From the NCBI RefSeq assembly GCF_026738875.1, contig NZ_JAPQFJ010000004.1, positions 62,001 to 126,000 of the forward strand: a DNA stretch of 64,000 nucleotides, written 5' to 3'. Shown here one piece after another: positions 1 to 64,000 of the stretch. Below the pieces are notes generated by a model. It searched no databases. It saw nothing but the letters and a program-made list of their open reading frames with translations, and was not told the origin of the DNA. The DNA comes from Clostridium brassicae (GTDB lineage Bacteria > Bacillota > Clostridia > Clostridiales > Clostridiaceae). Position numbers and translations under genes: made by a program. Position 1 is the first letter of the stretch; each line of letters starts with the position of its first letter.

Positions 1-395
1 CTTGTATTATCATAAAACCCCCGAAGTAAATACCTTAGTGCATCTGTCCCCTGATATTTAGGATCTAAAACTATAGAAAATAAATATAAATTATTTATCT
101 CTCCTTTTTTATACTTTTTTATATTTTCAACAGGTATAGTTAAGTCTTGAAAGACCTCACCTTTTCTTATTTCTGAATAACTTTCATCTTCAATAGGGAG
201 ATAGCAAAAATACCCTACCAAATCTTCCTTATCATAAATCATAGTTATAATGTAAGGATTTTTTAAAAACCATTTAGTCATAAAGTCTATGTTTGTCCAA
301 TATTTTTCTTCATAAACCTTTTTATCTAAATCAATAATTGCTTTTATCATCTCTGGTCTTATCTTTTTTCCATTTAAAATAGTAAGTTTACTCAA
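1..395 (-). CDS. GNAT-like N-acetyltransferase (3' end outside the window)
   Basis: Reading frame open from a TTG start at 395 to the window edge, 131 codons visible. The start is chosen because GGAGG lies 7 nt upstream and no ATG fits. The visible protein begins LSKLTILNGKKIRPEMI and ends with NLYLFSIVLDPKYQG followed by a helix start. That pattern of a central beta strand and a pyrophosphate-loop-like turn is typical of GNAT acetyltransferases, which move an acetyl group from acetyl-CoA to an amine. The substrate cannot be inferred. A -10-like TATAAT (464-469 on the opposite strand) and a weak -35 (486-491) precede it. The C-terminal part is missing only because the window ends. Confidence 0.7.
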   Translation of the reverse strand, partial: MSKLTILNGKKIRPEMIKAIIDLDKKVYEEKYWTNIDFMTKWFLKNPYIITMIYDKEDLVGYFCYLPIEDESYSEIRKGEVFQDLTIPVENIKKYKKGEINNLYLFSIVLDPKYQGTDALRYLLRGFYDNT

Positions 396-463
396 AACTA
401 ATACCTCCATCTTAAGCTAATATACTTTTAGTATTTAATATATGCTAATTTTCATTAATATAT

Positions 464-491
464 ATTATACTATTGAGGCTTATATTTACAA
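464..491 (-). promoter_or_regulatory. Possible sigma-A promoter of the GNAT gene
   Basis: On the minus strand TTGTAA (486-491) and TATAAT (464-469) are separated by 16 nt, about 70 nt before the TTG start. The -10 is perfect and the -35 weak. Confidence 0.35.
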
Positions 492-516
492 TATGCCACT
501 CATCCATAACATGAGT

Positions 517-1515
517 TTAGCATATTCTAGGTAATATTTGCGTATCTAAGCTTCCTAATATCCTCTTTCCTCCAAAGTCATTCTCTATATAAACAAATTC
601 ATATTCATCTGTAAATTCTCCAATAATACTTGCATTATCACAATTGAATTCTTTTACTAATACTTTCACTATATCTTCTGAATCATATTTATCCACTACT
701 AACACCATTCTTCCCTCACAAGCTAAATATAAAGGATTAATACCAAGCATTTCATTTATAGACTTCACTTCATTACTTATAGGAATTTTACTCTCAAAAA
801 TATGTAATCCCAATTCAGATTGATTAGCTATCTCATTTAATATTTGCCCTATTCCACCTCTTGTTGCATCTCTCATAAATTTTATACTTCCATAATATCC
901 TTGTAAACAGTCCAAAATAGAGTTTAATGGTGCACAATCACTCTCAATTCTGCCTTTAACCTTTAAATTATATCTATCTACAGCTATTGCTGTCCCATGT
1001 TCTCCAACCGTTCCTGTTACTATTACTCTATCTCCTTTTTCTATTTTATTAGAAAAATAATTTTTCACAATTCCAACACCAGATGTATTTATAAAAACTT
1101 TGTCTACTTTTCCTTTTGGAACAACTTTCGTGTCTCCTGTAACTATATTTACCTTAGCCTGTTTGCAGGTATCTTTCATAGACCTTGCTATCTTTTTTAA
1201 ATCCTGCATAAGAAATCCTTCTTCTATAATGAAACTTGAGCTTAAATATAACGCTTCTGCTCCACATGCTGTCAAATCATTTATAGTTCCACAAACAGCT
1301 AGCTTGCCAATATCTCCTCCTCTAAAAAATATAGGATTTACAACAAAAGAATCTGTTGTAAAAGCGATTTTATTGCTAGGGATATCTAATAAAGCAGAAT
1401 CTCCATTTTTTAAAAGAATATCATTTTTAAATTCTTCATAAAATATATCCCTTATTAATGTCTCAGTATACTTTCCTCCTTCTCCATGTATAAGCTGTAC
1501 ACTTTCCATACTCAC
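517..1515 (-). CDS. hypE: Hydrogenase maturation protein HypE
   Basis: HypE takes the carbamoyl group from HypF onto its C-terminal cysteine and dehydrates it to a thiocyanate, the source of the cyanide ligands of the NiFe(CN)2CO site. The 332-residue protein has the AIRS/PurM-like fold signature (FTTDSFVVNPIFFRGGDIG near residues 52-70, then GTINDL) and ends in PRIC, the C-terminal Cys that carries the thiocyanate. The start is GTG at 1515 after GGTGGG; an in-frame ATG at 1509 is an alternative. It is the last gene of the hydrogenase operon, about 40 nt after hypD. Length is normal for the family. Confidence 0.95.
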   Translation of the reverse strand: MSMESVQLIHGEGGKYTETLIRDIFYEEFKNDILLKNGDSALLDIPSNKIAFTTDSFVVNPIFFRGGDIGKLAVCGTINDLTACGAEALYLSSSFIIEEGFLMQDLKKIARSMKDTCKQAKVNIVTGDTKVVPKGKVDKVFINTSGVGIVKNYFSNKIEKGDRVIVTGTVGEHGTAIAVDRYNLKVKGRIESDCAPLNSILDCLQGYYGSIKFMRDATRGGIGQILNEIANQSELGLHIFESKIPISNEVKSINEMLGINPLYLACEGRMVLVVDKYDSEDIVKVLVKEFNCDNASIIGEFTDEYEFVYIENDFGGKRILGSLDTQILPRIC

Positions 1516-1558
1516 TTTCTACCACCCACCTATTCATAAATTTTAAATGGATTTTTAA

Positions 1559-2662
1559 TTATAAGTAATATTTGTAGTATGTAGAACATGTTCCTTCCTG
1601 AGATACCATACATGGTCCATGAGGGTTCTCAGGACTACACTTTTTTTTGAAAAGTTCACATTGAAAAGGATATATATTTCCCATCAAAACATCTCCACAC
1701 CTACATTCAGACCTACTAATTGTATGATTATTAAAATAACCTTTTAATTTAAATCTATTAATAGCATCTAGCTTAGAATATTTGTTTCCTATAATTAAAG
1801 CTGAACCTTTAACATTTCCAATTCCTCTCCATATAACGTCATCTATTTTAAATATCTCCTGTACTAATCTTTTAGCTATAGTGTTTCCTTTAGGACTAAC
1901 CAATCTTTTATATAGATTTTCAAAACCAGCTTCATTACGCCCTCTATTCTTTTTACTAATATTCCTAACTAAAAAATAAATTCCACCTAGTATGTCTTCT
2001 GCTTCAAATCCACATATTACTGAAGGTATCTTATACTTTTCATAAATAAACTTAAAACTATCCTCGCCACTTATCACAGCAACATTTCCCGGGCAAATTA
2101 TTCCATCTATATTTCTGTTTTGGATATTTAAAATCTTTTCAAGTATAGGTGGCATTATTTTTATAGAGGTTAAAAAAGATAAGTTCTTAATTTTACCTAT
2201 ATATGTTTGATTTACAAGAGAAGCAATTAGAGGGGCAGTCGTTTCAAATCCTACCGCTAAAAATACAGCTTCCTTTGGATAAATTTCTTTAGCTATATTT
2301 ATAATTTCACTTACAGAATAGATTATTCTTACATCTCTTCCCTTTGATTTTTCAGTAAGCAGATCACAATTATAGCCTTTAACTCTCACTAAATCTCCAA
2401 AGGTAATTATAGTTATTCCTTCTGAAGCTAAATCCACAGCAGCGTCTATATATTCTTCACTAGTAACACATACAGGGCATCCGGGTCCAGATAATAATTT
2501 TATCTTATTAGAAATAACACTTTTTATACCACTCTTTGCTATAGAGTTAGTGTGTGTACCGCATACCTCCATAAGGTTTATATTATCTTGATGTGTATTC
2601 TCTGCCAATTTATTTATATTTTCTATTACTTTTTTTACCTTATTATTATCCATCATAATCAT
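1559..2662 (-). CDS. hypD: Hydrogenase maturation protein HypD
   Basis: HypD is the iron-sulfur scaffold that, with HypC, assembles Fe(CN)2CO. Key motifs are visible: MEVCGTH (residues 31-37), GPGCPVC (59-65), a central GFETTAP, and a C-terminal cysteine-rich region (CRCGDVLMG, then GPCMVSQEGTC) that holds the 4Fe-4S cluster and thiol relay. Length 367 is typical. Its start overlaps the end of hypC by 17 nt, so translational coupling is likely. Two other ATGs lie at 2656 and 2653; no strong Shine-Dalgarno decides between them. Confidence 0.95.
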   Translation of the reverse strand: MIMMDNNKVKKVIENINKLAENTHQDNINLMEVCGTHTNSIAKSGIKSVISNKIKLLSGPGCPVCVTSEEYIDAAVDLASEGITIITFGDLVRVKGYNCDLLTEKSKGRDVRIIYSVSEIINIAKEIYPKEAVFLAVGFETTAPLIASLVNQTYIGKIKNLSFLTSIKIMPPILEKILNIQNRNIDGIICPGNVAVISGEDSFKFIYEKYKIPSVICGFEAEDILGGIYFLVRNISKKNRGRNEAGFENLYKRLVSPKGNTIAKRLVQEIFKIDDVIWRGIGNVKGSALIIGNKYSKLDAINRFKLKGYFNNHTISRSECRCGDVLMGNIYPFQCELFKKKCSPENPHGPCMVSQEGTCSTYYKYYL

Positions 2663-2879
2663 TATCTTCTTTCAACATTTCTTCTAGGGTATCATTCAAA
2701 TACTGAAAATACTCCTTATTCACTTTCTCAATAGCAAATCCCGCATGAATTAACACATAGTCCCCTTTTTTTACATCAGCAATAAGTTCTACATTAACAC
2801 ATGTCTCTATTCCCTTAATGTCTACAGAACCAAAAGGTCTATCTAAACTTTTTATCCTACCACATACTGCAAGGCACAT
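2646..2879 (-). CDS. hypC: Hydrogenase assembly chaperone HypC
   Basis: HypC carries iron and CO2 to HypD and delivers Fe(CN)2CO to the large-subunit precursor; its Cys2 is essential. The 77-residue protein starts MCLAVCGRIK, so Cys2 is present. The usual Pro at position 6 of the MCxxxPG motif is replaced by a second Cys. The rest fits the OB-fold of the family (KKGDYVLIHAGFAIEKV). It lies one nucleotide after the hypF stop codon and overlaps hypD. Confidence 0.93.
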   Translation of the reverse strand: MCLAVCGRIKSLDRPFGSVDIKGIETCVNVELIADVKKGDYVLIHAGFAIEKVNKEYFQYLNDTLEEMLKEDNDYDG

Positions 2880-2880
2880 A

Positions 2881-5181
2881 TTATATACCCCTCTCTTTTA
2901 AAATTTCATCAGCTATAGCAACTTGTCCTAAAGAAATTCCACTATCATTAGTAGGTATATTTTCATTGAAAAACACTAAAAAACCTTTATCTCTTAAATT
3001 TCTATATGTGTTCTTTAATAAATATTCATTTTCAAATACTCCACCACTTAAAACAACCTCATTTATCTTAAAATCTTCTCTTAACTTACATGCCATTTCA
3101 ACAGTAATGTCTGCAATAGTATTATGAAACTTAGAGCTTATATCTGAAATTTCCTCATTTTCTTTAATCTCTTGTAATATATTCATAATCATAGGAACAT
3201 AATCTACTATATACACATCATCTTCTTTTTTTATTACATAATCATACTTTCCATAGACATTTTCCTTTGCAACGCTTTCTAGCTCTATAGCTCCCTGCCC
3301 ATCATAAGCTATTCTCTCTCTTACTCCTAAAATAGAAGATACAGCATCATATAATCTACCCAAACTTGATGTTTTATAACAGTTTATATTACAATCTAAA
3401 GCATAACAAATATTATTAATGGTTTCCTTATCTATATCGCCCTTTAAAAATCCCCTGATCCTTTTTAATCCAAATCCAACCATTTCTTTATTGCTAATAG
3501 CCTTTAAATAACTTATTCCTATTTTCCATATATTCTTTTGAGCAGAATCCCCTCCTTGGACCTTTGTATATCTAAAATGTCCTGCTCTTTTAAACTCATG
3601 TTTATTCCCAATTAAAAACTCTCCTCCCCAAAACATCCCATCTGTACCAAACCCAGTTCCATCATATATTATTCCTATAACATAATCCGATATGTTATGT
3701 TCTAACATGCAGCTTGCCATATGAGCATGATGGTGTTGAATCTGTATCTTAGTACATTTTTCACTATTTCCATAAGTGGTTGACATATAATTAGGATGAG
3801 CATCCACAGATATAATTTCAGGTTTAAATTCAAAAATATTATTCATATTCTTTATAGCTTTTCTATATTCTTTATAAGCCCCTAACTCCTTCAAATCTCC
3901 AAGATATTGGCTCATATAGACAATTCCATCTAGAGAAAAAGAAAAAGTACTTTTCTCTTCTGCTCCACAAGCTAATATTTTATTTTTTATTTTTCTATCA
4001 AGATTATAAGGCGCATGTCCCCTACCTGATCTACTAACTATAACCTTTTCTTCCAAAACCTTAACCACAGAATCATCCACTGGGGTATTTATCTCTCTAT
4101 TATTTAATAAAAAATAATCCACTATATTTGAAAGATTTTTTAAAGCTCCTTCATTTGTATACTCTATTGGCCTGCCACTAATATTACCGCTAGTCATAAC
4201 AAGAGGACCTACCCCCTCAGCAAATAATAGATAATGTATGGGAGTATAAGGTAGCATCACTCCATACTTTTTTATTCTAGGAGCTATATTATAAGAAAGT
4301 TTCCCACTATCCTTTTTTCTCAAAAGAACTATAGGTCTCTTATTACTTACAAGAATTTCTTCCTCTTTTCTAGTTAAAAAACAATACTTTTTAACCTGCT
4401 GAATATCCTTCATCATTAACGCTAGCGGCTTGTCTATTCTCATTTTCCTTCTTCTAACTTCATTAATAGATTCTTCATTTGTAGCACTACATACTATATG
4501 AAAGCCACCTATACCTTTAATACCTAATATTTTCCCTTTTTTCAATAACTCTGCACTCTCTTTTATTTCATCTATACACTGTATTTTTTCTCCTCTATTA
4601 TCAGTCAAAACAAGCTCAGGCCCACATTCTACACAACACGTGGGCTGAGCATGAAATCTTCTTGTCTCAGGATCTTTATATTCTTTATCACATATATCAC
4701 ACATTTTAAATATATTCATAGTTGTACTACATCTATCATAAGGAAGCGACTTTATTATTGAGTATCTTGGACCACATAAAGTGCAATTGGTAAAAGCATA
4801 TCTATATCTTCTGGATTTTTTATTGAATATGTCTTGAATGCATTTATTACAGGTCGCAATATCAGGAAGAATAAATTTCAATTTTGTGCTTGCGCTTATA
4901 CTCTTTTTTATAATAAAACGTTCATATTCCTCTACTCTTTTTTCAGTTACTTCTATTTGCTTAATTTCTGCAAGTTTAGGTGGTTTTTTTACAACGTCTA
5001 TAAGAAACTGTTCCATTTTCTCCTTTATACCTTCTGCATTAATAATTACTGCTGAATCGCAGTTGTTGACCCACCCTTTAATATCTAATTCTTTTGCCTT
5101 CTTATAGATATAAGGTCTAAACCCTATTCCTTGAACAACTCCATATATTTTTACTATATAAGCTATTTTATTGTTTTTCAT
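2881..5181 (-). CDS. hypF: Carbamoyltransferase HypF
   Basis: HypF makes carbamoyl-adenylate from carbamoyl phosphate and ATP and hands the carbamoyl group to HypE. Domains in order: acylphosphatase (YGVVQGIGFRPYIYKKAKEL near the N-terminus), two zinc fingers (CNKC...CTLC and CDIC...CVEC, about residues 100-185), a YrdC-like domain, and a Kae1-like domain with HHHAHMASCM. I place the start at ATG 5181, giving 766 residues that begin just before the acylphosphatase domain. A longer frame to 5247 exists but overlaps the preceding gene by 59 nt and has no ribosome site. GAGGGGG lies 18 nt upstream, which is rather far. Confidence 0.95.
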   Translation of the reverse strand: MKNNKIAYIVKIYGVVQGIGFRPYIYKKAKELDIKGWVNNCDSAVIINAEGIKEKMEQFLIDVVKKPPKLAEIKQIEVTEKRVEEYERFIIKKSISASTKLKFILPDIATCNKCIQDIFNKKSRRYRYAFTNCTLCGPRYSIIKSLPYDRCSTTMNIFKMCDICDKEYKDPETRRFHAQPTCCVECGPELVLTDNRGEKIQCIDEIKESAELLKKGKILGIKGIGGFHIVCSATNEESINEVRRRKMRIDKPLALMMKDIQQVKKYCFLTRKEEEILVSNKRPIVLLRKKDSGKLSYNIAPRIKKYGVMLPYTPIHYLLFAEGVGPLVMTSGNISGRPIEYTNEGALKNLSNIVDYFLLNNREINTPVDDSVVKVLEEKVIVSRSGRGHAPYNLDRKIKNKILACGAEEKSTFSFSLDGIVYMSQYLGDLKELGAYKEYRKAIKNMNNIFEFKPEIISVDAHPNYMSTTYGNSEKCTKIQIQHHHAHMASCMLEHNISDYVIGIIYDGTGFGTDGMFWGGEFLIGNKHEFKRAGHFRYTKVQGGDSAQKNIWKIGISYLKAISNKEMVGFGLKRIRGFLKGDIDKETINNICYALDCNINCYKTSSLGRLYDAVSSILGVRERIAYDGQGAIELESVAKENVYGKYDYVIKKEDDVYIVDYVPMIMNILQEIKENEEISDISSKFHNTIADITVEMACKLREDFKINEVVLSGGVFENEYLLKNTYRNLRDKGFLVFFNENIPTNDSGISLGQVAIADEILKERGI

Positions 5182-5188
5182 TTTATAT

Positions 5189-5443
5189 CTATATTTTTTC
5201 CCCCTCAACTTTTTTAATGACAGCCATAAGTTCAGGCATATCTTCATAATTTACTTTCACCTGAGTATTTTCATCAACGACCTCACTATTTAAGTCTACA
5301 AGATGCTCTAAAAGATTTTTTTCAGTTATATGGCTGCTAAATCCAACAGAAATATCTATTAAAGTTACCTTCTTTAAATTATTCTTTCTGCAAACTTCAT
5401 TAATCCCCTTAGATATATTTTGCATTAAAAATGAATCATGCAT
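5189..5443 (-). CDS. HypA-like protein without the zinc-ribbon domain
   Basis: HypA normally delivers nickel to the hydrogenase large subunit together with the GTPase HypB. This 84-residue protein starts MHDSFLMQNISKGINEV, matching the HypA N-terminus, where His2 and the acidic residue 3 bind nickel. It ends at a point equivalent to the start of the zinc ribbon: there are no CxxC pairs, and canonical HypA is about 113-120 residues. The ribosome site (AGGGGG, 8 nt before ATG) and the intact frame argue against a sequencing truncation. It sits between the maturation protease and hypF, where hypA and hypB would be expected. It could be a HypA variant or a separate small family; assignment rests on the N-terminus and context. 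Confidence 0.7.
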   Translation of the reverse strand: MHDSFLMQNISKGINEVCRKNNLKKVTLIDISVGFSSHITEKNLLEHLVDLNSEVVDENTQVKVNYEDMPELMAVIKKVEGEKI

Positions 5444-5562
5444 TTTTAAATCCCCCTTTTAATATTATCTATTTTAGACTTTATTTTAATTTAATCATAT
5501 ATTTAAAAATCCCTTTAGCACCTACTGGTTGCTATTGCCTATTTATTCTTCAACTTAAATAA

Positions 5563-6018
5563 TTACTCATGAGAAGTTTTAGAAACTATAACATTGTACA
5601 CTTCTTTCTTTATATTATTAAAATTTTGTAAGAGTTCTTTGCTTAACTCTATACCATAATCAATTTCCGAAGCTTCTATACCTACAATATATCCATATAC
5701 ATTTTGAAAATCATAGCTATTTAAAAGTTTTATAAGACTTAATTGATGCTGAGAATATCCTTTTTCAAAGAACTTCTCTCCCTTTTTAATATCTATAACA
5801 GTAATCTTGCCTGGTTTTATTCCATACAAAGTAGAATCTAAAATAAATATAAAGTCTCCATTCTCTATAAAACTTAAACAATAATCTACATCTGTTTCTC
5901 CTATTATCACTTCAAATCCCAACTCTTTTAAATCTGCCTTTAATTCATCTCCAATTAATACCCCAATAGCATCATCCTTCATTATTCTATTTCCTATTGC
6001 TACTAATTTCTTGCCCAT
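5563..6018 (-). CDS. Hydrogenase maturation endopeptidase (HyaD/HycI family)
   Basis: This protease trims the C-terminal extension of the [NiFe] large subunit after nickel insertion. The 151-residue protein starts MGKKLVAIGNRIMKDDAIGV, the GNxxxxDDG-type N-terminus. Putative metal ligands are Asp15 or Asp16, Asp61 (in ILDST) and His91 (in YSQHQ). Two nucleotides separate it from the large-subunit gene, whose product has a C-terminal extension of the type this enzyme removes, so it is almost certainly dedicated to that subunit. Confidence 0.9.
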   Translation of the reverse strand: MGKKLVAIGNRIMKDDAIGVLIGDELKADLKELGFEVIIGETDVDYCLSFIENGDFIFILDSTLYGIKPGKITVIDIKKGEKFFEKGYSQHQLSLIKLLNSYDFQNVYGYIVGIEASEIDYGIELSKELLQNFNNIKKEVYNVIVSKTSHE

Positions 6019-6020
6019 TA

Positions 6021-7427
6021 TTACACCACCCTTATGTCTATTGGTGAAAATTCATTGCTCAAAACATGAGTTGCACAAGAAACACAAGGATCAAAGGACC
6101 TAACTATTCTTCCTATTTCAACAGGAACATTAGGATTTTCCACATGAGTTCCTATCAAAGCCTCTTCTAGAGCACCTGGAACTCCATTAGAGTCTTTAGG
6201 AGATAAGTTCCATGTACTAGGAGTAACTATCGTGTAGTTTTTTATCTGTCCTTCTTCAATATTTGTATAATGAGCTAAAGAACCTCTTGTAGTATCTATA
6301 AATCCATATCCCACAGCATTGTTACTCAAAGTATACGCTTTATTTGTGCTGTTCTTAGGCACTATTCTGTTAAGAAGTTGAATAATAATATTAGATATTT
6401 TTTCAGCCTCTAATGCTCTAGCCACGATTCTATTCATAGTAGAAATTCCATCTTTATAATCTCCACTTATATACATTCTTGCAAGAGGCCCAACTTGCAT
6501 TACATTCTCATTATATCTTGGAGCTTTTATCCAACTGTATCCTTCTTCTTTAAGAGGGGCTTGTTCCCAATTATTATCTGGTATATTTAAAGTATTCTGT
6601 GGTGCTTTATACCAAGACCTATATATATTTTCAGTTATTTTTGAAGTATCTAATTTCTCTTCTTTTCCGCCTATAATAACTCCTGGAGACACATAATAAA
6701 CTTCCTTTCCGTAATTATCAAATACTCCATAAGTCATTAAATTCTCGTTTCCTGTACCTATTTGAAAATAATCTTTATAATATTTTGAAACTACACATAC
6801 ATCTTCAATCATGTTATTTACAATAAAATCTCTAATCTCTGTTATAAGGGCTTTTAATTGAACAATTTTTTGAGCTGTTATATTAACTGTAACTCCTCCA
6901 GCAAAAACTCCATGATTGTGAGGTGCTTTTCCTCCTAAAACAGCTAATGCTTCATGAGCCTTCCTGCTGTAAATTAAAGAGGTAAAATAATTTTTTCTAA
7001 GCTTTTCGCTTTCTTTTTCAGGAATTCTAAAATCATTGTGTGTTACTGAATATATTGGATTTACATTAAAATTCTTTACATAATCAGGAAGAACATATTG
7101 ATAGAAGTGTCTTAAATGATTTTGTAGAAATTCACATCCATGAAGTACATCTCTTATCATTTCTTCATTTCTATCAGGTTGTATATTAAAAGCATTTTCA
7201 AGAGCTCTAGCAGAAGCCATAGAATGTGCCGTAGAACAGATTCCACAAATTCTTTCAGTAAAATAAATAGCATCAAGAGGAGACCTTCCTTTTAACATCT
7301 TTTCAAATCCTCTAAAAAGCATCCCCTGACTTTTAGCATCTATAATTTTATTTTTTTCTATATAAGCTGTTATCTGCAGAAAACCACTTATTCTTGTAAC
7401 AGGATTAATAACCACCTTATCTGGCAT
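6021..7427 (-). CDS. [NiFe] hydrogenase large subunit
   Basis: Catalytic subunit that binds the NiFe centre and interconverts H2 with protons and electrons. The 468-residue protein has the N-terminal L1 motif RICGICSTAH (Cys61, Cys64) and the C-terminal L2 motif DPCVSCATH (Cys448, Cys451, His454). Fourteen residues follow His454, the usual cleavage point, so the precursor needs processing by the neighbouring protease. The ribosome site AGGTGGGG is close to the ATG. The motifs fit dimeric uptake-type (group 1/2-like) enzymes; the exact subgroup cannot be assigned without an alignment. There is no membrane segment. Confidence 0.95.
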   Translation of the reverse strand: MPDKVVINPVTRISGFLQITAYIEKNKIIDAKSQGMLFRGFEKMLKGRSPLDAIYFTERICGICSTAHSMASARALENAFNIQPDRNEEMIRDVLHGCEFLQNHLRHFYQYVLPDYVKNFNVNPIYSVTHNDFRIPEKESEKLRKNYFTSLIYSRKAHEALAVLGGKAPHNHGVFAGGVTVNITAQKIVQLKALITEIRDFIVNNMIEDVCVVSKYYKDYFQIGTGNENLMTYGVFDNYGKEVYYVSPGVIIGGKEEKLDTSKITENIYRSWYKAPQNTLNIPDNNWEQAPLKEEGYSWIKAPRYNENVMQVGPLARMYISGDYKDGISTMNRIVARALEAEKISNIIIQLLNRIVPKNSTNKAYTLSNNAVGYGFIDTTRGSLAHYTNIEEGQIKNYTIVTPSTWNLSPKDSNGVPGALEEALIGTHVENPNVPVEIGRIVRSFDPCVSCATHVLSNEFSPIDIRVV

Positions 7428-7460
7428 ATCCCCACCTCATTTAAATAAACTTGCTTATTT

Positions 7461-8348
7461 TTATATATTAATAAATGGCTCCATAGCATCTGGAAAACCT
7501 TTTTGAGCACATCCTATGCATGGAGTATTGTCACCAATAGGCCAATTTACATAATCATCCCATTTTCTAGTAGGACAATCTGTCTTTGTAACAGGTCCTC
7601 TACATCCCAATTTAAACATACATTCTTTTTCTCCCACAGATTTTGCAAATATTCTTTTTTCAAAATATGATCTTCTAGGACAAATATCATGTATTGTCAC
7701 TCCATAAAAAACCGTAGGTCTTCTATCTTCATCTAATTCAGGTTCGCCAAACAATATTAAACTAGCAACAGTTCCCATAACCCAATCTGGATGAGCTGGA
7801 CATCCTGGTACCCTTATCACTTCTTTATTAACTTCTCTCTTTATAAAATCAGCAGCACTTATGCATTCAGAAGGGTTAGGCCTAGCTGCTGAAATTCCTC
7901 CATAAGATGCACATGTACCTACAGTAAGTATATATTTAGCTTTTTCTGCTGCTCTTTTAACTTCTTCCATCCCCGTTATTTCTTTACCTTTATAACTACC
8001 AACAATGTTATATATTCCATTGTCTTTAGTGGATACAGCACCATCAACTATAAGTATGAATTCTGTATTAAGTGCTGCTAACAATTCCTCTTGAGCTTCT
8101 TCTCCTTGAGCTGTCATTATGCTATTGTTATATTTTAAATTCACCATATCCGTTAAAAAATATCCTACATTAGGAGCACATCCATTTAACAATGAAATTA
8201 TATTTCCTGAGCAACCCGCAGCTTCAATCCAAACTAAATTCATCTTTTTTTTATTGCCATTTTGTATTTGAGAAACGGCTAAATTTACTAGTCTCTGAGC
8301 TATGGAGGTTTTGGACTTTAATATTGGACATGAATTATCAACCACCAC
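7461..8348 (-). CDS. [NiFe] hydrogenase small subunit, atypical proximal-cluster motif
   Basis: Electron-transfer subunit with three iron-sulfur clusters. Distal-cluster ligands are visible: His220, Cys223, Cys243, Cys249. Medial-cluster residues are Cys258, Pro270, Cys277 and Cys280, the Pro suggesting [3Fe-4S]. Proximal-cluster ligands Cys46, Cys146 and Cys183 are present, but the canonical CxGC motif reads CSGN, so the second Cys is Asn49. There is no twin-arginine signal (N-terminus MVVDNSCPILKSKTS) and no C-terminal anchor, so the dimer is predicted to be cytoplasmic. The start is GTG 8348 (or GTG 8345) after a run of G. It lies 33 nt upstream of the large-subunit gene. Confidence 0.93.
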   Translation of the reverse strand: MVVDNSCPILKSKTSIAQRLVNLAVSQIQNGNKKKMNLVWIEAAGCSGNIISLLNGCAPNVGYFLTDMVNLKYNNSIMTAQGEEAQEELLAALNTEFILIVDGAVSTKDNGIYNIVGSYKGKEITGMEEVKRAAEKAKYILTVGTCASYGGISAARPNPSECISAADFIKREVNKEVIRVPGCPAHPDWVMGTVASLILFGEPELDEDRRPTVFYGVTIHDICPRRSYFEKRIFAKSVGEKECMFKLGCRGPVTKTDCPTRKWDDYVNWPIGDNTPCIGCAQKGFPDAMEPFINI

Positions 8349-8383
8349 TTATTCCCCCCCTAATTTTTAGCTAAATTTTATAA

Positions 8384-8866
8384 TTACTTTTGAAGAATTC
8401 CTACTTGTTTTAAGTTCCTTAAAATTTTATCTTTATCATGGCAAGAATTCATTTGTTCACTTAAATCGTTACCTGCTTTAAGCCCCAAATGAGTTCCTCC
8501 TGCCCAAGCTGCTTCATAAGTTACATCATAAACAATACCATCAATAGCTATATAAGCGGCATTGTCTCCTTCTCCATCATATTTTGCAAGCTCATCTAAA
8601 GTAAAGACTCGCTGTCTCATACTCATATAATTCTTCTTCAAGTTTTCTCCATCTATTATGTCCCCCATATCTTCATATTCATTTTGAATATCTCTCATAT
8701 TGCATAAAAAATTTTTTAAAACATTAATTTTATACATTTCCTGTTGAATTAAACTATCATAAAACATCTTCTCATATAAATTACTACTCATGTATCTGAT
8801 ATTTTGAAGCTCATCTATATTTTGTTTCATTCTATTTATTAGTTTCTTGCATGCTTTACAGTCCAT
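8384..8866 (-). CDS. Cytochrome b5-like heme/steroid-binding domain protein
   Basis: First gene of the hydrogenase operon. The 160-residue protein has an N-terminal CKACKK motif, a helical and probably coiled-coil region to about residue 85, then a C-terminal domain of the cytochrome b5 family (FTLDELAKYDG, YIAIDGIVYDVT, GGTHLGLKAGNDLSEQMNSCH). His residues in THLG and SCHDK are candidate heme ligands; the classical HPGG is altered. The start is ATG 8866 after GGAGAAAAGG; the frame upstream to 8932 has no ribosome site. Position 35 nt before the small-subunit gene suggests a role as redox partner or assembly factor, which is inference. Confidence 0.75.
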   Translation of the reverse strand: MDCKACKKLINRMKQNIDELQNIRYMSSNLYEKMFYDSLIQQEMYKINVLKNFLCNMRDIQNEYEDMGDIIDGENLKKNYMSMRQRVFTLDELAKYDGEGDNAAYIAIDGIVYDVTYEAAWAGGTHLGLKAGNDLSEQMNSCHDKDKILRNLKQVGILQK

Positions 8867-9010
8867 ATAACCTTTTCTCCAATAAACGCTTACTTTAAAT
8901 ACTATGCATAAAGTTCTATTAAAATACGCCACTGAAACAAAATCTTAGAGCAATTTTATTTTAGTAATTAGTTCTAAATAACTAAATTTTTTAATTATTC
9001 ACGTATATAC

Positions 9011-9025
9011 ACAACAAAATGTTGT
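9011..9025. promoter_or_regulatory. Inverted repeat, candidate operator of the XRE regulator
   Basis: ACAACA-AAA-TGTTGT, perfect 6-bp arms, ending 6 nt upstream of the -35 box of the divergent-side promoter. Possible binding site for the adjacent helix-turn-helix protein. Confidence 0.4.
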
Positions 9026-9031
9026 ATATAG

Positions 9032-9060
9032 TTGACATTTGTATTTGTAAATAGTAATAT
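9032..9060 (+). promoter_or_regulatory. Sigma-A promoter of the XRE/membrane-protein unit
   Basis: TTGACA (9032-9037) and TAATAT (9055-9060) with a 17-nt spacer, 33 nt before the regulator ATG. Confidence 0.75.
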
Positions 9061-9093
9061 TAAATTATAAATAACAATAATCTGAGGTGTGAC

Positions 9094-9318
9094 ATGGTTA
9101 AAAGGAAAAAATTATTTAATACAAAAATAAAAGTACTTAGAGCTGAAAAAAACTTAACTCAAGAAGATTTAGCCATAGACTTAGGTGTTAATAGAGGTAC
9201 AATCTTAGAAATTGAAAGAGGAACTTTTAACCCTTCCTTAAAACTTGCTTTCGCTATAGCTAAATACTTTGATAAAACAGTAGATGAAATTTTTGAAATT
9301 TTGGAGGATGAAGAATGA
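9094..9318 (+). CDS. XRE-family (YozG-like) transcriptional regulator
   Basis: The 74-residue protein is almost entirely one Cro/C1 helix-turn-helix: TKIKVLRAEKNLTQEDLAID (helices 1-2), then NRGTILEIERGTFNPSLKLA with the recognition helix, then a C-terminal helix. Short stand-alone XRE proteins of this type commonly control an adjacent membrane protein. Its stop overlaps the start of the next gene (ATGA), so the two are coupled. A consensus promoter and an inverted repeat precede it. It is transcribed opposite to both flanking operons. Confidence 0.88.
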   Translation: MVKRKKLFNTKIKVLRAEKNLTQEDLAIDLGVNRGTILEIERGTFNPSLKLAFAIAKYFDKTVDEIFEILEDEE

Positions 9319-9947
9319 TGCTAACTACAAATAATTTATTAATATCTCTGAATATAATATTTGTTTCTCTTATAAGTTGTTCATTTCTAATAACATTATT
9401 AGGCGAAAAAGACGAATTAGAACTTTATTCATTTAATAACTCATTGAAAAATTCTGTTGTAATTGTTACTTTATGCCTATTAGTATATAGTTTTTATCTA
9501 TTAACATTAGGTAAAACTACTATTAGTATAAACACTATTTTATTCACCATAGAAGCAGTAGCACTTTTAAGCATGATTTTTTACTTTTTAGAACTGAAAG
9601 GATTAAGTTTTTCTATTAAAATAAAAAATAAAAAATTTGCAAACATTCTAATATATATTTCTATAGTTATAAGTGTTCTATCTACAATCAGCCTTGTTTT
9701 TAAACCTGATTTTTTTGCAAATGAGAAAGGATTAATACGATATGACGAATTAATCTTATATATAAATGTAATTTTATTAGGACTTATAATACCACTTTTT
9801 CCTTCGAAAAAGAAAAGTATCTCAAGAGAAGAGTATAAAAAAGAACAGAAAGAACTCAACAAAATTTTTAATATTTTCCTTTTAATTTATTTGATATTTA
9901 TGGTTGGATTAATCGGATATGTGATTTACAAAACAGTGTTAAATTAA
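9315..9947 (+). CDS. Six-helix membrane protein coupled to the XRE regulator
   Basis: No family recognised with confidence. The 210-residue protein has six hydrophobic segments (about residues 7-28, 45-65, 72-95, 110-132, 142-162 and 185-207). A charged stretch with Lys/Glu-rich KKKSISREEYKKEQKEL sits before the last helix and is probably cytoplasmic. The start codon overlaps the stop of the upstream XRE gene. Such XRE plus membrane-protein pairs are common in Firmicutes (DUF2178/DUF3796-like proteins), but I cannot assign a function. Confidence 0.8.
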   Translation: MMLTTNNLLISLNIIFVSLISCSFLITLLGEKDELELYSFNNSLKNSVVIVTLCLLVYSFYLLTLGKTTISINTILFTIEAVALLSMIFYFLELKGLSFSIKIKNKKFANILIYISIVISVLSTISLVFKPDFFANEKGLIRYDELILYINVILLGLIIPLFPSKKKSISREEYKKEQKELNKIFNIFLLIYLIFMVGLIGYVIYKTVLN

Positions 9948-9981
9948 ACTATCGCCATATTTTTTAGAGGAGGACTTTTAC

Positions 9982-10134
9982 ATGAATAATAAAACCAGCT
10001 ATGAAATAAATATTCTTAAACAAATTGATTGGGTGTTTATAATATTTTTGCTTGGTATTTTAGGAACCCCATTTTTTACCTATTCTTTTATTATATCATT
10101 AATTACTTGTCTATTTATAAAAGAAAATAATTAA
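9982..10134 (+). CDS. Small membrane protein, 50 residues
   Basis: A 50-codon frame preceded by an excellent ribosome site (AGAGGAGG, about 8 nt before the ATG), 34 nt after the six-helix protein. The product begins MNNKTSYEINILKQIDWVFI and has two short hydrophobic segments divided by GTPFFTY. No family is recognised. The strong ribosome site and same-strand position support a real gene cotranscribed with the XRE unit. Confidence 0.6.
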   Translation: MNNKTSYEINILKQIDWVFIIFLLGILGTPFFTYSFIISLITCLFIKENN

Positions 10135-10320
10135 AAAGATTTAATTGTTCAAACTAAGGTATGTTTGAAGAAATTGTTGTTTAGTAAAATTAAAATGCTA
10201 CTTTATAAAAACACTATTATAAGTTACAATAAATAGGGTTGGAATCTTAATGGCGGTAGAAATTAGATAAACGCTATAATGAAAAATATTATAAACGACT
10301 TTTATTTTGGAGGATTTTTA

Positions 10321-10422
10321 ATGGATAATTCAAGCTTTTTCCCTTTATTAGCAGGGTTACTTGTAGTTATTTTTATTGTCTGCTTTGGATATTTTACTGA
10401 AATTAGAAATAAAAATAAATAA
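10321..10422 (+). CDS. Single-helix microprotein, 33 residues
   Basis: A 33-codon frame with GGAGG 7 nt before the ATG. The product has a short N-terminus, one transmembrane helix (FPLLAGLLVVIFIVCFGYF) and a charged tail ending RNKNK. A TATAAT at 10275-10280 may be its own -10 box, though no good -35 is visible. A bidirectional terminator follows at 10460-10489. Function unknown; single-pass microproteins of this kind can modulate a membrane partner, which is inference. Confidence 0.5.
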   Translation: MDNSSFFPLLAGLLVVIFIVCFGYFTEIRNKNK

Positions 10423-10459
10423 ACATAAGTGTTTAAAATTTAAAAATTTAACTAAAAAC

Positions 10460-10489
10460 AAAAATGCTACCTTTTTAGATAGCATTTTT
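10460..10489. terminator. Bidirectional rho-independent terminator
   Basis: AAAAATGCTA and TAGCATTTTT pair with a 10-nt loop between the convergent microprotein gene and speB, with A/T runs on both sides. Confidence 0.8.
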
Positions 10490-10497
10490 TATTATCT

Positions 10498-11352
10498 TTA
10501 TTTTGATATTGCTAACACCAATTCTCTTAATATCTTACAAGCAACTGCATTTGATACCCCACTTGTATCGTACTGTGGAGATAATTCAACAATATCAGCA
10601 CCTACAATATTTAAATCCTTCATAAGATTTATAGCCTCCACCATTTCCTTAAAAGTTATTCCACCTGGCTCAGGTGTACCTGTTCCTGAAAAAATAGAGG
10701 GATCTAAAACATCTAAATCTATAGTTATATATACCGGGCTATTGCCTATTTCTTTAACTGCTTCTGCTAGTCCATCACAAGAAAACTTTGTTAAATTCGT
10801 ATGCTCTTTGGCCCATTCAAATTCCGTTTTCTCTCCTGATCTTATTCCAAATTGATATATTTTATTGTCTCCAAGGAAATCCCAAACCCTTTTTATAACT
10901 GATGCATGAGATAATTTTTCTCCCATATAATCTTCTCTAAGATCAGTATGAGCATCAAAATGAATTAGATACATATGATTATACTTTTCATACACAGCAT
11001 TAATAGCAGGTAGAGATACGAGATGTTCTCCTCCTATCATAACGGGTGTTTTATCATCTCTTACAATTTCTGATGCAAACTCATAAATTAAATTTAGAAC
11101 TTTTTCTGTATTTCCAAAAGGAAACTCTAAATCTCCTGCATCAAACACATTTACACATTCCAAATCTTTATCTAAATAAGGACTATATGTTTCAAGCCCA
11201 TAAGATTCATTTCTCATTATATTAGGTGCAAATCTAGTTCCTGGTCTAAAAGAAGTTGTTCCATCAAAAGGGCTTCCAAAAACAATTATGCTTGACTCCT
11301 CATATTCATTGTCAAATCCCATAAAAGTTGATACATTTTTAGATGTTTTCAT
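10498..11352 (-). CDS. speB: Agmatinase
   Basis: Hydrolyses agmatine to putrescine and urea. The 284-residue ureohydrolase shows the binuclear manganese motifs GGEHLVSLPA, HFDAHTDLRED and IDLDVLDPSIFSGTGTPEPG. It overlaps the end of speE by 14 nt, with AAGGAG 10 nt before its ATG inside speE. With speA upstream it completes the arginine-agmatine-putrescine route. Agmatinase rather than arginase is supported by this context. Confidence 0.95.
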   Translation of the reverse strand: MKTSKNVSTFMGFDNEYEESSIIVFGSPFDGTTSFRPGTRFAPNIMRNESYGLETYSPYLDKDLECVNVFDAGDLEFPFGNTEKVLNLIYEFASEIVRDDKTPVMIGGEHLVSLPAINAVYEKYNHMYLIHFDAHTDLREDYMGEKLSHASVIKRVWDFLGDNKIYQFGIRSGEKTEFEWAKEHTNLTKFSCDGLAEAVKEIGNSPVYITIDLDVLDPSIFSGTGTPEPGGITFKEMVEAINLMKDLNIVGADIVELSPQYDTSGVSNAVACKILRELVLAISK

Positions 11353-12193
11353 TTTTCAACATCTCCTTAACATAAGTAGGTAAGGCAAATGCTCCTACAT
11401 GAATGTCTGTGTTATAATATTTAGTCTTTATGCCTAAGTTATTCCATCTTTCAGCATCTAAATCTTTTATTGGATCTAATGCCTTTGAAGCAAATCCAAA
11501 TAGCCAATGTCCTGATGGATAGGTTGGCATATGGTACTGATACGCCTTCGCTATAGGAAATATTTTACTAATTTTATTATGTGCTCTTCTCATCTCTCTA
11601 GCATTCTGAGAATAATAAGGACTTTCATTTTGGTTTACCAGGATTCCTTTTTCCGTAAGTGCTCTATAACAATTTGTGTAAAACTCTGTTGTAAAAAGAC
11701 CTTCTCCTGGTCCTATTGGATCAGTTGAATCCACTAGTATAAGATCATACATATTATCTTTTCCTTGTACAAACTTTATTCCATCTTCAAAATATAAATT
11801 TACCCTAGGATCATCTAGTTTTGATGCTGTAAAAGGAAGATACTGCTTTGAAGCTTTAACAACAACTTCATCTATCTCAACCATATCTATTTTCTCTATA
11901 GTACTATATCTTGTTAATTCCCTTACTGTTCCTCCATCTCCCGCTCCAATTACTAGAACACTTTTGATTTCTGGGTTAGTTGCCATAGCAACATGAGTTA
12001 TCATATCATGATATATAAATTCATCCTTTTGGGTTACCATAACAAGTCCGTCTATTGTAAGAAGTCTACCAAACTCTTCAGTTTCAAAAACATCTATTTG
12101 TTGAAAATCGCTTTTTTCAGAGTAAATGTGCTTCTTTACCTTGGTAGAGAATCTCACATTATCTGTATGTTCTTCAGTGTACCACAATTCCAT
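11339..12193 (-). CDS. speE: Spermidine synthase
   Basis: Transfers aminopropyl from decarboxylated S-adenosylmethionine to putrescine. The protein starts MELWYTEEHTDNVRFS and has the nucleotide-binding loop VLVIGAGDGGTVRELTR and the active-site region DLILVDSTDPIGPGEGLFT, both typical of the family. Of two ATGs (12199 and 12193) the second is chosen: GGAGG lies 8 nt before it but only 2 nt before the first. It follows speD by about 30 nt. Length 284 is normal. Confidence 0.95.
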   Translation of the reverse strand: MELWYTEEHTDNVRFSTKVKKHIYSEKSDFQQIDVFETEEFGRLLTIDGLVMVTQKDEFIYHDMITHVAMATNPEIKSVLVIGAGDGGTVRELTRYSTIEKIDMVEIDEVVVKASKQYLPFTASKLDDPRVNLYFEDGIKFVQGKDNMYDLILVDSTDPIGPGEGLFTTEFYTNCYRALTEKGILVNQNESPYYSQNAREMRRAHNKISKIFPIAKAYQYHMPTYPSGHWLFGFASKALDPIKDLDAERWNNLGIKTKYYNTDIHVGAFALPTYVKEMLKNENI

Positions 12194-12223
12194 TACCATT
12201 ACCTCCGGGACTAAAAAATATTG

Positions 12224-12634
12224 TTATACTGCCTTATAATTAATTTGGCCTAAGTCTTCATGTGCATTATGTCTTATTCTATCTACAAGACCTCTCGCAA
12301 CTTCTGATGCTTCATGTTTTTCAGCTTGAAGCTTTTCCTTGAGATAATCAAAAGCTACCCATGGATTTACTGAATCACCACAAGTAAATAAATCTACAGA
12401 TGCATAACCATATTCTGGCCATGTGTGAATTGTTAAATGAGATTCTTGTATTATAACAGCTCCACTAACTCCCCACGGATTAAACATATGAAAACAACTG
12501 GTTACTATTGTAGCTTTAGCTTCTACTGCTGCTTCATTCATGTATTTTTCAATTAAAGCATGATTATTCAATATATCTTTATCACAGTTGTAAAATTCAA
12601 CTAAAATATGTCTTCCTAATTGTTCTATTTTCAT
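12224..12634 (-). CDS. speD: S-adenosylmethionine decarboxylase proenzyme
   Basis: Supplies decarboxylated SAM for spermidine synthesis. The 136-residue proenzyme has the self-cleavage site in [12 protein letters not shown]: cleavage between Glu and Ser yields the pyruvoyl cofactor from Ser. The catalytic CGDS motif is also present ([12 protein letters not shown]). It belongs to the short bacterial (class 1b, SpeH-type) form. Three related palindromes lie 106-200 nt upstream and may control it. Confidence 0.95.
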
Positions 12635-12739
12635 TTAGAACCTCCCTTTTAATAGTTTATCCTATTATATTTTTTATATGCTATTGCCAGTCATTTCAAG
12701 TGTTTCCTAATATGTATAATATGCATTATTTTTAATTTT

Positions 12740-12833
12740 GTTTACTATTTCTAAACATAAAATTTATAAAATCGTTAGTTTACTTAAAGTAAACTTTGTG
12801 TTTACTTTTGTTTTTTGTTTACTATAAGTAAAC
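12740..12833. promoter_or_regulatory. Cluster of GTTTACT-N3-AGTAAAC palindromes upstream of speD
   Basis: Two 17-bp palindromes are perfect in both arms: 12778-12794 (spacer TAA) and 12817-12833 (spacer ATA). A degenerate copy lies at 12740-12756 (GTTTACT then TCTAAAC). Isolated half sites occur near 12800 and 12849. An additional TATATAGT/ACTATATA repeat spans 12845-12868. The 422-nt gap between speA and speD holds these sites and the speA terminator and no gene that I can support. Confidence 0.6.
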
Positions 12834-12942
12834 TTATTGTTTGTATATAGTAAACATTCACTATATATAAATATACTAATTTTTTATAGATTGTCAATAT
12901 ATTTTTTTGTTTTTTAATAAAAATATTTATAAATTTAAAGAA

Positions 12943-12976
12943 AAATCTAGTAATTTTTTCATTTTTTACTAGATTT
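12943..12976 (-). terminator. Terminator of speA
   Basis: Eleven-bp arms AAATCTAGTAA/TTACTAGATTT with a 12-nt loop, 80 nt after the speA stop. The U-tract is imperfect. Confidence 0.6.
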
Positions 12977-13056
12977 CTAAAGATTTGTATTATGTTTTTT
13001 GTGTAAAAATAAAATTTTTCTCTGAAATTTTATAATTTTACTATAATATCCATTTT

Positions 13057-14508
13057 TTAAGTTCCCAACACTTTAATCCTCTCAACATAAGGATCTTCTG
13101 TATCTGTAAGCATGCTATGCTGATTTTTTAAAAACTTTATATATTCTATAATATCCCTACTTATTCTTTCTCCCGGAGTAACTATAGGAATTCCTGGTGG
13201 ATATGCCATAATGGACTCTCCACTTATTTCCCCCTCTGCTTCATCTAGTTTTACTATCTTTTTTGTTGCATAAAAAGCATTTCTAGGAGAAACTATAACT
13301 TGTGGATTCTTTAATGCAACTTTATCAAATTCAAATTCATTACCTTTATACTTTTTACTCATATCTTTTAAAGCATTCACTAAAGTGTTAATAGAATCTT
13401 CATTATCTCCAACACTTACTATAGCTAATATATTAAATACATCTCCAAGTTCTACTTGAATGTTATATTCATCCCTTAAAATGTCATAAGCTTTAAAGCC
13501 GGTTATACCTAATCCCTTAACACACACACCTAATTTAGTTTCATCAAAATTATATACACCAGCTTCTCCAACAAGCTCTTTACTAAAAGCATATAATCCA
13601 TCTATCTTGTTTATTTCTTCTCTAGCTTTTCTAGTAAGCTCTAAAATTTTAGACAAAACCTTTTCTCCATCCATAACCAGCATCTTTCTTGCTACATCAA
13701 GGCTTGCCATTAAAAGATAAGATGCACTAGTAGTTTGTGATAAATTTAGTATAGTTTTAACTGTATTCTTATCAATCAACCCTTCATTTAACAGTAAAAC
13801 TGAACTTTGTGTAAGAGATCCTCCTGTTTTATGAAGACTTGCAGCAGCCATATCTGCACCTAGCTCCATTGCACCCTTTGGTAAATTTTCATGAAATCTA
13901 AAATGAGCTCCATGTGCCTCATCTACTAAAACTACCATTCCATGTTTATGGGCAGTTTTAATTATTTTTTTTAAATCCGACACTGCTCCATAGTAAGTTG
14001 GATTTATGAGAAATACTGCCTTTACATCTGGATTTTCAGCTATAGCACGTTCAATATTTTCTACTGATACACCCATAGCTATACCCAACTCATCATTAAC
14101 TTCTGGTTGAACATATACAGGTAATGCACCGCTTAATATTAATCCATTTATAGCTGATTTATGAGCATTTCTAGGCATTATAATCTTATCTCCAGGCTTA
14201 CATACACTCATAATCATAGCTTGAACACCTGCTGATGTTCCATTTACTAGGAAAAAAGCATGATCAGAACAATAGGCATCTGCCATTAATTCTTCTGCAT
14301 CCTTAATAACAGTTATTGGATTGCTGATATTATCAAGACATTTCATAGAATTAACATCGATCTCTAGTACTCTCTCTCCAACATATTCTACAAATTCAGG
14401 TATACCTTTACCATGCTTGTGCCCTGGTACATCAAACGGTACTACATTTTTTTCATTGTATTCTTTTAAAGCGTCAAATAATGGAGTTCTGTTTTGATTC
14501 CTTATCAT
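13057..14508 (-). CDS. speA: Arginine decarboxylase, Orn/Lys/Arg decarboxylase family
   Basis: PLP enzyme converting arginine to agmatine, the first step of the polyamine route encoded here. Visible motifs are FDVPGHKHGKG near the N-terminus, LVDEAHGAHF, and SLHKTGGSLTQ with the PLP-binding Lys near residue 227. The C-terminal segment AYPPGIPIVTPGE is characteristic of the aspartate-aminotransferase-fold decarboxylases. Lysine decarboxylase is a possible alternative, but linkage to agmatinase favours arginine. The start is ATG 14508, 6 nt after AAGGTGG; an upstream TTG at 14514 is too close to that site. Confidence 0.92.
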   Translation of the reverse strand: MIRNQNRTPLFDALKEYNEKNVVPFDVPGHKHGKGIPEFVEYVGERVLEIDVNSMKCLDNISNPITVIKDAEELMADAYCSDHAFFLVNGTSAGVQAMIMSVCKPGDKIIMPRNAHKSAINGLILSGALPVYVQPEVNDELGIAMGVSVENIERAIAENPDVKAVFLINPTYYGAVSDLKKIIKTAHKHGMVVLVDEAHGAHFRFHENLPKGAMELGADMAAASLHKTGGSLTQSSVLLLNEGLIDKNTVKTILNLSQTTSASYLLMASLDVARKMLVMDGEKVLSKILELTRKAREEINKIDGLYAFSKELVGEAGVYNFDETKLGVCVKGLGITGFKAYDILRDEYNIQVELGDVFNILAIVSVGDNEDSINTLVNALKDMSKKYKGNEFEFDKVALKNPQVIVSPRNAFYATKKIVKLDEAEGEISGESIMAYPPGIPIVTPGERISRDIIEYIKFLKNQHSMLTDTEDPYVERIKVLGT

Positions 14509-14560
14509 TTTCAACCACCTTTTTCAAGAAAATTAATACTAGCAATTTACAATACATGAT

Positions 14561-14589
14561 ATGTTATACCATGAAATTCCCCTTGTCAA
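14561..14589 (-). promoter_or_regulatory. Sigma-A promoter of speA
   Basis: On the minus strand TTGACA (14584-14589) and TAACAT (14561-14566) have a 17-nt spacer, about 50 nt before the speA start. Confidence 0.75.
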
Positions 14590-14656
14590 TATACTATTTT
14601 TTTACATTTTAGGCTTTAAATTTAACAAACTTTTTTTGTTTCATGGTCTAGAATTT

Positions 14657-15283
14657 TCAATTAAAATTCTTAACTTTATATAAAAACTTATTAATATTTT
14701 CTTCTTCTTCTTTATATTTTTCTTCTGTCATTTCTCCCCTACCTAATCTATCACACAAAGACAGCAATGCAACTTCGTCTGGAGATACTTGCAAAATCAT
14801 ATTTTTAACATCAGCAAAAGGTAAGTCTTTTACAACAAAAAGAATTTGCATATGCCATCTTACTAAATAACACACCTTATCAATAAATTCTTTCTCCCCT
14901 GTAAGTTCTTCTAAAAACTTTCTTGCTATCTTTTCTCCTTGTATATCATGTTCATAAGCAGTTATTCTTCCTTTTCTAAGTTTTGTAGTAGGTTTTTTCC
15001 CTAAATCATGAAGAAATGCAGCCCACATAAAGGCATGTGGCTCTTCACTCAACGTCTTTCTTTCAGCAGCATTATCTACTACCATCATAGTGTGATTCCA
15101 AACACTCCCTTCTGGATGATGTTTAGGCGATTGCGGCACATCTTTCAATTCCTCTAACAAATTAAACGGATATATTTTAGGAAACTCTCCCTCTTTAATT
15201 AAATTATTAAAATAATCTGAAGGTTTTTCATCATTCATTAAATGTATATTAAACTCCTCAAAAATAAGCTTTTTGTCCCTCAT
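14657..15283 (-). CDS. HD-domain phosphohydrolase
   Basis: The 208-residue protein carries an HD metal-binding domain: EGSVWNHTMMVVDNA supplies the first His, FLHDLGKKPTT the HD pair, and YEHDIQGEKIARKF plus VRWHMQ further His residues. This arrangement resembles the HD domain of CCA-adding enzymes and cyanobacterial-type phosphohydrolases, but the nucleotidyltransferase part is absent. Substrate unknown. It stands alone, downstream of the DUF4829 gene with a terminator between them. Confidence 0.85.
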   Translation of the reverse strand: MRDKKLIFEEFNIHLMNDEKPSDYFNNLIKEGEFPKIYPFNLLEELKDVPQSPKHHPEGSVWNHTMMVVDNAAERKTLSEEPHAFMWAAFLHDLGKKPTTKLRKGRITAYEHDIQGEKIARKFLEELTGEKEFIDKVCYLVRWHMQILFVVKDLPFADVKNMILQVSPDEVALLSLCDRLGRGEMTEEKYKEEEENINKFLYKVKNFN

Positions 15284-15634
15284 ATATTTCTCCTTTAAAT
15301 AATATAATTTATCTATTCTTTGTTATTGTTCCATGACATAAAATAATTTATTATAATATACTCACCTTTTTAAAATTTCATTTTTATATACATCTAGTTA
15401 ACATAAAAAAATGTACATTTAATATTTTAATGAAATCATTACTATTCATAAATTAATTTTTGAGTCATTTTATTGTATATTTTTTATTTGATATAATTTT
15501 CTGAAATATTTTTTTAATTTTGTACTATATTTAAAATGATTTTATTTTTTATATTTTACAATTTTATTTAGTAATTCTAATCTAGATTTTAAATTATTGA
15601 GTTGATTATAGCGAAATTCATTTATCAACAATAT
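15284..15634. other. AT-rich intergenic region
   Basis: No frame with a ribosome site and no clear structured element seen; it probably carries the promoter of the HD-domain gene. Confidence 0.5.
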
Positions 15635-15687
15635 AAAAAAGCTATACCTCAAAGTGATGTTTTTAAAAAAACACTTTGAGGCATAGC
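15635..15687 (-). terminator. Terminator of the DUF4829 gene
   Basis: Sixteen-bp stem (15641-15656 with 15672-15687, one A-C mismatch) followed on the minus strand by six T. Located 116 nt after the gene. Confidence 0.8.
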
Positions 15688-15802
15688 CTTATGAAACAAT
15701 TTAAATTAGCATATATCCCTTTAAATTACACACCTTATTTTTTTAATAAAATTTTTAAGCAAAAAAGGTATACTAAAAAATTTGTTTTTAAATGTAATAT
15801 AT

Positions 15803-16285
15803 CTACAACTCACCAAAATCATCTATAAGCCAAGGAGAGTTTTCATCTTTCCTAATAACATTAAACCACCAAACATATTTTCCACTTTCTTGAGCACTTT
15901 TATTATTTTCTTTATATTTAACACGATAGGTGACTCTAAAAACTTTAAGATTTTTCTCAGTAGTTCCATTTACACTACCCTGTCCATCTTTTAAATAACT
16001 CCCTTTGATGTTATTATTCATCTCTTCTTGTATACCTATTAGCTTTATACTTTCTAAATCGTCATATCCCCAAACCACATTAGGGCTTTTGAACCTATCT
16101 GTTAGAGTTGATAAAACCTTTTCTTTGTTCTTTTCATTTTCGTATTTAAAGTAGTTTCTAACTACAGTTTCAGCAGCTTTTGTATCAGGATCATTCCCTA
16201 TTTTTAACCTTCCAGTTGCAGCACAAACAGAAAATATTATGCTTCCCAAAAGTGCAGCGCCTATTATGAAATTTTTAAATTTCAT
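15803..16285 (-). CDS. Secreted or membrane-anchored DUF4829 protein
   Basis: The 160-residue protein has an N-terminal signal or anchor (KFKNFIIGAALLGSIIFSVC). An NTF2-like domain follows: AETVVRNYFKYENEKNKEKVLSTLTDRF, then VVWGYDDLESIKLIGI, then the C-terminal WWFNVIRKDENSPWLIDDFG. This pattern matches the DUF4829 family of clostridia. A Cys near residue 21 is not in a good lipobox. Function unknown; the protein is predicted to act outside the membrane. Confidence 0.75.
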   Translation of the reverse strand: MKFKNFIIGAALLGSIIFSVCAATGRLKIGNDPDTKAAETVVRNYFKYENEKNKEKVLSTLTDRFKSPNVVWGYDDLESIKLIGIQEEMNNNIKGSYLKDGQGSVNGTTEKNLKVFRVTYRVKYKENNKSAQESGKYVWWFNVIRKDENSPWLIDDFGEL

Positions 16286-16450
16286 AGATTAAATCCTCCG
16301 TTTTTTAACTAATGTACTATTTGTTTATATATTATCTTATTAACTCATGTATTAAATATTAATTCCATTATAATACAAAATGATTAACATTAATAATTTA
16401 TTGAAAAATTTCCTAATATAAAAAACTTATTTGAAACTTTAGTAAATATA

Positions 16451-16485
16451 AAAACTGTTGATAGTGTATACTTATCAACAGTTTT
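16451..16485 (-). terminator. Terminator of the antiporter operon
   Basis: AAAACTGTTGATA/TATCAACAGTTTT, 13-bp stem with a 9-nt loop, about 120 nt after the last operon gene. The rest of this 322-nt gap is AT-rich with no gene seen. Confidence 0.75.
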
Positions 16486-16607
16486 AAATAAAATCATATA
16501 AAAATAAATATATAATCTAATATAATGTTTTATAAAATAATGCATTATATTCCTTTTAATTACTATATAATTTATAAGCAGAAATACGCTTTAGGAAAAA
16601 CTTAACT

Positions 16608-18680
16608 TTATACAATCATAATTAAGAGACATGCTACAAGAACTCCTGCAAAAACAAATATTGAGTAAGTTACACTATTCATTTTTTCTCCTAGCTTATA
16701 AGCTTCTTTTCTAAGGTTCGTTGTAGAAGTATTTATTTTATTACTTATATCATTAGATTTGAGTACATTCTTCTCATCTATATTAGTAAGTTTTTTTATA
16801 TTTTTTTGAGTTGTATTTATACAAGTCATACTAGACTCAACCATTGTTTCTACCCATTGTTTCAATTGTACCTTAATGCCCTTTCCTCTCTTGATTTCCC
16901 TTAAAGTTAAAGCTTTGCATAATTTATTAAACGTATTTATTGAATATATAAGGCCTTTATCAATAATCTTTAATATAATAGAACAAACAATAAATATAAC
17001 TTTTCCTACTGGTGCATAGATGTTTTTTTCTAAACTAATCCAGTTTAAAGCATAATTTTCATAATACCAATGTTCTTCTTGTTTTTTCATTAAATAAGTT
17101 CTTATAAATAGGAAGTAAATACCCACTCCTATTAATATTATAAGAAATGCTGAAGCTATATGGGACGCTGAATAGAAATGAGGCTCCTTATAAACTTGAC
17201 TTGGGAAAACATCTATAGATTTATTAATAAGTTTAAAAATTTTATTTGGCATAATACCTATAAATATAGACACTACTGATAAAATAACCATAGGTACATA
17301 TATAATACCTTTAGATTTTATTTTTACTTGTTCAATAGCAGGATTGTTTTTCTCCACAAATACAGCTACAAATATTTTTAATAAATAAGCTACTGTAAAA
17401 GCACTACTTATTGTAAATATAATTTCAGCTACTGTAAACCACCATCCTCCATACATATGATGTGCTTCTGAAAGAGCAACATGTAAAAGAGTTTTTCCTG
17501 TATATCCATTAAAACCAGGCATTCCTATAATAGAAAACATTCCTATTAAAAATAATACTTTAAGCCTGTTTTTATTTCTTCCAAATCCACCTATTTCATT
17601 TATACTTAATTCATGTAATACAATATATATAAGCCCAGCTATCATAAATAAAAGCGATTTGAAAATTGCATGATTGATAACATAGTATAAACTTCCATAA
17701 ATAGCTATAGCACCATGTTCTTTAAGCATTCCCACAAGTCCAATACCAACGAGAATATATCCCATCTGACTCATACTACTATAAGCAAGAATTCTTTTAA
17801 TGTTTCTTTGAAACATAGCTAAAAATCCACCTATAAACATATTCAAAAATCCTATAACTAATATAATAGCAGATATAACAATGTCTCCAGCCATTATTAT
17901 ATTAACCATAATAATAATGCCAAAAATACCTGTTTTAACTAATATTCCAGACAATATAGCACTTGCCGGTGCAGGTGCAGCTGGGTGAGCTTTAGGCATC
18001 CATATATGAAGAGGAAACATTCCTGCTTTTACTCCAAAACCTATTATAATCAAAGCTGATATCACATACTTTACATTTCCTATATTAGAAACAGCAACAT
18101 TAAGCTGACTTATATCCAATGTTTTAGTGTAATCAAACAATAGGAACAATCCCATCAGAAGAATTAATCCTCCGCTAATTGCCATTACTATATAAATATT
18201 CCCTGCTTCATGAGAATACTCACTCTCATCGTGAATAATTAACGGATAAGAAGTTAATGACATTATTTCGAAAAAAGTAAATAAATTTAAAATATTTTCT
18301 GATACAAACAAGCCTATTGTACTTGCAAATGTTAGTATAAAGAAAAAATAGTACCTATTTCTATTCTTATAATTTATAAAATATTGTGTTGAATAAATTG
18401 TAACTAAAAACCATACAAAAGAAGTTATCCAAGCAAATATATATCTAAACATATTTAATTTTAAATGTAACCCTGTTCCCATTATATATGGTACAGATAG
18501 TTCTATTGATCCTGATTGTACAAATTTATATAAAAATGTTACCACTCCAAAAACTATACCTGTCATTATAATATTAAAAACATCCCTATACTTTTCATTT
18601 ATTCGTCCTAATCCGAGACCTATAAAAGCTCCTATCATAGGAAAAAGTATAATAAATAATAATAAATTTTCACTCTTCAT
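16608..18680 (-). CDS. NuoL/MrpA-like antiporter subunit
   Basis: Large (690-residue) proton-translocating subunit of the NuoL/M/N-MrpA/D family. About fourteen core helices include the conserved GFGVKAGMFPLHIWMPKAHP region (key Lys and His) and KRILAYSSMSQMGYI. After the core come an extra helix (about 505-525), a helix near 560-580, an amphipathic charged stretch (about 590-665) and a final helix (SVTYSIFVFAGVLVACLLI). This resembles NuoL/MrpA subunits with a lateral helix. The DUF4040 and MbhE parts that are fused to MrpA in bacilli are separate genes here. It is the last gene of the operon. Confidence 0.85.
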   Translation of the reverse strand: MKSENLLLFIILFPMIGAFIGLGLGRINEKYRDVFNIIMTGIVFGVVTFLYKFVQSGSIELSVPYIMGTGLHLKLNMFRYIFAWITSFVWFLVTIYSTQYFINYKNRNRYYFFFILTFASTIGLFVSENILNLFTFFEIMSLTSYPLIIHDESEYSHEAGNIYIVMAISGGLILLMGLFLLFDYTKTLDISQLNVAVSNIGNVKYVISALIIIGFGVKAGMFPLHIWMPKAHPAAPAPASAILSGILVKTGIFGIIIMVNIIMAGDIVISAIILVIGFLNMFIGGFLAMFQRNIKRILAYSSMSQMGYILVGIGLVGMLKEHGAIAIYGSLYYVINHAIFKSLLFMIAGLIYIVLHELSINEIGGFGRNKNRLKVLFLIGMFSIIGMPGFNGYTGKTLLHVALSEAHHMYGGWWFTVAEIIFTISSAFTVAYLLKIFVAVFVEKNNPAIEQVKIKSKGIIYVPMVILSVVSIFIGIMPNKIFKLINKSIDVFPSQVYKEPHFYSASHIASAFLIILIGVGIYFLFIRTYLMKKQEEHWYYENYALNWISLEKNIYAPVGKVIFIVCSIILKIIDKGLIYSINTFNKLCKALTLREIKRGKGIKVQLKQWVETMVESSMTCINTTQKNIKKLTNIDEKNVLKSNDISNKINTSTTNLRKEAYKLGEKMNSVTYSIFVFAGVLVACLLIMIV

Positions 18681-18696
18681 ATTTTATCCCTCCTTT

Positions 18697-20148
18697 TTAA
18701 ATCAACTCAGCTGCTATCTTTTGTATAAAAGTTACAACTGGATTTGGGAATAACCCTAATAACACGACTATCACTGTTATTGATACTATAGGCACCAACA
18801 TCTTCATAGGTGCTTCCTTTACCTCTATCACATCGTTATTTTCTTTTTTAAAAAAAGCTACAGTAACAATAGGTAAAAGATACAATGCTGTAAGAACTGC
18901 ACTGAAAAGTAGTATAGCTGCAAAATATATCTTTCCTTCTACGAGTCCACCTAAAGCCAAATACCACTTGCTCACAAACCCATTACTTGGAGGAATTCCT
19001 ATAAGAGAAATTGCTGCTATTGCAAAACATCCCATAGTAATAGGCATTTGTTTTCCTATACCCTTTATCTCACTAATTTCAGTCTTATGAGTCATATACA
19101 TTATTGTGCCAACACAAAAGAATAAAGTTATTTTTATAACAGCATGATTTATTAAATGAAGTAATCCACCCACCAAAGCATCTTCGTTTAAAAGTACAAT
19201 TCCCAATAATATATACCCTAGCTGACTGACAGTAGAATAAGCTAACCTTTTCTTTAGGTTCTGTTGATGAAGAGCTAGAAACGATCCCATTATAATAGTT
19301 ACTCCAATTAATACACTCATGTATATATGCCCTTTTGTTACTCTTATTACATCAGCCCCAACTATAAAATAACTCATTCTTATTAGCGCATAAGCTCCCG
19401 ACTTAACTACAGCAACCGCATGTAAAAGAGCACTTACAGGTGTGGGAGCTACCATAGCCTCTGGTAACCATGAGTGAAATGGAACTAAAGCAGCTTTGAC
19501 CCCAAACCCTAAAAATAAACTTACGTAAATTCCAAGAAATAACTTTGTATTTCCACCTGAAACTCCTGCTAATACTCCACCTGGAACAAAATTCAAGTTT
19601 TTTGTTATGCTAAAGCATAGAATCATTCCTAATAAAACTAATGTTGCTCCACCAAAAGAGTATATAAGATATTTTTTACCACTAGATAATGCTTGCTTTG
19701 TACCAGAATGAATTACTAATGGAAAAGTAGCTAAAGTCAGTAATTCATAGAAAATATATAATGTAATTAAGTTTCCTGAAAAAGCAATCCCCATTGTAAC
19801 TCCTAAAGTAGCTGTGAAAAATATAAAAAATCTATTTTCCTTTCCTTCATGCTTCATATATTCCATTGAATAAAAAGTAGTAAATATCCATAACACTGAT
19901 ACTAATATAGAAAAAAGAATTGATAATTTGTCTATTTTAAGATATATATCAAGAAAATCATTAAATTTAAACAAATGAAAACTACACTCACCTACATAGT
20001 AAAAAATAGAAAATAAAACAATACAATTAAAAATTACTCCAGCGCTTGCAAATATATTTCTTCCTCTTTCATCAAATTTAAAAATAGATATTAATATCGA
20101 TAAAACAAAAGGGAAAAAAACTGGGAGTAAAATCACAGCACTATTCAA
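18697..20148 (-). CDS. MrpD/NuoM-like antiporter subunit (second copy)
   Basis: The 483-residue protein is a multi-helix member of the proton-conducting Q/M family. Conserved elements are GFGVKAALVPFHSWLPEAM with its Lys and His, a Glu in the fifth helix (IFYELLTLATFPLV), and KRLAYSTVSQLGYI. The start is TTG 20148, 7 nt after AGGAGG. It lies 14 nt after the first MrpD homologue and is a distinct sequence, not a recent duplication, as the two differ throughout. Confidence 0.85.
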   Translation of the reverse strand: MNSAVILLPVFFPFVLSILISIFKFDERGRNIFASAGVIFNCIVLFSIFYYVGECSFHLFKFNDFLDIYLKIDKLSILFSILVSVLWIFTTFYSMEYMKHEGKENRFFIFFTATLGVTMGIAFSGNLITLYIFYELLTLATFPLVIHSGTKQALSSGKKYLIYSFGGATLVLLGMILCFSITKNLNFVPGGVLAGVSGGNTKLFLGIYVSLFLGFGVKAALVPFHSWLPEAMVAPTPVSALLHAVAVVKSGAYALIRMSYFIVGADVIRVTKGHIYMSVLIGVTIIMGSFLALHQQNLKKRLAYSTVSQLGYILLGIVLLNEDALVGGLLHLINHAVIKITLFFCVGTIMYMTHKTEISEIKGIGKQMPITMGCFAIAAISLIGIPPSNGFVSKWYLALGGLVEGKIYFAAILLFSAVLTALYLLPIVTVAFFKKENNDVIEVKEAPMKMLVPIVSITVIVVLLGLFPNPVVTFIQKIAAELI

Positions 20149-20162
20149 ATTAAATCCTCCTT

Positions 20163-21632
20163 TTATCCTATTCCAAGCTTAATAATATCTATTATATTTC
20201 TTGAAGCTATTCCTACTCCAATCATAGCTATAATTAACATCATTACTGGCAATAGTTCTTTTAGTGGCTTTCTTTTAGATTTATATACTTTACCCTTTAA
20301 ATTTTCTTCTCCAAAAAATCCGTTTATACTAATAGGAAAATAATATACTGCATTTAACAAACTACTTATTAATATAAAAATTATTAGCATTGGTTTACCT
20401 GCTCTTATACTTGACAAAGATAAATACCATTTGCTAACAAACCCAGGAAGTACAGGTATTCCTATCATGGATAAAGAACCTATAAAGAATAGTCCTAAGG
20501 TTAGAGGCATCTCTTTTCCAACACCTCTTAATTTGTCAATTTCTTTGTGTCCTGTTTTTTCAATTATTGCCCCTGCACATAAAAACAATGCTGATTTGGT
20601 TACTGCATGACCAATCATATGGAAAACAGCTAATGTAACTCCAAATTCAGTTCCTAATCCTATTCCAAAGAATATATATCCCATTTGAGCCACAGTTGAA
20701 TATGCTACTAATCTCTTTATATTCCTTTGGAATATAGCAAATACAGAACCGATAACCATTCCTGCAATACCTAAAATAAGTAATATATCCAAAACCATAT
20801 TTCCTGCTATAATCTCTAATCCAAACCCTCTATACAAAATTTTTATTAACAATATTGCAAAAGCTTTTAGTACAAGGGCTGAAAGAAGAGCACTTGATGA
20901 CGTAGGTGCACTTGAATGAGCATCTGGCAACCAATTATGAAGAGGAAACATGGCACTTTTAACACCCAATCCTATTGTAAATAATCCGATAGTTACAACA
21001 ATCGCCTTAGGGTAATTTGTATAATTATTTATCAAAACTTCGTGAATATAAGTTATATTTAATTGTCCTGTCATAGAATATAAAAATGCAATTCCCATAA
21101 GCACAAGACCGGAACCTAAACAGCTCATTATAAGGTATTTTAAAGTTGCCTTTATATTTTCCTTTTTATCTTTTATAACCACTATCCCACAAGAAGCTAA
21201 AGTTCCTATTTCGATAAAAACAAAGGCATTAAATATATCATTTGTGAATACAATTCCTAGTAAAGAACCTATAAGTATATTTACAAGCAAATAATATAAA
21301 GGAATTCTATTTTCATTTATATCTTTGTCTATACTATAAATGGAATACCAAATAACCATACTAGCCACAAAAGTAAACATTACCGCCATTATAGATTCTA
21401 TATTTCCTATATAAAATTCAATTCCAAAAGGTGCATCAAAGTGTCCTATGGAATAGCAATATTTTCCCCCAATTAATACTCCTCTAAGATTGGCTATAGA
21501 AAAAATTAATGATATAAACATTGATATAAGACTTATACCCTTTACAATATTTTTTTTATTTACTATAGGCATTATAAACGCTGTTATAAATAATATGAGC
21601 ACTATCATCAGCGGAAAACTTTTAATAATCAA
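20163..21632 (-). CDS. mrpD: MrpD/MbhH antiporter subunit
   Basis: The 489-residue ion-translocating subunit contains GLGVKSAMFPLHNWLPDAHS and KRLVAYSTVAQMGYIFFG, the signatures of MrpD/NuoM/NuoN, plus the Glu in AFVFIEIGTLASCGIV. It follows mrpC by 3 nt, as MrpD does in canonical operons, so it is taken as the true MrpD. The start is TTG 21632 with GGGAGATGG upstream. Expected to contribute one Na+ or H+ channel of the complex. Confidence 0.88.
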   Translation of the reverse strand: MIIKSFPLMIVLILFITAFIMPIVNKKNIVKGISLISMFISLIFSIANLRGVLIGGKYCYSIGHFDAPFGIEFYIGNIESIMAVMFTFVASMVIWYSIYSIDKDINENRIPLYYLLVNILIGSLLGIVFTNDIFNAFVFIEIGTLASCGIVVIKDKKENIKATLKYLIMSCLGSGLVLMGIAFLYSMTGQLNITYIHEVLINNYTNYPKAIVVTIGLFTIGLGVKSAMFPLHNWLPDAHSSAPTSSSALLSALVLKAFAILLIKILYRGFGLEIIAGNMVLDILLILGIAGMVIGSVFAIFQRNIKRLVAYSTVAQMGYIFFGIGLGTEFGVTLAVFHMIGHAVTKSALFLCAGAIIEKTGHKEIDKLRGVGKEMPLTLGLFFIGSLSMIGIPVLPGFVSKWYLSLSSIRAGKPMLIIFILISSLLNAVYYFPISINGFFGEENLKGKVYKSKRKPLKELLPVMMLIIAMIGVGIASRNIIDIIKLGIG

Positions 21633-21635
21633 AAT

Positions 21636-21998
21636 TTAACCATCTCCCTTTTTTAATATCTCATCTAATTCTATAGTTCCATAATTCTCATATATTTTAA
21701 TAGTTAATGCTAAAGCAAAGGCTGTGGTACTAACCCCTACAACTATACCGGTTAACATAAGTCCTGTTGGAATTGGATTTATATACGCATTAACTCCTTT
21801 ATAACTATTCACAATTATTGGTGCTTCCTTACCCTCTATGTATCCTTTTGCTATAAAGAATAAAAAAATTGCTGTATCCATAATATTCATACCTATTATT
21901 TTTTTAATTAAATTGTTATGGAGTAAAAGAATTGTAAAACCTACTCCAAACAAAATGATTGCTGCTGTCTCATAATAATTGTTTAATAAACCCTCCAT
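21636..21998 (-). CDS. mrpC: Mrp antiporter subunit C (NuoK-like)
   Basis: The 120-residue, three-helix protein is homologous to NuoK: FGVGFTILLLHNNLIKKIIGMNIMD, then NPIPTGLMLTGIVVGVSTTAFALALTIKIYE near the C-terminus. Directly abuts mrpB (stop and start adjacent). Acts with MrpD in the membrane complex. Confidence 0.9.
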   Translation of the reverse strand: MEGLLNNYYETAAIILFGVGFTILLLHNNLIKKIIGMNIMDTAIFLFFIAKGYIEGKEAPIIVNSYKGVNAYINPIPTGLMLTGIVVGVSTTAFALALTIKIYENYGTIELDEILKKGDG

Positions 21999-22418
21999 CT
22001 AAATTTCCCCTTCATCAAATAATGAATAAAAAAAGTACATTGATATAGCTACAATAATACCTACAAGTATATTTAAAGGTAATAAAAAACCTCCACTAAA
22101 AATATATCCTGGATCACCTAATGGTGGCTGTGGCAAATTAATGTGGCTACCTCCTGTTATAAAACTATATCCTTTTAATATTCCATATAAAAATACAGAA
22201 AAACATATTATATTCATTAAAGTTTTATATGCTAGCTTTTGTTTAGCTTGTTTTCCTCCATAAACTAATCTGTATAAAATAAGACTAGCGCCTATAATTG
22301 TTCCCCCAGCAAATCCTCCTCCTGGACTTAAATGCCCATGAAAAATAACGTATATACCAAAAATCTGTATAAAAGGGATTATTATTTTACTTATCTCTTT
22401 TAAAATTACATCTTTCAT
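21999..22418 (-). CDS. mrpB: Mrp antiporter subunit B (MnhB domain)
   Basis: The 139-residue protein carries the MnhB domain: IFGIYVIFHGHLSPGGGFAGG with the conserved H(G)HLSPGGGF motif, then four hydrophobic segments. GGAGGGG lies 5 nt before the ATG. It corresponds to MbhF in the archaeal membrane-bound hydrogenase module. Confidence 0.9.
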   Translation of the reverse strand: MKDVILKEISKIIIPFIQIFGIYVIFHGHLSPGGGFAGGTIIGASLILYRLVYGGKQAKQKLAYKTLMNIICFSVFLYGILKGYSFITGGSHINLPQPPLGDPGYIFSGGFLLPLNILVGIIVAISMYFFYSLFDEGEI

Positions 22419-22447
22419 AAGCCCCTCCTAACTAAAATTTTTTACAA

Positions 22448-22750
22448 TTATTCAATATAACTATTATCTTGATTTTCTTTCTTATCTTTTTTTAATAAAA
22501 TAATCACTATAACTGCTGCTATAAATAAAACACTGGCTTCTACAAAAGTATCGAAGGCACGATAATCTAATATAATTCCTGTTACTATATTAGTAGCTCC
22601 GGTATCTTTTACTGCATTTTCTATATAATATTTTGAAACTTCATTATTGGCTGGGTTGCTTTCGCTTCCAAACTTAGGCAACTCATTAACTCCCAATAAC
22701 AAAATACCAATTAAGCTTATAGAAAGTATACAAGCAAATATTTTCTTCAT
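22448..22750 (-). CDS. MbhE-like membrane subunit
   Basis: The 100-residue protein has an N-terminal helix (KKIFACILSISLIGILLLGV), an exposed segment, and a second helix (TFVEASVLFIAAVIVIILL) preceded by GIILDYRAFDTFVE. The DYRAFDT(L)xE pattern is characteristic of the C-terminal part of MrpA and of stand-alone MbhE. It overlaps the DUF4040 gene by 4 nt. Here it supplies the portion of MrpA that is split off. Confidence 0.82.
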   Translation of the reverse strand: MKKIFACILSISLIGILLLGVNELPKFGSESNPANNEVSKYYIENAVKDTGATNIVTGIILDYRAFDTFVEASVLFIAAVIVIILLKKDKKENQDNSYIE

Positions 22751-22986
22751 TTTTTCACTTCCTTAATTCTTTTTAATGTAAGCATAAATAAAAGGGTTGT
22801 AATCCCTGCTCCCACTGCTGCTTCTGTAATTGCCACATCTGGTGCATTAAGTTGTTCCCACAATATAGCCATTATCAAACTATAAATCATAAAAACAATA
22901 ATTGCAGATAACATGTTTTTCATGGCAGAAACAGCTACAGAAGACCCAATTAAAAAAATTAGCATTATAATACTAAACGTTTTCAA
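22747..22986 (-). CDS. DUF4040 (MbhD/MrpB-like) membrane subunit
   Basis: A small three-helix protein with the sequence LIMAILWEQLNAPDVAITEAAVGAG, typical of the DUF4040 part of MrpA and of MbhD; the acidic residues are thought to lie near an ion path. I take TTG 22986 as start (79 residues), 9 nt after AAGGTG; a GTG at 22998 would add four residues. It overlaps the end of mrpG. Confidence 0.85.
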   Translation of the reverse strand: MKTFSIIMLIFLIGSSVAVSAMKNMLSAIIVFMIYSLIMAILWEQLNAPDVAITEAAVGAGITTLLFMLTLKRIKEVKK

Positions 22987-23293
22987 TTTTATCCACACCT
23001 TCCTTATTTTTCACTTTCATCTCATTTCCATATTTTGCTTTTACTATCAAATGAGTTGCTGTAGGATTGGTAACCCATATAAAAACTATAATTAATAAAA
23101 GTTTTAAACTAACTATGTTAAAACCGTTATAAATCATTAGCGATATTAAACATAACACAGCTCCCAAAGTATCACACTTTGCAGCACCATGAGCTCTTGT
23201 ATACATATCAGGAAATCTTAAGACCCCTATAGTACCAACCATAAAGAAAAACAGTCCACTCATAAGTAATGCTCCCATAATAACTATCCTCAT
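22973..23293 (-). CDS. mrpG: Mrp antiporter subunit G
   Basis: The 106-residue protein has three helices and the family signature VLRFPDMYTRAHGAAKCDTLG. GGAGGGG stands 6 nt before the ATG, and the 3' end overlaps the DUF4040 gene. Corresponds to MbhC. Confidence 0.9.
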   Translation of the reverse strand: MRIVIMGALLMSGLFFFMVGTIGVLRFPDMYTRAHGAAKCDTLGAVLCLISLMIYNGFNIVSLKLLLIIVFIWVTNPTATHLIVKAKYGNEMKVKNKEGVDKIENV

Positions 23294-23305
23294 AAAAATC
23301 CCCTC

Positions 23306-23557
23306 CTATATCCTTACATTCTTTGCAATAACAACGGATGCAATAAAACTTGTTAAAGCATAAACTAAAGATACATCAATAAAGTATTTCTCTCTTATTA
23401 TGAAAGAAACTATTAAAATCAAGATTATTGTTTTAGTTCCTACAACATTTATTGCAACTAACCTATCTGCTGCACTAGGCCCTTTAACTATTCTAATCAT
23501 ACATAAAAAAATGGTCGCCGTTAAAAATAAAATTGCAAATACAAGTAGTTTATCCAT
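23306..23557 (-). CDS. mrpF: Mrp antiporter subunit F
   Basis: The 83-residue, three-helix protein contains MIRIVKGPSAADRLVAINVVG, the MrpF/MbhB hallmark. ATG 23557 is chosen since GAGGAG lies 8 nt upstream; a GTG at 23566 overlaps that site. It overlaps or abuts mrpE. Confidence 0.9.
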   Translation of the reverse strand: MDKLLVFAILFLTATIFLCMIRIVKGPSAADRLVAINVVGTKTIILILIVSFIIREKYFIDVSLVYALTSFIASVVIAKNVRI

Positions 23558-23562
23558 ATCTA

Positions 23563-24033
23563 TCACTCCTCTATTTTTAAAAGAATTTTTTCAAATTTAG
23601 AATTCACTATGCCTTCTATGTATTCTCTTTTAAGACAATGAATTTTTAACATATCATTTTCCATATCTACAGTTATAGTTCCAGGAGTTAAAGTAATAGA
23701 ATTTGCTAACACCGTTCTACAAAAATTAGATTTTAATTTTGTCTTAACCTCTAATATACTAGGCGAAATATCCATATTGGGACTTAATACAATCATTGCT
23801 ACATTTATATTAGCTATAATTACTTCTTTTACCAAAATAACTATATATTCAACCCAAAATCTTATATTTTTAAATAACAATTTCTCTTTTCTTGTAGCTT
23901 TATCGAAAAGCTTTTCATTTAAAATACTTACTAATATACTCACTACAATCCCTAAAATGAACACTTCTATATTAAATTTACCACATAGTATAATCCAAAA
24001 TATTAAGCATAATATTATAACTTCAAATGTCAT
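23563..24033 (-). CDS. mrpE: Mrp antiporter subunit E
   Basis: First gene of the antiporter operon (MbhA equivalent). The 156-residue protein has two N-terminal helices, the conserved KEVIIANINVAMIVLSP segment, and LANSITLTPGTITVDMENDMLKIHCL, the hallmark of MrpE. ATG 24033 follows AAAGGAGG by 8 nt. A sigma-54 promoter lies about 40-50 nt upstream of this start. Confidence 0.92.
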   Translation of the reverse strand: MTFEVIILCLIFWIILCGKFNIEVFILGIVVSILVSILNEKLFDKATRKEKLLFKNIRFWVEYIVILVKEVIIANINVAMIVLSPNMDISPSILEVKTKLKSNFCRTVLANSITLTPGTITVDMENDMLKIHCLKREYIEGIVNSKFEKILLKIEE

Positions 24034-24070
24034 TTTCAATACCTCCTTTTCTAGTTATGTTAATCTTATT

Positions 24071-24086
24071 AGCAAGATTCATACCA
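24071..24086 (-). promoter_or_regulatory. Sigma-54 promoter of the antiporter operon
   Basis: Minus strand reads TGGTATGAATCTTGCT: the -24 GG and -12 GC are separated by exactly 10 nt, and 11 of the conserved bases of TGGCACG-N4-TTGCW are kept. Transcription would start near 24060, giving a short leader before mrpE. Confidence 0.72.
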
Positions 24087-24172
24087 ACTTTTTTATAATT
24101 ATAATTACTATTTTCCATCCTCTTAAACCCTTGATTTACCCTGGTTTATTATAAAATTTATCTATAAACAAG

Positions 24173-24203
24173 AAAAAGGTTGAATAAAATATTCAACCTT
24201 TTT
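24173..24203 (-). terminator. Terminator of the sigma-54 activator gene
   Basis: GGTTGAATA/TATTCAACC with A5 and T5 flanks and a 3-nt loop. It insulates the activator transcript from the antiporter promoter. Confidence 0.85.
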
Positions 24204-24209
24204 AATAAT

Positions 24210-24288
24210 TGTTTCATTATGATACACTTGCGACATATTATTTCATTTTTTTTGTATCATAATGGCACATGAGTTTCATTATGATACA
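24210..24288. promoter_or_regulatory. Three upstream activator-like sites, TGTWTCA-N3-TGAWACA
   Basis: Copy 1 (24210-24226) TGTTTCA-TTA-TGATACA matches both arms. Copy 2 (24253-24269) TGTATCA-TAA-TGGCACA has two mismatches in the right arm. Copy 3 (24272-24288) AGTTTCA-TTA-TGATACA has one mismatch. They lie about 125-215 nt upstream of the sigma-54 promoter, the usual range for enhancer sites. Confidence 0.65.
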
Positions 24289-24301
24289 CTTTCTTTTTTC
24301 T

Positions 24302-26287
24302 TTACATTATATCTATATTATATTTTTTCATCTTTCTATACATAGTACTTCTTCCTATTCCCAAAACTTTAGCTGCTGATGCTACATTTCCGCCTAACTC
24401 TTTTATAGTTTGAATAATTGCATTTTTTTCTATTTCTTCTAAAGAAACTAATTCTTTTTTATGTATTAATTCTCCTAGTATTTCTTTTCCCGTTATATGT
24501 GATGGTATATTTTCATAATTTAATATTGAATTTTGTTCTGCCATGTTTACTACTGTTTGCATTACATTTTGAAGTTCTCTAACATTACCTGGCCAACTAT
24601 AGCTAACCATACCTTTGTAAAAACTTTCGCTAATGCCTTTTATATATTTTTCTGTATCCTTACAAAATTTTTCTAAAAAGTATTGAACAAATATTTTAAT
24701 ATCTTCTTCTCTATTCCTTAAAGGTGGAGTATTAATTGTCATAACATTTATTCTATAAAACAAATCACTTCTAAAGTTCCCAAGCTCAACTTCTTTATTC
24801 AGGTCTTTATTAGTAGCGGCAATTACCCTTACATCAATTGGAATAACATCATGCCCTCCTACTCTTACAACAGTCCTATCTTCTAATACCCTAAGCAAAC
24901 TTACCTGAGCGTCTAAAGGCATATCCCCTATTTCATCTAAAAATATAGTTCCTCCATCGGCCAATTCAAATTTTCCAGGATGTCCTCCTCTTTTAGCCCC
25001 TGTAAAAGCTCCTTCTACGTATCCAAATAATTCACTTGAAACTAATTCCCTAGGTATTGCCCCACAATTTAAAAACACAAAAGGAAAATCTTTCCTATCA
25101 CTTTCATTGTGTATCGCTTGGGCAAACATCTCCTTTCCAGTTCCACTTTCTCCTTGAAGTAATATTGTTGTATTAGTTTTAGCAGAAATTGAGGATAACT
25201 TTATTGCCGATTTTATAGACTTACTCTCTCCAAGTATATCTTCAAACGTAAATTTAGCATTAGCTCCAACTATTTTATTAACTAAATTATGAATCTTTTT
25301 TTCTTCTCTAAAAGTTATAACTATACCTTCTCGTCCTCTATTATTTGGTGCTTTAATAGGAGTAATGTTTGCAATACATGTCTTTTTTTTCCCTGTTCGA
25401 GTTTTAAAGTGTATTTCTTCTTCCTCAAGCTTTCTAAAACTTTTTATATTCTTAATTATATCTTGTCGATTTCCTACACTAAGAATATTCTTAAAATGCT
25501 CTCCTATAATATCTTTTTCTTTAAATAGTAATAATTTTCTGGCAAATCTGTTTATGCTTACTATATTTCCACTACTATCAACCCTAATTATACCTTCTGA
25601 TATAGACTCAGTAATTTGATAAAATTTTTCACTTATATTTTCAAGTTCTTTATTTCTTTCTTCTAATTTAATCTCTTTTTCTATTGCCTCTGCAGCAGCT
25701 ACTACCATGCCCAATGTATGAGGATGAACAAGCCTATAATTTCCTGTCATACTCAAAACTCCTAATATGTCTCCATTTTTATCTCTTATAGGACAAGCTG
25801 ATGATGTTAAATTATGATATTTTTTTAAATAATGTTCTCCTCCTACGACCTGAATAGGCTCTCCAGTTATAAGTACTATACCTATAGCATTTGTTCCTAT
25901 AATTTCTTCTTTTACACTATACCCTTCACATAACCCACAAAAACTATAAATATTAATCAAACTTTCATTTCCTATATGATCCAAAACATATCCTTCTCTA
26001 TCAGTTAACCTAATTAAAAACTCAGTATCCTTTACTATTTTATATAAACTTTCCATAAAAGGTTTTGTAGTATTTAAAAGCGATGCAAATTGCTTACATC
26101 TTTTAAATAACTCATTTTTTTCAAGCTTCACAGAAAATTCATCTGAAAATGGATTTATTTTATGTTTCTTGCTGCGCTTCCATGATTCTGCTATAATATG
26201 TCTTATCTTTTTTGTATCTAATATATTTTTATTAATAAACTTTTCCCACCTTTTTACTATATCTTCATTATTATCCTGTAGCTGCAT
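24302..26287 (-). CDS. Sigma-54-dependent activator (GAF-PAS-AAA+-Fis, AcoR-like)
   Basis: Enhancer-binding protein that opens sigma-54 promoters. Domains: N-terminal helical region (IRHIIAESWKRSKKHKINPF), GAF (about residues 75-205, with GTNAIG and GGEHYLKKYH), PAS (about 215-320), AAA+ (about 345-570) with Walker A GESGTGKE, the sigma-54-contacting GAFTGA in GYVEGAFTGAKRGG, and Walker B GGTIFLDEIGD. A Fis-type helix-turn-helix ends the protein (ASAAKVLGIGRSTMYRKMKK). The domain order is that of AcoR/DhaR regulators. Nothing shows which ligand binds the sensor domains. Location directly upstream of a sigma-54 promoter and three palindromes indicates that the antiporter operon is a target. 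Confidence 0.92.
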   Translation of the reverse strand: MQLQDNNEDIVKRWEKFINKNILDTKKIRHIIAESWKRSKKHKINPFSDEFSVKLEKNELFKRCKQFASLLNTTKPFMESLYKIVKDTEFLIRLTDREGYVLDHIGNESLINIYSFCGLCEGYSVKEEIIGTNAIGIVLITGEPIQVVGGEHYLKKYHNLTSSACPIRDKNGDILGVLSMTGNYRLVHPHTLGMVVAAAEAIEKEIKLEERNKELENISEKFYQITESISEGIIRVDSSGNIVSINRFARKLLLFKEKDIIGEHFKNILSVGNRQDIIKNIKSFRKLEEEEIHFKTRTGKKKTCIANITPIKAPNNRGREGIVITFREEKKIHNLVNKIVGANAKFTFEDILGESKSIKSAIKLSSISAKTNTTILLQGESGTGKEMFAQAIHNESDRKDFPFVFLNCGAIPRELVSSELFGYVEGAFTGAKRGGHPGKFELADGGTIFLDEIGDMPLDAQVSLLRVLEDRTVVRVGGHDVIPIDVRVIAATNKDLNKEVELGNFRSDLFYRINVMTINTPPLRNREEDIKIFVQYFLEKFCKDTEKYIKGISESFYKGMVSYSWPGNVRELQNVMQTVVNMAEQNSILNYENIPSHITGKEILGELIHKKELVSLEEIEKNAIIQTIKELGGNVASAAKVLGIGRSTMYRKMKKYNIDIM

Positions 26288-26345
26288 TTTATCAAAATAA
26301 CCTCCTCTATTTGAGCCTAGTATTTACATTGTCCACCTTTTATAC

Positions 26346-26534
26346 TTATTTACCTTTATCATCTTCTTTTGTATTGTCCTTCTTTGATTTATACCAATCC
26401 TTTGGATCTTTTATCTCAAAAGGAAATATATTAGCATTAAATTCATCCCCTGAATCATCCATAGGCTTTTCAAAAATAACAGCAAATATAATGAATAACA
26501 CTACTCCTATTATTATATATAATAAAATTTTCAA
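26346..26534 (-). CDS. Small single-helix membrane protein
   Basis: A 62-residue protein with one N-terminal helix (KILLYIIIGVVLFIIFAVIF) and a hydrophilic, charged tail (DPKDWYKSKKDNTKEDDKGK). I place the start at TTG 26534, 5 nt after GGAGGAAGGTG; a GTG at 26552 sits inside that ribosome site. No family recognised. It lies 58 nt upstream of the sigma-54 activator, on the same strand. Confidence 0.6.
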   Translation of the reverse strand: MKILLYIIIGVVLFIIFAVIFEKPMDDSGDEFNANIFPFEIKDPKDWYKSKKDNTKEDDKGK

Positions 26535-26813
26535 GGGTTCACCTTCCTCCACTTATATACAATCTTATATATAATTATACTATTTTTATCATATAATTGT
26601 TAGTTATAAATACCATTCTTCTCTTCCATAGAATCTAATATCAATATGAAATTGAAAAATTATTATTAATAACATAATATATTTTTTACATACAAAAACA
26701 CCAGTAAATAATGAACTGCCCATAATTTAGTAGCTAGAATAACTAGTTCCCTATATAACCCTACTAACTTTAGTTCTATTCAAAATTCACTGGCTTTTTT
26801 AACACTTAAATTA
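26535..26813. other. AT-rich intergenic region
   Basis: Between the small membrane protein and the clpE terminator I find no frame with a ribosome site and no convincing structure. Confidence 0.4.
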
Positions 26814-26843
26814 AATATTTTCTCATAAAACAAAGAAAATATT
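26814..26843 (-). terminator. Terminator of clpE
   Basis: AATATTTTCT/AGAAAATATT, 10-bp stem with a 10-nt loop, 47 nt after the clpE stop. Confidence 0.6.
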
Positions 26844-26889
26844 GCTTTATTATTAATTTAAAATTTTTAGTCTATAAAAACAAAAACTT

Positions 26890-29241
26890 TTAACTTTCAA
26901 CCACTACTTTTCCATCTCTTAATTCTACCTTTATATGAGATCCCTCTTTAAGCTTGTTTTCAAGATATATTTCTGCAATTTCATCTTCAATATACCTTTG
27001 AATTGTTCTTCTTAAAGGTCTTGCACCATATTTTTCGTCATATCCTTTTTCTAATATAAAATCTTTTACTTCCTGAGAAACCTCTATAGTCATATTTTTT
27101 TCTAATACTTCATCTATAACTTCTTTAAGCATCAAATCTACTATACTGCGAAGTTCTTCTGTATTAAGTTGATTAAATACTATCACCTCGTCTACTCTGT
27201 TTAAAAACTCTGGTCTGAAAGTTTCCTTTAATGCTTCCTTAGCACTGTTTTCTAATGCAGCATATCCAGCATTATTAAATCCTATTCCATTGGACTTAAA
27301 GTTAGTTCCTGCATTAGAAGTCATGATAATTACTGTGTTTTCAAAGAAAACTGTTCTTCCTTGACTATCTGTAAGTCTTCCGTCTTCAAGAATTTGAAGA
27401 AGCATATTAAATACATCAGGATGAGCTTTTTCAATCTCATCTAAAAGTATTACTGAATAAGGTCTTCTTCTAATTTTCTCAGTTAATTGCCCCCCTTGAT
27501 CATATCCTATATATCCTGGAGGAGCTCCTATGAGCTTAGACACTGTATGTTTTTCCATATATTCTGACATATCTATTCTAATCATAGCATCTTCATTGCC
27601 AAAAAGCTCTACAGCTAATGCCTTTACTAATTCTGTTTTTCCAACACCCGTAGGTCCAACAAATATAAACGAAGCTGGCTTTTTCTTTTTTCTAAATCCT
27701 GAACGATTTCTTCTAATAGTTTTTGATAAACTCACTATAGCTTCATTCTGTCCAATGACTCTTTTATGAAGACTTTTTTCTAAACTTAATAGCTTCTTAG
27801 CTTCTTCTTCTGTAATTTTCTGTACTGGTATTTTAGTCCAAGCTTCTATAACATAAGCTATATCTTCAACTGTAATCTCTGATTTACCATTTTTTTCTTC
27901 AATTTCTTTTATTTCTTCCACAAGCTTACATTCTCTCATTTTATATTCTGCAGCTTTTTCATAATCATCATTTTCAGCAGCTCTTCTTTTATCATCTTGA
28001 AGATTTGATAACTCTTGTTTTAGACTTTCTAATTTAGTAAGATTCTTGTTCTTTAAATTTGCCCTTGAACCTGCTTCATCAATCACATCAATTGCTTTAT
28101 CTGGTAAAAATCTATCAGTAATATATCTTTGAGATAAATTTGCTGCTGCCTCTATTACTTTGTCAGATATTATTACTTTATGATAATCTTCATAATAACC
28201 TTTTATTCCTTTTAAAATTTCTATCGTATCCTCTACAGTAGGCTCATCAACTAATACCGGTTGAAATCTTCTCTCTAAAGCAGAATCCTTCTCAATATGT
28301 TTTCTATACTCTTCAAGAGTAGTTGCACCTATTAGCTGTATTTCTCCTTTTGCAAGAGCCGGTTTTAAAATATTAGCAGCGTTCATTGCTCCGCCTTGAA
28401 CTTCTCCCGCTCCCATAATATTATGAACTTCATCAATTATAAGAATGACATTTTCACTCTCTTTAGCTTCTTTTATAATTGATTTCATTCTACCTTCAAA
28501 TTGTCCTCTAAATTGTGTTCCTGCCACAATCGCTGTTAGATCAAGGAGGTATATTTCAGCATTTAGAAGCTTATGTGGCACTTCCTTATCTGCAATTTTC
28601 ACGGCTAATCCCTCTGCAATAGCTGTCTTACCTACCCCTGGCTCTCCAATCAATATCGGATTGTTTTTCGTTCTTCTGTTAAGTATTTGAATAACTCTAT
28701 CAATTTCCTTATCTCTTCCTATAATCCTATCAACTTCTTTGTTCTTTGCTTTATCCGTTAAATTTATTCCATATTTATCTAAATATTTCTTTTTATTTCT
28801 AAAATGCTTATTCTTTGATTTAGTTTTAGATTGCTCTCTTGTCCCTGAAAATTTTTCTTCATTATTATCATTAAATTCTTTATTCTCTAATGTAAACTCA
28901 TCCTCACTTGTAGCTTCTTCTTGAATTTCTTCTTCTCCTTGTTCTACAATCCCATCATCGTTTTTCATGAATGGAAATAATCCTTCAGATAAGTTAGAAA
29001 ACAACTCATTATTGCTTAATTCTTCAATATCTATATCTTGAAGCATTCCCTTCATTTGATCCGTAAGATTTTCAACTTCTTCTTTTGACATACCAGTTTG
29101 TTGCATCAACTGATCTATAACCGGAATTCCCATCTTTCTAGCGCAGTCTATACATAAACCTTGCATTTTAGGTTTTCCATCTATAATTTTTGAAATGAAT
29201 ATAGTTGCTATATTTTTATTACAAATAGAACACAATTTCAT
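26890..29241 (-). CDS. clpE: ClpE-type AAA+ unfoldase
   Basis: Class I Clp/Hsp100 ATPase that feeds substrates to ClpP. The N-terminus is a zinc finger (CSIC near residues 4-7, CIDC near 29-32), the mark of ClpE rather than ClpC. Then come AAA-1 with [13 protein letters not shown], a UVR coiled-coil ([13 protein letters not shown]), AAA-2 with [14 protein letters not shown], and a C-terminal D2-small domain with [13 protein letters not shown] 29241 is used because GGAGATG lies 5-8 nt before it; five upstream codons (to 29256) would include the ribosome site. Length is 783. No CtsR-type operator (repeated GGTCAAA) is visible upstream. Confidence 0.9.
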
Positions 29242-29354
29242 AAAAATCATCTCCATATTTTTTATATGCTAATTATAATATTATTGTGATTACAGTATAT
29301 CATATCTAACTATATTATTTTATTAAATATTCAGGGAAAAATAAAGAGTATTCT

Positions 29355-29390
29355 AAGTTTTATATGGAGTTTTTACTTCATATAAAACTT
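29355..29390. promoter_or_regulatory. Long palindrome upstream of clpE
   Basis: AAGTTTTATATG (29355-29366) pairs with CATATAAAACTT (29379-29390); inside, AGT/ACT extends the stem around a T-rich loop. There is no T run on either side, so a terminator is unlikely. It lies 114 nt upstream of the clpE start. The remainder of the 29242-29583 gap shows no gene. Confidence 0.4.
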
Positions 29391-29583
29391 AAAAACCATT
29401 ATACAGTACAGAAGTACCACTTAACTGAATTTTATTAACAATAATGTGCAGTAGCAGTAGATAAACCGTAAAATCATCTTTTTACTAAGTATCTTTATGT
29501 ATCTTTATATCGATTTTATAACTTATAAATAATATATGTGTATGCAATCCTCTTAGTCAACTCTTATTATATAAAAACAAAAC

Positions 29584-29609
29584 ACTCATAGACTAGTATG
29601 TCTATGAGT
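29584..29609 (-). terminator. Terminator of the VCBS-like gene
   Basis: ACTCATAGAC/GTCTATGAGT with a 6-nt loop, followed on the minus strand by a T-rich tract. Confidence 0.75.
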
Positions 29610-29656
29610 AATACCTATAGCCACTATTATTCCCTATTTAATAATAAATATAAAGT

Positions 29657-30388
29657 TTATATCTTATATTCTCTTCCAAACAAAGCAACTTCAGCATATT
29701 CAGGCTTAAATTTAGTACCGTCCCAAGTTAAAAGTGTCTGTACATTACCTAACGCATCAGCATTATATCTTCCTGCAATTCTTTGTATTGCTAGTAAATC
29801 ATAAGTATTTCTTCTTGAATTTCTATCTGTAACTACAGGCCAAAGTCCACCTAATGGATTTACCCATCCCATCAAAGGCTCTTTTAATGTACCATCTGGA
29901 TTATATATATCAGAAAGATACTCTGGATCTCTATAACTTATATCAATAGTATAAATCTCCTTCATTTTTTTGTTTATAACATCCACCTTATAATTATTGC
30001 GATATATAACCTCATATTGATATTCTTGATTAAAATCTTCATAATCAAATATCAACCTTAGAATATTGTTTTTTAAAGAATATATATAGTAATATGCAAG
30101 CCCCCCACTTCCTCCTGAATCTATACTTATCTTTATATCTTTAACTTTGTCTTGAGTAAAATCAGCTAAGAACAATCTTGCTCCATACCCAGCATTAGTT
30201 TCAAGAGGTACATATAATCTACGGCTTGTTAATCCATCTTCAATAACCAAAGCTATATTTTTTTCAAATATAGCCTCTTCACTTTCCTTATTCCCTATAA
30301 GATATACTCTATCTATTATTCCATCACCATTTACATCTCCTACTTTAAAATCTAATATATAAGTATGATTTAATTGGTAATTTTTCAT
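29657..30388 (-). CDS. VCBS/FG-GAP-repeat-like protein
   Basis: The 243-residue protein has a calcium-loop-like repeat (FKVGDVNGDGIIDRVYLIG), then a related segment (LFLADFTQDKVKDIKISIDSG). The C-terminus has a conserved GGLWPVVTDRN and IQRIAGRYNADALG. Such proteins in clostridia are annotated as VCBS-repeat proteins; some are spore-associated, but I cannot show that here. There is no signal peptide. The start is ATG 30388, 8 nt after GGAGG, rather than an in-frame ATG at 30412 without a ribosome site. It is a single-gene unit. Confidence 0.7.
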   Translation of the reverse strand: MKNYQLNHTYILDFKVGDVNGDGIIDRVYLIGNKESEEAIFEKNIALVIEDGLTSRRLYVPLETNAGYGARLFLADFTQDKVKDIKISIDSGGSGGLAYYYIYSLKNNILRLIFDYEDFNQEYQYEVIYRNNYKVDVINKKMKEIYTIDISYRDPEYLSDIYNPDGTLKEPLMGWVNPLGGLWPVVTDRNSRRNTYDLLAIQRIAGRYNADALGNVQTLLTWDGTKFKPEYAEVALFGREYKI

Positions 30389-30533
30389 TAAGCTTACCTC
30401 CAAATTAATCAATCCTTATATAATATGATTACTTATTCATTAATGTACTTATATATTACCTATATAGTGATAGTATTAAGTAAAGTTCTAGTCTATAAAT
30501 ATTTCTACTAAACATACCTTATATTTTTATAAA

Positions 30534-30564
30534 AGCTACTAGTGACTCGTGGATACTAGTAGCT
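30534..30564 (-). terminator. Terminator of the ABC exporter operon
   Basis: AGCTACTAGT/ACTAGTAGCT, 10-bp arms with an 11-nt loop, 27 nt after the operon. Confidence 0.65.
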
Positions 30565-30590
30565 CATTCATTTAAAATATTAATGTAATC

Positions 30591-32468
30591 TTAAACAGCC
30601 TCTTTTTCTAAACTCCCACTAGTAAACTGACTATTATAAAGATCAGCATAAAATCCTTTTTGCTCTAAAAGTTCTTCATGATTGCCTTTTTCAATAACAC
30701 TACCATTATTCATAACAAGTATTAAATCTGCATCACGAATTGTTGATAGCCTATGTGCAATAACAAAACTTGTTCTTCCTTTCATTAACTCTGCCATAGC
30801 TTTTTGTATATAAATTTCTGTTCTTGTATCAACGCTACTTGTAGCCTCATCAAGAATTAATATAGATGGATTAGCAAGTATTGCCCTGGCAATAGTCAAA
30901 AGTTGTTTTTGTCCTTGTGAAATATTAGAAGCCTCCTCATTTAGTACTGTATCGTATCCCTCTGGAAGAGTCCTAATAAAATGGTCAGCATGAGCCGCTT
31001 TCGCTGCATTAATAATCTCTTCTTCTGTAGCTCCTTCACGCCCATATCCTATATTATCTCTTATGCTACCATTAAAAAGCCATGTATCTTGTAGTACCAT
31101 ACCAAAATTGCTTCGTAAATTACCTCGCTGTAAGTTTCTAATATCAATACCATCAATAGTAATTCTACCTTCATTTATTTCATAGAAACGCATTAATAAA
31201 TTTACTAAAGTTGTTTTACCTGCTCCAGTTGGCCCTACAATAGCAATCGTCTGCCCTTGTTTTACATCTATATTCATATCTTCAATAAGAGTTATTTCTT
31301 CATTATATCCAAATCTAACGTGCTCAAATTTAACTTCACCTTTTGGTGATTCTAAAATTTTTGAATCAACACTATCCTCAATTTCCTCAATTTCATCAAG
31401 AAGTTCAAAAACGCGTTCAGCTGATGCAACAGTAGATTGAAGAATATTAGCTATATTTGCTGTTTGAACTATTGGTTGAGTAAACTGCTTAGAATATTGA
31501 ATAAATGCTTGTATGTCACCAATCTCAATTTTCTTTTTAGTTACCATAATTCCTCCAACTACACATATAAGTACATATCCTATATTATTTATAAAAGTTA
31601 GTAGAGGCATTATAATCCCAGAAACAAACTGAGCTTTCCATCCTTCTTCGTAAAGTCTTTCATTAATCTCATTGAATTTATCAATAGAGTCCCCCTCACG
31701 ACCAAAAGCTTTCACTATCTTATGTCCTGTATACATCTCTTCCACATGCCCATTTAAATTGCCTAGTTCCTTTTGCTGGCCTGAAAAATATTTTTGTGAA
31801 GTAGACGCTATTTTTTTTGTCACAATAGCACAAAGTGGCAAAGTTACAAAAGCAATAAGAGTCATAAGTGGGCTTATTGTAAACATCATAATTATAACCC
31901 CTACAATAGTCACCACAGATGTAATAAGTTGTGTTAAACTTTGTTGTAATGTAGTGGCAATATTATCAACATCATTTGTAACACGACTTAAAATTTCACC
32001 ATGAGTACGTGAATCAAAAAATTTAAGTGGTAAACGCTGAAGTTTATCATTTATATCTTTACGCATTTCTAAAACTGTTTTCTGTGCAACTCCAGCCATA
32101 ATGAATTGTTGAATATAGCTAAAAAATGCACTAATTGCATAAAGAACTATTAAAATCAAAAGTATGTGTTTTATATATTCAAAATCAACACTAGGAATAG
32201 GCTTGTGCATCTTTGCTGCCATAAATTTAGCCATAAGTCCTTCAAATAATTTAGTTGTAGCTCTTCCCATAATTTTAGGACTTACAATGCTAAAAACTGT
32301 ACTCAAAATAGCCATAAAAAATACTACAATAAGTTGACCTCTTCGTGGTTTTAAATATTTGAGAAGTCTTTTAAGTGTCCCTTTAAAATCTTTTGCTTTT
32401 TCTACAGGCATCCCCATATGTGGTCCCATGTGTCCACCTGACCTAGCTCCCTTTTTCTGATCACTCAT
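30591..32468 (-). CDS. ABC exporter half-transporter, partner B
   Basis: The 625-residue fused permease-ATPase has a Gly/Met-rich N-terminus (GGHMGPHMGMPVEKAKD), six helices (about residues 45-330) and an ATPase domain with Walker A GPTGAGKTT and Walker B ILILDEATSSVD (catalytic Glu present). The signature is ISQGQKQ instead of LSGGQ. In heterodimeric exporters such as TM287/288, LmrCD and BmrCD, one partner has this altered signature and the other lacks the catalytic Glu; the upstream gene matches that. A four-nt ATGA overlap couples the two genes. Confidence 0.9.
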   Translation of the reverse strand: MSDQKKGARSGGHMGPHMGMPVEKAKDFKGTLKRLLKYLKPRRGQLIVVFFMAILSTVFSIVSPKIMGRATTKLFEGLMAKFMAAKMHKPIPSVDFEYIKHILLILIVLYAISAFFSYIQQFIMAGVAQKTVLEMRKDINDKLQRLPLKFFDSRTHGEILSRVTNDVDNIATTLQQSLTQLITSVVTIVGVIIMMFTISPLMTLIAFVTLPLCAIVTKKIASTSQKYFSGQQKELGNLNGHVEEMYTGHKIVKAFGREGDSIDKFNEINERLYEEGWKAQFVSGIIMPLLTFINNIGYVLICVVGGIMVTKKKIEIGDIQAFIQYSKQFTQPIVQTANIANILQSTVASAERVFELLDEIEEIEDSVDSKILESPKGEVKFEHVRFGYNEEITLIEDMNIDVKQGQTIAIVGPTGAGKTTLVNLLMRFYEINEGRITIDGIDIRNLQRGNLRSNFGMVLQDTWLFNGSIRDNIGYGREGATEEEIINAAKAAHADHFIRTLPEGYDTVLNEEASNISQGQKQLLTIARAILANPSILILDEATSSVDTRTEIYIQKAMAELMKGRTSFVIAHRLSTIRDADLILVMNNGSVIEKGNHEELLEQKGFYADLYNSQFTSGSLEKEAV

Positions 32469-34192
32469 GCTATCTCCTCCTCTGAAAGTTGCGAAGCTAC
32501 AATTTCACGATATATACTACAATCATTTAAAAGTTCCTTATGTTTCCCCATTCCTACAACTTCACCTTCATCTAAAACTATAATTCTATCAGCATCCATA
32601 ACAGTACTAACTCTTTGGGCGACAATAATCACAGTAGAATCTGTGGTCTCCTTTCTTAAAGCAGACCTAAGTTTAGCATCTGTCTTAAAATCAAGAGCTG
32701 AGAAACTATCATCAAATATATATATCTCAGGCCTTCTAACTAAAGCACGTGCAATAGAAAGTCTCTGCTTTTGTCCCCCAGAAACATTAGTTCCGCCTTG
32801 CGCTATAATAGAGTTAAACCCATCTTTCATATTTGATATAAACTCCATAGCTTGAGCTGTTTCAGCTGCACATTTAACATCTTCATCGCTAGCATTATCT
32901 TTACCATATTTAATATTTTCCCTTATTGAACCGGTAAAAATAACTGACTTCTGAGGAACAAATCCAATTTTATTTCTAAGACTTTCCTGACTCATTTCTC
33001 GTACATCCATATCATCAATTAGAATACTCCCACTATCAATATCATAAAATCTAGGAATAAGACTTATCATTGTAGACTTTCCTGAACCCGTTCCTCCAAT
33101 AATGGCTGTTGTCTCTCCTGGTTTTGCCATAAAACTAATATTATTTATAGCTGGTTGTTCTGCCCCTGGATAACTAAAAGTTACATTCTTAAATTCAACA
33201 TATCCTCTTTTGCTATTAGAATTCTTAAGATTTTCAGCATCTTTAATTTCTGGTTCAATATCCAAAACCTCATTAATTCTTACTGCTGAAGCTGAGGCAC
33301 GAGGTATCATAACAAACATCATTGAAACCATTATTAATGAAAACATGATCTGCATTGCATATTGAATAAATGCCATCAAATCTCCAACTTGCATCTTTCC
33401 ATTATCTATACGAATACCTCCGAACCAAATGATAGCAATTGATGTGAAGTTAAGTACTACCATCATAACTGGCATTAGTGTTGCTAATATCTTATTTACT
33501 TTAATAGCTGTATCAGTAAGATCATTGTTAGCTTCATCAAAACGCTTTTTCTCATGATCAATACGGTTAAATGCACGTATTACTCTAATACCAACTAATT
33601 CCTCACGAACAACAAGATTTAGTTTGTCAATTTTTACTTGCATTGCTTTAAAAAGAGGTATTCCTGTTCTAGCTATTATAAATATAGCCAAAACAAGTAC
33701 TGGAATAACAGCAACAAGAACGAGAGATAATCCCGCATCCTTTGATACTGCCATAATAATACCACCAATACACATCATAGGAGCACTAACCATCATACGA
33801 AGCATTATCATAAGCACTTGTTGAACTTGAGTAATATCATTTGTAGTTCTTGTAATAAGAGAGGCTGTACCTATCTTATCAAACTCTTGTAGTGAAAAAC
33901 TCTCAACTTTTGAAAAAACCTTATTACGTAGAATTTTTCCAAGTCCTGTTGCAGCTTTTGAAGATAGGAAATTAGCCAATACTATACATATAGTTCCACC
34001 TGCAGCAACAAGAAGCATCAATCCTCCAATTTTTAAAATATAATTAGTATCACCATTAACTATGCCTTTGTTAACAATATCCGACATCAATGTTGGTAAA
34101 TACAATTCAGAAATTGATTGAAAAAAAACAAGTATAAAAACTGCAACTATATACGATGTATATGGTTTTAAAAATCTAAATAATTTTATCAT
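32465..34192 (-). CDS. ABC exporter half-transporter, partner A (degenerate Walker B)
   Basis: The 575-residue protein has six helices and an ATPase domain with Walker A GGTGSGKST and the canonical signature VSGGQKQ. Walker B reads IYIFDDSFSALD, so the catalytic Glu is Asp. With the partner it would form one canonical and one degenerate ATP site, as in LmrCD/TM287-288-type multidrug exporters. The start is ATG 34192 with GGAG upstream; TTG 34198 is an alternative. It lies about 80 nt downstream of a MarR regulator gene. Confidence 0.9.
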   Translation of the reverse strand: MIKLFRFLKPYTSYIVAVFILVFFQSISELYLPTLMSDIVNKGIVNGDTNYILKIGGLMLLVAAGGTICIVLANFLSSKAATGLGKILRNKVFSKVESFSLQEFDKIGTASLITRTTNDITQVQQVLMIMLRMMVSAPMMCIGGIIMAVSKDAGLSLVLVAVIPVLVLAIFIIARTGIPLFKAMQVKIDKLNLVVREELVGIRVIRAFNRIDHEKKRFDEANNDLTDTAIKVNKILATLMPVMMVVLNFTSIAIIWFGGIRIDNGKMQVGDLMAFIQYAMQIMFSLIMVSMMFVMIPRASASAVRINEVLDIEPEIKDAENLKNSNSKRGYVEFKNVTFSYPGAEQPAINNISFMAKPGETTAIIGGTGSGKSTMISLIPRFYDIDSGSILIDDMDVREMSQESLRNKIGFVPQKSVIFTGSIRENIKYGKDNASDEDVKCAAETAQAMEFISNMKDGFNSIIAQGGTNVSGGQKQRLSIARALVRRPEIYIFDDSFSALDFKTDAKLRSALRKETTDSTVIIVAQRVSTVMDADRIIVLDEGEVVGMGKHKELLNDCSIYREIVASQLSEEEIA

Positions 34193-34273
34193 AAGCAATC
34201 ATCTCCATTTATTTGAAATTATCAATTTCTAATCTCACATATTGTAAATTCAATACAAAATATTTAAAATAAG

Positions 34274-34285
34274 TTAGCCGTCTAA
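34274..34285. promoter_or_regulatory. Inverted repeat TTAG-N4-CTAA at the marR stop
   Basis: TTAG-CCGT-CTAA spans the marR stop codon, before the ABC genes. It resembles the site at 34745-34756 and may be a second MarR-type operator. Confidence 0.35.
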
Positions 34286-34726
34286 TTTATTTTCTTCTTC
34301 TTTTGAAAGATTATCTTTCATTTGTATAAATAATCTACGAAGTAAAACTTTCTCTTCTATTGTAAAACCATTAAAACATTCTGAATCTATAATTTTTATA
34401 ATTTCTTTTACTTTCTCACAAATTTCTTTACCTTGTTGTGTAAGATATACCCTTGAAACACGTTGATCTTCAGTATCTAATCTTCTTCCCACAAGTTCTG
34501 CTTTCTCCATTCTTCTAAGCATAACTGTAATGGTAGAAGGTTTTATCTTAAGCTTATCCGCTAACTCCCTCTGGCTTTGTCCATCATTATGATATAATGC
34601 CATTAGCATTGGTGGTTGTCCTGGATAAATTCCTATTTTTTCAAGAAGCATATGAGTACGATGATAATGAAGCCTTATTACTTGTATAAAAGTATGATAT
34701 AGTGAATCATGTTCACAAAAGTTCAT
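34274..34726 (-). CDS. MarR-family regulator of the ABC exporter
   Basis: The 150-residue winged-helix protein has SQRELADKLKIKPSTITVMLRRMEKAELVGRR spanning helix-turn-helix and wing, followed by DTEDQRVSRVYLT, as in MarR proteins. It is the first gene of a unit with the two exporter genes; MarR proteins in this position usually repress such exporters and respond to drugs. A perfect TTAGC-N2-GCTAA lies 19 nt before its start and could be the autoregulatory operator. Confidence 0.92.
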   Translation of the reverse strand: MNFCEHDSLYHTFIQVIRLHYHRTHMLLEKIGIYPGQPPMLMALYHNDGQSQRELADKLKIKPSTITVMLRRMEKAELVGRRLDTEDQRVSRVYLTQQGKEICEKVKEIIKIIDSECFNGFTIEEKVLLRRLFIQMKDNLSKEEENKLDG

Positions 34727-34744
34727 TTATATCCCTCCATTTAT

Positions 34745-34756
34745 TTAGCCAGCTAA
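34745..34756. promoter_or_regulatory. MarR-type operator candidate TTAGC-CA-GCTAA
   Basis: Perfect 5-bp arms, 19-30 nt upstream of the marR start codon. Binding by the adjacent MarR protein is inferred. Confidence 0.5.
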
Positions 34757-34989
34757 TGTTTTTATATTATCACTTCATTTTTTTATAGTCAATATTTTTT
34801 TTAATTATTGATTATGTTAAATTTTGCTTATCTATTTTATCTTTTTAATTTTTTCGTTTTCTTTTTCATATTAATATACACTATTACATAAGGTAAGAGT
34901 CAATATATGCTTTAAACAAATTACATAGAATTATGAAATTTCCTGAAATATATAAATTTACCTCCTAAAAATTTTAAATTTTAGTGAAT

Positions 34990-35019
34990 ATTTTACTCTA
35001 AGTAAAATATAATTATAAT
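34990..35019 (+). promoter_or_regulatory. Promoter of the P-type ATPase with an overlapping palindrome
   Basis: TATAAT (35014-35019) with TTTACT (34992-34997) as -35 at a 16-nt spacing. The palindrome ATTTTACT-CTA-AGTAAAAT (34990-35008) overlaps the -35 and spacer. Its TTTACT-N2A-AGTAAA core is the same as in the boxes upstream of speD. Confidence 0.5.
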
Positions 35020-35057
35020 ATAAACTTAGTTTCAAAATTAAATATTTTTTCCATATA

Positions 35058-35152
35058 TTAAAAGGGAGTAGTAATAAATATAATATCAACATTACGGCTA
35101 ACGAAAGTTGCCTGGTATTATATGCCAATATTATTGGTTACAAGACTTTTAA
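35058..35152 (+). promoter_or_regulatory. yybP-ykoY (Mn2+) riboswitch aptamer
   Basis: The P1 stem is formed by TTAAAAG (35058-35064) and CTTTTAA (35146-35152). The conserved segments follow in order: GGGAGTAG after the first P1 strand, the GCCTGG core (35109-35115 region), and TTACAAGACTTTT leading into P1's second strand. This arrangement matches the manganese-sensing yybP-ykoY class, which often precedes P-type ATPases. The downstream P1 strand is also part of the terminator stem, giving a mutually exclusive switch. Confidence 0.85.
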
Positions 35153-35200
35153 TATGATTCTTGAATTTTCTAGAATTATATTGAAAGTCTTGTTTTTTTA
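35140..35200 (+). terminator. Riboswitch expression-platform terminator
   Basis: ACAAGACTTTTAATAT (35140-35155) pairs with ATATTGAAAGTCTTGT (35178-35193), one G-U, followed by seven T. It shares bases with P1 of the aptamer, so metal binding should prevent termination. Confidence 0.85.
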
Positions 35201-35238
35201 TATATTTATATTTAAAAATTTTCAAAGGAGTAGTATTT

Positions 35239-37905
35239 ATGAAAGATTTTCACCAAAAATCAAAACAAGAATTAATGAGTATATTAAACGTAACTTCTAA
35301 AGGCTTAAACAATAAAGAAGTTCAAAAACAAAGAGAAAAATACGGCTTAAATCAACTTCAAGAAACAGCAAAGAAAACAACCTTACAGGTTTTCTTAGAA
35401 CAATTTAAAGATTTGTTAGTAATAATATTATTATTTGCAGCAAGTATATCTATGTTTTTAGGAAATTCTGAAAGCCCTATTGTCATATTTTCAGTTGTTT
35501 TATTAAACGCTATTTTAGGCACTATGCAACATATTAAAGCAGAACAGTCTTTAAATAGCTTAAAAGCTTTGTCTGCTCCAACAGCTAAAGTGCTAAGAAA
35601 TGGTGAAAAAATTGAAATTTCTTCAAAAGAAGTAGTTGTAGGAGATATTTTATATCTAGATACTGGTGATTACGTATCTGCTGACGGTAGAATAATTGAA
35701 AATTATAGTCTTCAAGTTAATGAAAGTTCATTAACTGGTGAATCAGAAAGTGTTTTAAAAACAGATGATATCATAAAAAAAGATAATGTAACAATAAGCG
35801 ATAAAAAAAATATGGCTTTTTCAGGTAGTTTAGTAACTTATGGCAGAGCTTCTATATTAGTTACTTCAGTTGGTATGGACACAGAGCTTGGGAAAGTAGC
35901 TGAACTTTTAGAAAACACAAAAGAAAAGAGAACCCCATTACAAGTTAACTTAGATAATTTTAGTAAAAAATTAGCTGCTGCTATACTGATTATATGTGTT
36001 ATTGTATTTGGATTAAATATGCATAGGGGGTACGCATTCGTAGATTCTTTTATATTCGCAGTAGCTCTTGCAGTAGCAGCTATTCCTGAAGCTTTAAGCT
36101 CTATTGTAACAATTGTACTGTCTCTAGGTACTCAAAAAATCGCTAAAGAAAATGCTATAGTCCGAAAACTTCAAACTATAGAAAGCTTAGGAAACATCTC
36201 AATAATATGTTCAGATAAAACAGGAACTTTAACACAAAATAAAATGACTGTAAAAAAAATATATATTGACAATAAAATTTTAGATTATAATGAATTAAAT
36301 CCTGAAAAACCTATAGAAAAAAAATTAATCTTAATGAGCTTACTCTGTAATGATGCTATAACTATAGAAAATAAAGAAATTGGAGATCCTACAGAAGTAG
36401 CTCTTGTAAATTTAGGTGATATTTATAATTTAGATGAATTAACTATAAGAAAGAATTATCCAAGGCTTGATGAGATAACTTTCGATTCTGAAAGAAAACT
36501 TATGAGCACCGTTCATAACATCTCTGAAAAAACTCTAATGGTAACTAAGGGCGCTTTAGATGTATTACTCAGTAAAACCGTAATGATAAATTCCTGTGAT
36601 GGTATAAAGCCCATTACCCCTAAAGACATAGAAAATATTGAAAAAACAAATGAAAAATTCTCTAAAAACGGATTAAGAGTCCTTGCCTTTGCCTATAAAG
36701 AGATTAATACAAACAAATCTATTACTATAGATGATGAAAATAACTTAATATTTGTAGGTCTTATTGCTATGATGGATCCACCAAGAGAAGAATCTGCTAA
36801 AGCTATAGCTGATTGTATAAGTGCAGGCATTAAGCCAATCATGATAACTGGAGATCACAAAATCACTGCTTCTGCTATAGCTAAACAAATTGGTATATTA
36901 AAACAAGATTCTAGAGCCATTGAAGGCCATGAAATTGACAAGATGAGTGATAAAGAATTAAAACAAAAAGTTGAAAATATTTCTGTTTATGCTAGAGTTT
37001 CTCCAGAGCATAAAATAAGAATAGTAAGAGCATGGCAAGAAAAAGGAAATATAGTTGCTATGACTGGAGATGGAGTTAATGATGCCCCCGCACTAAAACA
37101 AGCTGATATAGGCATAGCTATGGGAATCACAGGGACAGAAGTTGCCAAAGATGCGGCTTCAATGATACTAACAGATGATAATTTTTCTACTATTGTAAAA
37201 GCTATATCTAATGGTAGAAATATCTATAGCAATATAAAAAATTCTATTAAATTTTTGTTATCTGGTAATATAGCAGGTATTCTATCAGTTTTATATGCTT
37301 CCTTAACCTCTCTTCCTGTACCCTTTGCTCCTGTTCATCTTTTATTTATTAATCTACTTACTGATAGCCTTCCTGCTATAGCTTTAGGACTTGAACCTAA
37401 CAAAAAAGAGGTAATGAGAGAACCTCCAAGAGATGTAAGCACTCCAATATTAAATAAAACCTTTGGAATAAATATCTTATTTGAAGGTTTATTAATCTCT
37501 ATATGTTCAATGACAGCTTTTCATATTGGTTTAAATACAGGTGATAAAAAACTTGCAAGTACTATGGCTTTCTCAACTTTATGCCTTGCAAGATTAATTC
37601 ATGGCTTTAATAGTCGTTCTAAAGAATCCATATTTAAAATTGGTTTATTTTCTAATAAATATCTGTGTATAGCTTTTTCCTTAGGTTTTGTTCTCTTAAA
37701 TTCAGTTTTGTTATTTAATCCATTAAAAATAATCTTTGAGGTTAGTTATATTAGTTTACGCCAAATCTTAGCAATCTATGGCTTATCCCTGACCCCTTTT
37801 ATAACAATTCAGACCTATAAATCATTATTTCCTGAATCAAATACAAAAACTACTTATTATAAAAACCTTTTAGAGAAAACTATCTACCATCAGTTTAGAA
37901 ATTGA
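35239..37905 (+). CDS. P-type ATPase, Ca2+/Mn2+ type (P2)
   Basis: The 888-residue pump has the phosphorylation site CSDKTGTLTQNK, the hinge MTGDGVNDAPALKQADIG, the actuator motif SLTGESE, and an N-terminal cation-ATPase domain. Helix 4 has AIPEALSSIVTIVLS and helix 6 NLLTDSLPAIALGLEP, with residues that coordinate Ca2+ or Mn2+ in P2A pumps. Preceded by a Mn2+ riboswitch, so manganese efflux is the more likely physiological role, as for Lactococcus YoaB. AAAGGAG lies 9 nt before the ATG. Confidence 0.92.
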   Translation: MKDFHQKSKQELMSILNVTSKGLNNKEVQKQREKYGLNQLQETAKKTTLQVFLEQFKDLLVIILLFAASISMFLGNSESPIVIFSVVLLNAILGTMQHIKAEQSLNSLKALSAPTAKVLRNGEKIEISSKEVVVGDILYLDTGDYVSADGRIIENYSLQVNESSLTGESESVLKTDDIIKKDNVTISDKKNMAFSGSLVTYGRASILVTSVGMDTELGKVAELLENTKEKRTPLQVNLDNFSKKLAAAILIICVIVFGLNMHRGYAFVDSFIFAVALAVAAIPEALSSIVTIVLSLGTQKIAKENAIVRKLQTIESLGNISIICSDKTGTLTQNKMTVKKIYIDNKILDYNELNPEKPIEKKLILMSLLCNDAITIENKEIGDPTEVALVNLGDIYNLDELTIRKNYPRLDEITFDSERKLMSTVHNISEKTLMVTKGALDVLLSKTVMINSCDGIKPITPKDIENIEKTNEKFSKNGLRVLAFAYKEINTNKSITIDDENNLIFVGLIAMMDPPREESAKAIADCISAGIKPIMITGDHKITASAIAKQIGILKQDSRAIEGHEIDKMSDKELKQKVENISVYARVSPEHKIRIVRAWQEKGNIVAMTGDGVNDAPALKQADIGIAMGITGTEVAKDAASMILTDDNFSTIVKAISNGRNIYSNIKNSIKFLLSGNIAGILSVLYASLTSLPVPFAPVHLLFINLLTDSLPAIALGLEPNKKEVMREPPRDVSTPILNKTFGINILFEGLLISICSMTAFHIGLNTGDKKLASTMAFSTLCLARLIHGFNSRSKESIFKIGLFSNKYLCIAFSLGFVLLNSVLLFNPLKIIFEVSYISLRQILAIYGLSLTPFITIQTYKSLFPESNTKTTYYKNLLEKTIYHQFRN

Positions 37906-38080
37906 ATATATGAGAATCATATTCAAAAACATACAGTTCACTCCATTAATAAATATAAATTATTAATATTCATAATTTTTTAGTTCACTTATGCACAATT
38001 AAAAGCTAACGCTAGCAAAATATAAACTTTTATTTATATTTTACTTAATACTGATAATACTATTTATGAGGAGTGATTAT

Positions 38081-38248
38081 ATGAGCAAAAATAAATCTAA
38101 AGAAAAATTCATGGCTACACCTATAGAAAAGCATGACACTGCTGCATGGGCTAATAAAGAAAAACTTAAATCAACATCAATGGTTAGTATTCCTAATGAT
38201 CATGAAGTAATAAATGCTAAAGAATATGTTGATGAAAATCAAAAATAA
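38081..38248 (+). CDS. DUF3787 small protein
   Basis: A 55-residue hydrophilic protein with FMATPIEKHDTAAWANKEKL and a C-terminal INAKEYVDENQK, the conserved features of the DUF3787 family found in clostridia. ATG 38081 is preferred as GAGGAGTG stands 7 nt before it; an in-frame ATG at 38066 overlaps that ribosome site. Function unknown. A shared bidirectional terminator follows. Confidence 0.75.
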   Translation: MSKNKSKEKFMATPIEKHDTAAWANKEKLKSTSMVSIPNDHEVINAKEYVDENQK

Positions 38249-38268
38249 TAACTTTTAAGGCTATTTAT

Positions 38269-38306
38269 AAAAGCTGTTAGTATTAATTTATACACTAACA
38301 GCTTTT
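38269..38306. terminator. Bidirectional terminator
   Basis: AAAAGCTGTTAGT/ACTAACAGCTTTT, 13-bp stem between the convergent DUF3787 and nifJ genes. Confidence 0.85.
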
Positions 38307-38320
38307 ATTTATAATATTAA

Positions 38321-41300
38321 CTATTTTAGTTGAGATAAACGTTTGTATATATCATATCTTTCTTTAGCATTATTTTCAGATTCTTTAAATAACAAATCTG
38401 CTCTTTCTGGGAATGTATTCATTAATGAAGAATATCTAATTTCGCCTTGAATAAACTCTTTATATGAAGCTGTTGGTTCTTTAGAATCCAGAATAAATGG
38501 ATTTTTCCCTTCCTTTTTCAAATCAGGATTGTATCTATACAAATGCCAATATCCAGCTTCTACAGCCTTTTTCTCTTCTTTCATACTACTTCCCATACCT
38601 AACTTTATACCATGACTAATACAAGGTGCATAAGCTATAATAATTGAAGGTCCTTTGTATTTCTCAGCTTCTACTATAGTCTTAATAGTATGATTCATGT
38701 TTGCACCCATAGCTATTTGAGCAACATATACATTTCCATAACTCATAGCCATTAGTCCAAGATCCTTCTTTCTTGATTTTTTTCCTCCTGCCGCAAGTTT
38801 AGCAACAGCTCCTGTAGGTGTAGCTTTAGACGATTGACCACCTGTGTTTGAATATATCTCAGTATCCATCACAAAAAGATTTACATCATCACCCATAGCT
38901 AATACTTGGTCTACTCCACCATATCCTATATCATAAGCCCAACCATCTCCACCTATAATCCAATGAGACTTTTTAATTAGAAAATCTTTTTTATCTAAAA
39001 TTTCTTTTATTATAGGATTTTCTTTATCTTTATATTCTTTTAATACTTCTAATACCTTTAATGAAACACCTTTAGATAATTCTCCATCTTCTTTACAATT
39101 TATCCATTCATTGAATGCTTGTTTTATAGACTCATTTAGTGTAGGCATCTCCATTGCCTCTTTCATAAGATCCATTAATCTTTCTCTTATCTGCTTTACT
39201 CCAAGAAACATACCATATCCATATTCTGCATTATCTTCAAATAATGAGTTGCCCCAAGCTGGACCTTTGCCATTATCATTAGTAGTATAAGCTATAGATG
39301 GTGCACTTGCTCCCCAAATTGATGAGCAACCTGTTGCATTAGCAATCATCATTCTTTCACCATACAATTGTGTTAACAGTCTAATATATGGAGTTTCTCC
39401 ACACCCTGGACATGCACCGTTAAATTCTAAAAGAGGCTTAACAAATTGACTTCCTTTAACTGTCTCTTTATCCATCACACCGTCTTTTTCTTTAACTTTA
39501 GCAGCAAATTCCCAATTTTCAGATTCCATTTCTATCTGCTCATCTGCTGATTTCATTATAAGAGCTTTACCTGGTGCAGGACATATATCAGCACAGTTAC
39601 CACATCCAGTACAATCTAATGGAGCTATTTGTATTCTATAGTAATAATTTTCAAGTCCTTTTCCAGTTGGTTTTTTAGTTTTAAATGTATCAGGAGCCTT
39701 TTGAGCTTCTTCTTCATCTAAAAGGATTTGCCTTACAGTAGCATGAGGACATATATAAGCACATTGACCACATTGTATACATTTATCTATCTGCCACTCT
39801 GGAATCATAACAGCAATTCCTCTTTTTTCATAAGCAGTAGTTCCAAGTGGAAATGTTCCATCTTCCATGCCCTTAAAGGCACTAACTGGTAATTCATCTC
39901 CTTCATTTCTAGCTATCTTTCTTTGTATTTTTTTTACAAATTCAGGTTCATCTTTAATAGGTCTTTCTTCTTCCTCAGCTTCATTCCAAGATATAGGCAC
40001 ATTTATTTTAATTAGACTTCTTATTCCTCTGTCTACAGCATTCTTATTCATTTCAACAATTTTTTCGCCTTTTCTGCCATAAGTTTTTTCAATAGACTCC
40101 TTTAGATATTTAACTGCATCTTCAACAGGTATTATATTAGCTAATTTAAAAAATGCAGATTGCATAATCATATTTATCCTTGCTCCCAATCCTATTTCTG
40201 AAGCAATCTTAATAGCATCAATAACATAGAACTCTATATTATTTTGGGATATATATTTTCTTATAGATGCAGGTATTTTTTCATCTAACTCCTCTTCTTT
40301 CCAAGGACAATTAAGTACAAATGTTCCGCCCTTCTTTAGTCCTTTTAATATATCATAATTATATAAAAATGCTTTATTATGACAGGCTATATAGTCTGCT
40401 TCGTGTACCAAATATGAAGATCTTATAGGATTTTTCCCAAAACGCAAGTGTGAAATAGTCGTTCCTCCTGATTTTTTACTATCATATGAAAAATATGCTT
40501 GAACATAAAGATCTGTATTATCTCCAATTATTTTAATTGCACTTTTATTAGCTCCTACAGTACCATCTGAACCTAACCCCCAGAATTTACAACTTATATT
40601 GTTTTCTGGTGCAGTATTTATCATTTGTGCTTCTGGTAAGGACGTATATGTTACATCATCTACAATACCTACAGTAAAATTATCTTTTGGATTGTCTTTT
40701 TTCATATTCTCAAATACTGATAAGATTTCAGATGGTCTTGTATCTTTTGATCCTAAACCATACCTTCCTCCTATAATCACTGGTTTATTTTCAGACTTGT
40801 AGAATAATTTAGCAACATCAAGGTATAAAGGTTCTCCTGGGGCACCAGGCTCTTTTGTTCTGTCAAGTACTGAAATTTTTTCTACTGTTTTAGGTATTAC
40901 ATTTAAGAAATGTTTAGCTGAAAAAGGTCTATATAAACGAACTTTAACAAGTCCGACCTTCTCCCCTTTTTTATTAAGATAATCTACAGTTTCTGAAATA
41001 GTATCACATCCAGAACCCATAGCAACTATAATATACTTTGCATCTGGTACACCATAATAATCAAACGGATGATATTCCCTTCCTGTAATTTTCTTTATTT
41101 CCTGCATGTAACTTTCTACAATGTTAGGAACTTCGTCAAAAAACTTATTTGAAGCTTCTCTTCCTTGAAAATAAATATCTGAATTCTGAGTCGTTCCTCT
41201 AACAACTGGATGTTCCGGATTTAAAGCCCTATCTCTAAATTGCTTTATGGCATTATAATCTACAATTTTAGCTAAATCATTATAGTCTATTGTTTCTATC

Positions 41301-41845
41301 TTTTGATACTCATGAGATGTTCTAAATCCATCAAAAAAATGAAGAAATGGGACTCTTGACTTAATTGCACTAAGGTGAGCTATACATCCTAAATCCATAG
41401 CTTCTTGTACATTTGATGAAGCTAAAAGAGCAAATCCTGTCTGCCTACATGCCATTACGTCTTGGTGGTCTCCAAAAATTGATAATGCATGCGCACCAAG
41501 AGCTCTTGCACTTACATGAAATACTGCTGGAAGTAATTCTCCAGATATTTTATACATATTAGGAATCATAAGCAATAATCCTTGAGAAGCAGTGTATGTA
41601 GTTGTTAATGCTCCTGCAGCAAGAGAACCATGAACAGCTCCTGCAGCTCCTGCTTCAGACTGCATTTCAGCGAGCTTTACTTCTTGACCAAATATATTCT
41701 TTTTACTATGAACTGACCATTCATCTACAGATTCTGCCATGGGAGTTGATGGAGTTATTGGGTATATAGCTGCAACTTCAGTAAACGCATATGATGCATA
41801 TGCTGCTGCTTGATTCCCATCCATTGTTTTCATAACTTTAGACAT
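38321..41845 (-). CDS. nifJ: Pyruvate:ferredoxin (flavodoxin) oxidoreductase
   Basis: The 1174-residue single-chain enzyme oxidises pyruvate to acetyl-CoA and CO2 and reduces ferredoxin, the central catabolic step of clostridia. Domains: N-terminal TPP-enzyme pyrimidine domain (GNQAAAYASYAFTEVAAIYPITP), a gamma domain, two 4Fe-4S clusters (CIQCGQCAYICP and CTGCGNCADICP, about residues 690-760), and a C-terminal TPP-binding domain (GDGWAYDIGYGG, MDTEIYSNTGGQSSKATPTG). A further Cys pair in GACPGCGETP ligates the proximal cluster. Length is normal. It is a single-gene unit. Confidence 0.97.
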   Translation of the reverse strand: MSKVMKTMDGNQAAAYASYAFTEVAAIYPITPSTPMAESVDEWSVHSKKNIFGQEVKLAEMQSEAGAAGAVHGSLAAGALTTTYTASQGLLLMIPNMYKISGELLPAVFHVSARALGAHALSIFGDHQDVMACRQTGFALLASSNVQEAMDLGCIAHLSAIKSRVPFLHFFDGFRTSHEYQKIETIDYNDLAKIVDYNAIKQFRDRALNPEHPVVRGTTQNSDIYFQGREASNKFFDEVPNIVESYMQEIKKITGREYHPFDYYGVPDAKYIIVAMGSGCDTISETVDYLNKKGEKVGLVKVRLYRPFSAKHFLNVIPKTVEKISVLDRTKEPGAPGEPLYLDVAKLFYKSENKPVIIGGRYGLGSKDTRPSEILSVFENMKKDNPKDNFTVGIVDDVTYTSLPEAQMINTAPENNISCKFWGLGSDGTVGANKSAIKIIGDNTDLYVQAYFSYDSKKSGGTTISHLRFGKNPIRSSYLVHEADYIACHNKAFLYNYDILKGLKKGGTFVLNCPWKEEELDEKIPASIRKYISQNNIEFYVIDAIKIASEIGLGARINMIMQSAFFKLANIIPVEDAVKYLKESIEKTYGRKGEKIVEMNKNAVDRGIRSLIKINVPISWNEAEEEERPIKDEPEFVKKIQRKIARNEGDELPVSAFKGMEDGTFPLGTTAYEKRGIAVMIPEWQIDKCIQCGQCAYICPHATVRQILLDEEEAQKAPDTFKTKKPTGKGLENYYYRIQIAPLDCTGCGNCADICPAPGKALIMKSADEQIEMESENWEFAAKVKEKDGVMDKETVKGSQFVKPLLEFNGACPGCGETPYIRLLTQLYGERMMIANATGCSSIWGASAPSIAYTTNDNGKGPAWGNSLFEDNAEYGYGMFLGVKQIRERLMDLMKEAMEMPTLNESIKQAFNEWINCKEDGELSKGVSLKVLEVLKEYKDKENPIIKEILDKKDFLIKKSHWIIGGDGWAYDIGYGGVDQVLAMGDDVNLFVMDTEIYSNTGGQSSKATPTGAVAKLAAGGKKSRKKDLGLMAMSYGNVYVAQIAMGANMNHTIKTIVEAEKYKGPSIIIAYAPCISHGIKLGMGSSMKEEKKAVEAGYWHLYRYNPDLKKEGKNPFILDSKEPTASYKEFIQGEIRYSSLMNTFPERADLLFKESENNAKERYDIYKRLSQLK

Positions 41846-41898
41846 AAAATATCCTCCTTAAAAATCACATTATACTTCTTGTTTTAACTTGATTTACA

Positions 41899-41926
41899 TT
41901 TATATGTTGTTCAAATTTTATGTCAA
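41899..41926 (-). promoter_or_regulatory. Sigma-A promoter of nifJ
   Basis: Minus strand TTGACA (41921-41926) and TATAAA (41899-41904) with a 16-nt spacer, about 50 nt before the start codon. Confidence 0.7.
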
Positions 41927-41974
41927 TATTCGCTTAGATTAGATTTATCCAATATTATCTTCTGTGCATAAAAA

Positions 41975-42002
41975 AGCACAGAGAAAAATTATCCTCTGTG
42001 CT
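41975..42002 (-). terminator. Terminator of the cotJ operon
   Basis: AGCACAGAG/CTCTGTGCT with a 10-nt loop followed by T5 on the minus strand. Confidence 0.8.
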
Positions 42003-42023
42003 AAAGTATCTATATACTTTTAA

Positions 42024-42623
42024 TTACTTCATAAAATCTGGTTTTGGCATTACAAATAGATGAGGCTCTTGTAAATAATCTTGAACAATTCTAAGAGCTT
42101 CACCAAATCTCTGATAATGAACAACTTCTCTTTCTCTTAAAAATTTTAAAGGTTCTATTACATCAGGATCATCAGCCATTTGAATTAAGTACTCATAGGT
42201 AGCTCTTGCTTTTTGTTCTGCGGCTAAATCTTCAGTAAGATCTACAATTGGATCTCCTTTTGATTGAACATATGCAGCTGTAAATGGAACTCCTGACGCA
42301 CTTACAGGATAAACTCCTCTACCATGATCTGCATAATAACCACCTGCACCACTTTTCTCTATTTCTTCAACACTTGCGCCTTTTAATAGTTGTCTAACCA
42401 TTGCACCAACCATCTCTAAGTGTGCTAATTCTTCTGTACCTATGTCATTTAATGTAGCTATAGCTTGAGGAGTAATCATGGCAAACCTTTGACTTAAGTA
42501 CCTTAAAGATGCTCCTAATTCTCCATCTGGGCCTCCATATTGGGTTATAATTATCTTTGCCATTTCAGGATTAGGATTTTTTATTTTAATGGGATATTCT
42601 AATATCTTTTCATAAGTCCACAT
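42024..42623 (-). CDS. cotJC: Spore coat protein CotJC (manganese-catalase family)
   Basis: The 199-residue ferritin-like protein of the Mn-catalase family is a spore-coat component in Bacillus and Clostridium. Carboxylate and His ligands are visible in NDIGTEELAHLEMVGAM, DLAAEQKARATYEYL and REREVVHYQRFGEAL. It follows cotJB by 5 nt. Likely expressed in the mother cell during sporulation, by analogy with B. subtilis. Confidence 0.95.
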   Translation of the reverse strand: MWTYEKILEYPIKIKNPNPEMAKIIITQYGGPDGELGASLRYLSQRFAMITPQAIATLNDIGTEELAHLEMVGAMVRQLLKGASVEEIEKSGAGGYYADHGRGVYPVSASGVPFTAAYVQSKGDPIVDLTEDLAAEQKARATYEYLIQMADDPDVIEPLKFLREREVVHYQRFGEALRIVQDYLQEPHLFVMPKPDFMK

Positions 42624-42628
42624 ATATA

Positions 42629-42913
42629 CTACCTCTCCCCTCTCTCAAACTCAAAATTAGCCTCATATTCCCAAGGCCACGGTTCATTTATCCATTGCCA
42701 TGGATATGGACTTTGACCATTTTCAGATAACATTCCGTAACAAAGCTCATAATTTTGTTTTAATGCCTTACACTGCATTACATATAAATTATATTTAGCA
42801 AGAGCCTGCTGATCCATAGGATGAGTATTAAGATATAATCCAAGATCTTCAACTACAAAATTTAAGGCAGTGATCTGTTTTAGAAGCTCCATTTTACTCA
42901 TATTTTTACTCAC
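42629..42913 (-). CDS. cotJB: Spore coat protein CotJB
   Basis: The 94-residue protein contains LKQITALNFVVEDLGLYLNTHP and the conserved WINEPWPWEYE C-terminus of CotJB. The start is GTG 42913, about 9 nt after AAGGAGGGG; ATG 42901 is an alternative. Situated between cotJA and cotJC. Confidence 0.93.
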   Translation of the reverse strand: MSKNMSKMELLKQITALNFVVEDLGLYLNTHPMDQQALAKYNLYVMQCKALKQNYELCYGMLSENGQSPYPWQWINEPWPWEYEANFEFERGER

Positions 42914-42930
42914 AATATTCCCCTCCTTAC

Positions 42931-43158
42931 TTACATATTAGATTTATCTTTTACTGGGTAAGGACTAAAAAGTTCTGGGAAAACAGTCCCTCTTTTAAGA
43001 GATTCTATAGGTGAGAATATAGTGCAAAGTTTTTGGAAAGGAACATATGCTGCAGCTAACCTAACATTTCTTATTACCATTTCTTGTGGGATACATTTTT
43101 CATTAGGTGAATAAATTGCATCTGTTTTGTTAATTTCTGATTTCATTGGATGAGCCAT
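42931..43158 (-). CDS. cotJA: Spore coat associated protein CotJA
   Basis: The 75-residue protein shows the CotJA pattern: AYVPFQKLCTIFSPIESLKRGTVFPELFSPY. First gene of the cotJABC unit with AGGAGG 11 nt upstream of the ATG. No convincing sigma-E promoter was identified by eye. Confidence 0.92.
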   Translation of the reverse strand: MAHPMKSEINKTDAIYSPNEKCIPQEMVIRNVRLAAAYVPFQKLCTIFSPIESLKRGTVFPELFSPYPVKDKSNM

Positions 43159-43259
43159 ATTATAATTTTTCCTCCTATTTCTTTACTAACACAATAGTAA
43201 TATATTCTATTCAAGCAAAAATGCTACACCACAATTAATCTCAGATGATCTCTAATGAT

Positions 43260-43299
43260 AAAAAAATTGTATAGCAATTTTTTATAATCACTATACAAT
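43260..43299 (-). terminator. Terminator after the aminotransferase pair
   Basis: ATTGTATAG/CTATACAAT with a 16-nt loop and T7 on the minus strand; separates the DeoR-aminotransferase unit from cotJABC. Confidence 0.85.
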
Positions 43300-43321
43300 C
43301 TTATTATTTATATTAATTTAA

Positions 43322-44500
43322 CTAGCCTAAAACTTTTTCTACACATTTAACAAGTTCAGTTGCTACATATTCAGCATCATCAAATGAAAGTGTAGAGTAA
43401 AGCGGTAATGTTATTTCATTAGCATATTGTGCATATGCATTAGGATAATCTTCTACTTTATATCCTAAATTTTTATATACAGTAAACATAGGAAGTGGCA
43501 TAAAGTGTACATTTGTAGCTATATCTTTTTCTGCCATCATTTGTATAACTTTATTTCTTTGTTCTTCAGTAAAATCTTTTATTCTTAATGTATATAAGTG
43601 ATAACAAGTTTCAGTTCCGGCTTCTCCTCTGAAAGGAAGTGTTGCCCATTCTTTTTCCTTAAGGACAGAATTATAGACATCAAATAACTTACTTCTCTTT
43701 TGAAGCATTCCTTCATATCTTTCAAGCTGCACAAGACCTATTGATGCCATAATATCTGTCATATTACATTTAAAACCATCAGTTAAAATATCATATCTCC
43801 ATGCTCCTGCTTGCATTTTTGAAAGAGCATCTTTTGTCTGTCCTTGTAATGATGTATATTTAAATTCTTTATATAAATCTTCTTTACCTTTAAAGTTATT
43901 ATTGTTAAAAGTAATTGCCCCACCTTCTGCAGTTGTGAGATTCTTTACTGCATGATATGAAAATACGTGAAAATCCATCTGTCCTCCAACTTTTTGTCCC
44001 TTATATGTAGCACCAAATGAGTGAGCTGAATCAGATATAAGTACAATATCCTCACGATTTTTAGCCTTTATTACTTTCTTAACTGCATCATAATCTACAG
44101 GAACTCCTGCTATATCAACAGTCATTATTGCTTTAGTTTTTGGTGTTATAGCATCATAAATTTTTTGCTCATCTATTAAAAAGTCACCTTTTTTTACATC
44201 TACAAAAGTTGGTTTTATACCTCTATGTAGTAATACGTTAGATGTAGCAGCATATGTGTATGGTGTTGTTATAACTTGATCTTCTCCACCAATTCCTAAT
44301 ACTTTTAATATAAGTTCTAATCCAGCAGTAGCACTATTTAAAGCTACAGCATGATTAGCAGCAGAATATTTTGCTATATTTTGTTCGAATTGAAGTGTTT
44401 TTGGTCCAGATGTAATCCAACCTGATTTCATAACTTCAACTACTGCATCAATTTCTGCTTGAGTTATATCTGGTGGTGAAAATGGTATCTTTTTATTCAT
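43322..44500 (-). CDS. DegT/DnrJ/EryC1-family aminotransferase (ArnB/PseC-like)
   Basis: PLP-dependent sugar aminotransferase of 392 residues. The PLP Lys lies in SYHAVKNLTTAEGG, and the substrate Asp/His pair in LISDSAHSFGA. The N-terminus KIPFSPPDITQAEIDAVVEV resembles ArnB/PseC-type enzymes that aminate 4-keto-6-deoxy or 4-keto pentose nucleotide sugars. ATG 44500 is used, 9 nt after GAGAGG; ATG 44509 is adjacent to that site. No nucleotide-sugar dehydratase is present nearby, so the substrate remains unknown. Confidence 0.85.
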   Translation of the reverse strand: MNKKIPFSPPDITQAEIDAVVEVMKSGWITSGPKTLQFEQNIAKYSAANHAVALNSATAGLELILKVLGIGGEDQVITTPYTYAATSNVLLHRGIKPTFVDVKKGDFLIDEQKIYDAITPKTKAIMTVDIAGVPVDYDAVKKVIKAKNREDIVLISDSAHSFGATYKGQKVGGQMDFHVFSYHAVKNLTTAEGGAITFNNNNFKGKEDLYKEFKYTSLQGQTKDALSKMQAGAWRYDILTDGFKCNMTDIMASIGLVQLERYEGMLQKRSKLFDVYNSVLKEKEWATLPFRGEAGTETCYHLYTLRIKDFTEEQRNKVIQMMAEKDIATNVHFMPLPMFTVYKNLGYKVEDYPNAYAQYANEITLPLYSTLSFDDAEYVATELVKCVEKVLG

Positions 44501-44529
44501 ATTAAACATCCTCTCTTTAATTGGTTCTA

Positions 44530-45651
44530 TTATTTTCTATAAAATTTTTTAATTGTTTCACATACAAATTCAACTTCTTCAGTAGTCATCTCTGGATATA
44601 TAGGAAGTGCAATAATCTCTTGTGCAATCTTTTCAGCTACAGGGAAATCACCTTTCTTATATCCTAAATATTGAAAACTTTTTTGTAGATGAAGAGGCAT
44701 TGGATAATATATACTTGTTCCTATTTCATTTTTCTTTAAGTATTCTGCAAGTTCATATCTATTTTCTGCTAATATATTAAATACATAATACACTTGATGT
44801 TGATCACCTTTAACTTTAGGGAATCTAATATTTTTACAATCTTTTAATCCTTCAATATATAACTTAGCTATGTTTTCTCTCTTCTTTATTGCTTCATCTA
44901 TATATTTTAACTTAACTGATAATACAGCCGCTTGAAGAGTGTCTAATCTAGAATTATATCCTATAAAATCATAATGATATTTTTTTGAGGCACCATGTAC
45001 TCTATAAGATTTTACAAGCTGCGCTAAATTATCATCATTAGTAACAATCATTCCCCCATCGCCATATCCTCCAAGAGTCTTTGTTGGGAAGAATGAATAT
45101 ACTCCAAAATCTCCAATAGTTCCTGAATGTCTATACTCACCACTGTTTCCTTTAAATCTCATACCAAATGCCTCAGCAGCATCTTCTAGAACTCTAAGAT
45201 TGTGTTTACCTGCTATTTCCATGATTTTATCCATATCACTCATTTGATTAAATAAGTGTATAGGAAGTATTCCTACTGTATTTTCATTTATTTTTTCTTC
45301 AATTTTATTAACATCAATTTGCAATGTATCTTCATCAATATCTACAAAAACCGGCTTTCCTTTATGTTTTATAATACATGATGCAGATGCAAGAAAAGTA
45401 AATGGTGAAGTTATAACTTCTTTTCCATCCTTAAATCCAAGTATATCTGAAGCAATAACTAATGCATCAGTACCTGATGCTACTCCTATAGCATGTTTTG
45501 CTCCTGTATACTCTTGAATATCTTTTTCAAGTTGAGTAACTTGTTCACCTAATATAAAATTACCTTTTTCAATAACAGATTGAATGGCTTTATCAAATTC
45601 ACCTTTTTTTTCATTATATTCTCTTAGAGATGTGTAAAAATTAACTTTCAT
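44530..45651 (-). CDS. DegT/DnrJ/EryC1-family aminotransferase (second)
   Basis: A 373-residue PLP enzyme with its Lys in SFFPTKTLGGYGDGG, the conserved VASGTDALVIA and the LEDAAEAFGM motif. It is more like the FdtB/QdtB/WecE branch than its neighbour and not a tandem duplicate of it. It sits between the DeoR regulator gene (27 nt upstream) and the other aminotransferase (29 nt downstream), which suggests joint control and two amination steps or two substrates. Confidence 0.85.
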   Translation of the reverse strand: MKVNFYTSLREYNEKKGEFDKAIQSVIEKGNFILGEQVTQLEKDIQEYTGAKHAIGVASGTDALVIASDILGFKDGKEVITSPFTFLASASCIIKHKGKPVFVDIDEDTLQIDVNKIEEKINENTVGILPIHLFNQMSDMDKIMEIAGKHNLRVLEDAAEAFGMRFKGNSGEYRHSGTIGDFGVYSFFPTKTLGGYGDGGMIVTNDDNLAQLVKSYRVHGASKKYHYDFIGYNSRLDTLQAAVLSVKLKYIDEAIKKRENIAKLYIEGLKDCKNIRFPKVKGDQHQVYYVFNILAENRYELAEYLKKNEIGTSIYYPMPLHLQKSFQYLGYKKGDFPVAEKIAQEIIALPIYPEMTTEEVEFVCETIKKFYRK

Positions 45652-45678
45652 TATTTTACCTCCTTTTATTGAATAAAA

Positions 45679-46458
45679 TTATGTATTTTTTATTTGTTTT
45701 GCAGTTAAAACCTTTATTCCTAATTTCTCTATTTTGTTTATTTCCTCATCAGGTGCTTCCCAATCAGTTATTAATATATCCAACTCTTTAATATCTATAG
45801 TTTTTGAAAAAAATTCAGTACCTACCTTATCAAAATTGGCAAGACATATTTTTCTGCGAGATACTTCTGCTACAGTCCTTTGAAAAATAGCTCCTTCTGG
45901 TGTAGAACTACTTAAACCATGTTTTGCAGAAATTCCTCCTCCTGTTAAAAAAGCTATATCTATTCTTAATCCTCTTATAAAGTCGGTAGATAATACATCA
46001 ACCATACCTTCTTCACTTTTTATTTTTCCACATACTATGTATGTTTCAATATTGTTTATACTTTTAAGTTTTTGTGCAATTGTAAGTGAATTTGTAATCA
46101 CTGTAAATTCCCTATCTTTTGGGAGATATTTTAATAAAACATAGTGTATACTGGCTCCTCCTATAAAAACAGTATCTCCCTGCTCTATATAAGTTGAAGC
46201 TAATTTAGCAACTGCATTTTGGTGTTCTGTTCCTTCACTATATCTAATTTTCTCGTCCATTGGCAGTCTTCTAACTTTTGATAAAGGTACAGCACCTCCA
46301 TGAGTTCTTTTTAAAAGTCCCTTTTTCTCCATAAATGTAAGGTCTCTTCTAATAGTATCTATAGAAACGCCACACTCTTCCGCTAAATCTTTTACAAATA
46401 CTCTTCCAAGTAACTTTACTTTAGAAAGTATTAATTCTCGTCGTTCCTCTGCAAACAC
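45679..46458 (-). CDS. DeoR/GlpR-family regulator
   Basis: The 259-residue repressor has an N-terminal helix-turn-helix (VKDLAEECGVSIDTIRRDLTFMEKKGLLKRTHGGAV) and a C-terminal sugar-phosphate-sensing domain (FIGGASIHYVLLKYL, TNSLTIAQKL, SKTIDIKELDILITD). Family members bind a phosphorylated sugar and control adjacent sugar genes. Its promoter contains repeated TTTTTTGCTGTTTT elements, one inside the spacer, so it is probably autorepressed. First gene of a three-gene unit. Confidence 0.92.
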   Translation of the reverse strand: MFAEERRELILSKVKLLGRVFVKDLAEECGVSIDTIRRDLTFMEKKGLLKRTHGGAVPLSKVRRLPMDEKIRYSEGTEHQNAVAKLASTYIEQGDTVFIGGASIHYVLLKYLPKDREFTVITNSLTIAQKLKSINNIETYIVCGKIKSEEGMVDVLSTDFIRGLRIDIAFLTGGGISAKHGLSSSTPEGAIFQRTVAEVSRRKICLANFDKVGTEFFSKTIDIKELDILITDWEAPDEEINKIEKLGIKVLTAKQIKNT

Positions 46459-46515
46459 AACTATATAAAACTCCTTTCATCTACACCATAGACACACTTT
46501 AAGTTGCCCAATAAC

Positions 46516-46591
46516 ATAATAACACTTTTTTGCTGTTTTGTTAATACTTTTTTGCTGTTTTTTGCTGTTTTGTTCTGTTTTTTGTTTGTCA
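46516..46591 (-). promoter_or_regulatory. DeoR promoter with tandem operator repeats
   Basis: Minus strand TTAACA (46539-46544) and TATTAT (46516-46521), 17-nt spacer. Three copies of TTTTTTGCTGTTTT (plus strand: 46525-46542, 46547-46561, 46558-46574) plus a degenerate fourth; the GCTG cores are 22 and 10 nt apart, i.e. about two and one helical turns. Copy 1 overlaps the -35 and spacer. Confidence 0.65.
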
Positions 46592-46800
46592 TAACTATTT
46601 ACTAATTCATAGTGTCATAATATTTTATATCTAATTCTTTAGTTAATACTTCATTTATAAATATAATCTTTCATCAATATTATTGTAACATTTACTTAAA
46701 ATCTTCATAATTAAAACTAAAAATTTCATATCATACATTACCTTTCATAGAATTCTTTTATATCTTTATAGTACAATTATAAAAGAACTAAGACATATGA

Positions 46801-46939
46801 AAATAAATAACAAGTCAAAGATGCGACGGATATTTTGTGAAATACAATGACTTGGGTTCCGCTAATAGTTATTCTATTAGTGGGTTCCAAGGAAGAAGTA
46901 GTTCACAAAAAAACTAGCATACTGACTAGTTATTTATTT
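46801..46939 (+). ncRNA. Structured leader RNA upstream of the AlaX-like gene (class unassigned)
   Basis: Nested pairing is visible. P1: 46801-46817 with 46923-46939, 16 of 17 pairs. P2: TTTTGTGAA (46833-46841) with TTCACAAAA (46902-46910). P3: CTTGG/CCAAG (46851-46855, 46887-46891) with an inner GCTAATAG/CTATTAGT hairpin (46861-46881). GCTAATAGT (46861-46869) can instead pair with ACTATTAGC (46950-46958), 9 nt before the ribosome site GGAG. No T run follows, so translational control would be more likely than attenuation. Confidence 0.55.
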
Positions 46940-46980
46940 AAATGTGCCTACTATTAGCTATTAAAAGGAGAACTATAAAT

Positions 46981-48189
46981 ATGCAAAAGCTTTATTATGA
47001 AAACCAATATATAAAAGTATTTACTGCTGAAATAATAAACATACTAGAGGTAAATAATGAATTTCATATTCTTTTAGATAAGACCTACTTTTATCCTGGT
47101 GATGGGAATCAACCTTGTGATACTGGATATTTAGAGTCAATCCCTGTATTAAGAGTATACGAAAAAGATGGCTCTATATATCATGTAACTGAAAAAAAGC
47201 CAATAAAAATTCATAAAATTAAATGTTCTATTAACTGGAAAAATAGATTTGACAGTATGCAACAGCATCTTGGACAACACATTCTTTCTTCTTGTTTTCT
47301 TAACTTATTCAATGGAAATACTATAGAATCTAAATTAGGTGAAAACTATTGCACCATTGATATAGATAAAATTTTCGATATGTCCCAAGTAGAGGAGTCT
47401 GAAAAACTATCAAATAAGATTATATTTGATAATATTCCTGTTGAATTTATATACCCTTCTAAGTCAGAACTAAAAAAATTATCATTGAAAAAAACTCTTA
47501 TCAAAGCAAGTGAACAAATAAGAGTATTTAAAATTGACGATATATTTATAACTCCATGCTTTGGAATACATCCTAATTCCACAATAGAAGTTCAACTAAT
47601 CAAAATCATAAAATGGGAAAACCATAAAAATTTCACAAGGATAACATTTTTATGTGGCAAGAGAGCTATAGAAGACTATTTTTCAAAAGATATGTTTATT
47701 TCAAAAATCTGTACTGATTTAAAATGTGATAAAGAAGAAGCATTAGTAAAAATACAAAATATTACACAAGATCTACGAAAAACTACTCATGAAAACAATA
47801 ATTTGAAAACTAAAATTGCCGATTACGAAATTCAAAATATGATCAATAACTGTGATAAGCTAAATAATATTAACATAATAAAATCAGTATATGATAATTC
47901 AGATTTTAAGTACATCAACCTTCTAGCTTCAAAACTGACATCCTTTCAAAATGTCATAGTTTTATTTGCTATTAAAGATGATGACAAAGCACGTCTTATA
48001 TTTATGTGCTCAAAAGATTTGAAAGTTATTAGTATGAACTCACTCTTAAAAGATTCCATAACCTTAATTGATGGAAATGGAGGTGGAAGTGATTTTTCTG
48101 CTCAAGGTGGCGGAAAGAATACTAGCAACCTTGATTCAGCCCTAGAATATGCCTTCATGAAGATAAAAAACTGCTTAAATTCTAAGTAA
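46981..48189 (+). CDS. AlaX-like alanyl-tRNA editing protein with DHHA1 domain
   Basis: The 402-residue protein lacks the aminoacylation domain of AlaRS but has its editing parts: an N-terminal beta-barrel (FYPGDGNQPCDTGYL), the zinc site HxxxH in MQQHLGQHILSS and CxxxH in TPCFGIHPNSTIEVQ. A coiled coil (about 245-285) and a C-terminal DHHA1 domain (LIDGNGGGSDFSAQGGGKN) follow. Such AlaX-L proteins hydrolyse Ser- or Gly-mischarged tRNA(Ala). ATG 46981 is chosen because AAAAGGAG lies 10 nt before it; the frame upstream to 46942 has no ribosome site. Confidence 0.88.
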   Translation: MQKLYYENQYIKVFTAEIINILEVNNEFHILLDKTYFYPGDGNQPCDTGYLESIPVLRVYEKDGSIYHVTEKKPIKIHKIKCSINWKNRFDSMQQHLGQHILSSCFLNLFNGNTIESKLGENYCTIDIDKIFDMSQVEESEKLSNKIIFDNIPVEFIYPSKSELKKLSLKKTLIKASEQIRVFKIDDIFITPCFGIHPNSTIEVQLIKIIKWENHKNFTRITFLCGKRAIEDYFSKDMFISKICTDLKCDKEEALVKIQNITQDLRKTTHENNNLKTKIADYEIQNMINNCDKLNNINIIKSVYDNSDFKYINLLASKLTSFQNVIVLFAIKDDDKARLIFMCSKDLKVISMNSLLKDSITLIDGNGGGSDFSAQGGGKNTSNLDSALEYAFMKIKNCLNSK

Positions 48190-48200
48190 AATTTATAATA

Positions 48201-48227
48201 GAAAAATGTTGCATCGCAACATTTTTC
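48201..48227. terminator. Bidirectional terminator
   Basis: GAAAAATGTTGC/GCAACATTTTTC with a 3-nt loop between the convergent AlaX-like and TVP38 genes. Confidence 0.9.
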
Positions 48228-48237
48228 TATTAAATAT

Positions 48238-48882
48238 TTAAACTATATCCTTACTTTTTTTAAAAGCAATTCCTGAAAGTAAAGTAGCTATAACTATTAT
48301 CGTCATAGGTATAATAAATTTTGCGCATAAAGGATTAAATATATTCTCTCCCATATAAGAATAACATAAAGTTTCTGGTACAACCCCTAGTAATGAAGCA
48401 AATATAAAAGCTTTATAATCTATTTTAGTTAATCCACAAGCATAGCTTAAAGGATCATAAGGCAATACTGGAGGTAATCTAAGTAAAAAAAGTATCTTAA
48501 ATCCCTTTTTCTCTATATTTTGATTCAGAGATAATACTTTGCCTTTTAGTATCTTATCTACAAACTCCTTACCTAAAAATCTTGCTACCATAAAAGCTAG
48601 CGTTCCCGAAATAAAAAATCCCACCATATTTATAGTAAAACCTTTTATTGGACCAAATAGTATTCCTGAAGCTATAGACAACATAGCTGACGGTATCACT
48701 AAAAGTATTGGCTTTAATGAGAATATTATAATAAAACATAATAAAGCATATTTACCATAACCTTTAATATACTTTACTAAAGAGTTTACATCTTTAAATT
48801 CTTGAAGTTTTTCCCTATTAATGAAAATAAAAATAGTAACTAAAAGTATAATTATTAGCCCCACTAATTTTTTGTTCCTCAT
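48238..48882 (-). CDS. TVP38/TMEM64-family membrane protein
   Basis: The 214-residue integral membrane protein of the VTT/DedA-like superfamily contains GFFISGTLAFMVARFLGKEFVDK and LRLPPVLPYDPLSYACGLTKIDY, the SNARE-associated-domain signature. Family members are thought to act in lipid scrambling or transport. About five hydrophobic segments. The start is ATG 48882 with AAGAGG upstream; the frame to 48918 has no clear ribosome site. Confidence 0.85.
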   Translation of the reverse strand: MRNKKLVGLIIILLVTIFIFINREKLQEFKDVNSLVKYIKGYGKYALLCFIIIFSLKPILLVIPSAMLSIASGILFGPIKGFTINMVGFFISGTLAFMVARFLGKEFVDKILKGKVLSLNQNIEKKGFKILFLLRLPPVLPYDPLSYACGLTKIDYKAFIFASLLGVVPETLCYSYMGENIFNPLCAKFIIPMTIIVIATLLSGIAFKKSKDIV

Positions 48883-49202
48883 GATAAACCTCTTGTCCTT
48901 TCCTATTAATACTATCATTGTAACATAATAACTATAATTTATGTACCTAAATATACCACTCTATCACTTTTTCAACTATAAATAATTTAAAGAAATTTTC
49001 ATACTTAATTTATATTAATATAATATGCAATATTTTCAAATTTTCTAATACTTAATACTAATAAGTAAATCAAAACAAAAAGTAATATACTTAGAAGATA
49101 AAAAATTTATAGCTAACTTTTATACTTTTGCATTTATTGGACTTTTAACCTCATGTTTGAATTTAAACATTTATGCTTGTACCAATTAATGCCTTATAGC
49201 AT
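48883..49202. other. Intergenic region with a possible sigma-K/E-like promoter
   Basis: The plus strand has AC, 17 nt, then CATATGATA just before the DUF6143-like gene, matching AC-N16/17-CATANNNTA. The start point would be very close to the ribosome site, so support is weak. Nothing else is seen in this gap. Confidence 0.25.
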
Positions 49203-49223
49203 ATGATACATAGAGGTGATAAG

Positions 49224-49760
49224 ATGTATATTCCACCAAATTCTTGTGATATTAAAAAAGTCGTGAATATTGAAAACCCTGTTTATCAATCCTTTAAAGG
49301 TAGATATTTTATTGGCCAATCAAATTTATTAAGCTTTGGTTTCGATGGTTATGCATGGGGAGCTTTATATAATCCACAAAACTCTGGAGTAATTTTATAT
49401 GTTAGTGTTGTAACTGTAACCAACACCTCCAATTTGCCAATAAAGTCAAGAATTTATATGGGTTCTTCTATCCCCGAAGGAGCAATTACAGTAACTTCAA
49501 TTACACCTGCTAATCTTGCTTTTTCACCACCACCTAAACCAATGGTGCGTTTCCTTGCTGGTCAATTCCTAACTGATGAAATTACAGATGGCATCAAAGC
49601 TTTTACAAGGATTGTACCATCTAATTCAACTCTAGCTAATGAAAAAGACGGTAAAATAGTTATTCCTCCTGGAAGCAGTTTTCTAACATTACTAGTTCCA
49701 CCTGGTCCAGAATTAGTCAAAGCTGATATAGCATATGGTTGGTGGGAGAAAAAAATATAA
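49224..49760 (+). CDS. DUF6143-like protein
   Basis: The 178-residue protein starts MYIPPNSCDIKKVV and has YFIGQSNLLSFGFDGYAWGALYNPQNSGVILYVSVVTVTN in its central part, predicted mostly beta. This arrangement resembles the DUF6143 family of spore-forming Firmicutes. No signal peptide and no membrane segment. ATG 49224 is used, with GAGGTG 7 nt before it. Single-gene unit; a spore or surface role would be guesswork. Confidence 0.65.
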   Translation: MYIPPNSCDIKKVVNIENPVYQSFKGRYFIGQSNLLSFGFDGYAWGALYNPQNSGVILYVSVVTVTNTSNLPIKSRIYMGSSIPEGAITVTSITPANLAFSPPPKPMVRFLAGQFLTDEITDGIKAFTRIVPSNSTLANEKDGKIVIPPGSSFLTLLVPPGPELVKADIAYGWWEKKI

Positions 49761-49780
49761 TCAGCTTACCCTATTAATTT

Positions 49781-49807
49781 AAATCCAGAGAAGTTTTCTC
49801 TGGATTT
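49781..49807 (+). terminator. Terminator of the DUF6143-like gene
   Basis: AAATCCAGAGAA/TTCTCTGGATTT with a 3-nt loop, 21 nt after the stop codon. Confidence 0.85.
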
Positions 49808-49981
49808 AAAAATTTTATCTTTTTTATTTTCCCATAACTATCCCATAATTTTCACATAGGTTTCTGATAGATTATGAACAAAAATAACTCTATAATAATT
49901 CTAACAATAATTTTTATATTGAGAATTCACTATCAATAAATAATAGATAAACTTAAGATAAAATATGGAGGAAATATTATT

Positions 49982-51160
49982 ATGAAAACAATTCAAAAAT
50001 ATCGTTTTGGAATCCAATTTATATTTTTAATTTTAACAATTACTTCATTCTTTATTAACTTTAAAATTGCAATGCTAACAATCCTAGTGTCAACTCCTTT
50101 ATTAGGAGTATTCTACTGTAGTTGGATCTGTCCATTTGGCTTTATTCAAGATTTATTTAGCAAACTAGGTAATTTATTTAAAATAAGAAAAAGAAAAATG
50201 CCAAAAGCTATTCAAAAGATACTTGTATTTAATAGATATGTAATATTGCTAATTGTATTTTTAGTTGAAGTAGACTTGATTTTTAATATTATGTCATTTG
50301 ACCCCAGAGTAAACTTTGAAAAATTACTATTAGGTAATTTAATTTCAATTGGTACCATTGTAGTTATATGTATATTTTCATTAGTATCTTTATTTTTTGA
50401 TAGACCATTTTGTAATTACTTATGTTATGAAGGAGCTAAATATGGTCTAATGAGTATTCTTAGACCTTTTACCATAAGAAGAAATGAATCTACATGTATT
50501 AACTGCAATAAATGTAACATAGTTTGTCCTATGAATATTGAAATATCAAAATGCAGTAATTTAAGATCAGTTCAGTGTATTAATTGTTTCCAATGTATTT
50601 CTAACTGTCCTGTAAAGGATACTCTTAGTTATGGTAAAGTACACTTTAAGCAAAATAAAAAGAACAAATACTTACCTATATTGGTAGTGATACTAGTATT
50701 GATTACAGTTCCTTTAGTATATAATATATTTAATAGAACTAATCCCTTAAACGCAGAAAAACATTCTAATATTTATGACAAAACAACAATTAATGATACG
50801 CCTAAATCATCAACCTCTAATAACGAATCTTCATCATTAGATAGTACAAAAACAGCTGACAATAATAGTACTGAAAACTCAGTAGGTACAACAAATATTA
50901 CTGATGGTTCCTATACTGGTACTAGTGAAGGTTTTAGAGGTCCAATAACCGTGAAAGTAACAATAAAAGACCAGAAGATTTCAACTATAGAAGTGCTAGA
51001 ATCTAGTGATGATATGAAGTGGTTTAACAGAGCTAATGCTACTATACCTAATAGCATCATTGAATCCCAAAGTACCGATGTTGATACAGTTAGTGGTGCA
51101 ACATATTCATCTCTGGGTATTAAAAATGCTGTTAAAGATGCTTTAGAAAAAGCAAAGTAA
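49982..51160 (+). CDS. Membrane polyferredoxin with covalent FMN-binding domain
   Basis: The 392-residue redox protein. N-terminal half: NapH/NosR-like membrane domain with about five helices, the CSWICPFGFIQDLF and FCNYLCYEGAKYG Cys pairs, and two 4Fe-4S motifs (CINCNKCNIVCP and CINCFQCISNCP, about residues 170-210). After a last helix comes a Ser/Thr/Asn-rich linker and a C-terminal FMN-binding domain (about 300-392) with SGATYSS, the site where ApbE-type transferases attach FMN to Thr. It would move electrons across the membrane to the outside. First gene of a unit with a response regulator and kinase; no ApbE gene is in the window. Confidence 0.88.
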   Translation: MKTIQKYRFGIQFIFLILTITSFFINFKIAMLTILVSTPLLGVFYCSWICPFGFIQDLFSKLGNLFKIRKRKMPKAIQKILVFNRYVILLIVFLVEVDLIFNIMSFDPRVNFEKLLLGNLISIGTIVVICIFSLVSLFFDRPFCNYLCYEGAKYGLMSILRPFTIRRNESTCINCNKCNIVCPMNIEISKCSNLRSVQCINCFQCISNCPVKDTLSYGKVHFKQNKKNKYLPILVVILVLITVPLVYNIFNRTNPLNAEKHSNIYDKTTINDTPKSSTSNNESSSLDSTKTADNNSTENSVGTTNITDGSYTGTSEGFRGPITVKVTIKDQKISTIEVLESSDDMKWFNRANATIPNSIIESQSTDVDTVSGATYSSLGIKNAVKDALEKAK

Positions 51161-51176
51161 AAAGGTGATGATGTAT

Positions 51177-51839
51177 ATGAAGAAAATATTTCTAGTTGAA
51201 GATGAAAAAAACTTAAGTGATCTATTAGTATCTTATCTAACAAATGCTGAATATAATGTTATAACTTTCAATAATGGATTAGATGCTAAAAATGCTATTT
51301 CAGAGAAACCTAGCCTATGGATACTTGATATTATGCTTCCTGGTATAGATGGATATAGTTTAATTAAAGAAATTAAGAATAATACTCCTGAAATACCTGT
51401 AATATTTATGTCTGCTAGAAGTGCAGAACTAGATCGTGTAATTGGGCTTGAGATGGGAAGCGATGACTACCTCCCTAAGCCTTTTCTCCCTAGAGAATTA
51501 GTTTTAAGAGTGAATCGAATTTTAAAAAACAAAAAAAGCAAACAAGGTGAAATAGCAGTTTCCTTAGGCCCCTATATTTTTCATAGACAAAAGAGAGTAA
51601 TTATAAATAACAGTGAAGAAATTACACTAACAGTAAAAGAATATGATATATTAGAATTTCTCATTACTAACCGTGGAACAGCTATAAGTAGAACAGAAAT
51701 CATTGATAACATTTGGGGAACAGACTATTTTGGCTCTGAAAGAGTTGTAGATGACACTCTTAGACGACTTAGAAAAAAAGTACATAACTTACCTTTAGAA
51801 ACAGTATATGGCTATGGTTATATGTTGAAAATGGAGTGA
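51177..51839 (+). CDS. OmpR-family response regulator
   Basis: The 220-residue regulator has a receiver domain (MKKIFLVEDEKNLSDLL; phospho-acceptor Asp in WILDIMLPGIDGYS; Lys in LPKPFLPRELV) and a winged-helix domain with LTVKEYDILEFLI and VVDDTLRRLRKKV. ATG 51177 is preferred, 9 nt after AAGGTG; upstream ATGs and a GTG lie inside or next to that site. It starts 16 nt after the FMN-binding polyferredoxin gene and is 4 nt before the kinase gene. Confidence 0.92.
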   Translation: MKKIFLVEDEKNLSDLLVSYLTNAEYNVITFNNGLDAKNAISEKPSLWILDIMLPGIDGYSLIKEIKNNTPEIPVIFMSARSAELDRVIGLEMGSDDYLPKPFLPRELVLRVNRILKNKKSKQGEIAVSLGPYIFHRQKRVIINNSEEITLTVKEYDILEFLITNRGTAISRTEIIDNIWGTDYFGSERVVDDTLRRLRKKVHNLPLETVYGYGYMLKME

Positions 51840-51843
51840 CAAC

Positions 51844-53184
51844 ATGAAAAAAACATTTCGTTCGATAAGTTGGAAAATATGGTATGATATAACTCGAATT
51901 ATTGCAATACTATTAATTATAATCTTTATTGCTAACATTACTGTTTTTAAAAATGCTAAAGATGAATTTATTTTTAATCAATTAAAAGAATCGGCCGAGG
52001 CTAAAAAGAATGGAGAACAGAGCTTTATACAACCAAATAAATTAGAAGGAACATCAGAAGCCCCTATTTTGGTAGCTCATTTTAGAATTGAAAAAAACGG
52101 AGATAAAATTAATATAACTATTGATAAATTTACTGAGGCCTTATATTTAAATAATAAAAATAATGAACAAATCATCGATAAAATCGTTGATAATATATCG
52201 AAATATGGTGTTGAAGAAGATCAAGGCATAATAAAAGATAACGGTATGTCTCATTATTATTATGTGGACTGGAATGACACTAAAACTAGCGCTATGGTTT
52301 TTTTAACTTCATCTAAAGAAAATATCAAATTTGGAATTGAAGTTTTTGCCATTATAATAATTCTTCTCATAATCAGTTTTTTCACTTCCAAGATTGCCGC
52401 AAAAAAAATTGCTGAGCCTATTCAAAAGCTTGTAATCTTTGCTGAAGAAATTTCTAAACGTAATTGGAGCACAAAAGTACCTAAAACTGATCCTGATGAA
52501 ATTGGACTTTTATCGGAAGCATTAGAGAAAATGAGAGATTCATTAAAAATTGCGGAAGAAAGAGATAGACAATTTCTACAATCTACATCACACGATTTAA
52601 AGACCCCTGTTATGATTATTAAGGGATATGCTCAAGCTATATTAGATGACATAAGTATAAATTCAGAGAGATCAGCAGCTGAAGTAATTAAAACAGAATC
52701 TGAGCGTTTAGAAAGACGAATTACTCAACTACTAAAACTAAATACACTTGGACATATACTTGAATATAGCGAAAATCGGGAAATTGTAAGAATTGATAGG
52801 ATTTTGAAAAGCATTATATCTAAATTCAGCATAGTCAGCCCTGAACTAAATTGGGAACTAAATTTTAAAGAATTAGAAATTAAAGGTGATGCAGAAGCAC
52901 TTCTCATTGCATTTGAAAATATTATTGAAAATCAACTAAGGTATGCAAAAACCTCAATTTCTATATCTATAGATATTAATGATAAATCAGAGATAAAAAT
53001 CTCAAACGATGGACCACCATTTGAAGTCAATGATCCAAATATACTCTTTGATACTTATAAAAAAGATAAAGAAGGTAAATTTGGGCTAGGTCTTGCTATC
53101 GTAAAACAAGTTATTGAAGCCCATGGAGGAACTATATTAGCTTATAATATAAATAAAGGTGTTGAATTTAAAATTAACTTTTAA
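51844..53184 (+). CDS. Sensor histidine kinase
   Basis: The 446-residue kinase: TM1 about residues 15-36, an extracytoplasmic sensor of about 120 residues, TM2 about 160-182, HAMP, a HisKA domain with the phospho-His in STSHDLKTPVMII, and an ATPase domain (ENIIENQLRYA, ISNDGPPFE, FGLGLAIVKQVIEAHGG). Pairs with the upstream regulator. Because the unit begins with a flavinylated electron-transfer protein, the system probably responds to redox or cell-surface conditions, which is inference. Confidence 0.92.
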   Translation: MKKTFRSISWKIWYDITRIIAILLIIIFIANITVFKNAKDEFIFNQLKESAEAKKNGEQSFIQPNKLEGTSEAPILVAHFRIEKNGDKINITIDKFTEALYLNNKNNEQIIDKIVDNISKYGVEEDQGIIKDNGMSHYYYVDWNDTKTSAMVFLTSSKENIKFGIEVFAIIIILLIISFFTSKIAAKKIAEPIQKLVIFAEEISKRNWSTKVPKTDPDEIGLLSEALEKMRDSLKIAEERDRQFLQSTSHDLKTPVMIIKGYAQAILDDISINSERSAAEVIKTESERLERRITQLLKLNTLGHILEYSENREIVRIDRILKSIISKFSIVSPELNWELNFKELEIKGDAEALLIAFENIIENQLRYAKTSISISIDINDKSEIKISNDGPPFEVNDPNILFDTYKKDKEGKFGLGLAIVKQVIEAHGGTILAYNINKGVEFKINF

Positions 53185-53214
53185 TAGTATATATTTTATA
53201 GACATAGGATTATA

Positions 53215-53263
53215 GGCTATCTTAAAATTATTTAATTAAATAATTTTAAGATAGCCTTTTTTT
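53215..53263 (+). terminator. Terminator of the polyferredoxin/two-component unit
   Basis: A 19-bp stem (GGCTATCTTAAAATTATTT with its complement, ending at 53256) followed by T7. Confidence 0.92.
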
Positions 53264-53486
53264 AATAAAAAAAGTTATCTATACTTTAAAAATATTATGA
53301 TTAATTCAAATAGATTTTCCTAGGAAACAATACCATAAATTACTTGTCCATTATGTTTATTTCCCGGTCGATATAATAAATATTATATTAAAAAATCAGC
53401 TTAATTAATAGAGAAATTAAACGCCTCTAATGTAGACCAATATTAAATCAAAATTAAACTTTATATTTAAAAGGGAGTGGTTTATA
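53264..53486. other. Intergenic region before the GH18 gene
   Basis: Contains GTCGATAT at about 53387-53394 (sigma-D-like -10) without a matching TAAA -35. No structured RNA recognised. Confidence 0.25.
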
Positions 53487-54815
53487 TTGAAGTATTATAA
53501 AAAACTTTTATTATTTATTACTGTACTTGCTGTATTTGTTTTAAACACTAATTTTATTTTCGCTAAACCTAATAAAAAATTAAAATCTCCACCTGCAGCT
53601 CCTACTTCATTAACTTATACAGGAATAGCACAAAATGAAGTAACTTTAAATTGGCAGTCAGTTTCTGGAGCTACAGGCTACAAAGTTTATCGAGCCACTC
53701 CTAGTGACTCAAATTATACTTTAATAGCTACAATTTTAACAAATAGCTATAAAAACACAAATTTAGCGTCTAACACAAAATATTGGTATTTTGTTAGAGC
53801 ATATAATTCCGTTGGTACATCCCCAGATTCCTCGCATATAAATCTTACAACGGCTCAATCTATATCAACTTCTAAAAAACTAGTAATGGGCTTTGCTACT
53901 TATTATTATTCAGGGGACAATTCCTCCTATAATTCAATAGCAACAAACACCTCAACAATTGATGAAATTGCCACACATACTTATATAACAGATAGTTATG
54001 GAAAAATTTCAGGCTTAGTTCCAACAAATCAAATAACTTATGCAAATAGTAATGGAGTTAAAACACTTGCCATGGTATCAAATAACTTTGATGGTAATAT
54101 AGCAAAAACATTATTAGAAAATCAAACAAATAGACAAACTTTAATAAGTAATATTTTAAATGCCATAAAAGTTAATGGATATAAAGGAGTTAATATTGAC
54201 TTTGAAGGTCTATACTATTATGATAGAAGCTATTTAACAGCATTTATGAGTGAACTTTATAGTACACTTCATCCTCAAGGTTTTTATGTAACCATGGCTG
54301 TTGCTGCTAAAACTAGTGATAGTCCTACAGCTTCTTGGAGTGGCGCTTATGATTATGCTACACTAGCTAAATATTCAGACCAAATTGTATTAATGACTTA
54401 TGATGAACATTATCCTGGCGGCACACCTGGATCAATCGCTTCAATTAGTTGGGTAGAAACTGTAATTAAATATGCTCTTACAGTTATACCAAAAGAAAAG
54501 CTTCTCCTAGGGACTGCAGCTTACGGCTATGATTGGTCCATAAATGGAACTAAGGCCTACAGTATTTCAGCCACTTACAATTTAGCTGCAAATTATGGAG
54601 CTACTATAAAATGGGATTCTGTATCACAATCTCCATATTTTACTTATTCAGATGCATCTGGTATTAGTCATACTGTGTGGTTTGAAAATGCCCAAAGCTT
54701 AAACTATAAGCTTAACTTAGTAAATTCATATGATATATCTGGTATAGCGATATGGCGACTTGGACTTGAAAATCCAGATTATTGGACAAGCATTAAAACC
54801 AAATTTAATAGATAA
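53487..54815 (+). CDS. Secreted GH18 glycosidase with fibronectin type III domain
   Basis: The 442-residue protein has a signal peptide (about residues 1-26, ending NFIFAK), an Fn3 domain (about 38-122, with VTLNWQSVSGATGYKVYR) and a GH18 catalytic domain (about 128-440). The DxxDxDxE-type catalytic segment reads GVNIDFEGLYYYD, with the proton-donor Glu in DFEG. MTYDEHYPGG and AIWRLGLENPDYW are typical of YaaH/SleL-type glucosaminidases that act on peptidoglycan or spore cortex. Chitinase activity is the alternative. The start is TTG 53487 after GGGAGTGG. Confidence 0.88.
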   Translation: MKYYKKLLLFITVLAVFVLNTNFIFAKPNKKLKSPPAAPTSLTYTGIAQNEVTLNWQSVSGATGYKVYRATPSDSNYTLIATILTNSYKNTNLASNTKYWYFVRAYNSVGTSPDSSHINLTTAQSISTSKKLVMGFATYYYSGDNSSYNSIATNTSTIDEIATHTYITDSYGKISGLVPTNQITYANSNGVKTLAMVSNNFDGNIAKTLLENQTNRQTLISNILNAIKVNGYKGVNIDFEGLYYYDRSYLTAFMSELYSTLHPQGFYVTMAVAAKTSDSPTASWSGAYDYATLAKYSDQIVLMTYDEHYPGGTPGSIASISWVETVIKYALTVIPKEKLLLGTAAYGYDWSINGTKAYSISATYNLAANYGATIKWDSVSQSPYFTYSDASGISHTVWFENAQSLNYKLNLVNSYDISGIAIWRLGLENPDYWTSIKTKFNR

Positions 54816-54930
54816 CTAAAATACTCAATTATCTTCCACTTATACCTAAGTTCTGAGCAATAATTTATTTTTGCTTATGATTATTTAGTAACTTAAAAAT
54901 GATATTATAATTGTATACGAAATACCCAAA

Positions 54931-54961
54931 GGAGAATCACCACCATTATGTGGTGTTCTCC
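54931..54961 (-). terminator. Terminator of the MATE gene
   Basis: GGAGAATCACCAC/GTGGTGTTCTCC with one bulged T and a 6-nt loop; modest T-tract on the minus strand. Confidence 0.65.
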
Positions 54962-54989
54962 ACTAATATCATCATAGATGTCTATACAT

Positions 54990-56342
54990 CTAAGCTTCAA
55001 TACTACTTATTGTATACATCTTTTTGTACTCCTTAGAAATTAACAATACTAATATAACAAATACTATCCCATCTATTAATGGACTTACAAACCATACAGC
55101 ACTAATTCCTACAATAGATGGAAGGAATATAATTGCTGGTACAAATAATATTATCTGTCTTAATAAAACTAGTAAACCAGCATTTTTTCCATTACCTATT
55201 GATTGAAAAAATGTTACTCCCATAATGAAAGTCCCTAATACTGGGAACGTACTATACATTATTCTAAAATTAGTAATTCCTTGATTAACTATGGATATAT
55301 CTGTTATCATTAGAGATAATACTTTTTCAGGGAATAATTGAATAGGAATCCAGAATACAAGAGCAAGTGCAGTGGCTCCTAATATAAAAATATTTGTACA
55401 TTTCTTTACTCTTGAAAATAATTTTGCTCCATAATTTGTTCCAACTACTGGTTGTAATCCTTGACTCATTCCCCAAAGTGGAATAAAAGAAAGAGCTTGT
55501 ATCCTCAACGTTGCTCCCATTAATATCAATTGATTATTACCACCATACTTTGCTGCCATTCTATACATTAATGTCTGTTGTACCATACTCATAACTTGCA
55601 TCATCATAGCAGATACACCTACTGAGAATATTTCTGATAGAAGTGTTCTTTCAATTTGTATTTTATGAAACCTAACATTTTTACTTTTTCTTATAAAGTA
55701 AAACATTGTAATTACCGCTTGAATAATTTGAGAGGTTATAGTCGCTACTGCTGCCCCTTCGATTCCATGTTCTCCAAAAGCCATTATTAAAATAGGATCT
55801 AATATTATATTTAAAACAGCTCCTATTGTCATAAAAGCCATAGCTTTTTTCATAATTCCTTCTCCACGCATTACCATATTTGCACTTTGAGCAAAATTAA
55901 CAAAAATTGAGCCCATAAAAATAATGCGAAGATACCTTATTCCTAACTCTAAAATTTCTCCCTCTGCCCCAGTTAAAAGTAAAAGCTCTTTTGTGAATAC
56001 AATTCCTACACTCATAATAATGATAGAGAATATTAATACTAAGCATAATAAATTTCCCATAATTTTATTTATTGTTTCTTGATCGTTCTTTCCTATTGCT
56101 CTTGACAAAATGGATGAAGACCCTATTCCTATCAAAGTAGCTATAGCACTATTTAAAAATGTAATTGGATATGCAACTGCTACAGCACCCATAGCATTCT
56201 TCCCTATTAACTGTCCAGCAAAAACTCCATCCATAAATGAATATAATCCTATTACTACCATCCCCAGAATTGCTGGAATACATAATTTAAACATCAATTC
56301 TCTAGGTTGTTTTTGAAGCAATTCCTCTCTATTTTTATTCAT
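54990..56342 (-). CDS. MATE-family efflux transporter
   Basis: A 450-residue protein with twelve predicted helices and two repeated halves. Characteristic segments are PAILGMVVIGLYSFMDGVFAG and FNHxx-like PLWGMSQGLQPVVGTNYGAK. Exports cationic drugs or metabolites with Na+ or H+. ATG 56342 follows GGAGAGG by 7 nt; the frame to 56369 lacks a ribosome site. A Fur-box-like sequence lies about 130 nt upstream. Confidence 0.92.
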   Translation of the reverse strand: MNKNREELLQKQPRELMFKLCIPAILGMVVIGLYSFMDGVFAGQLIGKNAMGAVAVAYPITFLNSAIATLIGIGSSSILSRAIGKNDQETINKIMGNLLCLVLIFSIIIMSVGIVFTKELLLLTGAEGEILELGIRYLRIIFMGSIFVNFAQSANMVMRGEGIMKKAMAFMTIGAVLNIILDPILIMAFGEHGIEGAAVATITSQIIQAVITMFYFIRKSKNVRFHKIQIERTLLSEIFSVGVSAMMMQVMSMVQQTLMYRMAAKYGGNNQLILMGATLRIQALSFIPLWGMSQGLQPVVGTNYGAKLFSRVKKCTNIFILGATALALVFWIPIQLFPEKVLSLMITDISIVNQGITNFRIMYSTFPVLGTFIMGVTFFQSIGNGKNAGLLVLLRQIILFVPAIIFLPSIVGISAVWFVSPLIDGIVFVILVLLISKEYKKMYTISSIEA

Positions 56343-56469
56343 AAACAAACCTCTCCTTTCATTAAACATATATAAAATTAATAGACACTTAATTTTATTT
56401 TCACTTAAATTCCATTCTTAAAATATAATTTCTATTTTTACAGTATAGTGCTATTAATATAATTGTAAT

Positions 56470-56484
56470 TGATAATCATTATTA
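56470..56484. promoter_or_regulatory. Fur-box-like sequence upstream of the MATE gene
   Basis: TGATAAT-C-ATTATTA matches the 7-1-7 Fur motif (TGATAATNATTATCA) at 14 of 15 positions. A TATACT -10-like element follows on the minus strand. AT-richness makes chance matches possible. Confidence 0.45.
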
Positions 56485-56635
56485 ATTCTACTCCAAAAAA
56501 TAAAATGCTCCAAAAGAAAATCTTATTAAAGATTTTTTAGTTTGAAACATTTTATTATAAAACTGTGTTTAAAAAATTGCTAGCTTCCTATAATTTCAAA
56601 ATAACACTCTTTTAAAACAAAACTTATTATAAAAA

Positions 56636-56670
56636 AGGGAAGCCCCCTCCCACAATATTAGTGCTTCCCT
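56636..56670 (-). terminator. Terminator of rnz
   Basis: AGGGAAGC/GCTTCCCT stem with a 19-nt loop and T6 on the minus strand, 25 nt after rnz. Confidence 0.85.
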
Positions 56671-56694
56671 ATAAAATATTATAATTTAAATTGG

Positions 56695-57600
56695 TCAATC
56701 CCTAAAAGCTAAACTCTTAACAAACATATCATGTCCTATTATAGTTTTTTCAAAAATATTTGTTGCATTTTGTTTAAATAATTCTGGTTCACTCATAGCT
56801 GGACTAAAGTGAGTCAGTAAAAGCTCATCAACATTACCTTTAAGTGCAAGCTGTGCTGCTTCACTGAATGTCATATGCTTGTTTTTTACTGCCTTATCTA
56901 AATCCTCTTCATCACCATAAGTACCTTCACATATAAACAAGTCGCTTTCTTTTATAAAATCCGGTATTGTATCTAATGGTCTTGTATCCGTTATCAAACT
57001 AATCTTTATGCCTTGCCTTTCACTACCTAAAACCATGCTAGGTTCATACGTAATTCCTTTTTCAATTACCCTCTCGCCCTTTTGAAGAGTACTCCAAAAA
57101 ATTCTAGGTACATTATTTGTATTTGCCTTATCTACATCAAATTTAGGTTTTCTTTTAAAATAAAAACTATAACCTATGCAAGGTGATGAATGATCTAATT
57201 CTAACGTAGAAACTACTAAATCTTCTATTATATTTAAAGGGATGTTAGGATTTTCTATTATATTTATATCATAAGGCAGGTAAGGTGCTATAACCCTAAG
57301 TCCTTTTACTATATCTTCAATACCTTTTGGTCCTATTATGGTTATAGGATCAACTCTTCCACTATTACCTATAGTAGCAAGAAGTCCAGGTAATCCAACA
57401 ACATGATCTCCATGTCCATGAGTTATGCATATAACATCAATAGATTTAAATCCTGATCCAATAAATCTCATAGCCACCTGAGTACCTTCCCCGCAATCTA
57501 TAAGAATCTTTCTTCCTTTATAATTAATAATAGTTGAGGATAAAAATCTATTAGGCATTGGCATGCCTCCACCGCACCCTAATAACGATATATCTACCAC
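56695..57600 (-). CDS. rnz: Ribonuclease Z
   Basis: Metallo-beta-lactamase-fold endonuclease that matures tRNA 3' ends. Zinc-site motifs are visible: [32 protein letters not shown] and LLTHFSPAM. The start is GTG 57600, giving [12 protein letters not shown] and about 10 nt from AAGGG; GTG 57609 would overlap the ribosome site. About 301 residues, normal length. It follows the histidine kinase gene by 57 nt, so it may be cotranscribed with the two-component genes. Confidence 0.93.
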
Positions 57601-57657
57601 CAAAAGCACACCCTTCTTTGCTTATTAATTTCCCTTAAAACCATGGGAAATAAAAGG

Positions 57658-59088
57658 TTATTTTAAGACTATTAAAGAAATTTTTATTTTTATTAAAAAT
57701 CCATTTTCTATAGTTATTTTCCCATCATGTTCTTTAATTATTTCATTACATAAATATAATCCTAGTCCTCTACTATCTTTATTCTCTCTTTCACTAAATT
57801 TTATAAAAGGTTCAAATATATTATTAAATATTTCATCTGGAATTGGTTTGCTATTATTTATTACTTCAATAAAATATTTATCATCTTTAACATAAGAATT
57901 AACGTATATTTCACTTCCTCCATATGAATACTTTATTGCATTATCAATTATATTAATCATTACCTGTCTAATTTTATCCTCTTCCGCTCTAACTATCCCC
58001 TCACCTATATTTTGCACTATTTTTAATGAATACTTATTAGCCTTTATATTCATATCATTACAACTTTGAATAATAAGTTTTTTCATGCTAACTTCTTTAA
58101 ATTCCTTTTTTACAACATATATTCCCTTAGACACATCTATAAGTTCTAATACTAACTTATGAAGTCTATCACTTTCCGAATATATTCTTTCAATAGCTCT
58201 CTTATCAAATTCTTTATCCTCAACCATTCCTGTAAGTAGTAATTCAGCATATCCCGATATAGCTGTTAATGGTGTTTTCAATTCATGTGTTACACTATTA
58301 AAAAATTCTCTTCTTCCCTTTTCTAATTTATATACTTTATCTTTCTCCGCCTCAATAGTTTCTATTTGCTCTTTTATTTTATCTCTCATAGATATAAATT
58401 CTCTCGCTAATATTGCCACTTCATCTTTCCCATGTTCATCAATTGAAATATCATAATCACCATTTCCTAGCTTCTTTATTGCTTCCGTTAATTTACTAAT
58501 AGGATTAGTAACTCTAGTTGTCATCAAAAATGAAAATATAAATATGGCTATAAATATTCCAACTTCTATCCCATTTATAATATTCATAGTTTTTTTATAA
58601 GTCATATATTCCGAATCGTAATTCTTTACTATATTTATAATTCCTACGTATTTACTATCAACATATATAGGATAAGTTAATATTGCATTTACTCCATTAT
58701 TTTTATATTTTAAATCTACAATTGCTTTACCCTGTATGGCCATTTTATTACTATCTTTTATTATGCTTTTAAACTCTTCTTCGATATTTCCTTCTATAAG
58801 TTTATCATTCATATCTTTTATATCACATTTGGATTCATAATTTAAGGATATATACTTGACAATATAATTTCCCTCTTCAACTAATGCTTCCTGGTTATCC
58901 TTAGAACTATTAGTTACAAGTTTGTATTTTATATATTCATGTGTACTATTCATTACTTGTTTTAGAGAATTATTTATGCCTTTTTCCATATTTGAATTTA
59001 AAACCTTTGTTATTGCAATGTTCATTACTAATACCGAAACTATTAGTATAAATGTTAACCCAATTATAAATTTATATCTTATTTTCAT
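57658..59088 (-). CDS. Sensor histidine kinase
   Basis: The 476-residue kinase has TM1 (about residues 5-27), an extracytoplasmic sensor to about 172 (dCache/sCache-like, with VDLKYKNNGVNAILTYPIYVDSKYVGIIN), TM2 (about 173-195), HAMP, HisKA with phospho-His in NSVTHELKTPLTAISGY, and an ATPase domain (NIIDNAIKYSYGG and DSRGLGLYLCNEI). Five nucleotides after the response-regulator gene. The signal is unknown. Confidence 0.92.
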   Translation of the reverse strand: MKIRYKFIIGLTFILIVSVLVMNIAITKVLNSNMEKGINNSLKQVMNSTHEYIKYKLVTNSSKDNQEALVEEGNYIVKYISLNYESKCDIKDMNDKLIEGNIEEEFKSIIKDSNKMAIQGKAIVDLKYKNNGVNAILTYPIYVDSKYVGIINIVKNYDSEYMTYKKTMNIINGIEVGIFIAIFIFSFLMTTRVTNPISKLTEAIKKLGNGDYDISIDEHGKDEVAILAREFISMRDKIKEQIETIEAEKDKVYKLEKGRREFFNSVTHELKTPLTAISGYAELLLTGMVEDKEFDKRAIERIYSESDRLHKLVLELIDVSKGIYVVKKEFKEVSMKKLIIQSCNDMNIKANKYSLKIVQNIGEGIVRAEEDKIRQVMINIIDNAIKYSYGGSEIYVNSYVKDDKYFIEVINNSKPIPDEIFNNIFEPFIKFSERENKDSRGLGLYLCNEIIKEHDGKITIENGFLIKIKISLIVLK

Positions 59089-59093
59089 ACAAG

Positions 59094-59777
59094 TTACCTC
59101 ATTACATATCCTACTCCAAAAACAGTCTCTATAATAGATGTTCCATCTTTTTTATCAAGCTTGCTTCTTAATCTTCTAACATGTACATCAACCGTTCTAA
59201 TCTCTCCATCATAATCAAAATCCCAAACTTTATCTAAAAGCTCTTCTCTTGAAAAAACTCTATTTCTATTTTTAGTAAAAAACTCTAATAGCTCATACTC
59301 TTTAGGCTTCAATTTGATTTCTTCACCGTCTTTAAATACAATCCTACCTTCTAGATTCACTTTAACAGATTTATTTACATCTATAAATGCTTCATCTGGC
59401 TGCTCTTTATATTTATTAACTCTTCTCATTGCAACCTTTACTCTAGTTAATACCTCTTTTATATGAAATGGTTTAGTAATATAATCATCCGCTCCTAATT
59501 CTAATCCTAAAACCTTATCTACAATATCATTACGTGCAGTTAACATAATTATAGGAATAGTGCATTTTCGGTTTATATACCTACATAATTCAAACCCATC
59601 TTCATCTGGTAAGTTTATATCTAGTAATACTATATCTGGATTAAAAAAGTTTAAAGCATCTTTAGCATCCTTTGCTAAAAATACACCTTTAACTGTATAT
59701 CCATCTGCCCTTAAAGCAGTTACTAAAATATCATTTATAGATATTTCATCCTCAACTACTAAAACTTTTAACTCCAT
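59094..59777 (-). CDS. OmpR-family response regulator
   Basis: The 228-residue regulator has a receiver domain (MELKVLVVEDEISINDIL; Asp in IVLLDINLPDEDGFEL; Lys in YITKPFHIKEV) and a winged helix (LKPKEYELLEFFTKNRNRVFSREELLDKVWD, VDVHVRRLRSKLDKK). ATG 59777 is chosen as GGGAGGGGG stands 7 nt before it. It lies 56 nt after the lipoprotein gene and may be cotranscribed with it. Confidence 0.93.
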   Translation of the reverse strand: MELKVLVVEDEISINDILVTALRADGYTVKGVFLAKDAKDALNFFNPDIVLLDINLPDEDGFELCRYINRKCTIPIIMLTARNDIVDKVLGLELGADDYITKPFHIKEVLTRVKVAMRRVNKYKEQPDEAFIDVNKSVKVNLEGRIVFKDGEEIKLKPKEYELLEFFTKNRNRVFSREELLDKVWDFDYDGEIRTVDVHVRRLRSKLDKKDGTSIIETVFGVGYVMR

Positions 59778-59833
59778 TGTAATTCCCCCTCCCATTAACA
59801 TCTATACAAATGAAGTTAATATTATATAATTTT

Positions 59834-60868
59834 TTAAGGAATATATTGTTGTTCTATCTTTACTACTACATTATTCTCTAAATATATATGGCATAAAATA
59901 CCTTTATATCTATGCCTGTCATCCATATTCAAAGTTTTAAATTTTTCATAGCTTATTTTTTGTTGATCTACAGTATCTGATTTAACTTCAAATCCACAAA
60001 CAGATATTTGAACATTTGGTGAGACTTCATAAGTTTTTAAACTCTTATCTTTATTTCTGATATAATGGTTATCATATACTCTTCCATTAGAATCAAATGG
60101 ATTATCTCCGTCATAGGGGCCATGTTCGCTATATCCATCTTTTCTAGCTTCTTTTTCTGCTGTTGTATCATTAACATCTTTATTCAAAAAAAATTCTACT
60201 TCATCAAATTTTAAATACCTTTTTCCATTATTTTCATATACTTTACTTATCCCACCTATTTTTTTTACTTTTTCAATTTTTTTTACTTTAAGATTTAATT
60301 CAGCACTTCTATCATACTTCTCTATCTTTCCTTTATACTTTGTAGTTCCTAATTTACTTGTATCTATATTTATATTATCCCAAACAACATCAACTTCTTT
60401 TTCTTCATTGTTTATTTTTACTTTAACTTTAGTTGGTAAATTATATTTGTCATTTTGATATACCGTCACATCTATTTTAGCAACTTCAAAATTCGATTTA
60501 ATCTCATTCAATAAATTCTTCATATTTTCAGTGTCAACATTATTACTTATAGCTAATTTTATAATATAATAAGCATCATCTAGTCTTTGTTTTTCCATAT
60601 ATTTATTTTTTATTTCTATATACGCCCCCTTATTAGCTTTATCCATTGAAATTGCTTTTTCAAAAGCACTTTTAGCATCATCATACTTTCCTTTATTTAA
60701 AAGGTCAGTCCCATCTTTAATAAATTTTTTTGTTTCATTTTCCTGCATTGCTGCCTCTTGTTTTACGTCATTTGTTAATACACTCCTTTTTTGTTCGCTT
60801 CCACATCCTGAAATAGCTACCATACTCGTTAATATTAACATTAATGAAATTATAGCTTTTCTTTTCAT
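59834..60868 (-). CDS. TPR-containing lipoprotein
   Basis: The 344-residue lipoprotein has a type II signal with lipobox ISGC (Cys22). A tetratricopeptide-like region (about residues 48-125, with LLNKGKYDDAKSAFEKAISMD) is followed by a bacterial Ig-like domain (about 130-195, TKVKVKINNEEKEVDVVWDN) and an uncharacterised C-terminal region. Directly upstream of a two-component system, it could be an accessory sensor or a target, which is inference. The palindrome TATTTAG-TATAT-CTAAATA (60885-60903) sits at the ribosome-site side of its start. Confidence 0.82.
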   Translation of the reverse strand: MKRKAIISLMLILTSMVAISGCGSEQKRSVLTNDVKQEAAMQENETKKFIKDGTDLLNKGKYDDAKSAFEKAISMDKANKGAYIEIKNKYMEKQRLDDAYYIIKLAISNNVDTENMKNLLNEIKSNFEVAKIDVTVYQNDKYNLPTKVKVKINNEEKEVDVVWDNINIDTSKLGTTKYKGKIEKYDRSAELNLKVKKIEKVKKIGGISKVYENNGKRYLKFDEVEFFLNKDVNDTTAEKEARKDGYSEHGPYDGDNPFDSNGRVYDNHYIRNKDKSLKTYEVSPNVQISVCGFEVKSDTVDQQKISYEKFKTLNMDDRHRYKGILCHIYLENNVVVKIEQQYIP

Positions 60869-60884
60869 AAATTGTCACTCCTTA

Positions 60885-60903
60885 TATTTAGTATATCTAA
60901 ATA
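60885..60903. promoter_or_regulatory. Palindrome before the lipoprotein gene
   Basis: TATTTAG-TATAT-CTAAATA, perfect 7-bp arms, 17-35 nt upstream of the start codon; possible operator. AT-rich, so weak evidence. Confidence 0.3.
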
Positions 60904-61131
60904 TTATCATAGTGATTTTACCAAATTTAATGAAGTTGTTTCCATATTGTTTCCGAGCAAAAATTTTTAATATATTTTCATCTTATCATATAAGTGAACT
61001 GGATATTTTATAACTATTAAATTTACTTATACTTTATAAACTAAAAAATAAAATTCACTTCTTTATATTTGGATACAAAACATATCAACATAAAAAAGCG
61101 AATATTTACTTTAATAAAAAACTTTATTAAA

Positions 61132-63018
61132 TTATTTTAATCTTTCTTTTCTTATTTTTTTAAGAGCTTTTTTAGATCCTCTTTCAATATCTCTTTCTAA
61201 CTTTCTTTCCTTATAGCTTATAAATAATTGATTTAAATCATAACCCTCTGGATAAAGTTCACTTGCTTTTAATGATAATTTTATTCTCTTATAGTTAACT
61301 TCAACAAATTCTTTATTATATAGTATAGTAACATTATTTAATTTATCTATTCCCCTGTATACAATAGCTGGCTCATTATTTTCTAGAAGAATAACTTTAT
61401 CCCCTACACAATATTCATATAAATCTTCATTTAGTTGTACATCTTTATTTTTTACAATCTTGCTATCTTTTATTAAATTATAATTATAGCTTTTAGTATC
61501 TATATATTCTCTTGCTTTATTTATAATTGAGTTACTTAAACCCATCTTTTTAGAAATATATAAAGCGTTACTTTCTCCTACTTTTCCTATACTAAGCCTA
61601 TATAGTGGTTCAAGAGTTTCTTTTTCAAATTCCATAGCTGCACTTTCAAAATCAGGATGCTCTTGGGAAAAGTTTTTTATTTCTCCATAATGAGTAGTTG
61701 CTATAGTTATACATCCTTTGTGATACAACTCTTCTAGTATTGCAATAGCTAAAGCTGATCCTTCATTAGGTTCTGTTCCACTACCAATTTCATCAAATAA
61801 CAATAATGTTGACTTTGTGCTTTTTCTTATTATTTCAGCTAGATTTTTTACATGTGATGAAAATGTACTTAAAGAATTTTCAACACTTTGATTATCCCCT
61901 ATATCAACAAATATATTGTTAAATATTGAAATCTCTGTGCCTTTACTAGCTGCAATATGAAATCCAGATTGTGTTGCTAATGTTAACAAACCAATTGACT
62001 TCAACACTATAGTTTTTCCACCTGCATTTGGTCCTGTAATTATTACCCCTCTATAATTTTCACCAATTTGAAAATCTAAAGGTACGCTATTCTTAATTAA
62101 AGGATATTTTCCTTTAATTATCTTAATATATCCGTAATCATTTAACTTAGGCTTAATTCCATCTATTTCTTTACTATATTTAGCTTTTGCTAAGATCATA
62201 TCATATTCTGATATAACATCAACATTCATCTTTAACTCTTTTATTCTCTCAAAAATCATATCTGTTAAAGTAGCTAATATCTTGTATTCTTCAATAGCTT
62301 CTTCTGCTTTTAATACATTTAATTCACCTGTATACTTTGATATACTATTTGGTTCCATAAAAACAGTTGTTCCTTTTGAAGATGTTTCAATAATTGTTCC
62401 TTCAACTTGATTTTTATATGCTGCCTTAATAGGAATAGTATATTTTCCATTTCTCTGACTAATAAAGAATTCTTGAATATATTCTTTATTTTGACTATTT
62501 TTAAGAAACTTATTTAATTTATCCTTTATTTTGCTTTCACATATATCAATATGTTTTCTTATCTTTTTCAGTTCCTTACTAGCATTTGAATCAACTATAC
62601 TTCCCCTAATAGCGACATTTATTTCATCTTCAATATATCTTAAATCAGAAATATTTTCCCCATAAGAACTTAATGTAGGTGCATATCTTTCTTTATCCTT
62701 TATAAATAATTTGACTTTTCTACACCCTCTTAAAAAGTTTGATATTATATCTAAATCAGTCGGTTCTAAAGAAGTTCCTTTTTCAATCTTATCAATAAGA
62801 GGTAATATATTGAAAACACCTTTTAATGGCATATTATAAGAAGCATCTATTAATGCTCTTCCCTCTGATGTTTCATTTAGTCTTTGATTTATAATTTTTA
62901 TATTACTACTTGGCTCTAATTTATCAATTAACATTTTTCCTAATCCGCTAATGCAATATCCTTTTATTATTTCTTTTAACTCATAGTAATGTAATTTTTC
63001 TAATGTTAAATTATTCAT
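61132..63018 (-). CDS. MutS2-like ATPase lacking the Smr domain
   Basis: The 628-residue protein shares the MutS2 lever/clamp regions (KLHYYELKEIIKGYCISGLGK at the N-terminus, TVFMEPNSISKYTGEL) and the ATPase domain with Walker A GPNAGGKTIVLKSIG, Walker B LLLFDEIGSGTEPNEG and the switch GCITIATTHYGEIKNF. Full-length MutS2 is about 785 residues and ends with a Smr endonuclease domain. Here the protein ends after a Lys/Arg-rich stretch (KKALKKIRKERLK), with no frame continuing. It is probably a paralogue, not the housekeeping MutS2. A strong promoter-terminator arrangement lies upstream. Confidence 0.85.
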   Translation of the reverse strand: MNNLTLEKLHYYELKEIIKGYCISGLGKMLIDKLEPSSNIKIINQRLNETSEGRALIDASYNMPLKGVFNILPLIDKIEKGTSLEPTDLDIISNFLRGCRKVKLFIKDKERYAPTLSSYGENISDLRYIEDEINVAIRGSIVDSNASKELKKIRKHIDICESKIKDKLNKFLKNSQNKEYIQEFFISQRNGKYTIPIKAAYKNQVEGTIIETSSKGTTVFMEPNSISKYTGELNVLKAEEAIEEYKILATLTDMIFERIKELKMNVDVISEYDMILAKAKYSKEIDGIKPKLNDYGYIKIIKGKYPLIKNSVPLDFQIGENYRGVIITGPNAGGKTIVLKSIGLLTLATQSGFHIAASKGTEISIFNNIFVDIGDNQSVENSLSTFSSHVKNLAEIIRKSTKSTLLLFDEIGSGTEPNEGSALAIAILEELYHKGCITIATTHYGEIKNFSQEHPDFESAAMEFEKETLEPLYRLSIGKVGESNALYISKKMGLSNSIINKAREYIDTKSYNYNLIKDSKIVKNKDVQLNEDLYEYCVGDKVILLENNEPAIVYRGIDKLNNVTILYNKEFVEVNYKRIKLSLKASELYPEGYDLNQLFISYKERKLERDIERGSKKALKKIRKERLK

Positions 63019-63092
63019 ATTAATAATCCTTTCTTGTTTTTTATTACACTACAAGTCAACGAAATCGTGATAGATTTCTATTTTTTGTATAA

Positions 63093-63122
63093 TAAAAAAA
63101 GCTGTGGATACTTCCACAGCTT
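63093..63122 (-). terminator. Strong terminator between the betaine gene and the MutS2-like gene
   Basis: AAGCTGTGGA/TCCACAGCTT with a 4-nt loop and T7 on the minus strand, 75 nt before the MutS2-like start. Confidence 0.9.
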
Positions 63123-63353
63123 AAAATTCAACAATTAATAAAGGTATTTTTATATTACCTTTTCAAAGTAAATTCGTGGACTTGTATCTTTAATAGTACA
63201 ATTTAATTCCATGACAAATAGAAGGTATAATTACCCTATTTTTAGGAATTAATATTAACTTAACTATTTTAGATACTAAACACTCACAAAAATACCTCTC
63301 TTTTTTTGAAATCTATCTCCTATAATATACATTAAATTTAGTATAATTGTCAA
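63123..63353 (-). other. Transcribed non-coding leader or small RNA candidate
   Basis: Begins with a TTGACA (63348-63353) and TATATT (63324-63329) promoter, 18-nt spacer, on the minus strand. About 200 nt follow without a supported gene and end at the strong terminator. An internal hairpin AAAGGTA/TACCTTT lies near 63140-63163. TCCAC within the leader could pair with GTGGA of the terminator. Either an attenuated leader of the MutS2-like gene or a separate small RNA. Confidence 0.45.
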
Positions 63354-63434
63354 CTTTCTAATTTCTTTATGATATAGTTCATCATATCGATCTAATTTCT
63401 GTTTTTATAGAATTTGGTGTTAATTTGTTTACCT

Positions 63435-64000
63435 TTATTTTCCTGTCATTGCATTGACTTTATCTTTGTGTTGCTTAATCCATTCTGCTGCTACATCCTC
63501 AGGTGCTTTTCCCCCATCAATTTCAACGATCATCTTTTCAATATCCTCCACATCAATATTCCATTTACTTAAGAATGCATATGCTTCGGGAGCTTTATTT
63601 TTTAATCCTTTATGGGTTAGAACATGCACTTCTGATGCTTTGAAATATCCTTTTGGATCCTTTAGAACTTTTAAATCATAATTAACAAACATTGGATGTG
63701 GACGCCATCCAAGAAAAATTACAGGTTTTTTATCCTTTATTAATTTTGAAGCTTGTGCTAACATTCCACCTTCACTAGATGCAACATATTGTAAATCTAA
63801 TCCATATGCCTTAATCATTTCTTTTGATGTCATAGTCATACCCGCACCTTCTTCAATCCCATATATCTTTCCACCAAATTGACTTTCTTTACCCTTAATA
63901 TCTTCAATAGAATTCACATCTTTAACATAAGTAGGAACAACCCATCCTAGTTCACCATTTGGATAGCTTACTGAAACATCATCAATATTAGTACCGAATT
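63435..64000 (-). CDS. Glycine betaine ABC transporter substrate-binding protein (5' end outside the window)
   Basis: Frame open to the window edge; 187 residues of the C-terminal part are visible, starting FGTNIDDVSVSYPNGELGWVV. Typical OpuAC/ProX features are the aromatic binding cage residues in GELGWVVPTY and FLGWRPHPMFVNYDL, the EGAGMTM segment, and the C-terminal AAEWIKQHKDKV. It binds a compatible solute such as glycine betaine outside the membrane; the transporter genes must lie upstream, beyond the window. A GTG at 63917 is an internal codon, not the start. Confidence 0.88.
   Translation of the reverse strand, partial: FGTNIDDVSVSYPNGELGWVVPTYVKDVNSIEDIKGKESQFGGKIYGIEEGAGMTMTSKEMIKAYGLDLQYVASSEGGMLAQASKLIKDKKPVIFLGWRPHPMFVNYDLKVLKDPKGYFKASEVHVLTHKGLKNKAPEAYAFLSKWNIDVEDIEKMIVEIDGGKAPEDVAAEWIKQHKDKVNAMTGK

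What the first reader, a model, noticed from the sequence alone, without database searches (positions are those of the whole stretch)
24071..26287. Sigma-54 switch for an Mrp/Mbh-type antiporter operon
The antiporter operon is preceded by a good sigma-54 promoter (GG-N10-GC at 24071-24086, minus strand), three TGTWTCA-N3-TGAWACA sites at 24210-24288, and the gene for a GAF-PAS-AAA+-Fis activator with an intact GAFTGA. A terminator separates the activator gene from the promoter. AcoR-type activators usually control acetoin or glycerol metabolism; control of a ten-gene cation/proton antiporter would be unusual and implies a metabolite- or redox-gated response of ion homeostasis.
Basis: partly seen in the sequence, partly recalled or inferred. 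Interest (0 to 1): 0.75.

Follow-up and report, generated by a model that had tools for sequence, protein, structure and literature searches.

The report
Sigma-54 switch for clostridial Mrp antiporter
A ten-gene ion pump of a Clostridium is very probably switched on by a dedicated activator protein through a special type of promoter, and the same activator, binding sites and promoter stand before the same pump genes in distantly related clostridia, which suggests that selection keeps the arrangement.

Summary
At 24071-24087 (minus) lies the window's only exact sigma-54 site; three inverted repeats lie 124-203 nt upstream (0, 2 and 1 mismatches); next comes a GAF-PAS-AAA+-Fis activator gene with GAFTGA; a terminator lies between repeats and promoter. 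In 28 of 28 distinct loci with the orthologous activator (window included) it is followed by the sigma-54 site (19 exact, 9 with one mismatch) and Mrp genes (27 beginning with mrpE, one reduced to two subunits). The triple-repeat geometry beat 1000 of 1000 shuffles in 22 of 22 loci tested. Of 51 mrpE places in one family, 16 of 16 with the activator have the promoter, 0 of 35 without. Seven orthologous operons without the activator form one clade and share a sigma-70-like element instead. This genome has no PF00346 (hydrogenase/complex I) protein, so the complex looks like a stand-alone antiporter. Verdict: a new orthologous group ("MrpR") of a known kind of switch, with a target I did not find described. 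The signal is unknown; paralogues stand before alcohol and aldehyde enzymes. No expression or binding data exist.

The parts
24302..26287 (-). mrpR (name proposed here): GAF-PAS-AAA+-Fis sigma-54 activator, 661 aa, GAFTGA intact
   Evidence: orthologues next to mrp genes in 28 of 28 loci
24272..24288 (.). inverted repeat 1 (farthest from promoter), 1 mismatch
24253..24269 (.). inverted repeat 2, 2 mismatches; 19 nt from repeat 1
24210..24226 (.). inverted repeat 3, exact; 43 nt from repeat 2; 124 nt from the GG of the promoter
24173..24203 (-). intrinsic terminator of mrpR, between repeats and promoter
   Evidence: hairpin-like sequences at the like place in many relatives by eye only
24071..24087 (-). 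sigma-54 promoter, -24 GG (24085-24084) and -12 GC (24073-24072); start predicted near 24060 by the usual spacing (recalled)
   Evidence: present in 28 of 28 loci with at most one mismatch
24042..24046 (-). ribosome binding site GGAGG of mrpE
23563..24033 (-). mrpE (PF01899)
   Evidence: start corrected from 24039
23306..23566 (-). mrpF (PF04066)
22973..23293 (-). mrpG (PF03334)
22747..22998 (-). MbhD-like subunit (PF13244)
22448..22750 (-). MbhE-like subunit (PF20501)
21999..22418 (-). mrpB (PF04039)
21636..21998 (-). mrpC (PF00420)
20163..21632 (-). mrpD-like antiporter subunit 1 (PF00361)
18697..20148 (-). mrpD-like antiporter subunit 2 (PF00361)
16608..18680 (-). long antiporter subunit (PF00361), like MrpA/HyfB

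Best explanation
This is a local sigma-54 switch for what looks like a stand-alone Mrp-type cation/proton antiporter. RNA polymerase with sigma-54 sits closed at the -24/-12 site before mrpE. The activator encoded just upstream (MrpR) binds three inverted repeats 124-203 nt away, assembles as an AAA+ ring, loops to the promoter and opens it by ATP hydrolysis through GAFTGA when its GAF-PAS part reports a signal inside the cell. The terminator between repeats and promoter keeps read-through from mrpR out of the operon, so that transcription depends on activation. Shown here: the elements, their conservation, and their joint absence in one clade. Inferred: binding, looping and activation (analogy with AdhR of C. 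beijerinckii), insulation by the terminator, and antiport (family). Guess, about one in three: the signal is a small fermentation product or intermediate such as an alcohol, aldehyde or diol/ketone, or the state of an enzyme that makes it.
For: Activator, repeats, promoter and mrp genes together in 28 of 28 loci: sigma-54 site exact in 19, one mismatch in 9. Triple-repeat geometry above all 1000 shuffles in 22 of 22 loci tested. Of 51 examined mrpE places of one family, promoter present in 16 of 16 with the activator and in 0 of 35 without, within 500 bp. Seven orthologous operons without the activator form one clade and share a sigma-70-like element (by eye), though their genomes keep rpoN. 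In 21 neighbourhoods only the activator and antiporter genes are widely shared. The 22 activators in the tree are one side of a branch, SH-aLRT 100. Exact sigma-54 consensus 22 times in this genome against 1 for the control. In a paralogous system three such sites are each needed (PMC7017808, passages).
Against: No transcription start, binding or mutant data. Two of the three repeats in the window are imperfect, and single repeats at <=2 mismatches are at chance level genome-wide. A sigma-70-like match (TTAAGA-17-TATAAT, 24126-24098) lies just upstream of the site and could give basal expression; the region has 19 such matches against 17.5 expected. In the six most distant loci the repeats drift (scores 33, 32, 26, 21, 29, 26 of 36, no shuffles run). 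The nested place of the activator-less clade rests on supports of 83-89, below the 95 mark. The signal has no evidence beyond kinship.
Confidence: 0.87

Rival explanations
1. The switch is as described, but MrpR reads ion or pH state (Na+, K+, internal pH, membrane energy) directly or through a partner protein, as one expects of an antiporter regulator; the alcohol-enzyme kinship is only ancestry. (A rival on the signal, not on the switch.)
For: The target is an antiporter-type complex, the only one with PF00361 in the genome. The best solved relative, E. coli DhaR, was crystallised with partner proteins DhaK and DhaL (PDB titles), so the sensor part need not bind a small molecule.
Against: GAF and PAS domains are not known to me as ion sensors (recalled); no partner gene is widely shared beside mrpR.
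Confidence: 0.35
2. The operon is mainly driven by a housekeeping promoter and sigma-54 adds only a conditional boost.
For: Sigma-70-like match at 24126-24098; seven orthologous operons of one clade carry a sigma-70-like element.
Against: The match is within chance and by eye is not kept in the more distant relatives; activator and sigma-54 site occur together in four further families of the class.
Confidence: 0.15
3. Another activator of the same genome with a similar repeat drives the operon, and MrpR governs something else.
For: Butanediol-dehydrogenase loci carry a similar repeat; another activator of this genome (C12) has a repeat with two mismatches after its own gene.
Against: MrpR stands beside mrp genes in 28 of 28 loci with changing neighbourhoods; the C12 activator has its own repeats and a near-consensus promoter before another gene (by eye).
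Confidence: 0.04
4. The elements are chance in an AT-rich genome.
For: An exact sigma-54 match appears in 13 of 100 shuffles of the window; single repeats are at chance level genome-wide.
Against: Presence in 28 of 28 loci and joint absence.
Confidence: 0.01

Closest known systems
AdhR / sigma-54 control of adhA1 and adhA2, Clostridium beijerinckii (PMC7017808, passages seen)
   Same: GAF-PAS-AAA+-HTH activator; three binding sites upstream of a sigma-54 promoter
   Different: Target is alcohol dehydrogenase; repeats at the Fe-ADH loci fetched here read like TGTCCTA/TAGGACA; MrpR is a separate clade
BldR (butanediol dehydrogenase) group of PMC6615313; matched to my loci by target gene only
   Same: Most similar repeat among the paralogues (TGTGTCAATATGATACA); same side of the midpoint-rooted tree as MrpR
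   Different: Target and spacing differ; 40-42% identical to MrpR
DhaR of E. coli
   Same: Best solved relative of the GAF-PAS part by sequence and fold (4lrx)
   Different: Below the curated DhaR cut-off
Mrp cation/proton antiporters; membrane-bound hydrogenase MBH
   Same: Subunit families E, F, G, B, C, D, and MbhD/MbhE-like pieces
   Different: No PF00346 catalytic-type subunit in this genome; three large PF00361 subunits

Membership tests
Sigma-54-dependent operon with its own enhancer-binding protein | -24/-12 promoter | tested here: met
   28 of 28 loci with at most one mismatch
Sigma-54-dependent operon with its own enhancer-binding protein | AAA+ activator with GAFTGA and Fis-type HTH | tested here: met
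   one orthologue, G036, reads GAFTGS
Sigma-54-dependent operon with its own enhancer-binding protein | Upstream binding repeats about 100-250 bp from the promoter | tested here: met
   range from PMC6615313
Sigma-54-dependent operon with its own enhancer-binding protein | Expression lost without sigma-54 or the activator | not testable with these tools
   needs mutants
DhaR equivalog (NF008485) | Curated score cut-off 551 bits | tested here: not met
   424 bits
AcoR | Orthology to B. subtilis AcoR | not tested
   no AcoR sequence was compared
AdhR / SadR / BldR / AorR groups | Falls among activators with those targets | tested here: not met
   22 MrpR rows are one side of one branch, SH-aLRT 100, apart from the 17 rows with those targets (targets judged by eye)
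Mrp antiporter | Set of Mrp subunit families | tested here: met
Membrane-bound hydrogenase (MBH) | [NiFe] large-subunit/49-kDa homologue | tested here: not met
   PF00346 absent from G000; present on other contigs in 3 of 10 MrpR genomes searched
Mrp antiporter | Na+(K+)/H+ exchange | not testable with these tools
   needs a transport assay

The most novel reading that the evidence does not exclude
MrpR is a fermentation-product sensor recruited from the alcohol/aldehyde branch of clostridial activators, so that clostridia of several families gate an Mrp antiporter by a solvent or carbonyl metabolite and tie membrane ion balance to the fermentation state; one lineage dropped the gate and runs the same pump from a housekeeping-type promoter.
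Probability: 0.3. Interest if true: 0.7.

Novelty: new member of a known kind. Interest (0 to 1): 0.5.

Why it matters
None of the 39 activator groups in Table 1 of the clostridial sigma-54 survey (PMC6615313) has an Mrp antiporter as target; the nearest is nhaC at the end of an ornithine operon, which that paper counts as amino-acid transport. This adds a group with an ion-homeostasis target, with repeats, promoter and natural absence cases that make it directly testable, and a natural contrast (sigma-54 site against sigma-70-like element on orthologous operons) to ask what the switch is for.

Tried and rejected
MBH hydrogenase complex: rejected for this genome, no PF00346; other redox modules were not sought. 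Against a general statement: 3 of 10 MrpR genomes in that call (G002, G004, G036) do have PF00346, on other contigs than their mrp operon. DhaR membership: rejected; AcoR was not compared. A wider regulon: one search lists 21 places of the repeat at <=2 mismatches (control 19); 15 were fetched and read, 6 not. Three of the 15 are this region; C1:109146 (one mismatch) lies inside a PhoH-like reading frame (by eye); one other (C2) has an exact sigma-54 site about 750 nt away, where the repeat looks like coding sequence of another activator; none of the rest has an exact site in its 3-kb stretch. Rfam: no family at gathering threshold in 15000-27000. Element like TAAAATCAAGGGTT, 41-52 nt before the sigma-54 site: at most 3 mismatches in 12 of 22 loci, 4-6 in 10 of 22; the pattern was read from these sequences and the shuffles keep only base counts; unexplained. 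Role from neighbours: nothing widely shared but the antiporter genes. Structure of the GAF-PAS part (pLDDT 81, pTM 0.62): best match DhaR, no ligand read from it. Six Paenibacillaceae loci (L065-L070) had no mrp match by tblastn; not followed.

Literature: searches (listings and abstract starts; longest list 25 of 377) showed no paper on sigma-54 control of Mrp. 'Mrp' and 'antiporter' have no occurrence in the main texts of PMC6615313, PMC12316311, PMC3162934, PMC4641369 (term counts). Of PMC6615313 I saw abstract, outline and section 4 parts 1-2 of 3; of PMC7017808 passages. Supplementary tables, subscription papers and preprints were not available.

Full report
What was claimed. A sigma-54 promoter, three inverted repeats and an activator gene precede a ten-gene Mrp operon; control of an antiporter by such an activator would be unusual.

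What is there. The exact sigma-54 consensus occurs once in the window, at 24087-24071 minus (expected 0.15; 13 of 100 shuffles have one or more). In the whole genome it occurs 22 times against 1 for the reversed pattern, and there is one rpoN, so sigma-54 promoters are real in this organism. The repeats lie at 24210, 24253 and 24272 with 0, 2 and 1 mismatches (1 of 100 shuffles of the window has three or more). Single repeats with up to two mismatches are at chance level in the genome (21 against 19). The activator has GAF, PAS, AAA+ and Fis domains and GAFTGA. A hairpin terminator at 24173-24203 lies between repeats and promoter. mrpE most likely starts at ATG 24033.

The operon. Ten genes: E, F, G, MbhD-like, MbhE-like, B, C and three large antiporter subunits. 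These three are the genome's only PF00361 matches, and the genome has no PF00346 match, so this looks like a stand-alone antiporter with an Mbh-like subunit order. In three of ten MrpR genomes searched PF00346 does occur, on other contigs. Transport itself is inferred from family.

Conservation. One search covered 58 genomes; 11, the own one included, hold an orthologue of 63-100% identity, and in 11 of 11 it is followed by an exact sigma-54 site and mrpE. A scan of species genomes with the sensor part gave 24 loci: 17 (L047-L063) have activator, sigma-54 site (at most one mismatch) and mrpE (four of them, L053, L058, L062, L063, are cut by a contig end inside the operon); one (Peptoclostridium litorale, L064) has activator, repeats, exact site and only two antiporter subunits, then a gene that looks like luxS; six Paenibacillaceae loci with 28-30% identity in the sensor part have no mrp match. 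An even draw of 391 genomes over the class gave 9 with a match at E<=1e-190, six of them new, in four other families; all six have a site with at most one mismatch and mrpE, F and G next. That search scored only the three best candidates of each genome. Identity of the 27 others to the window's activator is 48-92%.

Geometry. In the 22 loci the best triple of repeats with spacings near 19 and 43 nt scores 27-35 of 36; 1000 dinucleotide shuffles of each stretch never reached it; spacings are 19 and 42-45; repeat 3 to promoter GG is 108-132 nt. The core pattern came from the finding in this window, so the window's own score is not independent; those of the others are. In the six most distant loci scores are 33, 32, 26, 21, 29 and 26 (no shuffles).

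Absence control. PF01899 was sought in 194 genomes of the family; 46 have it, at 52 places. I examined 51; the one below cut-off (G125) was left out, and some stretches end at contig ends. Of the 51, 16 have the activator directly upstream and 16 of 16 have the site; 35 have no activator, and 0 of 35 have a site with at most one mismatch within 500 bp before mrpE (one, L102, has one about 530 bp away). A limit: in the 28 of other operon types mrpE need not be the first gene. The stricter set is the seven orthologous ten-gene operons. In the MrpD tree (35 rows: 18 with activator, 7 without, 10 of the other types; quick search) the seven are one clade (SH-aLRT 100) placed among those with the activator, on supports of 83-89, so a single loss is the best reading and not proof. 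Their genomes hold rpoN and no activator at E<=1e-100; their best sigma-54 matches have 3-4 mismatches, their triple scores are 20-21, like shuffles, and all seven show by eye a TAGACG...GATAAT element of sigma-70 type before mrpE.

Linkage. Around 21 loci (L058 left out), reading frames of 110 aa or more were clustered: the activator is in 21, antiporter subunits in up to 19, any other neighbour in six at most.

Kinship. In a 47-row tree (quick search) the 22 mrp-linked activators are one side of a branch with SH-aLRT 100. Of the 19 paralogue loci fetched (L028-L046; further weaker matches were not fetched), 17 stand before a gene that by its N-terminal sequence, by eye, is an iron-type alcohol dehydrogenase (6), secondary alcohol dehydrogenase (3), butanediol dehydrogenase (3) or aldehyde oxidoreductase (5); two stand before something else. 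Their repeats differ with the target: GTTCC/GGAAC at aldehyde oxidoreductase, TGTCCTA/TAGGACA at Fe-ADH, TGTGTCA/TGATACA at butanediol dehydrogenase (by eye). These correspond by target to AorR, AdhR, SadR and BldR of PMC6615313. In C. beijerinckii three AdhR sites are each needed and the triple mutant keeps under 2% activity (PMC7017808, passages). The predicted sensor part matches DhaR best.

Reading. The conserved arrangement is beyond reasonable doubt; that it works as a switch is inferred from a well-studied class. What it senses is open. Kinship suggests a carbonyl or alcohol metabolite, but DhaR shows that such a sensor may read a partner protein, and an ion or pH signal is not excluded.

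Novelty. Parts and mechanism are known; the orthologous group and its antiporter target I did not find in the papers searched (in-text). Hence a new member of a known kind, of moderate interest.

Noticed in passing
L064:10542-14074: Peptoclostridium litorale keeps activator, repeats and an exact sigma-54 site, but the operon is reduced to two large antiporter subunits, followed by a luxS-like gene.
   Followed up: partly
window 24126-24139 (minus) and relatives: Partly conserved element like TAAAATCAAGGGTT, 41-52 nt before the sigma-54 site in 12 of 22 loci; purpose unknown.
   Followed up: partly
L120-L124, L129, L132, upstream of mrpE: Seven activator-less orthologous operons share a sigma-70-like element TAGACG...GATAAT: an apparent promoter swap (by eye).
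   Followed up: partly
L059 near 12260-12697 (C. bovifaecis): mrpE seems interrupted: one in-frame TGA, and only residues 65-157 align.
   Followed up: no
L012:65-2171 (G000 C12): Another sigma-54 activator with its own repeats and a near-consensus sigma-54 element before a membrane-protein gene that looks like a transporter subunit (by eye).
   Followed up: no
L051:19654-21032 (C. aestuarii): Further antiporter-subunit matches follow the operon, up to the end of the stretch.
   Followed up: no
L059 and L049, between terminator and promoter: Sequences like CcpA cre sites (recalled consensus, by eye), hinting at extra carbon control in two species.
   Followed up: no
G015 C17, G064 C3, G077 C28 (L146-L148): Short activators (open frames 336-345 aa, no sensor part), 49-52% identical to MrpR's AAA+-HTH part, in genomes without MrpR and on other contigs than their mrp operons.
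   Followed up: no
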